This document shows positions 1-41,265 of a DNA stretch of 41,265 nucleotides, in pieces. Each line of letters begins with the position of its first letter. Within the stretch, counting starts at the first letter, position 1. The stretch is from Candidatus Poribacteria bacterium. GTDB taxonomy: Bacteria; Poribacteria; WGA-4E; WGA-3G. A program made the position numbers and the translations under genes. The notes beneath the pieces are model-generated. The model saw only the letters and a program-made list of their open reading frames with translations. It was not told where the DNA came from and did not search any database. The stretch is from contig VXPE01000009.1 of NCBI GenBank assembly GCA_009839745.1, positions 1 through 41,265 of the forward strand. Direction: 5' to 3'.

Positions 1-62
1 ACGACACATGCTAACACAACTTCAAAAAAATAGCACTTACTTTTTACATGAGCCGGTTATAC

Positions 63-482
63 TTAGGAATTGTCTTTAGGTTCGCTGAAGACCTCCATTC
101 CAGCGGAACCCTCTGCAATCCGTCGAATCTGCTTCTCAAAACCGGGGGGTGAGAGCGTCCATGTAATCCAGAGCGGTTCATCGCCTGTGTTGACAAAACG
201 GTGTTCAACATTCGGTGGGAGATAGATGACTGTCCCGGGTTTCAGATCAGCAACTTCATCACCGACATACGCTTTTCCCTGTCCGCCGTAGACAAAAATA
301 ATTTCTTCGGATTCGCTGTGTGAGTGGAGGGGAATTTCGCTATTCGGATCGACCTCTTCCAATCCCATAGAGAAATGTTCAGTGCCAACGGTGTTTGGCT
401 CGACGAGTGTGTATAGTGTTCGGGGTGCCTCGCCTTCAATTCGGACGACTTCGGCATCCTCTTTGTGATAGATATGTTTCAC
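63..482 (-). CDS. Cupin-domain protein
   Basis: This 139-residue protein is a single small beta-barrel cupin. The first cupin motif is seen as HSHSESEEIIFVYGGQG, with two histidines and a glutamate placed as metal ligands, and the second as LPPNVEHRFVNTG with a further histidine. Such stand-alone cupins bind a metal or a small ligand and range from dioxygenases to isomerases, so the substrate cannot be named. The start is GTG at 482, preceded by GGAGG six bases upstream, a strong ribosome site. It lies at the left edge of the window, downstream of a lipoprotein gene on the same strand with a 57-bp gap. Cupin identity is firm; the biochemical role is unknown. Confidence 0.85.
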   Translation of the reverse strand: MKHIYHKEDAEVVRIEGEAPRTLYTLVEPNTVGTEHFSMGLEEVDPNSEIPLHSHSESEEIIFVYGGQGKAYVGDEVADLKPGTVIYLPPNVEHRFVNTGDEPLWITWTLSPPGFEKQIRRIAEGSAGMEVFSEPKDNS

Positions 483-539
483 CTTTTTCCTCCAAGATTA
501 AATTTTACATCCGATTTTTATATGTGAACATGAAAACTT

Positions 540-1037
540 TCAAAACGTATACACCAGGGCGGAAATGCCTTTGATATTCAAAGCAATCGTCCCTGTTTCT
601 GTGCGATAAGCCTTCTGATACCGTGTTTTGAGAGGCGACACATTGAAGTGATACGTCTCTGTTACCCACGCCTCGCAGCTCTCTCCGTTAGCGTCATGGG
701 CGAGAACCGCCTGGAGTTGGACGGGATTCGACTCCAGAAACCCACCCGATGTGATAAGGGTGAAATTGTGCGCCTCGCATCCGCCGCTGTAGGAGACACT
801 CAGCGTCAACACATCGCCGGTGATAGAGGGTGGATCGTTGACGACATACGTATCAGTGCCCCAGGCGTTGCGTGTTGGGTCTGCGACTGTTACTTTGCCC
901 CAGAGTTGTTTGTCATCGGGCAGCGCATCGGTAGATGAAACGAAGACCTTGCTGCTATCTATATCGGGGTCTGTGGCACAGCCGAGAAACACCAATAGGC
1001 AGAACAGGGCAAAACAGACAGTGTAAAATTGCGTCAT
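540..1037 (-). CDS. Predicted small lipoprotein
   Basis: This protein of about 165 residues begins with a short hydrophobic signal (MTQFYTVCFALFCLLVFLGC) ending in a cysteine, consistent with a lipoprotein anchored in a membrane, although the residue at -3 of the lipobox is a phenylalanine. The mature part is beta-rich with a pair of cysteines (GGCEAHNF and GESCEAW) that may form a disulfide. The reading frame is open upstream to 1292, but that stretch overlaps the end of the preceding gene. ATG at 1037 has AGGAG seven bases upstream and is chosen over ATG at 1052. It starts 29 bp after the propeller gene and is probably co-transcribed. Function is unknown. Confidence 0.72.
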   Translation of the reverse strand: MTQFYTVCFALFCLLVFLGCATDPDIDSSKVFVSSTDALPDDKQLWGKVTVADPTRNAWGTDTYVVNDPPSITGDVLTLSVSYSGGCEAHNFTLITSGGFLESNPVQLQAVLAHDANGESCEAWVTETYHFNVSPLKTRYQKAYRTETGTIALNIKGISALVYTF

Positions 1038-1065
1038 CCAGAACTCCTGCATGAAAGTTGTGTCT

Positions 1066-2457
1066 TTAAGCAAACCAATAGGAATACAGACTTGCGTTCC
1101 TGAGTTGAAACTGGAGTCGGACCTCTTTTCCTTTAAGTGTTTCCAACGAACGATTAAATTTAACTTTTGCACCCAATTGATCTCCGACAATCTGCTGAGA
1201 GGTGTAATTTTCCAGAGAGGCACCGGTATCATCCGTGACGGAGACGATAACATAACCTCCACTTGCATCGACGTTGAGGTGTAATTCTCCACTATTGAGC
1301 GTCAACGGTTTTGTCAGCATGGATCCCTCGGTTTCACCTGCATCCAGTGAGACGAATCCGTCACGTCGCAACGTCGCCAAGCCGAGCATGGATGTGTGCT
1401 TCCGTTCAACCTGCTTGAATTTCCTGCCGGTGTGAGGACCGTTCACGCCACCGTAGTAGAAATAGATGTGATCGCCATGTATGACGAAATTCTGGCTAAT
1501 CCTCACCATCCCATCCTCCCAACTGCCCATTTCCCCAAGCGATAGGAATGTTTGGCGATCCAAGACGCGTTGCCAGTTGACACCATCGCGACTCATCGCG
1601 AGCGACGTGTCAATCGTGCCGTCAACGCCTTCACGATAGATCCAGATCATACCGAGATAAATGCCTTCGTAGATGTTGATGGGCATGCCGTAAATCTGGG
1701 TGCCTTCCTCATCAACCGCGTCGCATTCAAACACGCGTTGCGGATCGCTGAAGTGAACGGCATCGGGACTCTCGGCGCGAGCGGTTTTGCGTCCACCTGC
1801 TCCGAACCGTCCAAAGACGACGTATTTCTGTATTGTGGGATCCCACACCAAGGATTGGGTTGTATCACTACCCAGCGGAATAACGGGATTGGCTTCACAG
1901 TTTGTCCAGTGAACGCCGTCCGGTGAAAAAGACATCCACATGCCGTCCCTGTCCCCCTGTCCCCAGATTGTGCGTCCCTCGTGCTGGATGAAGGTGTCGA
2001 TCCCACCGTGCTCCCAATAAAAGCCTTTGTAACGGCGGGCAGGATCCGTTTCGCCTTCGTCGTAGAGGACAGCCATGCCTTCACAGTTTGTGCGTCCGAC
2101 ATCTACAAGATTATTGGCAGTGCTTCCTTCAAAATCGACTTGGTTCAAGATCGGCTTCTCCCACTGCACGCCGTCGGTTGAGGTGGCATAAGCGAGGAGC
2201 GTCACATTACCGAGTGCGTTCCGTTGACGGATTTTCACCATTCCGTCGACGTAAGGTCCTGTGAGATACCACATTTTGAAGCGCGAGTCCTGCGGGTCGT
2301 AGAGGACTGTGCCGTAGAGGGATGCGACGCTCTCCCATGGGTGCTCACCACGCAAGATAGGGTTATCGGGATGTCGTTGCGGTTGGTGCATTCGACGGTA
2401 AAGTCTTTCGATTCGGGTGACGTGGTGTAGGTCGAGGAAAAGATAGCGATGTTCCAT
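1066..2457 (-). CDS. Five-bladed beta-propeller, GH32/GH43-like glycosidase
   Basis: The 463-residue product carries repeated propeller signatures: NPILRGEHPWE near residue 33, YDPQDSRFKMWY, YATSTDGVQWEKP, MSFSPDGVHW and MSRDGVNWQRV. This pattern of S-x-DGv-W blades is typical of glycoside hydrolase family 32/43-type propellers that are abundant in Poribacteria and Planctomycetes. A C-terminal beta-sandwich follows (about residues 370-463). There is no signal peptide. The start ATG has AGGAG nine bases upstream. Catalytic residues cannot be assigned with certainty, so it could be a glycosidase or a sugar-binding propeller. It heads a run with the downstream lipoprotein and possibly the cupin. 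Confidence 0.75.
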   Translation of the reverse strand: MEHRYLFLDLHHVTRIERLYRRMHQPQRHPDNPILRGEHPWESVASLYGTVLYDPQDSRFKMWYLTGPYVDGMVKIRQRNALGNVTLLAYATSTDGVQWEKPILNQVDFEGSTANNLVDVGRTNCEGMAVLYDEGETDPARRYKGFYWEHGGIDTFIQHEGRTIWGQGDRDGMWMSFSPDGVHWTNCEANPVIPLGSDTTQSLVWDPTIQKYVVFGRFGAGGRKTARAESPDAVHFSDPQRVFECDAVDEEGTQIYGMPINIYEGIYLGMIWIYREGVDGTIDTSLAMSRDGVNWQRVLDRQTFLSLGEMGSWEDGMVRISQNFVIHGDHIYFYYGGVNGPHTGRKFKQVERKHTSMLGLATLRRDGFVSLDAGETEGSMLTKPLTLNSGELHLNVDASGGYVIVSVTDDTGASLENYTSQQIVGDQLGAKVKFNRSLETLKGKEVRLQFQLRNASLYSYWFA

Positions 2458-3122
2458 GCGGAGGCTCCTTAGAAATTTCGTATCTTTTGTGGAGATATGT
2501 TATCACGGATGTGAAGGCAGGTCAATCATAAGGGACGTATTTCGAGGAGTGTGTAAATATCTTGTCAATTGTCTGTCTGAATCGCGGATTATCGCGGATG
2601 ACACGGATTTCGCGGATTTTTGGAGACTCCCCCTGTCAAGCCTATGAAGCCATCAGATTAAGAACCTATTCACACGATGGAAGATTTACACGAATAGGAA
2701 TAGGAGTGCCTTGTGGTGGCTCCCCGACTAATGGATTAAGTTCATTGTGGAGATACATCTCTACACCCATTCTATGGACCCAGGGGACTTCTACCCATGC
2801 GACATACAATGGCTTTGCTTTTGAATAGTATAGAACTTACACACAAAACAGAATAATTTCACAGTTTTCATAGCAAAACCGAAAATCATTGGGTTTGGCG
2901 AAAGGCGATAAACCCATACCCCGCTTGGGTTTTGGACGGTTTTCGTCTCCTGTCGCTATGAAGGCTGCTATGAAACTTGGGTGAGTCCAGCTTACGCCGA
3001 GATTTCATAAAACGCCAGGTCGAGAACACCCCGATTTCTACCAATATTGCGTAAGTTCCACCATAAAAGATATTACTGTCGGTATGCATATCTAACATTC
3101 TCTAGTTTTTTCCTTTTTTATC
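2458..3122. other. Repeat-rich intergenic stretch
   Basis: I see no convincing gene here. The stretch holds a CGCGGAT-type dispersed repeat at 2578-2624 and a short hairpin at 2890-2916 (TGGGTTT and AAACCCA arms). The remaining short open frames lack ribosome sites and family likeness. It separates the minus-strand metabolic genes from the plus-strand TPR gene and looks like an accumulation of decayed intergenic elements. Confidence 0.55.
2578..2624 (+). repeat. CGCGGAT-type dispersed repeat, copy 1
   Basis: The sequence runs through CTGAATCGCGGAT, then repeated CGCGGAT/CACGGAT words and ends TTTCGCGGATTTTT. The same design occurs at 32574-32621 and, as both ends of a 191-bp inverted-repeat element, at 11872-12062. 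Only one arm is recognisable here. Non-coding element remnant. Confidence 0.7.
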
Positions 3123-3151
3123 TTGCTATTCGCCAACGCATATGCTATACT
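3123..3151 (+). promoter_or_regulatory. Predicted sigma70 promoter of the TPR gene
   Basis: TTGCTA at 3123-3128 and TATACT at 3146-3151 are separated by exactly 17 bp. Transcription would begin near 3158, leaving a leader of about 130 nt before the TPR start codon at 3287. Confidence 0.5.
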
Positions 3152-3245
3152 CTTATAACCAGTTTTGGGTGGCACTACAAAGCATACCGCGCGGTAGGTC
3201 TGCCCCCTCCCACCTTCGTAGAGGGATAAGAGGAACTGAAATCCA

Positions 3246-3266
3246 CCATAAATTGGTAATTTATGG
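3246..3266 (+). promoter_or_regulatory. Perfect 9-bp hairpin in TPR-gene leader
   Basis: CCATAAATT and AATTTATGG are perfect inverted arms around a GGT loop, ending 20 bases before the start codon and just upstream of the ribosome site. It could be an operator palindrome or an RNA stem affecting translation; the sequence cannot tell which. Confidence 0.45.
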
Positions 3267-3286
3267 CAAGGTAAGGAAGGATTATC

Positions 3287-4468
3287 ATGAGTATTCATGG
3301 CACCTATCATAATTTCGGGCCTATGGAGAACCGTAATAAGCTGCAGCCAATTGTTTCTCAAGTATCTGATCCTATCGTAATGGCGCGTGATGACGCTGAG
3401 TTTTACAACTCAAGAGGGATTCAGAAAGCACGACTTGGAGAATATGAATCTGCTATTACCGATTTTGATACGGCACTCCGCATTCAACCTGACGCTGCGC
3501 TGGTTTACTATAATCGCGGACTTGCGAGATATAGTATAGGTCAATATGAATCTGCTATTACCGATTTTGATACGGCACTCCGCATTCAACCTGATTTAGT
3601 TTTTGCTTACCACAGTCGAGGTGATGTGAAAGCTGAATTAGGTAAATTGGAAGAAGCGATTGCCGATTTTGACAAAGCGATCGGAATTGATCCACGTGAT
3701 ATTGAGACCCTCAACAATCGAGGGAATGCAAAGATGGCGTTGAATCAATTAGAAGAAGCGATTGCTGATTTTGACAAAGCGATCAACCTGAATTCCGATT
3801 TTGAGGCAGCCTATAACAATAGAGGATTGGCGAAAATTAGACTCAATAAGTTAGAGGAAGCCATCGCTGATTTCGACGCAGTCCTCCGGGTACGTCCAGA
3901 TTTCATGGCTGCTTACAATAATCGGGCTAATGTCAAAGCCAGACTTGGTAGGTTAGAGGAAGCCATCGCTGATTATAACATAGCACTTCGTATGGACCCG
4001 AATCTCGCGGAAACCTACACTAACCGCGGTAATGTTTATGCTGATTTGGATGAGTTGGAGAAAGCTATGTTAGACTATGACAAAGCTATCCAACTTAATC
4101 CATCTGATGTAATGGCTTACATCAATCGAGGTAACACTAAGGCTATGATAGGTGAGTTAGAGGAAGCCATCGCTGATTATAACATAGCACTTCGTATGGA
4201 CCCGAATCTCGCGGGTGTTTACAACAATCAAGGAATAGCAAAAAGTAGACTAGAACGTCATGATGAAGCCATCGCTGATTTTGATCTTGCAATTAGTAAA
4301 AATCCTAATAATCCAGCATACTACACTAATCGCGGGATAGCGAAAATGCTGTCAGGTAGATCTGAAGAAGGAAGACTTGATTTGCTCGAAGCCTTAAAAC
4401 TATCGAAAAACGATGAACAGTTTCGCGCCAAGGTTGAAGAGCTTCTGAAACGGTTGGAGAATAGTTAG
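3287..4468 (+). CDS. Tetratricopeptide (TPR) repeat protein
   Basis: The 393-residue protein consists of about ten tandem 34-residue TPR units (pattern A-Y-NRG-AK--LG--EEAIADFDKAI--NP), covering residues 35 to 375, with a short unstructured N-terminus and no signal peptide. TPR arrays are protein-protein scaffolds. The start ATG follows AAGGAAGG. Some repeat units are identical at DNA level (3441-3492 with 3543-3594; 3952-4010 with 4156-4214), which points to recent internal duplication or gene conversion. The next gene starts 12 bp after its stop and is surely co-transcribed. It converges on the CBASS operon; whether it takes part in defence is unknown. Confidence 0.9.
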   Translation: MSIHGTYHNFGPMENRNKLQPIVSQVSDPIVMARDDAEFYNSRGIQKARLGEYESAITDFDTALRIQPDAALVYYNRGLARYSIGQYESAITDFDTALRIQPDLVFAYHSRGDVKAELGKLEEAIADFDKAIGIDPRDIETLNNRGNAKMALNQLEEAIADFDKAINLNSDFEAAYNNRGLAKIRLNKLEEAIADFDAVLRVRPDFMAAYNNRANVKARLGRLEEAIADYNIALRMDPNLAETYTNRGNVYADLDELEKAMLDYDKAIQLNPSDVMAYINRGNTKAMIGELEEAIADYNIALRMDPNLAGVYNNQGIAKSRLERHDEAIADFDLAISKNPNNPAYYTNRGIAKMLSGRSEEGRLDLLEALKLSKNDEQFRAKVEELLKRLENS

Positions 4469-4480
4469 GAGGATAAACAG

Positions 4481-4807
4481 GTGCGAATTGAAGCGTCGGA
4501 TTTTCAAGAAGAGCCGAGCAGTTTCAGAGATCTGGGTCCCGAATTTATAGAAAATAGGGCGACTGTTCGAGAACAAATCAAAACTATTCAGTCAACTCTT
4601 ATAGAGTACAATGAAAGAATAACCCGGATTGAAGAAGCATTGAAACCAATAGTGCATATCGAAACTATTCAGCACCAGCTTACACGCCACGACAGTAGGA
4701 TGATTCGGATTGAAGATGACTGGAAGTCTCTTATTAAGTGGTGGGTATTAGCAACAGGAAGTATATCTGGTGCTATTATCGGTGCTGCTAAACTTTTATC
4801 TGGGTAG
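4481..4807 (+). CDS. Small coiled-coil protein with C-terminal membrane anchor
   Basis: This 108-residue product has a long charged helical region with heptad character (about residues 25-80, including ERITRIEEALKPI and DSRMIRIEDDWKS) followed by one hydrophobic segment at the C-terminus (WWVLATGSISGAIIGAA). The layout recalls XhlA-type phage proteins and other tail-anchored small proteins, but no family is certain. The start is GTG with TAGGAGGA upstream. It forms a two-gene unit with the TPR gene and could tether it to the membrane; that is inference. Confidence 0.65.
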   Translation: MRIEASDFQEEPSSFRDLGPEFIENRATVREQIKTIQSTLIEYNERITRIEEALKPIVHIETIQHQLTRHDSRMIRIEDDWKSLIKWWVLATGSISGAIIGAAKLLSG

Positions 4808-4940
4808 TGAGTTCGGGAAGTTACGCATCAGCATTTTTCAATTGTATCACCACAAACACCCGCACTCGACGTAAGGAAAACATTTGACACCTATTAGAGG
4901 CACTTGATAAACACGAGAGGTAACTTTGAAGCTTTCTCCA

Positions 4941-5507
4941 TCAGTTTTGTAGTTGCACAGAAGTCCGTGAATTTCTTATACTTTCGCTCTGGTGTGCCGG
5001 GGCAAGCAGAATCCTGCCCCGTTTTCGTGAATATACAAAAACGCCCATTTCATCTGCGTTTGATAGCGCGTGTCCGATAACAATGAGAATGCATTCTGGA
5101 CAGGCTGTGTTTGTGTCCTTTGCAATCGCTAACTGCTGCCTGTCATCCCTTTGACTTGGGAGGGGCGCGGCATCTGGATGGCTGTGCCATTCGCCGACGT
5201 AATGACGTTTACCCCTGAAAGTCTGTCGGAGCTTTATAAAGAACTCTCGCAAACCGGCGATGCCTCTATAAAACGAAATCCGCGAACCTTTTGAATCTGA
5301 ACTCAAAGGAGCAAGATCGATAACAAAGGCTTCAAAGCCATCATCGGAATAACATCCAATCAAAGAGGTTCCTACTTCCTTTGGAGCATGTGCTTGTGCC
5401 ATTTCCATCATTTTCAAAAAACAAGCATTTGAGAGCCTGACGGTGTATTTCTGGCAGTCTGACTGCCACCTAAGTGAAGTGCTATCTGTCAATATTCCTT
5501 TCCCCAT
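4941..5507 (-). CDS. cap3: CBASS Cap3, JAMM/Mov34 isopeptidase
   Basis: This 188-residue JAB/MPN-family protein carries the full JAMM zinc motif: H108-S-H110-P followed by S118 and D121, with E44 upstream in KEVGTSLIG. In type II CBASS, Cap3 is a deubiquitinase-like peptidase that removes the CD-NTase from the conjugates made by Cap2, tuning its activity. Its ATG lies inside the end of cap2 (19-bp overlap), so the two are translationally linked. It is the last gene of the operon; 130 bp follow before the convergent small-membrane-protein gene. Family and role are well supported by motif and neighbours. Confidence 0.93.
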   Translation of the reverse strand: MGKGILTDSTSLRWQSDCQKYTVRLSNACFLKMMEMAQAHAPKEVGTSLIGCYSDDGFEAFVIDLAPLSSDSKGSRISFYRGIAGLREFFIKLRQTFRGKRHYVGEWHSHPDAAPLPSQRDDRQQLAIAKDTNTACPECILIVIGHALSNADEMGVFVYSRKRGRILLAPAHQSESIRNSRTSVQLQN

Positions 5508-7342
5508 ACTTTTTCGACAAGCACACCAAGTTGGTCACTATTTTGTGCTATGAGATTTTTCCTTTTGACAATTGCTGCAATTCCTGTTTCTTGTTTGGTA
5601 GTTATAGAATGGCTGATAATATCTACAGCGTGTGCAGCGAGAATTTGAATATGTGCATTGAGTGCGGGAAAGGTCGGATGCCAACAACCTGCACCTTCTA
5701 TAATTTGTTCGTCTTTTGAGGGCTGATAGAAGTACACATCGGGATCAAGCGGTGTGTACTTCTCTTGAACGGCGTAATTGAGATCCTTAAAGATTTCGAG
5801 GCATGACCTGCCCTCACCGGATATACATAAAGTGAGCAATTCTGCGTGGAAATTGAAAAATAAGGAAATCAATCGTTTTCCGTTTTCAACTGCGTATTGA
5901 TTCAACCACTGAAAAGCGGCTTCACTTGTGGTACAATCAACAAATACTTCGGCAGCTGTAAGTACCTGGCGAATTGCCTTATCCGAGCGTGAATCTAAGG
6001 GGACCCTGTCGGAATACCCTTTTATCCTTGAAAGGGGATTCGCTAGCGACAAGGTTTCGGCAAGGGCTTGCGCTTTATTTCTACCGATAGAAGAACCGTC
6101 CAGGGTATGACGACAAAGATTGCCAAACTTTATCGTGTCTGGGTCAACGAGACTCATTTGGTGTACGCCGCCGCGTGTAAGTAATTCTGCGATGGAACTC
6201 CCCAAAGCCCCACAGCCGAAAACGGCAATAGGGGTTGCTTGAACCTTTGATGGATACGCACCTCTGGTATATAACCGATCACGTGCGACGTTTTCAACCT
6301 GTCCCCATGGTAACTGTTGAGAGGGTGAGAAACATCCATTTTCTTTCAATCTTTGCCAGATTTGTCTGGGTTTACGAGCAGGACCTTTTAAGCGAGGCTT
6401 TCGTTTTTGGGATCTGAATCCGTTGAGATTTTGAAAAAGAAGGGGTTGCCAATGGATTTCGGTGAACGGTGATCCAACTTTTTCTGGAATCGGAAAACCG
6501 ATGAGGAGAATTCCGAACTTATACGAATTTTTAAGGTTCCAAACTTCTTTGAGAAGTGTATAGAAGTCCAAACTATTCCTTGAACACAACGTATCCATCT
6601 CCTCATAGGTTTGAGGTGGCCGATGTCTTTCGTAACGGATGTCGCGTACGATCAGCCATTTTCCTTTGATTTTGCTGTTTGTTTCCAACGCATCCTGTGC
6701 GAATTCTGACTCTCTAACCAATGAACCGTCCTTCTGGTAAAATTTAACAGCGAAGATCGCTGGAATACCCTTGCCCCAATAGCATTCGACGTCACCGGAT
6801 GCGCCGAGGAAGGGTTCCCATTTTCCATAGCGTTTTGGAGACTCCTCAAAGATAAAAGGGACATTTGCTGGCAACGGCGACTCCAAAAATTTACGGCTAA
6901 AGTCTGGTAATTCATACGGTTCGCCAGTTTGTAGAAGTCTACCATTTGCTGCGTCTTCGAGCCATTCGATGGCCCATTTGACGTAGCAAACAAGCCGGGA
7001 TGCATTGAGAGGTGCGAGTGCTTCTTCGGGTAAGCACAATTTCCCAGATTCAGCATCTTGGTGTGGGAACGCGTTGACATTTCCGGGATAAAAGTCCACG
7101 GGTTCCCTCGGGAATGTTTCAGGTATCACGACGCGTAAAGTGATTTCCCCCGGCAACTTCTCAGCGTTCGGATAGGGGGCTTTAGCAACACACTCAAACT
7201 CCCATCCTGTTTCTCCTTCTCTTAGATTCTCGCGAAGCGGCAGGGTAATTTCAACGAGACGTTGTCGACACAGAAGGTCATATGCTTCTATAATAGCATC
7301 GGAGGATTCACACGACGGTCTATCCATATCTGGTCTATCCAT
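5489..7342 (-). CDS. cap2: CBASS Cap2, fused E2-E1 conjugating enzyme
   Basis: The 617-residue protein joins an N-terminal E2/UBC-like domain (about residues 15-150, with catalytic cysteine C103 in SGKLCLPEE) to a linker region and a C-terminal ThiF/E1 adenylating domain. The E1 part shows the nucleotide loop VFGCGALGSSIAELLTRGG, the metal-binding region LVDPDTIKFGNLCRH, and a likely catalytic cysteine at about C553 in GAGCWHPTF. Cap2 activates the C-terminal glycine of the CD-NTase and conjugates it to a target, raising nucleotide-second-messenger synthesis. Its ATG overlaps the CD-NTase stop by 8 bp. A 15-bp tandem duplication at 7317-7346 doubles the start region (MDRPDMDRP), so ATG at 7342 or 7327 could be used. 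Confidence 0.95.
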   Translation of the reverse strand: MDRPDMDRPSCESSDAIIEAYDLLCRQRLVEITLPLRENLREGETGWEFECVAKAPYPNAEKLPGEITLRVVIPETFPREPVDFYPGNVNAFPHQDAESGKLCLPEEALAPLNASRLVCYVKWAIEWLEDAANGRLLQTGEPYELPDFSRKFLESPLPANVPFIFEESPKRYGKWEPFLGASGDVECYWGKGIPAIFAVKFYQKDGSLVRESEFAQDALETNSKIKGKWLIVRDIRYERHRPPQTYEEMDTLCSRNSLDFYTLLKEVWNLKNSYKFGILLIGFPIPEKVGSPFTEIHWQPLLFQNLNGFRSQKRKPRLKGPARKPRQIWQRLKENGCFSPSQQLPWGQVENVARDRLYTRGAYPSKVQATPIAVFGCGALGSSIAELLTRGGVHQMSLVDPDTIKFGNLCRHTLDGSSIGRNKAQALAETLSLANPLSRIKGYSDRVPLDSRSDKAIRQVLTAAEVFVDCTTSEAAFQWLNQYAVENGKRLISLFFNFHAELLTLCISGEGRSCLEIFKDLNYAVQEKYTPLDPDVYFYQPSKDEQIIEGAGCWHPTFPALNAHIQILAAHAVDIISHSITTKQETGIAAIVKRKNLIAQNSDQLGVLVEKVWGKEY

Positions 7343-7346
7343 ATTT
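7317..7346 (-). repeat. 15-bp tandem duplication at CD-NTase/cap2 junction
   Basis: GGTCTATCCATATCT is followed directly by a second copy with one mismatch. On the coding strand each copy contains ATGGATAG, which serves both as the glycine-stop of the CD-NTase and as a cap2 start codon. Removing either copy would keep both functions. Confidence 0.85.
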
Positions 7347-8480
7347 GCGTGGTGTTAAATCACCTGTCTGTTCTCTCAGTGGTGCGACAAAGGGACCTTT
7401 TGAACTGTTCCCGCTATTCCCATTATCATCAGAATCATCGGAATCGGGAAACTTGTTACCGAACAATTCTCTCCATTTCTCAATGGACTTTTCTTTTGTC
7501 TCAGCATCAAGAGCTTCACGTGCTATTTCAGCAGCTGTCTCGGCATGTTCATAAAACTCGGCAAACTCCTCACCAGACACCCTATCTAAAACATTGTGTC
7601 CAGGTACACCGTGGTCTGGTAGATAGGGGACAAGTTCGCATTCTGCATACGCACCATAATTCGCAACGATGTTTTCCAGCGTGAGGGTCACCCCTTCGGC
7701 AACAGATGTTATGTCATCAGGACAACAGACTCCGATGAGATGTTCAAGCGGATAGCCTTTGGGTCTGTCGTCGGGGTGGTGGACTCTTTGCCACCATTTT
7801 ATGGGTTTGACGATATTCACGTAATGCTTATTACATCTGGCGTTCTTTCCCCAGGTCCATTTGATCTGCTCTAATGGATGGGTCTCCTCCCAGTCACCAG
7901 CATCGCGATTGGGTATCCATAGCGGTTCGGTTTTCCATTCTTGTTCTTGACGGATCGCTTCAAAAAAAGCGGTTTGACTGCTCCTTTTCTCCGGCGGAAC
8001 CCAAGATTTTTTTAAGAACCAATCATCAATATCCTCCGGGGTTAGGAATGTTCGGGCAGCTTGACTTTTGTAAGCTTCCTCTTCTGCTTCAGACGGTGCC
8101 GAGGTGATAACGAGGTCGAGATTCACGTACGATAATTCAATTCCAAATGAACGTCCTTGTCTTTGATATTTACCCTCGTAGTACTCATCCAAAAAGGGAA
8201 CGAAGATATCCATAGCATCATCGGGATTTGGATAGTTCTCTCGCTTCAGGCGCGTGACGGTGATGATATCAACATCTAATTTTGCCTCACCTTTTGGACG
8301 AACAGCAGTCGCTCGCCGGTAACTCCCTTGTAGAAAAGTGCTAACAAGAATCTGTTTTAAATCCTCGTAATTCTCAAGTCGCTTGCGTAACGTCTGATGT
8401 CCTGTTTGGCAGTCATCTTTTTGATTCTTCGTGGGACGGATGCCTTGGAGAAACTTTGTAAAATAGGTTGGTAATTCCAT
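7335..8480 (-). CDS. cdnD-like: CBASS CD-NTase (cGAS/DncV-like nucleotidyltransferase)
   Basis: The 381-residue protein has the polymerase-beta-type nucleotidyltransferase core: G52-S53 in LQGSYRRATAVRPKGEAKLD, the metal-binding pair D69-x-D71 (KLDVDIITV) and a third aspartate D122 (VNLDLVITS). Such enzymes make cyclic di- or trinucleotides on phage sensing. The product ends in ...LTPRKYG, a C-terminal glycine as required for Cap2 conjugation. The start has AGGAGGAC upstream and lies 26 bp after cap4. Pairing with a SAVED-domain Cap4 and Cap2/Cap3 favours clade D and a cyclic trinucleotide product, but clade and product are inference. The symbol is therefore approximate. Confidence 0.93.
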   Translation of the reverse strand: MELPTYFTKFLQGIRPTKNQKDDCQTGHQTLRKRLENYEDLKQILVSTFLQGSYRRATAVRPKGEAKLDVDIITVTRLKRENYPNPDDAMDIFVPFLDEYYEGKYQRQGRSFGIELSYVNLDLVITSAPSEAEEEAYKSQAARTFLTPEDIDDWFLKKSWVPPEKRSSQTAFFEAIRQEQEWKTEPLWIPNRDAGDWEETHPLEQIKWTWGKNARCNKHYVNIVKPIKWWQRVHHPDDRPKGYPLEHLIGVCCPDDITSVAEGVTLTLENIVANYGAYAECELVPYLPDHGVPGHNVLDRVSGEEFAEFYEHAETAAEIAREALDAETKEKSIEKWRELFGNKFPDSDDSDDNGNSGNSSKGPFVAPLREQTGDLTPRKYG

Positions 8481-8506
8481 GGAATTGTCCTCCTAATTGT
8501 TGAATG

Positions 8507-10015
8507 TTAATAGGTAATACGTAGACTCGGATAATATGTCCGGCCGCCGCGTTGCCCTTCAAAGTCGTATTCATAGAGTTGAATATGTGGGGTGATATAA
8601 CGTAATGTATGTCCAAAGACATAAGCCAATGCAACGGGACCTGCAAAAAAGAGGTGGACCGTCTGGCACGTCTCAGGGAGTATCTCGCGAAGTTGTTCCG
8701 CTAGCTGATACCCGAGCTGCCATGCGTGAGTGCCTCCCGATACCGCAGTGGGTCCGATTTCTCCTGTAGGAGCAACTCGAATTTGCGGTAGTTCGCTGTA
8801 TCCTTCAGCAGATAGGTAAACTTGCATCTGTTTCTGGATGCAATGCGTCACAGAAATTTCCACGATGACTTCCTCATCAATTTTTCCAAAGGTTTGGAAC
8901 CTCCACAGGTTTGTGTCGGGATCTGGCTCACACTGTTTCCAAAGTTCGTAGTCGCTTCCGTTCTTTTGTGTGGGTATGATTTGAATCCGATGTTTAGGAC
9001 TCACCAGATGCCCGGCAAAGAACGCGATACTGAGATGACAATCAAAGAAGATATGGATGGGTTGTGGTACATCCATTAATTTGGGGTCCAACATGAATGC
9101 TGAAATTTTCTCAGGTATCTCCTTTTTCCAATGTGTATCCATGATAGGAAAACGTTCATCAAACAACGAGAGTAAATCGAGACGTGCGACTTGAAGGTCG
9201 CTGGGTCGCCGTGCGAATTGCCCAAAACTTTGGATGGAGATTTCGCTATGCTTTGTGGCGGGGAGTGCCATTAATTTTTCTTCACGAATCATCTGGTTAA
9301 AAGCCACTTCATCAAACAAATTCCGCCCCTGTGCAAAAAGTTCCCAAGCGAGGCTATCATAAGGGATATGAGTTACTGTTTGGTCAATAGGTTGTAGTCC
9401 TGCTAATTTCAGGCGAGGTTCCATCTCCCTTTCGAGATCCACAAGGTTCTTTCCGAGCGTAAACCGAACGGTATTCAGAAAAGTACGAAGTTCTTCTTCG
9501 GATATAGAGAGATGTGCTGCGAGTTTAGAACGCACTTGCCCCGCTGCGGATCTCGGGCCATTCTCATAAAAGGTCGGACGAATCATTTCCTCATGTAAAT
9601 GCTTGGCGAGTGTATCGTGATTCGCCCAATGCCAGTTGGAGAAGATGTACAACCTGTACGCGTCAGGATGAAGTTTTTCTGACAGTTCTACATACGCGTC
9701 GTATAGGCGTTTCAGCATTGAATTTTGATTGCTGATAAACCTTGGATCTATGAGATTTTCATGAGTGAATGCGCCATGTTGTGTCATGTGGTACTTACAT
9801 TGAAAGAATTCATAAACGACTTCTCGTTTCCCTGTTACTCGATCTTTTATGGGTTCACTGTAGGAGACGACGACATCATCGACAAAAGAGACGCGATCGC
9901 TTTCCAAAGTGACAGATTTGACATAATCGTTGGTTCTGAGCTCAAGCAACTTCAGCCAAAAGACTCTGGCTTGGTACTCATCCCCGTTTCTTCGCGCTGC
10001 AATCGCCTTTGCCAT
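8507..10015 (-). CDS. cap4: CBASS effector Cap4: nuclease plus SAVED domain
   Basis: The 502-residue protein begins with a DUF4297-type PD-(D/E)xK nuclease-like domain (about residues 1-220): the acidic pair D46-D47 in SFVDDVVV and Q72-C-K74 in YEFFQCKYH match the D...QxK active site. The C-terminal part (about 290-502) reads as a SAVED sensor domain, with IHIFFDCHLSIAFFAGHL and VHLFFAGPVALAYVFGH strands. In known Cap4 proteins, cyclic oligonucleotide binding to SAVED drives oligomerisation and unspecific double-stranded DNA cleavage, killing the infected cell. It is the first gene of the operon, about 110 nt behind a consensus promoter, with AGGAG 12 bases before the ATG. Confidence 0.92.
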   Translation of the reverse strand: MAKAIAARRNGDEYQARVFWLKLLELRTNDYVKSVTLESDRVSFVDDVVVSYSEPIKDRVTGKREVVYEFFQCKYHMTQHGAFTHENLIDPRFISNQNSMLKRLYDAYVELSEKLHPDAYRLYIFSNWHWANHDTLAKHLHEEMIRPTFYENGPRSAAGQVRSKLAAHLSISEEELRTFLNTVRFTLGKNLVDLEREMEPRLKLAGLQPIDQTVTHIPYDSLAWELFAQGRNLFDEVAFNQMIREEKLMALPATKHSEISIQSFGQFARRPSDLQVARLDLLSLFDERFPIMDTHWKKEIPEKISAFMLDPKLMDVPQPIHIFFDCHLSIAFFAGHLVSPKHRIQIIPTQKNGSDYELWKQCEPDPDTNLWRFQTFGKIDEEVIVEISVTHCIQKQMQVYLSAEGYSELPQIRVAPTGEIGPTAVSGGTHAWQLGYQLAEQLREILPETCQTVHLFFAGPVALAYVFGHTLRYITPHIQLYEYDFEGQRGGRTYYPSLRITY

Positions 10016-10111
10016 TATGAAAAGTGCTCCTTGCGTTACTTGAGACTTCGTAAAATACCTTTATCTCATTCATCGGAAAGATGATGTATGAACGTTATAA
10101 CAACAATCCAT

Positions 10112-10131
10112 TTGTTTACCTTAACGAACAA
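10112..10131. promoter_or_regulatory. Candidate CapH operator 1
   Basis: Inverted arms TTGTT and AACAA are separated by 10 bp. The site lies just downstream of the -10 box of the minus-strand CBASS promoter and covers its predicted start point near 10126, so a bound repressor would block that promoter. A related site sits at 10169-10186. Confidence 0.45.
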
Positions 10132-10132
10132 T

Positions 10133-10161
10133 ATTATACCATATAGCAAACCCTTTGTCAA
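10133..10161 (-). promoter_or_regulatory. Consensus sigma70 promoter of the CBASS operon
   Basis: Read on the minus strand, TTGACA (10161-10156) and TATAAT (10138-10133) are both perfect consensus hexamers with a 17-bp spacer. Transcription would start near 10126 and give a leader of about 110 nt before cap4. Such a strong promoter next to a lethal effector implies tight repression, presumably by CapH. Confidence 0.8.
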
Positions 10162-10168
10162 GAAAAAG

Positions 10169-10186
10169 TTTGTAATAATGAACAAA
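10169..10186. promoter_or_regulatory. Candidate CapH operator 2
   Basis: TTTGTAATAATGAACAAA has inverted arms TTTGT and ACAAA with an 8-bp centre. It overlaps the predicted -35 of the capH promoter and resembles the site at 10112-10131, so CapH could control both directions. Confidence 0.45.
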
Positions 10187-10196
10187 TTCGTATAAA
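10169..10196 (+). promoter_or_regulatory. Predicted promoter of capH-capP
   Basis: TTTGTA at 10169-10174 and TATAAA at 10191-10196 with a 16-bp spacer precede capH. The predicted -35 lies within candidate operator 2, which would allow autorepression. Confidence 0.5.
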
Positions 10197-10233
10197 ATAG
10201 CAACATAATTACCAAAATTAGGAGGCATTTCAC

Positions 10234-10638
10234 ATGAAACTGGGGCAAAAAATCAGGCAACTCCGGGAAGAAAAGGGGCTTTCACTTAATGGGCTGGCTG
10301 AAGAAGCAAGTGTCTCTAAGGCTTATTTATCGCAGCTCGAAAACGATGTGAGTAAGCAACCTTCGGCTGAGATATTGCTCAAAATTGCTTCAGCACTTGG
10401 TGTAACTATTGCAGATCTCCTTGACCAGCCTGTCCGCGTTTATGCGGAAGACTTTGAAGATGAAGATGTTCCGCATGTTTTACGTGAATTTATCGATGAA
10501 CGAGGAGAAGCCCTGGATATTCAAAAAGAGGATGTCCGAATGCTGATGAATATTCGGTATAGAGGGAACCAACCCAAGGCTATTGAAGAATGGGAGCACA
10601 TTCTGCAAACGATCCGGTATGTGATGAGGAAACGATGA
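10234..10638 (+). CDS. capH: CapH, XRE-family repressor of CBASS
   Basis: The 134-residue protein has an N-terminal XRE/Cro helix-turn-helix (residues 4-60: KIRQLREEKGLSLNGLAEEA, then VSKAYLSQLEN) and a C-terminal helical part with LREFIDERGEAL and EDVRMLMNIRYRG, as in repressors paired with ImmA-type peptidases. CapH is known to repress CBASS operons and to be cleaved by CapP when DNA is damaged. The ATG has AGGAGG nine bases upstream. It is divergent from cap4 and overlaps capP by 4 bp (ATGA). Position, partner and domains all agree, so the call is strong although operator binding is untested. Confidence 0.9.
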   Translation: MKLGQKIRQLREEKGLSLNGLAEEASVSKAYLSQLENDVSKQPSAEILLKIASALGVTIADLLDQPVRVYAEDFEDEDVPHVLREFIDERGEALDIQKEDVRMLMNIRYRGNQPKAIEEWEHILQTIRYVMRKR

Positions 10639-11603
10639 AACAAAGATATATTAAAGTTGGCAATAAGTATTATTTTCATGACTCAGTCATACGACTCATA
10701 GACCGTTATTCAGAAATATCTCAAGATCCAGAGGAGATTATTCGGAGTTTAGTTCAGGACAAACTCAATGTAGCGCGACAATCCAGACATTTCCGATGGG
10801 ATCGTCCGCCTTTCAATCCCGAGGTTCTCGCATCTATATTGGGGATCCGGTGCGAGGAATCTGTTGAATTAACACATAGTGAGGACGCTGAACTCCATCC
10901 CGCAGAAAATGGGCGAGTGGTCATCAGATACAACCCTGATAAACCTAAAGCACGGCAAAATTTCTCAATAGCTCATGAAATTGTTCATACTTTTTTTCCT
11001 GGATATCAGGACAAGTGTCATGCGCGCTACCAAAGTGGTAAATTCGATCCTCAAAATGAAGTAGAGTTTTTGTGTGATCTCGGAGCAAGTGAGATTGTCA
11101 TGCCTACACCTGAATTTGATTTGGATGTTAAAAGTATGGGGGTTTCACTAAAATCTCTGCAGAAACTTTCCAAGTTGTATGAGGTTTCTTTAGAAGCGGC
11201 CGCGATTCGTATGATTACAACGGATTTCTATCCGTGTGCTCTGATCGTGTTGGATTACAGCCACAAGCCTGCTGAAAAGGACGAAATTGAAGCATCAAAG
11301 TATCAACAAAGCTTATTCGGTGATGATCCTTGGGAGTCCCCTCCCATGAGTTTACGGGTGCAATATTTCGTTCGGGGAACGCATTTTTCTCCTTACATAC
11401 CGAGGCATAAATCAATTGAGGAGTCTTCTCCTTTGTATGAAGTGTCGGTAACTGGAAAACCATTTCAAGGGAGGACTGTCCTTAAATTGAAAAAAAACAC
11501 CCTGAATACGTATGTTGAAGCAATGGTTTTACCTAAAACGCATAGCACCCATCTTGGTTCTCGTGTCATAGCCATTTTATCCAACACTCGTAAGAACTTA
11601 TAA
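10635..11603 (+). CDS. capP: CapP, ImmA/IrrE-type zinc peptidase
   Basis: The 322-residue protein contains the gluzincin motif H114-E-I-V-H118 within FSIAHEIVHTFFPGYQ and a likely third ligand at E153 (ASEIVMP), placing it in the COG2856/DUF955 family. An N-terminal helical section (1-60) and a C-terminal sensor-like domain (about 240-322) flank the protease. CapP is reported to cut CapH after DNA damage, relieving repression. C128 close to the zinc site is a candidate for the cysteine-switch residue described for this family; that match is a guess. The start is ATG at 10635, overlapping the capH stop, chosen over an upstream GTG/ATG-type start at 10590 inside capH. Confidence 0.9.
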   Translation: MKQRYIKVGNKYYFHDSVIRLIDRYSEISQDPEEIIRSLVQDKLNVARQSRHFRWDRPPFNPEVLASILGIRCEESVELTHSEDAELHPAENGRVVIRYNPDKPKARQNFSIAHEIVHTFFPGYQDKCHARYQSGKFDPQNEVEFLCDLGASEIVMPTPEFDLDVKSMGVSLKSLQKLSKLYEVSLEAAAIRMITTDFYPCALIVLDYSHKPAEKDEIEASKYQQSLFGDDPWESPPMSLRVQYFVRGTHFSPYIPRHKSIEESSPLYEVSVTGKPFQGRTVLKLKKNTLNTYVEAMVLPKTHSTHLGSRVIAILSNTRKNL

Positions 11604-11667
11604 ATTATACGGCTTGTGCTAATTAACGCATTGTTTTTGTTATTTTCACAGATATTGATATTATCCC

Positions 11668-11696
11668 ATAAACATACCGTCCCTACGGGACTCAAA
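11668..11696. repeat. Palindromic dispersed repeat, unit 1
   Basis: A 29-bp unit with the hairpin core GTCCCTACGGGAC, preceded by ATAAACATA and followed by TCAAA. A second unit with one mismatch lies 23 bp further on. Its position just after capP suggests a REP-like element or processing/termination hairpin. Confidence 0.75.
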
Positions 11697-11719
11697 ACGG
11701 ATGTTAATGCCGCATTTCT

Positions 11720-11748
11720 ATAAACATATCGTCCCTACGGGACTCAAA
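11720..11748. repeat. Palindromic dispersed repeat, unit 2
   Basis: Same 29-bp unit as at 11668-11696 with one C-to-T change. Two copies only, with a 23-bp AT-rich interval, so not a CRISPR array. Confidence 0.75.
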
Positions 11749-11871
11749 TCATATCCATATATCAGAATTACAGACAAACCGTTATACTTATGTAAATCAA
11801 TATCTTACAAATAGTTATTTAGCACAACTCGTAAATTATGTATGTGTCAATTTAGTGTGTGCCTCACCTAT

Positions 11872-12062
11872 CTGAATCACACATTATAGTGGATTTATCG
11901 AATTTCGCGGATTGTGGGTCTCTATATGATGGCGTTTGCCTCTAATTTTGAATCCGGAAGAAAACGTATCCACTTTGTAGGAGTATCCCTTGTGGTTTCC
12001 CTTTGATGAACGTTGTTTAAAATTCGCGAAACCTGCATGATCCGCGCCAATCCGAGATTCAG
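11872..12062. mobile_element. CGCGGAT-type inverted-repeat element (MITE-like)
   Basis: The 191-bp stretch starts CTGAATC and ends GATTCAG; arms of about 40 bp are imperfect inverted copies, both containing TTTCGCG near their inner ends. There is no coding capacity. The right end lies 7 bp from the stop codon of the type ISP gene. Single arms of the same kind occur at 2578-2624 and 32574-32621. Confidence 0.6.
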
Positions 12063-12069
12063 GCAAACA

Positions 12070-15000
12070 TCAATCCCTTTCAGTTATCTCAGAAGGCAGT
12101 CCCTCAATGATTTTGGTGGATTCGACGCTGACGTAGACGATGCGCTCTATCGCCGTGACGAGATCGCGGGGATTCTCAAACCAACCATTTGCATCGTTGA
12201 GAATGCCGTTATTCTTTTCAGGTGGGGTGATTTTGTAGCGGTTGATAAACCATTCCAGTGGTGTTCTACCATTAACAACATAACCATGTGCTTCTGTGGG
12301 TATACCAGATAATTGGATGTGCTCGTTGATAATGAGTGTATCTTTTGTGTTTTTATCAGCGAACCGCATCGCCCGCGTGCCCAGTAGGAAATCCTCGGGT
12401 TTTTCTTCCCAAAACAGGGCTTGTTTGCGAGGTTCAACCTTAAGGTTGGTATATCGACTGCACGTCTCATAATTGAGGTGGAGGTCTGCAAGTGCTTTTC
12501 CCGCCTCCGCGAAAGCTCGAAAGTTTGGGGCATATGGAATATGTGGTAACATTTTTGAAAAGTCGTTTGCGAATTGCTCCCGATAACTCGGTGCGTGCAG
12601 AATACCATAAACGTAGTCAAAGATAGTATCCTTGGTAATTGTGTCGTTGTCATAGTATTCACGGAAGGTGCGCAGTGCTGTATCTGAAATGTTGTCAATA
12701 CGATTTGGTGGACTATCAATACCTTGAAACATATTTGTTGTATCTGATGAATCGGTCTGTTCCAGATATTGATACCGTGGAAAGCATTGTGCTCCTGCTT
12801 CATTAAGGTTAATATCCGGCATTGTGTCGGTTATAAGCACAGAAAATTGTTTTTTTCGCCCCTCGTTTTTCGCTCCCTTGCCTGGAACACATATCACTCG
12901 ATTTTCACTTGAAGCATCTGGAAAGATTTTATCCATCTGGTACTTTCTCTGTATGAAGATGTAGTCGGCGTAGCAATTTGTCAAAATGAATGGACGATAC
13001 AAAATCTGTCGGATGTACCTATCCGCAAATTTTGTTTTCTGCCTTCTTTTCAACTTCTTTTCAAGATCTTCATCCCATTTGATATTAGTGTTGTGTCTGT
13101 CCATTACCTCGTTAAGTACCTGTTCAATCTCCGGATTTTTCTCCAGCTCAGAAATAGCATCAAGATACTCCTCTGTCATTCGTTTTGCGTGCTTAGCGCA
13201 AGTATCGCGAGAAAAGTTGCAGAGGTATGGATCTCTACCAGTCTTACAGCCGCTGCTAAACAGTTTAAAGATTGCATCATCAGCCTTGCCATCTCTTGCG
13301 TCATCTGATCCAAGTGGATAGAATTGAGCAAATGTCTCACTACGATGTTCAATCCAATCGTGCTCCTTGTTAGGTGTAATTATCTCCCAATCACTAAATC
13401 CCGAAAATGACCCTGCTTCGCGTAGTGCTGTAAACTTCTCTTCGCGTTTGAGAGCATCACCAATTTCTCGGTAATGGATGAGGCAACCCTCGTGTGTAGC
13501 CCCTGGATTCTTAACGAGAATCACAATAGCAACAGGAGACTGTGTAGCATTACGGAAAACCCCTTCTCCTTCACGGAGTGATGCTTTTGCTTTTCCTCGG
13601 AGGTTCAGAAAGTAGACAGAACTAAATTCCTCTGGTAAACATGCACGAATTCCGGCATCAACAATACCGTCAATCCATGTAGCACTTGTAACAAAGCCTA
13701 TAATTCCGTGCTCTCCAATTCTGTCAGAGGCCCATCGGATTGCCATCTTATAAGAGTCGTAGAGTGTGTTCTTATTCCTTGTTTTTACTCTCGCTGCGTA
13801 TGTTTCTCTGACGCGCTGCCTAAGTTCTGGGTACTTCACATTTGGAGAATCTTCAGCAGCGTTTTTTCGCTTCGCTTTCCATGGTGGGTTCCCTACGATG
13901 ACGCGGATCGGAAGTTTCTGTTGATGCTCGGCGCGCTCGTTGTTTTCTACCATTCTCTCCTTCGGGAAAAGCGTTGGTTTTTCGGATTTATTCAGGTTGA
14001 AGGTGTCGGTCAAGATAATACCGTGGAACGGTTCATATCCATTGTCTTCTTTGTGCTGTCCTCGGAACGCTTCTTCAATGTTGACAGATGCGATGTAGTA
14101 AGCGAGTAGGAGAATCTCGTTTGCGTGGAGTTCTTTGCGATACTTCCGCTCAAGATCTTCGTGCTGGATAAGTCCAGATTGTAGGAGCTGCACAATGAAT
14201 GTACCGGTGCCGGTGAACGGATCAAGCATATGGACACCTTTGTCACTGATGGTTTTTCCAAACTCCTCCTGTAATATGTCATTAACGCTATGCAAGACGA
14301 AGTCCACAAGCGGTATTGGTGTATAGGCGATGCCGAGTCGGTCTGCTTCTTTTTTCAGTGCTTTTTTGAAGAACTGCTCGTAGAGATCTGATAGCACCTC
14401 TTGTCGTCCTTGGCTACTCTTGACACCGCTGGCGCGCGTCTGGACACTGTCATAGAACCCCCGCAAATCCCGCGTCTCGTTCTCAAGTCCGAATTCCGCA
14501 AAGTCCTTTTGTAGGTTATCGAGTGCTGTTGCTACAGGGTTACCAGATGAAAAGTCGTAGTCTTCAAAAAGCGCGTCAAAGACAGGACTGGTCAAAATGT
14601 GCTGCGCCATCATATCTATTGCATTGTCGCGGGTGATAGACGTGTTAATCGTCTTTTTCAACTCGCTGTGGAAATTTTCAAACCGTTCGCTCAATGTAGC
14701 GTTTTCGGGATTATCCAGTAGATTTTGAATGCGGATAACGAGTCGCTCAAAAATATCAGCGACATCCTTTGCCCAGTTTTCCCAGTATGGTTTATCGCCA
14801 CACTTCTGGACGATTTTTGAGAGTATCGCTTCGACGGGAATTTCAACTGGCAACAGTGAAAGTTGTTCAGGTGCCCAATCGGAACCCCCACCAATGACAA
14901 TAGAATCGGGGAGCTCTCTATTGAGGTCAATACTATTGATTTGACCATCGAACCTGTCATCGTGTGAACGGAGTGCGTTGAGAACGCTCCAGACATTAGA

Positions 15001-16920
15001 GAACCGTTCATTGTCATTTAGAGCTGCAGCAGGGTCTTGATCGTCGGGGATAGCAACGGGCAATATGACATAACCGAATTGCTTCCCCGGTGCCTTCCGC
15101 ATGACGCGACCCACTGCTTGGACAACATCAATGTGGGATTTGCGAGGTTTATAGAAGATCACGGCATCGAGGGCAGGGACATCAATACCTTCGGAAAGGC
15201 ATCTGGCATTCGAGAGGATACGGCAAACGTCATCGTCTTCGCCATCGTTATAGTTCTCGTTTTTTAACCAATCGAGGCGTGTTTTTCGGTTCAGGGCGTG
15301 GACGGTGCCGTCAACGTGCTCGGTTTCGCATAAAAAGTTGGTAGGTTGTTCATCCTCTGGCAGTTTTTCGAGGGCATCCTCAATAATATCGTTCCAATAG
15401 CGCGCCAGTGCCTTTGACTCGTTAATTCTGTTTGTGAATGCGATAACGCGTTTCAGGGGTCTGAGCGTTTCGTCGTCTTTCCCCTTATTTTCAGGGTTTT
15501 GTAGTGCGCGCCAGCAGCCGATGATTCGGGTTGCATCGTTGATGTTGATTTCGCTACCGTATTTACCGGTATTGCCTGCAAGTTTCGCATTAACTTCATG
15601 TTCCGATATACCAAAAATAGCGACTTTGTAGTCGGACAGTTCGCCGAGTTCAACGGCTCTGGAGAAAGGGAGTCGGTGAAACTGTGGACCGTATTTCTCT
15701 TCGTCGTCCATAGAGAACACTTCAACGTTATAGTTTGCGGCTTGTCTCCTTGCGTTTTCCGTATAAAGTTTAGGAGTGGCGGTCATATAGAGACGTTTAT
15801 CGGCGCGAATCCGAGCGGCATCGTGGACAAGAACAAATGGCGAGGTCTTATCTTCAGACTTATCAACACCGGTGGTTCTGTGTGCCTCATCGCAGAAAAT
15901 AATGTCAAATGGAGGTGCGCCGTGGTTCTGAACTTCTTCAATGAGTGGTAGTGACTGATATGTGCAGAAAACGACCGTCATTTTGCTGCTGTCGGGGTTC
16001 TGCAATGTAGGTAAGATTAATGAAGGGTCTGTAGTTACGTCAATCTTGAGTTCTTGAATAGAGGCATCCTCGCTTGTCCTGCCTGCGCTGGTATCCGAGC
16101 AGATGCCGATATAACTGTGTGGTATACCCCGTTGGTCTGACCATTCCCGCATCGCCTGTGAAAGCAAACCGATAGATGGCACGAGATACAGCACTCTGCC
16201 ATCGGTTCCGGCTATTTCCTCAGCGATTTTCAGTGCTGTAAAGGTTTTACCTGTGCCGCACGCCATAATAAGCTTGCCACGGTCGTATTCTTTGAAACCT
16301 TTGATAACATCATCAAACGCCTCTTTTTGATGATCCTTCAAGCTGAATGGTCTTTGTTTATAGGTGAGTTGTTCAGGTTCCTGTAGGCTCAGGTCGGGCC
16401 ATTCAAACGGGCTGTTTTCAAGATCACTGAAGCGGATGACTCGGAATTTATCTCCTAACGGCGTTATAGTCCTGAGAGCGTTCTCTCCAATTTCACCGCC
16501 AGTATTTACAAGAATTCGTGAGGTAAAGATTTCACTTGCTGAGGCAGAGATGAATGAGTCTATATCTGGCTTTGAAACCCGTGTGTCTTCTGCATAACAC
16601 TTGCACTGGATGGCACAGTATCCACCATCTTGCTTTTGTGCAACGAGATCGACACCTATATCGCGTCCGTCGAATTCCGTTCGGGTTGCTGCCCACTGTT
16701 TATAAAGATAGACTTCAGAGAATTGTTCTTTATAGTCGGGATCCTCACTGAAATATGTGAGCATCAACCGCTCGAAAAGTTCGCCTTTGCCGTATTCAGA
16801 TGTGGATTTCTCGCGGATGTAGTCGAGCGTGCTTTGGAAGCCAGGATTGGTTTGTCTACTACTTTCGCTTTCCAATTCTAAATAACTTTGTGTTGTCTCT
16901 GTCATAGTTGTTGTTGTCAT
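12070..16920 (-). CDS. Type ISP restriction-modification enzyme
   Basis: A single polypeptide of 1616 residues combines all R-M activities. An N-terminal Mrr-like nuclease shows GVDLVA (D91) and AIQCKC (Q105, K107). A superfamily II translocase follows: Walker A CGTGKT at 221-226, DEAH in IFCDEAHRTTG, TATPKLY, and motif VI QAVGRVMRKAPGK. After a helical coupler comes an N6-adenine methyltransferase with motif I DPFTGTGTF (about 900) and motif IV NPPW (about 1010), then a long target-recognition region. Size and order match LlaGI/LlaBIII-type enzymes, which methylate one strand and cleave after converging translocation. ATG at 16920 is preferred over 16935 because AGGAA lies seven bases upstream. 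All motifs look intact. Confidence 0.93.
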   Translation of the reverse strand: MTTTTMTETTQSYLELESESSRQTNPGFQSTLDYIREKSTSEYGKGELFERLMLTYFSEDPDYKEQFSEVYLYKQWAATRTEFDGRDIGVDLVAQKQDGGYCAIQCKCYAEDTRVSKPDIDSFISASASEIFTSRILVNTGGEIGENALRTITPLGDKFRVIRFSDLENSPFEWPDLSLQEPEQLTYKQRPFSLKDHQKEAFDDVIKGFKEYDRGKLIMACGTGKTFTALKIAEEIAGTDGRVLYLVPSIGLLSQAMREWSDQRGIPHSYIGICSDTSAGRTSEDASIQELKIDVTTDPSLILPTLQNPDSSKMTVVFCTYQSLPLIEEVQNHGAPPFDIIFCDEAHRTTGVDKSEDKTSPFVLVHDAARIRADKRLYMTATPKLYTENARRQAANYNVEVFSMDDEEKYGPQFHRLPFSRAVELGELSDYKVAIFGISEHEVNAKLAGNTGKYGSEININDATRIIGCWRALQNPENKGKDDETLRPLKRVIAFTNRINESKALARYWNDIIEDALEKLPEDEQPTNFLCETEHVDGTVHALNRKTRLDWLKNENYNDGEDDDVCRILSNARCLSEGIDVPALDAVIFYKPRKSHIDVVQAVGRVMRKAPGKQFGYVILPVAIPDDQDPAAALNDNERFSNVWSVLNALRSHDDRFDGQINSIDLNRELPDSIVIGGGSDWAPEQLSLLPVEIPVEAILSKIVQKCGDKPYWENWAKDVADIFERLVIRIQNLLDNPENATLSERFENFHSELKKTINTSITRDNAIDMMAQHILTSPVFDALFEDYDFSSGNPVATALDNLQKDFAEFGLENETRDLRGFYDSVQTRASGVKSSQGRQEVLSDLYEQFFKKALKKEADRLGIAYTPIPLVDFVLHSVNDILQEEFGKTISDKGVHMLDPFTGTGTFIVQLLQSGLIQHEDLERKYRKELHANEILLLAYYIASVNIEEAFRGQHKEDNGYEPFHGIILTDTFNLNKSEKPTLFPKERMVENNERAEHQQKLPIRVIVGNPPWKAKRKNAAEDSPNVKYPELRQRVRETYAARVKTRNKNTLYDSYKMAIRWASDRIGEHGIIGFVTSATWIDGIVDAGIRACLPEEFSSVYFLNLRGKAKASLREGEGVFRNATQSPVAIVILVKNPGATHEGCLIHYREIGDALKREEKFTALREAGSFSGFSDWEIITPNKEHDWIEHRSETFAQFYPLGSDDARDGKADDAIFKLFSSGCKTGRDPYLCNFSRDTCAKHAKRMTEEYLDAISELEKNPEIEQVLNEVMDRHNTNIKWDEDLEKKLKRRQKTKFADRYIRQILYRPFILTNCYADYIFIQRKYQMDKIFPDASSENRVICVPGKGAKNEGRKKQFSVLITDTMPDINLNEAGAQCFPRYQYLEQTDSSDTTNMFQGIDSPPNRIDNISDTALRTFREYYDNDTITKDTIFDYVYGILHAPSYREQFANDFSKMLPHIPYAPNFRAFAEAGKALADLHLNYETCSRYTNLKVEPRKQALFWEEKPEDFLLGTRAMRFADKNTKDTLIINEHIQLSGIPTEAHGYVVNGRTPLEWFINRYKITPPEKNNGILNDANGWFENPRDLVTAIERIVYVSVESTKIIEGLPSEITERD

Positions 16921-16987
16921 ATCTATTTCCTGCACCTACGTAACCATAAATTTATATCCTTCATTCCATCAATCCAATGATAATTTG

Positions 16988-17016
16988 ATTATACGTCCAT
17001 AGGCATTTTCTGTCAA
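16988..17016 (-). promoter_or_regulatory. Consensus sigma70 promoter of the type ISP gene
   Basis: On the minus strand TTGACA (17016-17011) and TATAAT (16993-16988) are perfect hexamers with a 17-bp spacer, giving a leader of about 60 nt. It is the same arrangement as the CBASS promoter, but no obvious operator lies beside it. Confidence 0.75.
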
Positions 17017-17151
17017 TACCCCCGATACCCTCACTCAGGGCCATTCAATGACCGATAAGACTTCACAGATGTAAAGGCAAATGATTCTATACTGTCTTTA
17101 CCCAGACGGGTAAATTCCAAGAACGGAAACCTGAATTATTCAAAGATTAGA

Positions 17152-18030
17152 TTACAGCATACGCAACTCTTCAAATAGAGCCAACTGTTGCGGGTAATCC
17201 GTCGAGAGTGATCGGATCTCTTGATACCCCTCAAAGAAAACTGCGTTTTCATCCTCACTGAGATGACGTGAAATCGTTAAAATATCGGAGAGATAATAAC
17301 CGAACCCAAATTCACGCACGTCAATTGGGCAAGGTTGTCCGTCGGAGATAATGATATTATGGGGTGCCAGATCCGAGTGAATCAACCCAAAAACATCCCG
17401 TCCTTCCCTCTGTTCTGCGACAAATCGTGAGAAGCGCGAAGAAAGCGAGAGCAGTTTCGTGCGATCCTCTGGCGAAGCGTCTATCTCATCACTTTTAAGT
17501 GCCTCTTCAATTTTCGAGATAAACCAGTTTGCATCGTATCGGGGACGGGTAAACCATTGGGGGAGTTCCAAGATTTCGGATACACGGTGCATGCGTCCCA
17601 CTATGATACCGAGCCGCCGAATCAATTCTGGTGTTCTTTCTGATGCCGGGAGTGTATTAAGCGTCTCGCCAGGAATCCAATCGTATAGAGTCGCATAGCG
17701 TGAGGGTTGGTCGGTTGGGGAGATACATTGAACCATTTCACCATCACGTCCAGGCACAGGTGAAAGGGTCTTGATGTGTCCGTTGTTCCATAAAGCCTTT
17801 AACCAATAGATTTCGGATCGAATTTTATGGACAGGCGTTCCAGCTCGATAGAGTCTCAGTGTGAATCGTGCGTCCGCAGCGTATACGAAAAACAACATAT
17901 TCGCGGTATCAAATCCAGCACCACTAATTCGGAACGAAACGTTCCTCAACGCATATAATGTAATAGCGGCTTTTGCATACTGCCAATCCGTGGCAAGGTA
18001 TTGTAAAATCTTTTCGTTATAAACGATCAA
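17152..18030 (-). CDS. Aminoglycoside/choline-kinase-like phosphotransferase
   Basis: The 292-residue protein has the APH-fold catalytic loop HSDLAPHNIII (H218, D220, N225) and a metal-binding aspartate D237 in PIDVREFGFG. These enzymes transfer phosphate from ATP to small hydroxylated substrates such as homoserine, choline, fructosamine or aminoglycosides; the substrate here is not evident. No ATG precedes the conserved part: TTG at 18030 is the only available start after an in-frame stop just upstream, and no clear ribosome site is seen. It follows the zinc-ribbon gene by 21 bp and is probably translated as part of that operon. Confidence 0.82.
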   Translation of the reverse strand: MIVYNEKILQYLATDWQYAKAAITLYALRNVSFRISGAGFDTANMLFFVYAADARFTLRLYRAGTPVHKIRSEIYWLKALWNNGHIKTLSPVPGRDGEMVQCISPTDQPSRYATLYDWIPGETLNTLPASERTPELIRRLGIIVGRMHRVSEILELPQWFTRPRYDANWFISKIEEALKSDEIDASPEDRTKLLSLSSRFSRFVAEQREGRDVFGLIHSDLAPHNIIISDGQPCPIDVREFGFGYYLSDILTISRHLSEDENAVFFEGYQEIRSLSTDYPQQLALFEELRML

Positions 18031-18051
18031 AACGCCGTTATCACAAGCATG

Positions 18052-18291
18052 TCATGTTGATTCGGAGATAAAGGTTCGTTGTTCATCATGGAGCGAGTCT
18101 AAGAAGGTGAGGATAGTGGGATCAATTTGTGGATGGGGGTCAGAAATTGCTTCGAGCCAATACCGTCTACAGTTGTCATGGCAGTCGATTCGGTAGACAG
18201 GTAAAGAAGGATCGCGATACCACTCAGGAGAACTTTCGACAGCGACTTCGACGGGGGTGCCGCAAAATGGGCACGACATTTTCTCTGCCAT
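18052..18291 (-). CDS. Small zinc-ribbon-like protein
   Basis: This 79-residue protein starts MAEKMSCPFCGTPVEV, giving a CPFC knuckle, and later has C-x3-C (IDCHDNCRRYW), so four cysteines could bind one zinc. The start has AGGAAAGGAA upstream and lies 16 bp after the MFS gene. It sits between a transporter and a kinase-like gene on one strand. No family is recognised; a regulatory or chaperone-like role is possible. Confidence 0.6.
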   Translation of the reverse strand: MAEKMSCPFCGTPVEVAVESSPEWYRDPSLPVYRIDCHDNCRRYWLEAISDPHPQIDPTILTFLDSLHDEQRTFISEST

Positions 18292-18307
18292 GCGGGTGTT
18301 CCTTTCC

Positions 18308-19582
18308 TCAAGTCCCTTGGTTGAAGCGCGGTTCCTCCAATCTGAAGGTCAGCACGAATCCACAAGCAACAAGTACCGAACAGGTGATAAAAACGGGTTC
18401 AAAGGCGAATTCCTCGATTAATGTCCCAATCAAGGGTGAAACAAACAAGGGGATCGCCTGAAAAAGACTCATCACGCCGAGATATTGAGGGTGTTTCTCC
18501 TGCGGTGCGATCTCAAGCGTATAGTTCGTGACGATACGGGCCGACACGGGTGTAAATCCGATAAGGGCGAAGATAATCCAGTAAAGCTGTGCCCCGGAAG
18601 GCATGCGACTAATGACGACCGCCAGTAACGGTGTAAACGCACTGATTAATATCAGAAGACGCAGGACGAATCGGTTACCTGAGCGGTCTGCGATGTTGCC
18701 CATGACACCAGCACCAAGCGCATTGGAAGCATTTTGTGCCACTATTAACGTGACAAAACCGGAAGAGGCGAGTCCTAAGGTCCGTTTTCCGAAAACCGCA
18801 TAGTGTGGAAAAAGGGGCCAGATGGAATAAAACAGGAGGATAACGAGCGCAAATCGACGAAAATTTCTATCATGTCGCAGTAAGAGGAGGGCATCACCGA
18901 GAAATTTGAAAAAAGGTGCCGTGCCTTCGGGCTGTGATGGGAGTTCCCTAAACCAAAAACTGATTACGGCGGCGATACCGAAGGCTCCCGCCGTTACACC
19001 AAAGATGGTTGCATAGCGCGGGTTAGTTTCAGAAAGCCAGCGGGGCATGAGGTAAATGGCAACCCCGATCGAAAGTGAACACCCGATGACATTGGAATAG
19101 GCGAGGAGCCTGCCCCGTTTTTGGGGGCTGATGAGTTTTCCCTGTAACGTTCCGTTCGCCAGATGATTGCAACCGACCATGAGCCAATGGATGGTACACA
19201 GCAGAAGAAAAATAGCGACAATGACGTTTGCTGACCAACTCGTTAAGCCCAATATTAGAGACAATATGCACCACGGAACAGTAAAACCGAACCCTGTGAG
19301 AATAAAGAATCCCTGTTTTTTGGGCATCCTTGCGACCCGTTGCGCGACGAGAAATTGGGGGAGACTTTGTCCGATCCGAAGAATGAGGGGTAGCAATCCG
19401 CGGATGGTTCCAGACGAGGTATAGATATCGATAAACGCCGGAATGACCACAGACTCGGCTTTGAACATCCAGCCGAGCCGCATCAGAATTTGGTTTAGCG
19501 CGAAGACAAATAGATTGCGTTTTTCATGCGGATAAGACTCTTCCGAAGCGGAATTTGTCTGATCTGATGCGCTTTTATCCAT
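18308..19582 (-). CDS. MFS transporter
   Basis: The 424-residue protein has about twelve hydrophobic segments spread over residues 35-415, with a cytoplasmic loop near the middle and a short charged N-terminus, as for a major facilitator superfamily permease of the inner membrane. The gene heads a probable operon with the zinc-ribbon and kinase-like genes. Substrate unknown; the neighbouring aldo/keto reductase and GH32 genes suggest a sugar or related compound, by context only. Confidence 0.82.
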   Translation of the reverse strand: MDKSASDQTNSASEESYPHEKRNLFVFALNQILMRLGWMFKAESVVIPAFIDIYTSSGTIRGLLPLILRIGQSLPQFLVAQRVARMPKKQGFFILTGFGFTVPWCILSLILGLTSWSANVIVAIFLLLCTIHWLMVGCNHLANGTLQGKLISPQKRGRLLAYSNVIGCSLSIGVAIYLMPRWLSETNPRYATIFGVTAGAFGIAAVISFWFRELPSQPEGTAPFFKFLGDALLLLRHDRNFRRFALVILLFYSIWPLFPHYAVFGKRTLGLASSGFVTLIVAQNASNALGAGVMGNIADRSGNRFVLRLLILISAFTPLLAVVISRMPSGAQLYWIIFALIGFTPVSARIVTNYTLEIAPQEKHPQYLGVMSLFQAIPLFVSPLIGTLIEEFAFEPVFITCSVLVACGFVLTFRLEEPRFNQGT

Positions 19583-19638
19583 TGAAAGTCCTATCCGTTG
19601 TTACCACGTTGACTCGTTCACGTATTTCAGTATCGGCG

Positions 19639-20445
19639 TTAAGTCAGTGCGCCTTCTTTAAGCCGCTGCGCCCCATACCTTTCCAAATCTGCTCTCGCCT
19701 CCGAGGCTAAGGTCTCTTGCTCGGAGAGTGCTTCTGCGATCCGATGAAATCGCTCAACGTCCCTTAATCCCATGATCGTTAGATTTACACTCTTATGACT
19801 GAGCACATAGCGATAGAATTGTTCTGGAGATGGAGCGTCTGCGTCCCCAAAAAGTCTGTCATTCCGCGAGGCGTTCATGATAACGACCCCCGTATTGTGT
19901 TTGTCAGCAGCAGGGAAAACGGTAGTCTCTGGCGTTTTCATCGCACAATTATACCAACAGAGGACGGTATCGAAAAACCCCGTGTCAACGGCGTGCTGGA
20001 TCTCAACCCAATCGTGTCCGGTAACACCGATGAAGCGGATGAGTCCTTCATCTCGTGCCTTCTGTGCCATCTCTAATGCGCCGCCGGGTGCCAAGGCTTG
20101 GTCGCGTTCGGCTTTCGTGTTCAGATGATGGAGTTGGTAAATATCGATGTAATCAACGCCAAGCAGCCGTAACGATGTTTCGAGATCTATCCGTGCGTTT
20201 TTTGCATCGCGCTTATTGGTTTTCGTCGCGAGAATCAGCCGATCGCGCTGCCCTTTTATGGCGGTTCCAATGACTTTTTCGTCCTCGCCATCCCTGTATG
20301 CGCGTGCCGTATCCATATAATTGACACCGGCATCAAGTGCCTTGCGGTAACCGTCAGCGGATTCGCAGTACGCGCCGCCGGTACCGAGTCGGGTAACCGT
20401 CAATCCCGTGCGACCTAAGACTGTTTTCGGAATCTCATACGCCAT
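19639..20445 (-). CDS. Aldo/keto reductase
   Basis: A TIM-barrel NADPH-dependent reductase of 268 residues. The catalytic set is visible: the aspartate and tyrosine in MDTARAYRDGED, the lysine in LATKTNKRD and the histidine in IYQLHHLN. The frame is open to 20496, but ATG at 20445 has AGAGGTG upstream and gives the conserved start MAYEIPKTVLGRTGL. It lies 75 bp after the GH32 gene on the same strand. Likely reduces an aldehyde or ketone of sugar origin; substrate not known. Confidence 0.88.
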   Translation of the reverse strand: MAYEIPKTVLGRTGLTVTRLGTGGAYCESADGYRKALDAGVNYMDTARAYRDGEDEKVIGTAIKGQRDRLILATKTNKRDAKNARIDLETSLRLLGVDYIDIYQLHHLNTKAERDQALAPGGALEMAQKARDEGLIRFIGVTGHDWVEIQHAVDTGFFDTVLCWYNCAMKTPETTVFPAADKHNTGVVIMNASRNDRLFGDADAPSPEQFYRYVLSHKSVNLTIMGLRDVERFHRIAEALSEQETLASEARADLERYGAQRLKEGALT

Positions 20446-20520
20446 GATGTTCACCTCTAAATCTTTACTCCCCTTCTTAGGAAGAGTATATGCCATTTCA
20501 CGGCAAAAGTCAACCTTCCC

Positions 20521-22041
20521 TCAAAATGCGGGGGCCATCTCCCATGCCTGAACGGATTGGAAGCGTGCCTGTCCACCACGACTCACCAACCGCACACCGG
20601 TGCTATCGGCTCGCGTCGGATAGACCCGCTGTGTAATGCACTGCCTACCGTTAGCGAACACCTCAATGACAGATTTATCGACATAAACGCGGAGCTGAAG
20701 CGTTTCGTTGCCCTTCAACGTGAAGGGTGCACGCTGTGCGTCCACAAACTGTTCTGACTCCGGCAATCTCGCAGTGCCACCCGCGTCCCTGTAGTGCGGA
20801 TACCGGATGGCTTCGTTTAAGGTGGAACGACTGATGTCGATTTTTAACGTTCCCTCTGCCGGCACATATAGAATCCCGGTTTGTTCAGACTGATCGGGTG
20901 CGCAGAGCACTTGAACGCCGATCTCAGTTGCATCGCCTGGGTCAATTTCGACCTCCAACTCAAGGCAACTCCCTTGGACATCTTCCAAGTCCAACGTATC
21001 AGCGTTCAACGTGATATTTTCACGGACTGTCGGGTTCATCCGTAGACATTCCAGTTCTGGGACCGGCTCAATCTGCAAACTCCCATCGGTTGCGAGGGAA
21101 AGGATACGCGGGAGTGTCATAACGCCTGACCAACCGGCGGCGCGTTCCTGTTTGATGCCCTGGATTTCGCGAATCCAATCGAAAAAGATACGGCGTCCTT
21201 GGGCGTCTAACAGTGAACGGGGTCCACCGAGCAGCCCACCCGCCCAACTCATGCGTCCGTAGTTTTCAGCATAATACCGCTCGTTTTCAAATCTGCCGAG
21301 GTAATACTGTGTGCCTTGCCAATGGCTACAAAACAGCAACATGTGCTTATCGCCTAACGGATAAAAATCGGGGACCGCACAGTCCTCCTCTGGGTCTGTC
21401 CATTCGCGCCGCGACTGATAAAAGGAGCGTACAAATTCCCACGCCGCGAGGTCAGACGACTTAAACAGCGCAGTTCCGTCCCCAGTTTGTCCCGGTATCC
21501 TGTTACCGATGAGTGCGTAATAGGTATCACCTTCCAACCAAGCACACGGGTCAAATACAATATAGTCGCCGTGTCCTTTTTCACCGGACGCGGGGACTGG
21601 AATCACTGGATTGGCTGGATGTTTGTCCCATGTGATGAGTAAATCATCATCACTCGTTGCGATACAGGTTCCGTCGGGGACCCCATGATAGATGAACGTT
21701 GGCGTTCCCTCTCGACTCACGAGGGCACCCCCGCTAAAGCATCCGTCTCGATCGGGTCCGTCGAGGTCGGGCGTTAAAGCGATGGGGTGATGCACCCAAT
21801 GGACCAGATCCACACTCGATGCATGTCCCCATTGCATCCATTTCCAATAGCCACCTTCGGGATTGTGCTGATAGAAGATGTGGTATCGTCCCTTCCAAAA
21901 GATTGAACCGTTGACATCGTTCATCCAACCGAATGGCGGGGTGAAGTGGTAACGCGGGCGGTAAGGGTCGTCCGTATACATCGCATCCAATACGCGTGTG
22001 GAATGGATGAGTGCTTCCGTTTTCTGGATGGTTGTGTTCAT
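20521..22041 (-). CDS. GH32 family hydrolase (invertase/levanase type)
   Basis: The 506-residue protein shows the GH32 hallmarks: nucleophile D42 in FGWMNDVNGSIFW, D164 in IVFDPCAW as the RDP-type aspartate, and E219 in the EDC motif (PEEDCAVPDFYPLGD) as acid/base. The five-bladed propeller (about 30-345) is followed by the usual C-terminal beta-sandwich, with VDKSVIEVFANGRQ typical of the family. No signal peptide is seen, so it acts in the cytoplasm on sucrose-like or fructo-oligosaccharides. Its start is 2 bp after the dehydrogenase gene and translation is probably coupled. Confidence 0.9.
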   Translation of the reverse strand: MNTTIQKTEALIHSTRVLDAMYTDDPYRPRYHFTPPFGWMNDVNGSIFWKGRYHIFYQHNPEGGYWKWMQWGHASSVDLVHWVHHPIALTPDLDGPDRDGCFSGGALVSREGTPTFIYHGVPDGTCIATSDDDLLITWDKHPANPVIPVPASGEKGHGDYIVFDPCAWLEGDTYYALIGNRIPGQTGDGTALFKSSDLAAWEFVRSFYQSRREWTDPEEDCAVPDFYPLGDKHMLLFCSHWQGTQYYLGRFENERYYAENYGRMSWAGGLLGGPRSLLDAQGRRIFFDWIREIQGIKQERAAGWSGVMTLPRILSLATDGSLQIEPVPELECLRMNPTVRENITLNADTLDLEDVQGSCLELEVEIDPGDATEIGVQVLCAPDQSEQTGILYVPAEGTLKIDISRSTLNEAIRYPHYRDAGGTARLPESEQFVDAQRAPFTLKGNETLQLRVYVDKSVIEVFANGRQCITQRVYPTRADSTGVRLVSRGGQARFQSVQAWEMAPAF

Positions 22042-22043
22042 AT

Positions 22044-23045
22044 CTATATCCAGCCTTCCTCAATCATCAACGTTAGGGGTGATTCCATCTCTTCGAGAGG
22101 CAGATGAATCCGTCGCCGTTTCCGTGACGACTCATAAATCGCCATCAGGAGTTCGTGCGTCGCATATCCCTGATAACCGCTGGAGCGATGCTCTCGATCC
22201 TCTTCAATCGCTGCAATCATGTCCCGCACAGGGTTACCCTCCGGAGGGAGTTCAGGGGATACCCAAACACCCCCCGATTCTGAAGTGCGGAAACGGAGCG
22301 GTAGTCCACGAGGGGCAGCGAGTTCGAGCTCGCCTTCCGTTCCGTAGCAGTAGATATGGTGGTACCCAGGGGCAGTGTCGCTGCCCGATTCAATGATGCC
22401 GCGAACGTTGTCTTCAAACTTGAAGTAACCGATCGCGAAATCCTCGGAGTGCAGATCGTATTTCTTGGGGGTGTCAATACGTTCAATCTGGCCAATGACC
22501 CAAGTGACAGGACGATCACCGTAGATAAATCGCATGAGATCGACGGTATGCGTGGCGTTGTCCTTCAGGTCCCCACCGCCACAGATGGCGTGAATGCGAA
22601 AGAGATCACCGATAGTGCCGTCTGCAATCAGCTGCTTTGCACAGACATACGGGGCGTTAAACCGTAACTGGTGGTCGATTGCCAATTTCACACCGTGCTG
22701 TGCACAGGTTTCAAGCATCTCTCGCGCCTGTCCGAGATTCTCTGCCATCGGTTTTTCTGAAAGAATCCCTTGTACACCGTGTTTTGCGGTTTCAATCACG
22801 ACCGGCGCATGCAATTTCGGGCGGGTGCACACGGAGACCAGATCGATCTCCTCCGTTTCGAGCATCTCAATGTAATCGGTATACTGCTTTTCGATACCAT
22901 ACTGTTCACCGTAGGCTTTCAGTCCCTCTGCGTTAATGTCGGCAATCGCAATCAGAGAAGTCCTCGGTTCATTCACATACCATCCGGCGTGCATGTGAGA
23001 AATTCCACCGCACCCAATTATTGCGACATTGTAGCTCTTGTCCAT
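22044..23045 (-). CDS. Gfo/Idh/MocA-family oxidoreductase
   Basis: The 333-residue protein opens with the Rossmann loop VAIIGCGGISHMHAGW and has the family's EKP motif (LSEKPMAENLGQA), then a C-terminal alpha/beta substrate domain. Members oxidise or reduce sugars, inositols or glycosides with NAD(P). ATG at 23045 is chosen: an upstream GTG at 23054 overlaps the AGGGG ribosome site. The gene is tightly coupled to the GH32 gene. Confidence 0.9.
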   Translation of the reverse strand: MDKSYNVAIIGCGGISHMHAGWYVNEPRTSLIAIADINAEGLKAYGEQYGIEKQYTDYIEMLETEEIDLVSVCTRPKLHAPVVIETAKHGVQGILSEKPMAENLGQAREMLETCAQHGVKLAIDHQLRFNAPYVCAKQLIADGTIGDLFRIHAICGGGDLKDNATHTVDLMRFIYGDRPVTWVIGQIERIDTPKKYDLHSEDFAIGYFKFEDNVRGIIESGSDTAPGYHHIYCYGTEGELELAAPRGLPLRFRTSESGGVWVSPELPPEGNPVRDMIAAIEEDREHRSSGYQGYATHELLMAIYESSRKRRRIHLPLEEMESPLTLMIEEGWI

Positions 23046-23099
23046 TGTAGGCACCCCTTGCTTCCATCTTTGAATTATTTGTAAACGCCTGTGTCCTGT

Positions 23100-23969
23100 C
23101 TATCCAGGTATCCGATGACCGCCACCCACATAGAACAACTGCCCTGTGAGCCAACGTGCTTGTTCGGAGCAGAGGAAAACCGTGACATCCGCTACATCTT
23201 CAGGTCTGCCAACCCTACCTAACGGTGTAGATTCTGCGATTGCTTTTTCATCCTCAGGTAGAATGTAGCCCGTCTGAATCGGTCCAGGTGCGATGACGTT
23301 CACTGTAATGCCGTATTTTCCCATCTCACACGCAGCGGAGTGACTATAGGATTCAATTGCGTATTTGCTTGCGGCATAACTGACATTTAGGGGATGGCAG
23401 CGTGCGGCATCCGTACTCGTATTTACAATGCGTCCCCAGTTGAGCCCATTTCTAAGATATTGCTTCAAATACGCTTGCATCATCAATGCATACGCTCGGG
23501 AATTCGCAACAAAATGGGCATCAATGTTTGCAGCGGTTGTGAGAAAAATACCGCTCTCGTCTGTTGAAGTTTGCTCAGGATCAAATGTCTCCAAAACACA
23601 ATGCGTGTGATTGTTAATCAAGATGTCAACAGGCCCCAGTTCCTTCTCACATACATCAAAAAGTTTAGAGATGTTTCTTTCATCAGCAAGGTCTGCTTCT
23701 AAGACAGATATTGCCATGCCCGCTTCTTCAAACCAGTTGACCAGATGCGCAATAGGCTTTTGCTGCATGGCTCGGTAGAGGATATCTCCGCCCAATCCAG
23801 TCTCTTCGGCACGCTTTAATTCTGCTTCGCTGTATTGGCACGGAGGACGAAAAAATGAAGCGAAAACTTTCACGCCTTGGTTGCCTAACGCTAAAGCAGT
23901 TGCCTCGCCAATACCGTGATTGGCACCTGTAATCAGCGCAACTTTTCCCCTTAATTTCGGATCAATCAT
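23100..23969 (-). CDS. Short-chain dehydrogenase/reductase
   Basis: A classical SDR of 289 residues: cofactor motif TGANHGIG at 14-21, NNH after strand 4, a serine in IVNTSTD, and the catalytic Y198-x3-K202 in SYAASKYAI. A longer loop (about residues 40-75) between strands 2 and 3 exceeds the usual size. It is 54 bp upstream of the Gfo/Idh gene on the same strand. Substrate unknown. Confidence 0.88.
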   Translation of the reverse strand: MIDPKLRGKVALITGANHGIGEATALALGNQGVKVFASFFRPPCQYSEAELKRAEETGLGGDILYRAMQQKPIAHLVNWFEEAGMAISVLEADLADERNISKLFDVCEKELGPVDILINNHTHCVLETFDPEQTSTDESGIFLTTAANIDAHFVANSRAYALMMQAYLKQYLRNGLNWGRIVNTSTDAARCHPLNVSYAASKYAIESYSHSAACEMGKYGITVNVIAPGPIQTGYILPEDEKAIAESTPLGRVGRPEDVADVTVFLCSEQARWLTGQLFYVGGGHRIPG

Positions 23970-24020
23970 TACATCCCTCTACGTCGCGAGAAAGGCATTA
24001 AAGCGCGAGATCTTTTTAAA

Positions 24021-24728
24021 CTACAAGCAGGATAAAACATCATGTAGATTTGAGATTGAATAGTCAGGTCGTTCTTCTGATGTTTCCGGTATAAGTCCAT
24101 CTAATTTTCGGTCAATGAAGACGCTGGTCATGCCCGCGCGGTTGGCACCAACGATGTCGTTTTTAAGGGTATCGCCGACGAACAGAGCCTCTTTCGGTGA
24201 AACATCAGCACGCTCACAAGCCACTTGAAAGATTTCGACCCTCGGTTTTCTGACTCCGATTTCACCGGAAATTGTAAGCGATTGGATCCGTTGGCTGAGT
24301 CCAAGGTGTCGGACTTTAGAAAGCTGACTGTCGGTATGGTTATCGTGTGCTCCGTTTGTAATGATACCGACATGATATGCGCCTAATTCCGCAAGGACGG
24401 TGACATCGTCGTAAAGCCGTAAACTTGTGAGATAGCGCGAACAGAAAAAGTCGCTTACTTCTTCCATACCCCTATCTATGGGTAGATCCAATTCTTTGAA
24501 CAAACATTGGAAACGCGAGTCTCTCACGTCTGCCATAGCGCATTTTCCGGCGTTGAGTTGCTTGAAGAGTTCCTGATGGACGGTTCTCCATGCTGCTGTA
24601 AGAGCCTCTTCCGAAACATTCGGATACTGCTCGCATAAAAGCTGAAACATTTCGCTTTGCGCGATGCTCCATGCTGTGTCGGAGTCGCAGAGTGTGCCAT
24701 CAAGGTCAAAGAAGACTGCTTTAATCAT
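24021..24728 (-). CDS. HAD-superfamily hydrolase
   Basis: A 235-residue phosphatase-like protein with motif I FFDLDGTLCDSD, motif II region IITNGAHDN, a lysine in GVRKPRVEIF and motif IV FVGDTLKNDIVGAN, plus a helical cap between motifs I and II. This matches YjjG/phosphoglycolate-phosphatase-type HAD enzymes. ATG at 24728 follows GGGG and is preferred over a TTG at 24743. Confidence 0.87.
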   Translation of the reverse strand: MIKAVFFDLDGTLCDSDTAWSIAQSEMFQLLCEQYPNVSEEALTAAWRTVHQELFKQLNAGKCAMADVRDSRFQCLFKELDLPIDRGMEEVSDFFCSRYLTSLRLYDDVTVLAELGAYHVGIITNGAHDNHTDSQLSKVRHLGLSQRIQSLTISGEIGVRKPRVEIFQVACERADVSPKEALFVGDTLKNDIVGANRAGMTSVFIDRKLDGLIPETSEERPDYSISNLHDVLSCL

Positions 24729-24752
24729 TTTTTCCCCAGGCAAACAGCGTGC

Positions 24753-25157
24753 CTACCTAAATACCCAGAATATGTAAACCAATCCAAGTACTGCCCAAAT
24801 GCCTGCAGTTATTTTCATCACACGGCTTGTCCACCCTGCTTTTGTGAAGTGAAAAGCAATATGATTGAACAGTAACATCAATGCAACCACCAGATTGACG
24901 TTGAGGTAATCATTAGAGCCTCTCCACCTGAGGAGTTGAAACACGTTGAAGGCAAGCAAGCAGAGGATAATCCCAAGCATACCATACTTCCAGAAATAGT
25001 TTAGCCCAAACTTACGGACAACCCCCGTTTCTGCTAACGCTGCTTCTAAAGTTTCCGGTAGGTCGGAATTCGTTTCCCGAAGTCCCTGCTGGCGTTCTTG
25101 CTCATCTTTAATTTTTCCTGCAAGTTGCTGTTTCTCAGCGTCGGTTAACTGTCTCAT
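24753..25157 (-). CDS. Small membrane protein, unknown function
   Basis: The 134-residue product has a charged N-terminal helix (about 1-45, rich in K, E and Q) and then three hydrophobic segments (YGMLGIILCLLAFNVFQLL, NLVVALMLLFNHIAFHF, ITAGIWAVLGLVYIFWVF). It lies 5 bp after the GNAT gene and 24 bp before the HAD gene, so it belongs to that transcription unit. No family recognised. Confidence 0.7.
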   Translation of the reverse strand: MRQLTDAEKQQLAGKIKDEQERQQGLRETNSDLPETLEAALAETGVVRKFGLNYFWKYGMLGIILCLLAFNVFQLLRWRGSNDYLNVNLVVALMLLFNHIAFHFTKAGWTSRVMKITAGIWAVLGLVYIFWVFR

Positions 25158-25162
25158 AAAAA

Positions 25163-25678
25163 TTACCGCTCTGTCGATGATTTAAGAGGCATGACAAACG
25201 CTAAACACTTTTCATCGCGTTCCATCGGTTCTATAGCGAACCCCATCACGAGTTTGAGATGATGGTTTTCAGGATGATTTTCACCGCTGACGGATCGGAC
25301 TTGATAGCAGTCAAACAACTTGGCTTGTTTGATGGTGTATTCTTGAAGCGCGGTGCCGATGCCTTGCCGTCGGTATCCTTCCTTCACGCCAAACGCGAGG
25401 ATTTTCGCCTCTTTTAGCGGTTTTCCATGTATCTCAATAGGTGGATGGTCGCGGTCGTGGGGACCGATGTCCCACACCACAAACATGAGGAATCCGACAA
25501 TAGCACCGTCCTGTTTCGCCGCTAAAAAATAGCGTGAAAACTGCTCAAAATACGGATTAAATGCCCAACCCTCTTGGTTTAAGTCCTCAACGAGCGCAAC
25601 GAATTCCTGCCAATTCGGATGGTCGCGCGTAAGTTCTTCAATGGAAAAGCGCGATTGCCTGTTCATTATGTGTTTCAT
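25163..25678 (-). CDS. GNAT-family N-acetyltransferase
   Basis: The 171-residue protein shows GNAT motif A, GVKEGYRRQGIGTALQEYTI, in which RRQGIG binds acetyl-CoA pyrophosphate, and flanking strands AIVGFLMFVVWD and VRSVSGENHP. The acceptor is unknown. ATG at 25678 is preceded by GAGAGA; a second ATG at 25666 is possible. Confidence 0.82.
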   Translation of the reverse strand: MKHIMNRQSRFSIEELTRDHPNWQEFVALVEDLNQEGWAFNPYFEQFSRYFLAAKQDGAIVGFLMFVVWDIGPHDRDHPPIEIHGKPLKEAKILAFGVKEGYRRQGIGTALQEYTIKQAKLFDCYQVRSVSGENHPENHHLKLVMGFAIEPMERDEKCLAFVMPLKSSTER

Positions 25679-25719
25679 TCTCTCAGAAAGGCAAGGTCAG
25701 ATGAAGATTAAGAATTTAA

Positions 25720-25798
25720 CTCGGTAATTTTCTAACAATACCCGGTGTCGCTTCCCAGTAACGGGCGGGGACCCCGGTTAGAAACCACACCTACCGAG
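25720..25798. repeat. Short inverted-repeat element
   Basis: CTCGGTA plus TTTCTAAC on the left is mirrored by GTTAGAAA and TACCGAG on the right, enclosing a GC-rich centre with GGGGACCCC. The 79-bp stretch lies between the LamG and GNAT genes and could form a large hairpin; it may also serve as a terminator. Confidence 0.5.
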
Positions 25799-25812
25799 CC
25801 CGAGGGATACCC

Positions 25813-26586
25813 CTACTTTGAAACCTTTATTGCGCCCCAAGTGAGTGCCAATTTCTGGGTCGGTTCGACAGCAAGCCCTTCCGCTTCGAGGTTATTTTCG
25901 ATTTCCGCTTGACTGAGACCGCGGTTGTAGAGACGAAGTTCGTCGAGAAGACCGTGGTAGGGAAGTCCGTCCGATTTTCGGGCACCCATCCAAAAGTTTT
26001 CTCCGTTATGTTTCAGGACACCCTCGAATTTTTTCTCGTTATCCACTTCACCATTGATATAAATAATGGCTTCGGAACCGTCGTAGACACCAGCGATGTG
26101 ATGCCATTTCCCTACATCGGGCTGCCCTACACTGTGAAAGGGCCACGTCTCTAAGGCACCGTTCCAGAGATTAAAATCGACTCGAGTTTGATCTGACCAC
26201 GCAATCACATAGGAGTTATTTCCTGATCTCGATATACCGGCGAAAATCGCCCAACCCGGTTTCTCAGGTTTTATCCACGCCTCCAATGTAATCTGATCAC
26301 CAATGTCGGTTAAACTCTTATCCGCTCCACAATCAACATGCCCACCACTAAACTTGAGTGCCTCACCGACTGTACCATCAACGACCTCGACATTCCCATC
26401 CATGGTTCCATCGTTTGCACCGACAAGGTCTTTAACCGTTTTCCCTGCAACCGAATCTTTATTGAACGACCAGTAACTCACCAACCCATCGGTAATCGCC
26501 TGACGCGCCTGTGCTATGCTTGTCGCCATTAAAACAGTCGCCGTAATGGCTATAATAAACTTATGTCTCGGAGTTCTGTTAATCAT
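25813..26586 (-). CDS. Secreted LamG/concanavalin-like protein
   Basis: The 257-residue protein has a signal peptide (positively charged start, then FIIAITATVLMATSIAQA) and one LamG-type jelly-roll domain (about 30-235), with typical blocks GLVSYWSFNK, FSGGHVDCG, ITLEAWIKP, WHHIAGVYDG, YINGEVDNEK and LLDELRLYNRGLSQAEI. Such domains bind sugars or other surface ligands. The C-terminus KLALTWGAIKVSK resembles the end of the protease at 32761-33696, suggesting a shared tail motif. Confidence 0.85.
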   Translation of the reverse strand: MINRTPRHKFIIAITATVLMATSIAQARQAITDGLVSYWSFNKDSVAGKTVKDLVGANDGTMDGNVEVVDGTVGEALKFSGGHVDCGADKSLTDIGDQITLEAWIKPEKPGWAIFAGISRSGNNSYVIAWSDQTRVDFNLWNGALETWPFHSVGQPDVGKWHHIAGVYDGSEAIIYINGEVDNEKKFEGVLKHNGENFWMGARKSDGLPYHGLLDELRLYNRGLSQAEIENNLEAEGLAVEPTQKLALTWGAIKVSK

Positions 26587-26738
26587 TTTGTCCTCCGTTT
26601 CGGCGTATTGTGCCCTTCGGCAAGATTAAGTCACCTTTTTATAGACATACTACTCCCATGGGGTAGGAAAATCGACCGACACCTCCCTTTAAATAAACAT
26701 ATAATACTCGTTAGGTAGCAATTTGGGTTTTAATTCAC

Positions 26739-27116
26739 TTAACCATCGTATTCGACGACGACATCATCACCGTCAACCTTGACCGGATACGTCGCTACCC
26801 GCAAGGTTTCATCGACGAGACACTGTCCGGTGGCAATGTCAAATGTCCATTGATGCCATGGACAGCGCAATATCTCGCCTAAATTATCGACAGAGAGCGT
26901 TGCCCCTTGAATGGAAGGCGGTGCATCGGCGGCGAACCTACCGCTGAGTTCACCTGTGCAGAGGGGTCCCCGCCTATGCGGACAGATGTTACGGATGGCG
27001 TAAAATTTGCCATCAACATTAAAGACCCCAATGCCCGCCTTCCCTCGAAACGGGACGATGATCTTGCGGTTCCCAGGTGGAATCTCTGATACTTTTCCAA
27101 CAACAACACGTGCCAT
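26739..27116 (-). CDS. Rieske [2Fe-2S] ferredoxin-type protein
   Basis: A 125-residue Rieske protein with C45-P-H47 (NICPHRRGPL) and C85-P-W-H88 (RCPWHQWTFD) to bind the cluster. It resembles ferredoxin components of ring-hydroxylating or related oxygenases, passing electrons to an oxygenase. The frame is open to 27347, but that part is repeat DNA; ATG at 27116 with AAGGAA upstream gives the conserved start. It follows the amidohydrolase gene with a repeat element between them. Confidence 0.87.
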   Translation of the reverse strand: MARVVVGKVSEIPPGNRKIIVPFRGKAGIGVFNVDGKFYAIRNICPHRRGPLCTGELSGRFAADAPPSIQGATLSVDNLGEILRCPWHQWTFDIATGQCLVDETLRVATYPVKVDGDDVVVEYDG

Positions 27117-27202
27117 ATTTTTAATTATTCCTTGCGGTTCGGTCAAGCGGGTTGGGCATTGGAAGTACCTTTGCGTATATCCGCCTGCGTGTTTTTGCAA
27201 TG

Positions 27203-27327
27203 TAATACCATTTCTGATTGAAATTATAGCATAAACTTTTGTCTTGTGCTTTCTTGTAGCATAGACTGTTAGTCTGTGCAGGAAGGTGCGGTTAATGCGA
27301 TATAAACTTTTAGAAATGGTATAATAC
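27203..27327. mobile_element. MITE-like element with ATACCATTTCT ends
   Basis: About 125 bp bounded by inverted ends: ATACCATTTCT on the left (27205-27215) and AGAAATGGTAT on the right (27312-27322). Inside are two diverged tandem units beginning TAGCATA. Related segments are at 33898-33947 (inverted relative to this copy, about 50 bp similar) and 32102-32131. No coding capacity. Confidence 0.65.
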
Positions 27328-27406
27328 ATTGTCCCGCAAGTCCACACGCGACTTGCGTATGGATTGAGTCTATTCCCAGACTAAATCCGGTATTTTTGCG
27401 TTTCGG

Positions 27407-28603
27407 TTAATTTGCCACTGGATTCGCGGATCCGTTGGTTTCTTCGACATCCAACCGCAGCATATCAAGGGCGTTTTGGGCGAAGATCCGATGGTGTAAG
27501 TCCTCTGGAAGCTTCGGGAAAACCGTTACCGGATCGTTCCAGTCGAAATGCGGGAAGTCTGAGCAGAATATTAGCGTTTCATCTGCGTGCAGCATTTCCA
27601 ACATCTGGTACATCTGTTCCGGCTTCTCAGGTTCGTGCATCGGCTGCGATCCGACTCGGATGTGCTCACGGAAATACTCACTCGGTAACCGTTTCAGCCA
27701 CGGTGTCTGGTCGCGTATTGCTCTCCAGTCGGTATCCAGATGCCACATCACCGGCACCGCCCACATCTGCTGTGCTTCAATGAGTGCGAACTTGAAGTTC
27801 GGAAATTTTTCAAAGACCCCTTCGCAGATCAGCGATGTCGCGTGTGTGCTGGCGACATACGGACGGCTCATCCGGCTTTCTATGTAGTAGGTCGGATGTC
27901 CGACCGGGGTGGGTACGTTTCGGGTCGCACCGCCACCACCGCCGATGTGCGAAATGACAGACAATCCGTGTTCCGCACACGCTTCCCAGATGGGATGATA
28001 GAAGCGGTTCCCAAACGGACGACTCGTTCCCATCGGCACCATAACGGCGACAGTGTCCTTGCGGTGTGCGAGTCTGTTAATCTCCTCCACGGCTTGGGGT
28101 GGATCGGAAGGCGAGACGAGAATGGCGTTAACAACACGCTCATCCTTCTCAAGCCAATGTTCGATTGTCCAGTCATTAAAAGCCCGGCAAAGAGCAGCTC
28201 CCCAATCGGGATCAGGAACGCCGGAATACCCATAGAAGACAGGGGGTCCCGTCAGGACGGCAATATCAATATTCCAGACATCAAGGTGCTCATCTTGGAG
28301 GAATTCCAATGTGAAATTGAAATCTCTGGGGTCGCCGCCGGAGTTTTTGGGGGTCGATTCGGTGGCTTCTTCAATCCGTCCCCTGAGGTCTACACGATTG
28401 CTTCGAATCGGGATATTCGGATATCCGCCGAGATGTAACCCTTGGTCGAGGAGATGTTCCTGATAGAATTTAGACAGGTAGGGCAACAGCTGCGTAGGAT
28501 GGCGGAAATTGTGGTGGACATCACAATCGACGATAGCGATCCCATCTTTCGGTTTCGCAGTCCAACCGGGTGCGGTAACAGGAGTTGATCCAATCTGACG
28601 CAT
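27407..28603 (-). CDS. Amidohydrolase-2 family TIM-barrel hydrolase
   Basis: The 398-residue protein belongs to the PF04909 type metal-dependent hydrolases/decarboxylases. It shows an N-terminal metal motif variant IVDCDVHHNF, a central HIGGGGG segment, and a C-terminal aspartate in IFCSDFPHFDW. Members hydrolyse or decarboxylate aromatic and lactone compounds. ATG has GGAGG seven bases upstream. The Rieske gene downstream and PhyH-like gene upstream suggest a shared catabolic pathway. Confidence 0.86.
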   Translation of the reverse strand: MRQIGSTPVTAPGWTAKPKDGIAIVDCDVHHNFRHPTQLLPYLSKFYQEHLLDQGLHLGGYPNIPIRSNRVDLRGRIEEATESTPKNSGGDPRDFNFTLEFLQDEHLDVWNIDIAVLTGPPVFYGYSGVPDPDWGAALCRAFNDWTIEHWLEKDERVVNAILVSPSDPPQAVEEINRLAHRKDTVAVMVPMGTSRPFGNRFYHPIWEACAEHGLSVISHIGGGGGATRNVPTPVGHPTYYIESRMSRPYVASTHATSLICEGVFEKFPNFKFALIEAQQMWAVPVMWHLDTDWRAIRDQTPWLKRLPSEYFREHIRVGSQPMHEPEKPEQMYQMLEMLHADETLIFCSDFPHFDWNDPVTVFPKLPEDLHHRIFAQNALDMLRLDVEETNGSANPVAN

Positions 28604-28632
28604 GTAAACGCCTCCTTATTTTAGAGTTATCG

Positions 28633-28774
28633 GTTGTCAGTTATGAGTTGTCAGTTATGAGGTTTCTGGTAACAATCGACACATCTTTGGAATATTCCAA
28701 GTTTGCGGAGGTTATTACGAAATATCTCTTTTAATCGCTCTCACTGTGAGGCATGTTAACTGTTAATTGACAAC
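28633..28774. repeat. GTTGTCAGTTATGA tandem repeat with inverted partner
   Basis: GTTGTCAGTTATGA occurs twice head to tail (28633-28646, 28647-28660). A degenerate inverted copy (TTAATTGACAAC) lies at 28763-28774, so the stretch may be an inverted-repeat element of about 140 bp filling the gap between two genes. Confidence 0.5.
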
Positions 28775-28786
28775 CCTTCAACCGTC

Positions 28787-29674
28787 TTAATGACGATAGG
28801 TCTCACCGATTAAATTATTGGCAGCGCGAACGGGACGGAAAAGGGTCTGCCGTTTGGCAGGCATTTCGGCTAACAACTTCGGGTGCGGATCCCAATCGTG
28901 CCACTTGCTATTGACCGTATTGTAGCAACTGAAAATAGCGAGACGATCGTTTTCTTCGTTTGTCCACGTGTGCGTGCTATGGGTCAACGCCTCAGTGAAA
29001 AAAAGGAGGGACCCAGCAGGGCACTCATACGTATCCCAAATCAGGGAGTCTTGGCTTCGGATTGTGTCGGGTGCTGTGTAGACGGCTTTATGGCTCGCAG
29101 TAATAAAGAGGGTGCCTCCCTGCCGATATTTGACGGGATTCAGTTCCCAGACGATGCGTGTTAAGCCGCTATAGCCTCTGCCGGGGATACACCGATAGAG
29201 ATGCGAATCGCCCGGGAAACGGAGCATCCCGTTTCCGTTGTGGGGTCCAAAGTTTCCATCCCCTACCGTTCGATAGAACAAACTACACGATTCCATACGG
29301 AAGCCGTAGCATTCTTGGCTTGACAGCGCTGGATGTGCGAGAAACTCGTTGAGAAAACCGATGACATTCGGATGGTCGGCAAGACGTTGCATGGGACCCC
29401 CGAGCGGAGAGCGTTCATGCTCTGGAATCGACTCCGGTTCGTGGCGGAGTTTATATCCGAACTCCTGCATCTCGGCGAGTTCATCACCTGACAGCACATC
29501 CGGAACCAGAAGCCATCCACGCATGTCAAAGAGATATTTCTGTTCTTGCGTCGGTGCGACAACAGGGGTCCCATCGGCGGTTGTTTCGGTGAGTTGTGCG
29601 TTATCAATGTCGAGTGCTGTTCCGAGATTTTTATCAACAATAAACGGTTTGGTGTGATCGGTAACTTGTGCCAT
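28787..29674 (-). CDS. Phytanoyl-CoA dioxygenase-like protein with atypical iron site
   Basis: A 295-residue protein with the PhyH-like double-stranded beta-helix: VVWELNPV-type strand region (IVWELNPVKYRQGGTLFI), ASHK in place of GSHK, and distal histidine near residue 232 in ALTHSTHTW with a following arginine (NDRLAIF). The expected iron motif HxD instead reads H145-N-G147 (GPHNGNGM). ATG at 29674 is chosen over GTG at 29707. Members are 2-oxoglutarate-dependent oxygenases; loss of the acid ligand is seen in related halogenases, but in this subfamily it may be usual, so the reaction is open. Confidence 0.8.
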   Translation of the reverse strand: MAQVTDHTKPFIVDKNLGTALDIDNAQLTETTADGTPVVAPTQEQKYLFDMRGWLLVPDVLSGDELAEMQEFGYKLRHEPESIPEHERSPLGGPMQRLADHPNVIGFLNEFLAHPALSSQECYGFRMESCSLFYRTVGDGNFGPHNGNGMLRFPGDSHLYRCIPGRGYSGLTRIVWELNPVKYRQGGTLFITASHKAVYTAPDTIRSQDSLIWDTYECPAGSLLFFTEALTHSTHTWTNEENDRLAIFSCYNTVNSKWHDWDPHPKLLAEMPAKRQTLFRPVRAANNLIGETYRH

Positions 29675-29823
29675 TTTTTTAACTATTGCTCCTGGGCTGC
29701 CCGCCACTTCGTTTCGGGCAAGTTTTCGGTGAAGTTTCGGTGTTTCCGAGGAATTGTGACCGGCTTACAGAAAGCGTAATTCACATTCCTGATCCTTACG
29801 ATCCTTCAGCGATCTTGTTCTTA

Positions 29824-31029
29824 CTATGCCGCTTTGGCGCGTTTGAGAGCATCCTCAGAGACACTCAGGGTCTTCGCGACATCTTCATCGGTATGCGACA
29901 TGGACATGAACCAGATATGCCCTTCAGGCAGATATAAACCACCCTCCAAGGTTGCCTCGTAGAAGGTCTCATGGAACCGTTTTTGGCGTTCGTCATCGCT
30001 GTTGGTACTTAAGCCGAAGTAGGGCATGGGGCCGATGCCACCGATACGGGCATTCTCAATACCGAGACGCACCGTCATTTCTCTGTAGCCATCCAGCAAC
30101 TTCTGCCCCTGTTTCCACATGAAGGCGACACCATCCTGCGCCTCAAGTTCCTCAATTGTGGCGATTGCGGCGGCAACAAGCGATACCTCGCCGTGGAAGG
30201 TTGCGGCTACCCAGACATCACTCACCTCATCCATAATCTCTTTTTTCCCGACAACGACAGCCGTCGCAAACCCGTTGGCGAGTGCCTTTCCGAAAACGGA
30301 CATATCCGGGGTGACCCCGAAATATTCCTGTGCACCGCCCAACGAATAGCGAAATCCCGTTTTGACTTCGTCAAAAATCATCAAGGCACCGTTGGCATTG
30401 ACGAGCGCCTTTGCCTCTTCAAGATAACCGTCTTTGGGCAGATCCTGTCCGGAAGGTTCCATAATCAAACAAGCGATTTCGTCAGGGTGTGCTTTAAAGA
30501 GGTCAGCAAGTCCTTCAAGATCGTTGAAATCGACGCTAAGTGTAGCGGCGGCAGCTCCCGATAGGTGTCCACGCGCGTGGCTACACCAATCATGCCAGCC
30601 GTGATACCCGGATCGAATCACTTTTTCTCTACCGGTATATGCGCGAGCGAACTTAATCGCGCCGGTTGTTGCATCCGACCCGCCCACAAAGTAAGCAACC
30701 CGGTCCGCCGATGGGATAATCTGAACCAACTTTTCGGCGAGTTCTACCTCAAGGGTATGTCCGAAATTATAAACATTCCCCCGTTCAACGAGATACTTTG
30801 TGACCGTATCAATCACAGTTGGATAGGCGTGTCCAAGGATCATAGGTCCAAATCCCATCAGATAATCGATATAGTCATTTCCATCGGCATCCCAAAAATG
30901 CGCGCCCTTCGCGCCTGCAATCATAACAGGTCTGGGAGGGCTGCTCTGTTTATGGGGTTGCCCACCCCCGACCAATGCGGCTTTGGCTCGCTTCTGCCAT
31001 GCGAGTGATTTGTCAAAACTGCGTCCCAT
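29824..31029 (-). CDS. Class III aminotransferase / glutamate-1-semialdehyde aminomutase-like
   Basis: The 401-residue PLP enzyme has the fold-type I features: GGSDATTGAIKFARAYTGR for phosphate binding, D220 in LMIFDEVKTGFR for the ring nitrogen, and K248 in SVFGKALANG as the Schiff-base lysine. It resembles HemL-type aminomutases and related aminotransferases, but genomic context (PhyH-like, amidohydrolase, Rieske) suggests a catabolic or biosynthetic role rather than haem synthesis. ATG at 31029 has GGAGG eight bases upstream; an in-frame upstream start at 31101 overlaps the neighbouring gene. Confidence 0.88.
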   Translation of the reverse strand: MGRSFDKSLAWQKRAKAALVGGGQPHKQSSPPRPVMIAGAKGAHFWDADGNDYIDYLMGFGPMILGHAYPTVIDTVTKYLVERGNVYNFGHTLEVELAEKLVQIIPSADRVAYFVGGSDATTGAIKFARAYTGREKVIRSGYHGWHDWCSHARGHLSGAAAATLSVDFNDLEGLADLFKAHPDEIACLIMEPSGQDLPKDGYLEEAKALVNANGALMIFDEVKTGFRYSLGGAQEYFGVTPDMSVFGKALANGFATAVVVGKKEIMDEVSDVWVAATFHGEVSLVAAAIATIEELEAQDGVAFMWKQGQKLLDGYREMTVRLGIENARIGGIGPMPYFGLSTNSDDERQKRFHETFYEATLEGGLYLPEGHIWFMSMSHTDEDVAKTLSVSEDALKRAKAA

Positions 31030-31097
31030 GCTGAAACCTCCAACGTTGGTATATTGTGCGTCAAGATCCGCTTTAATTTTACCTAAAAACCTAACAT

Positions 31098-31951
31098 TCA
31101 TTTTCTAATATTGCTCAAACGTGCTAACGCCTCTTGGAGCCGGACAACCTCGGCTTCTGCTTTCTGCCGAGCATCGGCTTCTTGATTGGCGCGTTCTTCT
31201 GCGTCCTCAGCGCGTTCAGCAGACGTTTTTAGCCATGCTTCTGCCTCAGGATCGTAAATTCCTAAACTCTCATCAAGCAGATGGAACTCTAAACCCAGCC
31301 TCACAGATGGAAGACCACCCCTGGCGAGGGATGCTATTTCAACATAAGCGTCTCCGATGAGACGAAACCCGAGCAAAGGGGACGGTAAATAACGCCTATC
31401 CACATCGTAGATGAAGTATTCAGGAATCCCGATCTCCGCATAAAGCTGCACCTTTCGCGTCAGGTCAGTGCGATAGGTCCCTTTGCTACGTTGTGTTTAC
31501 ATTCCATCATCAAAATCGTCCGGAAGTCAGTGCCTATCAGAATTTACGTCTATAGATCAAATGGATATTGCAGAACTATGGAAGCCTTGCCATGACTGGA
31601 TCCGGAGCCACAATGTAAACACTACCTAGCGAACTCTAAGACGAAGTCCGGGGGTTTGCCCTCCTCCCATATCTTATAGATACGCCGTTCTTTCTTACCG
31701 ATACCGAAAGCAACGAAAATATCAGGCGAGATAGATTTACGGGGGTCCCCCTCTTCATAATACATCATCATATCCCCGAGGACATAGACATCTGGGAGGT
31801 GAGCGAAATGATTTTCGATGCGATTAAAATTCTTGAGGAGCTCTCTAAAATGGCGTTCCGTTTCAGCCATAGGTTTTCCATCCGATTCCGGGTAGAGTTC
31901 CGCCGTTTCTGTAGGTGCGTAAGGAAGTGGGAGAGGATGTGCGGGTGCCAT
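31098..31951 (-). pseudogene. Uma2-family nuclease gene split by an insertion
   Basis: The gene is in two parts. The 5' part (31951-31622) encodes SPDIFVAFG and DFVLEFA of the Uma2 PD-(D/E)xK fold; the 3' part (from about 31488 down to 31098) resumes with SKGTYRTDLTRKVQLYAEIG and ends in a coiled coil (AEEAD/KAEAEV region). A 137-bp element at 31489-31625 separates them and brings an in-frame TAG. Removing the element and one CTA copy restores an uninterrupted frame reading EFASKGTYRTD. The intact protein would be about 235 residues. Disruption appears recent because both halves remain open. Confidence 0.88.
31489..31625. mobile_element. 137-bp MITE-like insertion in the Uma2 gene
   Basis: The element has inverted ends GTGTTTACATT (31493-31503) and AATGTAAACAC (31612-31622), perfect over 11 bp, and is flanked by CTA direct repeats at 31486-31488 and 31626-31628, a 3-bp target duplication. 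It has no coding capacity and would need a transposase supplied elsewhere. Confidence 0.85.
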
Positions 31952-32101
31952 AAGGTGTCTCCTTTTCCGTTGGTCGTTTGCGTCGTAGGTTTACCGGATC
32001 TTTAGGCATAGGATAGCATAAAATGGCTTGGCATGCAACAAAAAAGAGACAGGCGGCACAAATTGACCTCCTGTCGTTACGCTATCTCTGATAAACAGTT
32101 C

Positions 32102-32131
32102 TTATACCATTTTTAAGAGTTTATATTCCAT
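32102..32131. repeat. Fragment of the ATACCATTT dispersed element
   Basis: This 30-bp segment matches, in inverted orientation, the right end of the element at 27203-27327 (AAACTTTTAGAAATGGTATAA-like). It is a single end only. Confidence 0.5.
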
Positions 32132-32208
32132 ACCAACAATGCCTTTGAAAATTTTTCGCTTGTGAAGTATAATCGTTTTAAAGGGTCGATGCAAGAAGAA
32201 AATGTAGG

Positions 32209-32511
32209 AACTATGAAGAGAGCCTCAGGAAGCGATTAGCAGATTCTACGTATGCAAAGGCGTATCTCGCCGTAGCACTCGAGGAATATGAGGAAGATGG
32301 TAACAGTGAAGCATTTTTGCTTGCTGTCAAAGATGTAGGAGACATCCAAGGTGATTTATCAAAGTTAGTAGCGAACATCCAACTGAGCGACGAGAGCCTT
32401 TATGATTGGTGCTTGCACTTTGTTGGGGCTGGTATTTTAGGCGAAGATGCCGACACTCGCTCGCGCAATGAGCGTCTGTTGGGTGAGCCTGAAAGGAGAA
32501 GCGATGACTGA
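32209..32511 (+). pseudogene. Remnant of HigA-type addiction-module antidote
   Basis: The frame beginning near 32212 reads NYEESLRKRLADSTYAKAYL then ALEEYEEDGNSEAFLLAVKD and LSKLVANIQLSDESLY, a clear match in style to the probable addiction module antidote family (HTH, about 100 residues). It has no start codon: an ATG at 32190 lies in another frame. After SLY the helix-turn-helix ending is lost by a second frameshift, leaving GEPER in place of the usual SVEPER-like end. No toxin gene remains upstream. Confidence 0.7.
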
Positions 32512-32563
32512 AAAAGAATTCCAATCGAGTGTGCTAAAAGTTGCGCGTCGTCAGGGTCATTGA
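32504..32563 (+). pseudogene. Truncated 19-codon ORF (VRR-NUC-like start)
   Basis: ATG at 32504 with AGGAG upstream encodes MTEKEFQSSVLKVARRQGH and stops. The sequence resembles the N-terminus of VRR-NUC or phage-type small nucleases (MTEKxFQxxVxxLARxxGW). The frame ends 11 bp before the CGCGGAT-type repeat, suggesting that the rest was removed with or before arrival of the repeat. Weak evidence because it is so short. Confidence 0.35.
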
Positions 32564-32573
32564 ATTGTTAAAT

Positions 32574-32621
32574 TGTCTGAATCGCGGATGACACGGATGA
32601 CGCGGATTGCGCGGATTTTTA
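32574..32621 (+). repeat. CGCGGAT-type dispersed repeat, copy 3
   Basis: CTGAATCGCGGATGACACGG and following CGCGGAT words, ending TTGCGCGGATTTTT. It matches 2578-2624 including the upstream AATTGTCTG, and the arms of 11872-12062. Confidence 0.7.
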
Positions 32622-32760
32622 AGTTGTCGCTCTCCAGACCCCCTTATGAAATTTGGGGAATTTCACGGAAAATTGAATGGTCCAGGCGCGTCGTTTTACC
32701 TTGTTGTGGTATCATACTTATGATTGAGGAATATAACGAGAAGAATAGAGGGAATATCTC

Positions 32761-33696
32761 ATGAGAAAGTTTTGTTTCGTTATGAGTTTATTGTTTTTTT
32801 CCTCCTTAGCCTATGCGCAAGATCCATTTGAGGTGATTTATCTTATCCCCTCGGATCAGCGAGCAGATGAGAGTAAACTCAATGTTTTTAATAGAATAGT
32901 TAAGGATGTTCAGACGTTTTATGCCGACGAGATGGAACGGCACGGTTTTGGGCGTAAGACCTTTAGGTATAACGACAATATAAGAGTTCAGAAAGGTAAT
33001 CATACTTTGAGAGATTATTTGGGTAAAGGGCATAAATTGTGGTTTGAGTTTTGGTATGGGCAAATAGCAAATGACAATACTGGAGATATTGTTTTTTTGG
33101 CGGGTACCGACAGATTAGGTGGAAATGTAGTTGGAAGATATAATTATTTGACTTGGGGGCGAGACGGTAAACCTGGAGGGACTGAGTTTGGATACCGTTT
33201 AATGTTGTTGCCTGCACTAAGACCAGGATATTTGCGTTGGGCCCTCGCACATGAACTTGGACATGCTTTTGGATTGGATCATGTAGATGTTCTTTTTCAT
33301 GAAGGTAAACGCCGGGTGATGGGCAAAAATGATATGATCACATCAGTGGATGATCTTGTTTTTACTTTAGATGAAGCGATAATTTTAGATAAATCGCGGC
33401 TCCTTTCTGTTCTGTCTACACCGCGTCCGCCTATACTCGCGAGTGGAGAAATAGATGCAGATGTTAATGATGACGGTTACGTTGATTTATCTGATGTCTT
33501 GATTGTGCGGAGTGCCATAGAGAATAAAAATACTTATGACACAGATGTAAACGGCGATGATAAAACTGACGAAGTAGATGTGTTGATTGTTAAACAGAAA
33601 GCGATGGAAGCTATCGTTGCCGCTGCCCCCAGTCTACAACGCAAACGAATCCTGACTGGGACGTGGGGGGCGTTGAAAAGGAGGGATACGCATTGA
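32761..33696 (+). CDS. Secreted metzincin-like metalloprotease with dockerin repeats
   Basis: The 311-residue protein has a signal peptide (MRKFCFVMSLLFFSSLAYAQ), a catalytic domain with the extended zinc motif HELGHAFGLDH (H164, H168, H174, E165), and a likely Met-turn at VMG (M187). Residues 234-277 contain two dockerin-type calcium loops, DVNDDGYVDLSDVLIV and DVNGDDKTDEVDVLIV. The C-terminus ILTGTWGALKRRD resembles the tail of the LamG protein. It would be exported, and the dockerin could attach it to a cohesin-bearing partner. ATG is preceded by GAGGGAATATCTC. It overlaps the next small ORF by 4 bp (TTGA). Confidence 0.85.
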   Translation: MRKFCFVMSLLFFSSLAYAQDPFEVIYLIPSDQRADESKLNVFNRIVKDVQTFYADEMERHGFGRKTFRYNDNIRVQKGNHTLRDYLGKGHKLWFEFWYGQIANDNTGDIVFLAGTDRLGGNVVGRYNYLTWGRDGKPGGTEFGYRLMLLPALRPGYLRWALAHELGHAFGLDHVDVLFHEGKRRVMGKNDMITSVDDLVFTLDEAIILDKSRLLSVLSTPRPPILASGEIDADVNDDGYVDLSDVLIVRSAIENKNTYDTDVNGDDKTDEVDVLIVKQKAMEAIVAAAPSLQRKRILTGTWGALKRRDTH

Positions 33697-33878
33697 AAAG
33701 CAGAGAGAAACGGGACAAAAAGAGAGCGTCAAACAGAAGTGAACCGCTCATGCAGGTAGAAACGATACAAATCCACAAGTCCGAAAAACAGGAAAATACA
33801 TTGTATATTGCTGGGGCGAAATGGATCGACCTTAAGGGCAAAGTTCGTAGAAGAAAAATAAAGAGTTTTTGGGATTGA
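33693..33878 (+). CDS. Small basic protein, possibly translated from TTG
   Basis: A 61-codon frame begins at TTG 33693, which overlaps the protease stop (TTGA) and has GGAGG nine bases upstream. The product is lysine- and arginine-rich (LKSREKRDKKRASNRSEP, then KWIDLKGKVRRRKIKSFWD). No family is recognised. An upstream GTG at 33663 is an alternative. Tentative gene. Confidence 0.4.
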   Translation: MKSREKRDKKRASNRSEPLMQVETIQIHKSEKQENTLYIAGAKWIDLKGKVRRRKIKSFWD

Positions 33879-33897
33879 ACTTAACGTAATAAGTGAA

Positions 33898-33947
33898 AAA
33901 AGCACAAGCTAAAGTTTATGCTACAAGTTCAATCAGAAATGGTATAA
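33898..33947. repeat. Copy of the ATACCATTTCT dispersed element (one arm)
   Basis: About 50 bp similar, in inverted orientation, to the left part of 27203-27327, ending CAGAAATGGTATA. It lies just before the PhyH-HEAT gene and explains why the open frame extends upstream of the true start. Confidence 0.65.
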
Positions 33948-33967
33948 GTTTTAGAAAAGGAGGAAAG

Positions 33968-35353
33968 ATGGCAGTACACCTCTTAAGTGACGCGCAGATG
34001 CGGCATTTCATTGTGAACGGTTATGTGACCGTCACTACGACATTGCCTGCGCAATTCCACGATGCAATCTACGAAAAGACGGTAACGGTTTTTGACAAGG
34101 AAGGCAATCCCGGTAATAATATGATACCGCGGATCCCAGAGATCCAGCAAATTCTTGACGATCCGAACGTGAGTGGAGCCCTGACAAGCCTACTTGGCGC
34201 GGACCACTACAAGCAACCGCACCGTCATCCGCACTACAACCCTCCCGGTAGCAATGGACAAGGGATGCACCAAGATGGAGGGAAACGCTGGTCTCATCAT
34301 ACCCGCAGGCTGCTGGTTTTCTATTACCCACAAGATACTCCCCTCGAACTCGGTCCAACGGGTGTGGTCCCGATGAGCCATTATTATAGCACGCGTGAAG
34401 GCGCGGAGGTCTCGCCGGAACAACCGATCATGGGAAAAGCGGGAACGGTTGCTTTCGCAAACTACGACCTCTGGCACCGTGCAATGCCTAACAGCAGTGA
34501 GAAGAAACGCTACATGATGAAATTCCTCTATGCCCGGATGTCAGAGCCGCAGGAACCTACTTGGGCAAACAAGGAAACAGAGTGGGCAAACGGCACATCT
34601 GTGGGACCCTCTGAACATCAGGAGATGTTCCAGCACCTTTGGAACTGGCATCGGGGCCAGGAATTCGGGGTTGAAAATCCCTCCCACAACAAAACATCGA
34701 ACGGCGCATCACTGTCGGGTTTAATCAGTTCTCTCAACAGCACATCGGAATCGACAGGATTGCAGGCGGCTTATGAAATGCCCCGATTTGGCGAGAAGGC
34801 AGTGCCTGCATTGGTGCGGTGTTTGCAAGATGAATCGGAGATGACGCGCCGAAATGCGTGTTATGCGCTCAATGCGGTTGGAACGCCTGCCGTCGATGCC
34901 TTGCAGGCGGCGTTGAAAGACTCTTGTGAACATGTGCGGGATAACGCGGCGGAAGCACTCGGCGATTTGGGAAATAAGGCAGAATCTGCGGTGCCTGCGT
35001 TGGTGGAAATGTTAGCGGATGCGTCAGGTTCCGTGCGGTCGCATACGATAGAGGCGTTAGGAACAACGAGTCAATCGAGTTCCATTGCTGTTCCCGGTCT
35101 TGTGAAGGCATTAACGGATCCGCACGATGGTGCCCGACGCAATGCGGTCTTCGCGCTGGCACGGATTGGTCGGAATGCGGCTGAGGCGGTTGAGAGTTTA
35201 CACAACGTGCTGTTCGATGAAAACCGTTATGTCCGCGGGGATGCGGTTCACGCGCTGCATCGTATCGGGACACGAGAGGCGAAGGCTATGCTCCTTCGTT
35301 ATCTTGAGACGACGCGCTGGTGTCCGTTGACCTCAAAAGAGAGCACGTTTTAG
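33968..35353 (+). CDS. PhyH dioxygenase fused to HEAT repeats
   Basis: The 461-residue protein has an N-terminal phytanoyl-CoA dioxygenase domain (about 1-210) with iron ligands H101-x-D103 (GMHQDGGKRW) and H170 (DLWHRAMPN), plus MSHYY in place of GSH. The C-terminal part (about 265-455) contains five or so HEAT/PBS-lyase-type repeats, e.g. FGEKAVPALVRCLQDES and SAVPALVEMLADASGSVRSH. HEAT arrays bind protein partners or recruit phycobilin-like or other substrates in related proteins. The frame opens at 33893 within repeat DNA, but ATG at 33968 has AAAGGAGGAAAG upstream. Single gene, convergent with the SDR gene. Confidence 0.87.
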   Translation: MAVHLLSDAQMRHFIVNGYVTVTTTLPAQFHDAIYEKTVTVFDKEGNPGNNMIPRIPEIQQILDDPNVSGALTSLLGADHYKQPHRHPHYNPPGSNGQGMHQDGGKRWSHHTRRLLVFYYPQDTPLELGPTGVVPMSHYYSTREGAEVSPEQPIMGKAGTVAFANYDLWHRAMPNSSEKKRYMMKFLYARMSEPQEPTWANKETEWANGTSVGPSEHQEMFQHLWNWHRGQEFGVENPSHNKTSNGASLSGLISSLNSTSESTGLQAAYEMPRFGEKAVPALVRCLQDESEMTRRNACYALNAVGTPAVDALQAALKDSCEHVRDNAAEALGDLGNKAESAVPALVEMLADASGSVRSHTIEALGTTSQSSSIAVPGLVKALTDPHDGARRNAVFALARIGRNAAEAVESLHNVLFDENRYVRGDAVHALHRIGTREAKAMLLRYLETTRWCPLTSKESTF

Positions 35354-35367
35354 GTTCGTAGAAATTT

Positions 35368-35392
35368 AAGGCGCGCTGTATCAGTGCGCCTT
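35368..35392. terminator. Possible bidirectional terminator hairpin
   Basis: AAGGCGC and GCGCCTT are perfect arms with an 11-nt loop, placed between two convergent genes (stops at 35353 and 35413). There is no strong T-tract, so efficiency is uncertain. Confidence 0.4.
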
Positions 35393-35412
35393 CCGTGATC
35401 TGATGGAAAAAT

Positions 35413-36129
35413 CTACGTAAAGAATTCCTCGTTATGGGGACGGACATCCACCTCAAAAGTCCACGCGCTCCGATCCTGCTGCACCAAAGCCCAATAGGTA
35501 TCGGCAATGGCATCGGGTTCAAGGAGCGGCTCATTCTCCGAGAGTGTATAGCGTTGCCTGACGCCCGGCGTATCAATGACCCCGTCAATGATGACATGGG
35601 CGACATGGATACCGTGCGGACCGACTTCGCGAGCGAGTGCCGAGGCTAAACCGCGCGTCGCATATTTGGCACTGCTAAACGCCAACGCGCCCGCCCTCCC
35701 ACGGACAGCAGAGGTTGCTCCTGTAAAGAGAATACTTCCGCCACCTTTCTTGAGCATCCCCGGAACGACCTGCTTTGAACAGAGAAACCCACCGAGGGTA
35801 CAGACGCGCCACGCGCCCTCAAACGCTTCAGGTGTGAGGTCTGCGAAACTCCCCCACGCGGCGTTTGCGGCATGATTTACCAAGATATCGGGAGCACCGA
35901 GTTCCTCTCGAATGCGATCAAAACTCCCTGATACCTGCTCCGCATCAGCAATATCTGTGGGAATAGGGATAACTGTGCGTCCGGATTCTCCCAATCTCGT
36001 GGAGAGGTTTTTAATGTAGGCGGATGAGCGAGACAGTAATGCTACATTACAGCCTTCGTTTACAAATTTACGGGCAAGCGCAGCCCCTAAACCGGGACCT
36101 ACACCTGCAATAACTGCTATCTTTTCCAT
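35413..36129 (-). CDS. SDR-family protein with Phe in place of catalytic Tyr
   Basis: A 238-residue Rossmann protein with cofactor loop AGVGPGLGAALARKF and NHAAN after strand 4. The usual YxxxK is F151-x3-K155 (LAFSSAKYATRGL). Some SDR subfamilies of this kind, with GPHGIHVAHVIIDGVID near the C-terminal part, naturally have Phe here, so it may be a family feature rather than decay. It lies 19 bp after the permease gene on the same strand, though a functional link is doubtful. Confidence 0.83.
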   Translation of the reverse strand: MEKIAVIAGVGPGLGAALARKFVNEGCNVALLSRSSAYIKNLSTRLGESGRTVIPIPTDIADAEQVSGSFDRIREELGAPDILVNHAANAAWGSFADLTPEAFEGAWRVCTLGGFLCSKQVVPGMLKKGGGSILFTGATSAVRGRAGALAFSSAKYATRGLASALAREVGPHGIHVAHVIIDGVIDTPGVRQRYTLSENEPLLEPDAIADTYWALVQQDRSAWTFEVDVRPHNEEFFT

Positions 36130-36148
36130 GTTTTAATTTTTCCTTGCA

Positions 36149-37360
36149 TTATTCGTGCCTGAGTGCATCAATTGGATGAAGTTTTGCGGCTTTCCATGCC
36201 GGATACGCCCCGAAAAAGATGCCTACCAACGCGCTAACAACAAAAGAAACCATTCCGTACATCGGCGAGACCAGGGTTCGCCACTCCCAGAAGGATGTCA
36301 CCAGTTCCGCGCCGGCTATACCGACCCCAATACCAATGACCCCGCCTACGAGGGCGAGGCTTGTGGACTCCACGAGGAACTGAGCGAGGATATCGGAACG
36401 CTGTGCGCCAACGGCTTTACGAAGCCCAATTTCTTTCGTCCGCTCCGTTACAGAGACGAGCATAATGTTCATGATGCCGATACCGCCGACAACGAGAGAA
36501 ACGACAGCAATCCCCAAAATCAGGTTCGTAAAGGTCTGGTTTGATTCTTCCAAGGTTTCCATGAATTCTGCCTGGTTCCGGACGTGAAAGTCAAGTTCTT
36601 TATTTGGGGCGATTTTGTGTTGCTTTCGGAGCAACTCTGTTACCTCGGTTTCCGCTGCCTCAAGGAGTTTACCGTCATTCGCTTGTATACTGATGCTGGA
36701 GAGATAATCCTCTCCGAAAACACGCTTCATAGCGGTGGAATAGGGGATGAAAACTTGGTCGTCCGGGTTTCGCCATCCGCTCGCGCCTTTCTCCTTCATA
36801 ACGCCTACGACGTGGAAACCGACATTCTTAATTTTAACGGTCTGACCGACGGGTTCCACTTCCCCAAAGAGATTGTCAACAACGGTTTTGCCGAGGACAC
36901 ATACGCGTTGACGGTACCGGATTTCAGAGTCTGTAAAAAATCTGCCCTTCTCAACGGTAAAATTCGCCGTGACGAGGTATTCTGGGGACGTTCCAACGAT
37001 GGTTGTGTTCGCATTTTTATTTAGGTACTTCACCTGTGCGCGGCTGCTCACCTCCGGCGTGACATATCCAAAAGTCTGCCCACGTGCCTCCAACGCCTCC
37101 ATATCCGCAACAGTGAGACTTTTACGGGCATCCGCAGAACCGCGCCCGCGGAACCTGCTTTGACCTGGGCGAACAGCGAGAATGTTCGCACCCAGCGTCT
37201 GAATTCGTTCGGTGACATCGGCTTTCGCGCCTTCACCAATTGAGGTCGTGGTTATAATTGCACCGACACCGATGATCACCCCTAACATCGTTAACATAGA
37301 TCGGAGTTTATTTGCCAGCAAGGCACTCAATGCGTTTGTAAGACTCTCCAAGATACTCAT
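36149..37360 (-). CDS. FtsX/MacB-type ABC transporter permease
   Basis: The 403-residue protein has one N-terminal membrane segment (LRSMLTMLGVIIGVGAIITT), a large periplasmic MacB-PCD domain (about 45-270) and three C-terminal segments with the conserved block ERTKEIGLRKAVGAQRSDIL and EALRHE-like end (PIDALRHE). It would form the membrane part of a MacAB-type efflux or lipoprotein-related exporter. No ATPase gene lies next to it. ATG at 37360 has AGGG seven bases upstream. The adaptor gene is 193 bp upstream. Confidence 0.9.
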   Translation of the reverse strand: MSILESLTNALSALLANKLRSMLTMLGVIIGVGAIITTTSIGEGAKADVTERIQTLGANILAVRPGQSRFRGRGSADARKSLTVADMEALEARGQTFGYVTPEVSSRAQVKYLNKNANTTIVGTSPEYLVTANFTVEKGRFFTDSEIRYRQRVCVLGKTVVDNLFGEVEPVGQTVKIKNVGFHVVGVMKEKGASGWRNPDDQVFIPYSTAMKRVFGEDYLSSISIQANDGKLLEAAETEVTELLRKQHKIAPNKELDFHVRNQAEFMETLEESNQTFTNLILGIAVVSLVVGGIGIMNIMLVSVTERTKEIGLRKAVGAQRSDILAQFLVESTSLALVGGVIGIGVGIAGAELVTSFWEWRTLVSPMYGMVSFVVSALVGIFFGAYPAWKAAKLHPIDALRHE

Positions 37361-37382
37361 AATCTTCCCTCTCGATGCCATT

Positions 37383-37502
37383 TATGGTAAAACTTAGAAT
37401 TAATTAGACATTCTAAAGAGGCGAAGATACAATCCTCGCCTACCAGGTCGGCGGAAAATGTCTGTTTATTTTTCTGGTTTACCATAGTCTTCAATTAATT
37501 CT
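37383..37502. repeat. Interleaved inverted repeats between adaptor and permease
   Basis: TATGGTAAA (37383-37391) pairs with TTTACCATA (37478-37486), and AGAATTAATT (37396-37405) pairs with AATTAATTCT (37493-37502), so the arms are interleaved, as in a pseudoknot. A separate AGGCGA/TCGCCT hairpin lies inside at 37419-37441. The stretch may be a structured leader or an element remnant. Confidence 0.45.
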
Positions 37503-37553
37503 ACAGAATGTGTCGGGAATCGGAGTTCCCTTCTACCAGCCAAGTGATAGTAT

Positions 37554-39629
37554 TTACCGTCCGCGTCCGCCACCGCCAGTCATTCTGCGCATTGTGGAGG
37601 CTGGGTTCTGCATCATGCGTCGCCGCCAATCCTCACCGCCCCCAGCACCCCCGCGTTGCATGCCGCCGATCGCGACGATATCTCCTTCAGTGAGTCCAGA
37701 GACAATTTCGATCTTGTCAAAACTGCTCACACCAGCGACAATCGGTTGTGGACGCCCGGGTTGACCATTTTCACCAACAATTCTGACCATCTTCCTACCT
37801 CGCATGTCGAGCACTGCTTCAGGGGGAAGGGTGAGAATGTCGGTTTTGTTAACAGCCGAAATCTGGACGGTGGCGTTCATTCCGGGTTTGAGGTAGGGTA
37901 TCTTTGCCTCATCAGTCTCTGCCGGTTCGGCTTGTGCGGGTGCTTCTTCAGGAGGGGCTTCCGCAAAGAAACCGCCGAAAAGTCCGCCCCAATCGTCTCC
38001 TCCATCAGCCTCTTCGGCGCTTGCAACGGGTTGCTCCTGTGTCGGTTGCGCGGGTGCTTCTGCTTCTTGCGGGGTTGGTCTTGATCTTTCACCTGGCCCC
38101 CCGCCTTCTGCCTGCCGTTGTTGACGCATCGCACGGAAACGTTCGCGCTGCTCATCGGTCATATTCGCCATATCGGGACGGGTCCCGCCGCCCCACCTTC
38201 CGGCACCAGCCCGCATCCCTTGCCGTGTGCTTGTAGCTTCCACATTTTTCAACTCAGAGGTTACCTCAAAGGTCGTCACATTCTGAATGGATTGTCCCTG
38301 GGGCGCGATCTTCAAGACTTCCCCCTGAAATGGCGTATCGGGATAGGCTTCGACGGTAATCGTCACGGGTTGTCCTATCTCCACCTTACCGATGTCGGTC
38401 TCATCTACCTCTGTTACGACATAGACGGTGTCAAGGTCTGCCATGGTGACAAGCGTCTGTCCTTCTTCCGAGGCGAGTGAGGAGAGGCGTGAGGTAATTA
38501 CCTGCCCTTGCTCCACTTTCTTTTCCAAGATTGTTCCAGCGATGGGTGCTTTGATGATGGTATCGTCATATTCAATCTGACGGAGTTCCAGTTGCGTTTC
38601 ACTGCGTTTGACTGATGAGCGTGCGGTCTCCAGATCGCGTTGTTTACGCTCAATCTGTTTCTGGTTCGCCTTTGTAAGTTTCAAAGCCTCTTCCGCTTGG
38701 ACGATCCGTTGCTGCTGCAGTTCGATATCCATGTCTCGTGTGGTTTCAGCCACCACTCGCTCCCTGGCAACTTCAAGGTTAAATTCCGCCTTTTTAATAT
38801 CGGCTGCTCCCAATTCGAGTTCGGCTTCAGTCGCGGGTTTCTCAACCAATTTCAGATTTTCTTCAGCAGACTGATAGCGTGCCTGTGCGGACTTAAGTTG
38901 TGCCTGTGAAGATTCTAACGATGCTTGTGAAATGAGTTCTTTCGCGTAAAGTGTTTGATTTCTTTTATGTTCTGCTGTTACCAATTCCAAGTTCGCCTCT
39001 TCCTGATCCAACGAATTTTTCGCGCGGCGTCTATTTTCCTCCCGCACCTCACCAGAGGTTAGCAACTTATACCGAATTTTGGCAATATTGAGGCTATTTT
39101 CTGCGTCCATTACACCGCGGGCATTTGCTATCTTTTCAAGGCGGATCTCCTCCTTCAACTGGACGAGTCGCTGCTGGGCTTCAATCAGAGATTCCTCCGC
39201 CTGACGAATCTGGATTGCCGACTGCTCTTTCTGGAGTTCAAAGTCAATTTCTGCCTGTTGTAGGCGCGCTTGCGCGGATCTCAAATCGGCTTCAGCCTGC
39301 TCCAAACTAATTTGGACGTAGGTGGTTTCAATGACGGCGATGATCTCATCTTTCTCAACGTAATCGCCTGCATCAACCCTGAGCTCGAGAATCTTCCCGC
39401 TCGCTTTGGAACTAACTTCAACAATATTCAACGGCTTGATGGTCCCGGTCGCGTCAATTGTTACAGCGATGTCACCGCGTTCAACCATGGCGGTCTTTAT
39501 TTCTGGCGTTTCAGCACCGTCTGTTCCGTCTGAGTTTGTAAAGACGATACGCCCCACGGCGACAGCGGCTACTATCAAGACGACTGCCCCGACAATTGCA
39601 ATAATTTTCCATCTTCCTAATCCTAACAT
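37554..39629 (-). CDS. HlyD/MacA-type periplasmic adaptor, unusually long
   Basis: The 691-residue protein has one N-terminal membrane anchor (IIAIVGAVVLIVAAVAVGRI), a lipoyl-like half (VEVSSKASGKILELRVDAGD), a very long coiled-coil hairpin (about 90-350, Q, E and A rich), the second lipoyl half (IKAPIAGTILEKKVEQGQ) and beta-barrel strands. A low-complexity insert (about 470-570: TDEQRERFRAMRQQRQAEGG and acidic Pro/Ala stretch) and a Gly/Arg-rich tail add to the usual 370-450 residues. Adaptors of this type link an inner-membrane pump to an outer-membrane channel. AGGAGGGAG precedes the ATG. Confidence 0.9.
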   Translation of the reverse strand: MLGLGRWKIIAIVGAVVLIVAAVAVGRIVFTNSDGTDGAETPEIKTAMVERGDIAVTIDATGTIKPLNIVEVSSKASGKILELRVDAGDYVEKDEIIAVIETTYVQISLEQAEADLRSAQARLQQAEIDFELQKEQSAIQIRQAEESLIEAQQRLVQLKEEIRLEKIANARGVMDAENSLNIAKIRYKLLTSGEVREENRRRAKNSLDQEEANLELVTAEHKRNQTLYAKELISQASLESSQAQLKSAQARYQSAEENLKLVEKPATEAELELGAADIKKAEFNLEVARERVVAETTRDMDIELQQQRIVQAEEALKLTKANQKQIERKQRDLETARSSVKRSETQLELRQIEYDDTIIKAPIAGTILEKKVEQGQVITSRLSSLASEEGQTLVTMADLDTVYVVTEVDETDIGKVEIGQPVTITVEAYPDTPFQGEVLKIAPQGQSIQNVTTFEVTSELKNVEATSTRQGMRAGAGRWGGGTRPDMANMTDEQRERFRAMRQQRQAEGGGPGERSRPTPQEAEAPAQPTQEQPVASAEEADGGDDWGGLFGGFFAEAPPEEAPAQAEPAETDEAKIPYLKPGMNATVQISAVNKTDILTLPPEAVLDMRGRKMVRIVGENGQPGRPQPIVAGVSSFDKIEIVSGLTEGDIVAIGGMQRGGAGGGEDWRRRMMQNPASTMRRMTGGGGRGR

Positions 39630-39769
39630 GGAGACTCCCTCCTGACATCAATCAGCGTGAAAGGGTATAATACGTTCTTCCGTGCCACTTTCATTCGTTA
39701 AAAAGTGTTCACTGTTTAAGTTAGTCAAATCCGCAAGAGAAAAGTTCGGCTTTCCGCTGCATTTGTCAT

Positions 39770-40783
39770 CTACAACCGAGGCATATCAACGGCGCTATCC
39801 CTGCGTTCATGCATATTTTTTTCCATCGCTTCAGGATAGCGGTCAGGCAGATGTGAGACCGCATTGAGTTTTTGGAGTGCGTCCGCTTCAAGTTTCCATC
39901 CGGCTGCACCGAGATTATCGCGCAGGTGTCCGGTATGCCTCGCCCCGACGATCACCGAAGTCATCGCTCGTTGATCAAGGACCCACCGTAATGCCACCTG
40001 TGCAGGACTCCGTCCAAGCTCATCAGAAACGTCAAGAAGCACCTGTAACGTTTCATCGGCGTTTTCTGCGAAATAGCGTTCCGGGTATGCCCACCCCTCC
40101 GCGGATCGCGTTCCGCCTTGCGTTCGCTCGCCCGGTTTGTATTTACCAGAGAGAAACCCACCGGCTAATGGACTCCACACAACAACACCGAGTCCTTTGA
40201 GTTCACAAAGCGGCACAATCTCCTGTTCTATATCCCGAACAACGAGACTGTATTGCGGTTGATAGCACGCAAAGCGGACCCAATTGTTTACATCGCTGAG
40301 CCATAACGCTTCGGATAACCGCCACGCTTGGTAGTTACTACATGCTGTATAACGCACCTTCCCTTGCTGAACGAGATCATCTAAGGCGCGGAGCATCTCC
40401 TCTAATGGGGTTTGCGAATCAACGTGGTGTATATAATAGATGTCCACATAATCCATCTGGAGGCGTTTGAGGCTGTCGTCAATCGCCTGCATGATATGTG
40501 CACGGGACATCCCGGAATCGTTGGGACCGGTGCCCATGGGATTAAAAAACTTCGTCGCGACGACGGCATCGCGTCGCCTATCCTTGAGTGCTTTGCCAAG
40601 GAGGACTTCGGATTCACCTTCGGCATAAGAGTTCGCCGTGTCAAAAAAGTTGACACCGGCATCCAGGGCGAGGTCTACCATACGGTTTGTTTCCGCCTCG
40701 TCGGCTCCATGACCAAAGGTCATCGTTCCCAAACAGATTTCGGATACCTTAATTCCGCTTTTTCCCAGTCTTCTATATTCCAC
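39770..40783 (-). CDS. Aldo/keto reductase
   Basis: A 337-residue reductase starting MEYRRLGKSGIKVSEICLGT, with the catalytic Asp and Tyr in FFDTANSYAEGESE, Lys in VVATKFFN and His in IYYIHHVD, and an NADPH-binding C-terminal region (SVIVGARHTGHLRDN). It resembles YhdN/AKR11-12 type enzymes. It shares family but little close identity with the reductase at 19639. Substrate unknown. Confidence 0.9.
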   Translation of the reverse strand: MEYRRLGKSGIKVSEICLGTMTFGHGADEAETNRMVDLALDAGVNFFDTANSYAEGESEVLLGKALKDRRRDAVVATKFFNPMGTGPNDSGMSRAHIMQAIDDSLKRLQMDYVDIYYIHHVDSQTPLEEMLRALDDLVQQGKVRYTACSNYQAWRLSEALWLSDVNNWVRFACYQPQYSLVVRDIEQEIVPLCELKGLGVVVWSPLAGGFLSGKYKPGERTQGGTRSAEGWAYPERYFAENADETLQVLLDVSDELGRSPAQVALRWVLDQRAMTSVIVGARHTGHLRDNLGAAGWKLEADALQKLNAVSHLPDRYPEAMEKNMHERRDSAVDMPRL

Positions 40784-40804
40784 GTTTTTCCTCCATCTTA
40801 TAGA

Positions 40805-41232
40805 TTATGGGTTACTACTCAACGGCACTGCTTTATTGGCAACCTCTAAAATAGCATCAAGCACTTCGGTGACCTCAGGGTCAATCTGCTCCGCTGGCAG
40901 ATATTGAACCAAAGTGTGATAATTCGTTTTTCTCATGAGATTTGTCATTTCCAATTTTTCAAAGAAAGCTTCAAAAAGTCGATCTAGAAAATCGTCAGTC
41001 ACTTTGATATCTGCTGACCAAGGTGATCCTCTACCGAGAGTTATTAGGGCACTTTCAATCTCTGTAATAGTTTCTTCAATTGTAGCCCCCCATAATGACG
41101 CGAACACTGGCCCCTCGGTTTGTTCATCTCCTTCAGCAAGTGCCCAGTTAAGTAGTACCTGTTTGTCGGATACAATATAATTTTCAATCTCGCGTCGTTT
41201 CCATGCATATTCTAACGTGAGTTTGAAAAAAG
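40805..41232 (-). pseudogene. C-terminal fragment resembling OLD/AAA15-family ATPase
   Basis: The open frame runs from just after a TAA near 41232 to 40805 without a normal start codon upstream of GTG at 41107. Its N-terminal part reads EYAWKRREIENYIVSDKQVL, like the W-x-R-x-E-I-E-N-Y segment of the TOPRIM part of OLD-type ATPases. The rest (ALITLGRGSPWSADIKVTDDF and following) is not recognised. The upstream coding part is missing or frameshifted at the window edge, so the gene is broken or starts outside; the TAA argues for broken. Confidence 0.5.
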
Positions 41233-41265
41233 TTTAGTCTTTAGAAAAGCACGGGTAAATCGGTG

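Follow-up and report, generated by a model that had tools for sequence, protein, structure and literature searches.

A young 138-bp MITE splits a Uma2 gene in Candidatus Poribacteria and is very probably mobilized by an IS5-family element

In the 5.04-Mb draft genome G000 (141 contigs) of Candidatus Poribacteria, a Uma2-family gene on the minus strand (31098-31951) is split by a short element, raising the questions of what this element is, where exactly it begins and ends, and what brought it there. The window, i.e. the entire stretch of 41,265 nucleotides analysed here, lies on contig C9 of this genome. Uma2 is described in Pfam as a putative restriction endonuclease family. The 5' part of the gene lies at 31629-31951 on the minus strand with its start codon at 31951, and the ORF comprising this upstream frame (31622-31951, minus strand) stops just inside the element. 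The 3' part (31098-31486, minus strand) consists of the ORF 31098-31451 (minus strand) and the open frame upstream of it, and orthologues in congeners run gapless past the insertion point. Joining the flanks at a single TA, i.e. removing the 140 bp from 31489 to 31628, restores an open frame of 714 bp, whose 237-residue product includes VLEFASKGTYRTDLTRK and matches Pfam Uma2 with E=4e-17. A sequence-only reading of the locus had proposed that a MITE interrupts a Uma2 gene and that the flanks rejoin in frame across EFASKGTYRTD, and both proposals are borne out. The element brings stop codons into the gene and shifts its frame, and the function of this gene was presumably lost through the insertion. 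Of note, Uma2-like genes are abundant in the genus, with several divergent relatives of the window gene (65-75% identity) per genome.

The same reading had suggested a search for empty sites in related strains, and at least 15 congeneric genomes proved to have an unbroken Uma2 gene in which the site is present once. In nine of these, the alignment of the gene spans 710-760 bp with 78-88% identity and is gapless at the insertion point, and in six further congeners (G024, G027, G029, G031, G034, and G060) both flanks meet at the same point. The Uma2 insertion was common to no other sampled genome. Two further copies of the element, described below, also have empty counterparts: the copy on contig C41 is absent from G026, which reads TTTTACTAGGCAG where G000 reads TTTTACTA, the element, and TAGGCAG, and G035 lacks the copy that splits a GmrSD gene, the empty site being at CACTAGCACG. 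At all three sites compared, one TA in the empty site corresponds to two TA in the filled site. Beside the C41 site, 1192 bp are 99.8% identical between G000 and G026 (L235, G000:C41, 13281-14472, versus L234, G026:C5), while the surrounding region is mostly 85-94% identical, which suggests a recent exchange of DNA between two species of the genus at this stretch.

To the base, the borders differ slightly from those read from the window alone. Ten copies of the element on ten contigs of G000 share exactly the stretch 31489-31626 plus the flanking TA, are 99-100% identical to one another, and have unrelated flanks outside the two TA; six of the ten are identical and the remaining four have one C-to-A change in common. 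The insertion proposed by the sequence-only reading is confirmed, but its length is 138 bp, one base more than the proposed 137 bp. Similarly, the perfect 11-bp inverted repeats GTGTTTACATT and AATGTAAACAC (31493-31503 and 31612-31622), each present once in the window, match exactly as claimed but form only the inner part of the ends. The full terminal inverted repeats are 15 bp long, with 13 of the 15 bases pairing and two mismatches: the left end (31489-31503, plus strand) reads CGTTGTGTTTACATT and is conserved in relatives, and the right end (31612-31626, minus strand) reads GGTAGTGTTTACATT on that strand and matches the ends of IS5-family elements.

The one claim that had to be abandoned concerns the target. 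CTA stands on either side of the insert (31486-31488 and 31626-31628) and had been taken for a 3-bp target duplication; the copies instead show a 2-bp duplication of TA within YTAR. At the ten insertion sites, the base ahead of the left TA is C in eight and T in two (TTA), whereas the right side reads CTA in all ten, followed by G in nine and A in one. Because the left base varies while the right side is always CTA, the target is YTAR (mostly CTAG), TA is the duplicated part, and the element measures 138 bp; the apparent CTA duplication arises because the last base of the element is itself a C and a C happens to precede the TA at the Uma2 site. Comparison of the ten insertion sites with the empty sites thus places the two TA copies at 31487-31488 (left, in a CTAG target) and 31627-31628 (right).

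Ten copies at 99-100% identity on ten contigs exclude a chance origin of the repeat, and this identity, together with the empty C41 site beside 1.2 kb at 99.8% identity, supports the recent movement that the sequence-only reading had suggested. With 138 bp, no long ORF inside, and no transposase gene, the element lies within the range of MITEs (under about 600 bp, no transposase gene), and it has terminal inverted repeats, a TA duplication relative to empty sites, copies at multiple unrelated sites, and ends shared with an IS. Like bacterial MITEs as reviewed (PMC10969869), it is short and non-coding, has inverted ends and a duplicated target, occurs in many near-identical copies, and has a partner IS. 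In one respect it departs from them: bacterial MITEs are normally intergenic (PMC10969869), whereas five of the ten copies here lie within ORFs. We conclude that the element is a MITE of the usual kind and represents a new family that is well delimited and recent. Two element ends were also seen head to head over CCTAGG (L143, G000:C104, 985-1020, and L042, 1490-1515), as would result from one element inserting precisely at another's end.

A transposase with the same ends and a 3-bp duplication had been proposed as a further search target; transposases with such ends were found in G000 and in relatives, the duplication being TA. G002, G005, G009, and G017 contain complete IS elements, 865-869 bp long, whose ends equal or closely resemble those of the MITE. 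These ends are GGTAGTGTTTACATT and CGTAGTGTTTACATT, and the elements at L062-L065 and L083 have TA on both sides. The first transposase frame matches DUF4096 (3.7e-22) and the second DDE_Tnp_1 (1.3e-11) as well as the NCBIfam IS5 family NF033580 (1.8e-38, 132.6 bits versus a cut-off of 110). Where the two frames overlap, there is a run of A. In G000, the other sites with GGTAGTGTTTACATT are the ends of longer elements, in which the left end is followed by a promoter-like stretch and the transposase start and the right end lies just after the transposase stop. Most of these ends fall at contig breaks, as expected of a multi-copy IS in a draft assembly. The best and nearly complete copy is on contig C73, where both transposase frames are open, the second up to the contig end; this putative autonomous copy is cut by the contig end. 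In G010, a MITE copy sits directly beside an IS end, the two joined by CCTAGG, which is what insertion into a CTAG target at the IS end would produce.

By published features, these ISs would fit the IS427 group of the IS5 family closely. In Paracoccus, members of this group (IS1248, ISPpa6, ISPam4) are 832-865 bp long, have 13-21-bp repeats and mostly 2-bp duplications, and mostly contain two overlapping ORFs with a frameshift motif (PMC3281130). The partner ISs resemble them in length (865-869 bp), repeats of about 15 bp, a 2-bp duplication, two overlapping frames, and an A-rich putative slip site. They come from Candidatus Poribacteria and match no named IS in the material searched, and the 138-bp element itself, unlike members of the IS427 group, is without a transposase. 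We therefore regard it as very probable that the element is a MITE mobilized in trans by an IS5-family, IS427-group-like IS with the same ends. Specifically, the IS transposase would be made from two overlapping frames, presumably by frameshifting, and would recognize the ends of about 15 bp common to IS and MITE; the element would then be cut out or copied and inserted at YTAR with duplication of the central TA. In G000, it would recently have spread in this way to at least ten sites, one of them within the now split Uma2 gene.

We considered three other accounts of the element. There is next to no probability that this Uma2 lineage has long carried the insert as a fixed feature, or that the insert is itself coded in frame: the former is refuted by at least 15 congeners that lack an insert at this place, and the gap shared with relatives that the sequence-only reading had named as a refutation is not there; the latter is contradicted by the stop codons and frame shift. 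It is also very improbable that a different transposase, e.g. of the IS630/Tc1 type, moves the element and that the likeness of its ends to those of the IS5 family is due to chance. A TA duplication by itself does not identify the transposase family, IS630/Tc1-type enzymes also duplicate TA, and other DDE transposases lie near some MITE copies. However, IS5-family elements in several genomes of the genus are nearly identical to the MITE over its first ~15 bp (GGTAGTGTTTACATT) and have in common with it the TA duplication and mostly also the Y and R on either side. Past the terminal ~15 bp, no sequence in common with the MITE is visible in the IS elements found, and for this reason we rejected the idea that the MITE arose by simple internal deletion from a larger IS.

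A somewhat less remote, but still improbable, alternative is that the repeat is kept for a function, as a structured RNA or regulatory sequence, whether or not it is also a simple parasite. Across 14 aligned copies, the interior is conserved over the genus (mean column identity 83%) and contains an inner imperfect inverted repeat, with a left arm at 31518-31528 that pairs with a right arm at 31594-31608; 93% of the cells are paired and three pairs are changed on both sides in some copies. Against a kept function, the folding energy is about as in shuffles (z -0.9 to -2.3), searches of Rfam gave sub-threshold chance matches only, with none near the gathering score, and the copies lie at unrelated sites and split five ORFs. 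Because the copies share recent ancestry in an active family, conservation of the interior is expected. Despite the compensating changes, we do not claim a functional structured RNA, given that the sequences are related. The conserved interior and the inner repeat are more plausibly the mark of an active family, and the inner repeat may be a second protein-binding repeat.

Returning to the MITE and its spread, we asked which genes it hit. In five of the ten cases, the reading frame is open in both flanks and interrupted by the copy. Besides the window copy in Uma2, the copy on C8 (L153, 207-2371) splits a GmrSD gene, that on C92 (L155, 1-1172) a ZorA-like gene, that on C79 (L150, 7599-8200) an 8xMP membrane protein gene, which sits between a ThsB-type TIR gene and HmaA/HmaB-like genes, and that on C41 (L149, 7618-8669) an unnamed ORF near an Eco57I-type methylase gene. 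Using 99 genes from 20 regions of G000 as a control and a PADLOC match at E 1e-15, two of the five split genes match as compared to at most seven of the 99 control genes (p of about 0.04 in a simple binomial, post hoc comparison). With n=5, this hints at a bias of the copies to defence-type genes and serves as a lead. It is conceivable, although we consider it unlikely, that the recent burst prefers anti-phage defence genes (GmrSD type IV restriction, ZorA, 8xMP in an island with TIR and HmaA/HmaB, the ORF beside the Eco57I-type methylase, and Uma2) and in this way gives the bacterium a means of losing defence systems; insertion into dispensable islands would yield the same pattern without any targeting.

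As a separate observation, the window contains on the minus strand a CBASS-like operon (4941-10015) of a JAB peptidase, an E1-E2 fusion, an oligonucleotide cyclase (PADLOC E=1e-156), and a SAVED endonuclease effector. It also contains, on the same strand at 12070-16935, a single 1621-aa restriction-modification protein that matches PADLOC type IIG/type I models, beside which an XRE regulator and an ImmA/IrrE-like gene, both judged by eye, lie at 10234-11603.

A consensus query detected elements related to the MITE in 24 of the 38 genomes sampled from the genus. The 24 genomes sampled outside it contained none. Identity to the window copy is 71-92% for most of the copies in relatives. The exact paired-end pattern occurs in nine GTDB contigs, all from Candidatus Poribacteria or uncultured Poribacteria. 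This pattern is absent from IMG/VR contigs, and we rejected spread by viruses on these grounds. Partial matches in relatives (L056, L059, L060, L138, and L141) look like truncated copies, and no transposase was seen adjoining them. In G025, a related MITE lies at the very ends of five contigs (C12, C42, C136, C142, and C157), and the assembly seems to break at it.

Literature searches found no description of such elements in sponge-associated Candidatus Poribacteria. Our analysis documents, in these uncultured bacteria, a young and probably active MITE family with a likely mobilizer and an exact target. The three empty sites fix its borders and target to the base, and its ends offer a means of locating every copy in the genus. 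The finding also cautions against reading split genes in the genomes of these bacteria as assembly errors, since they may have been knocked out recently by a transposon.
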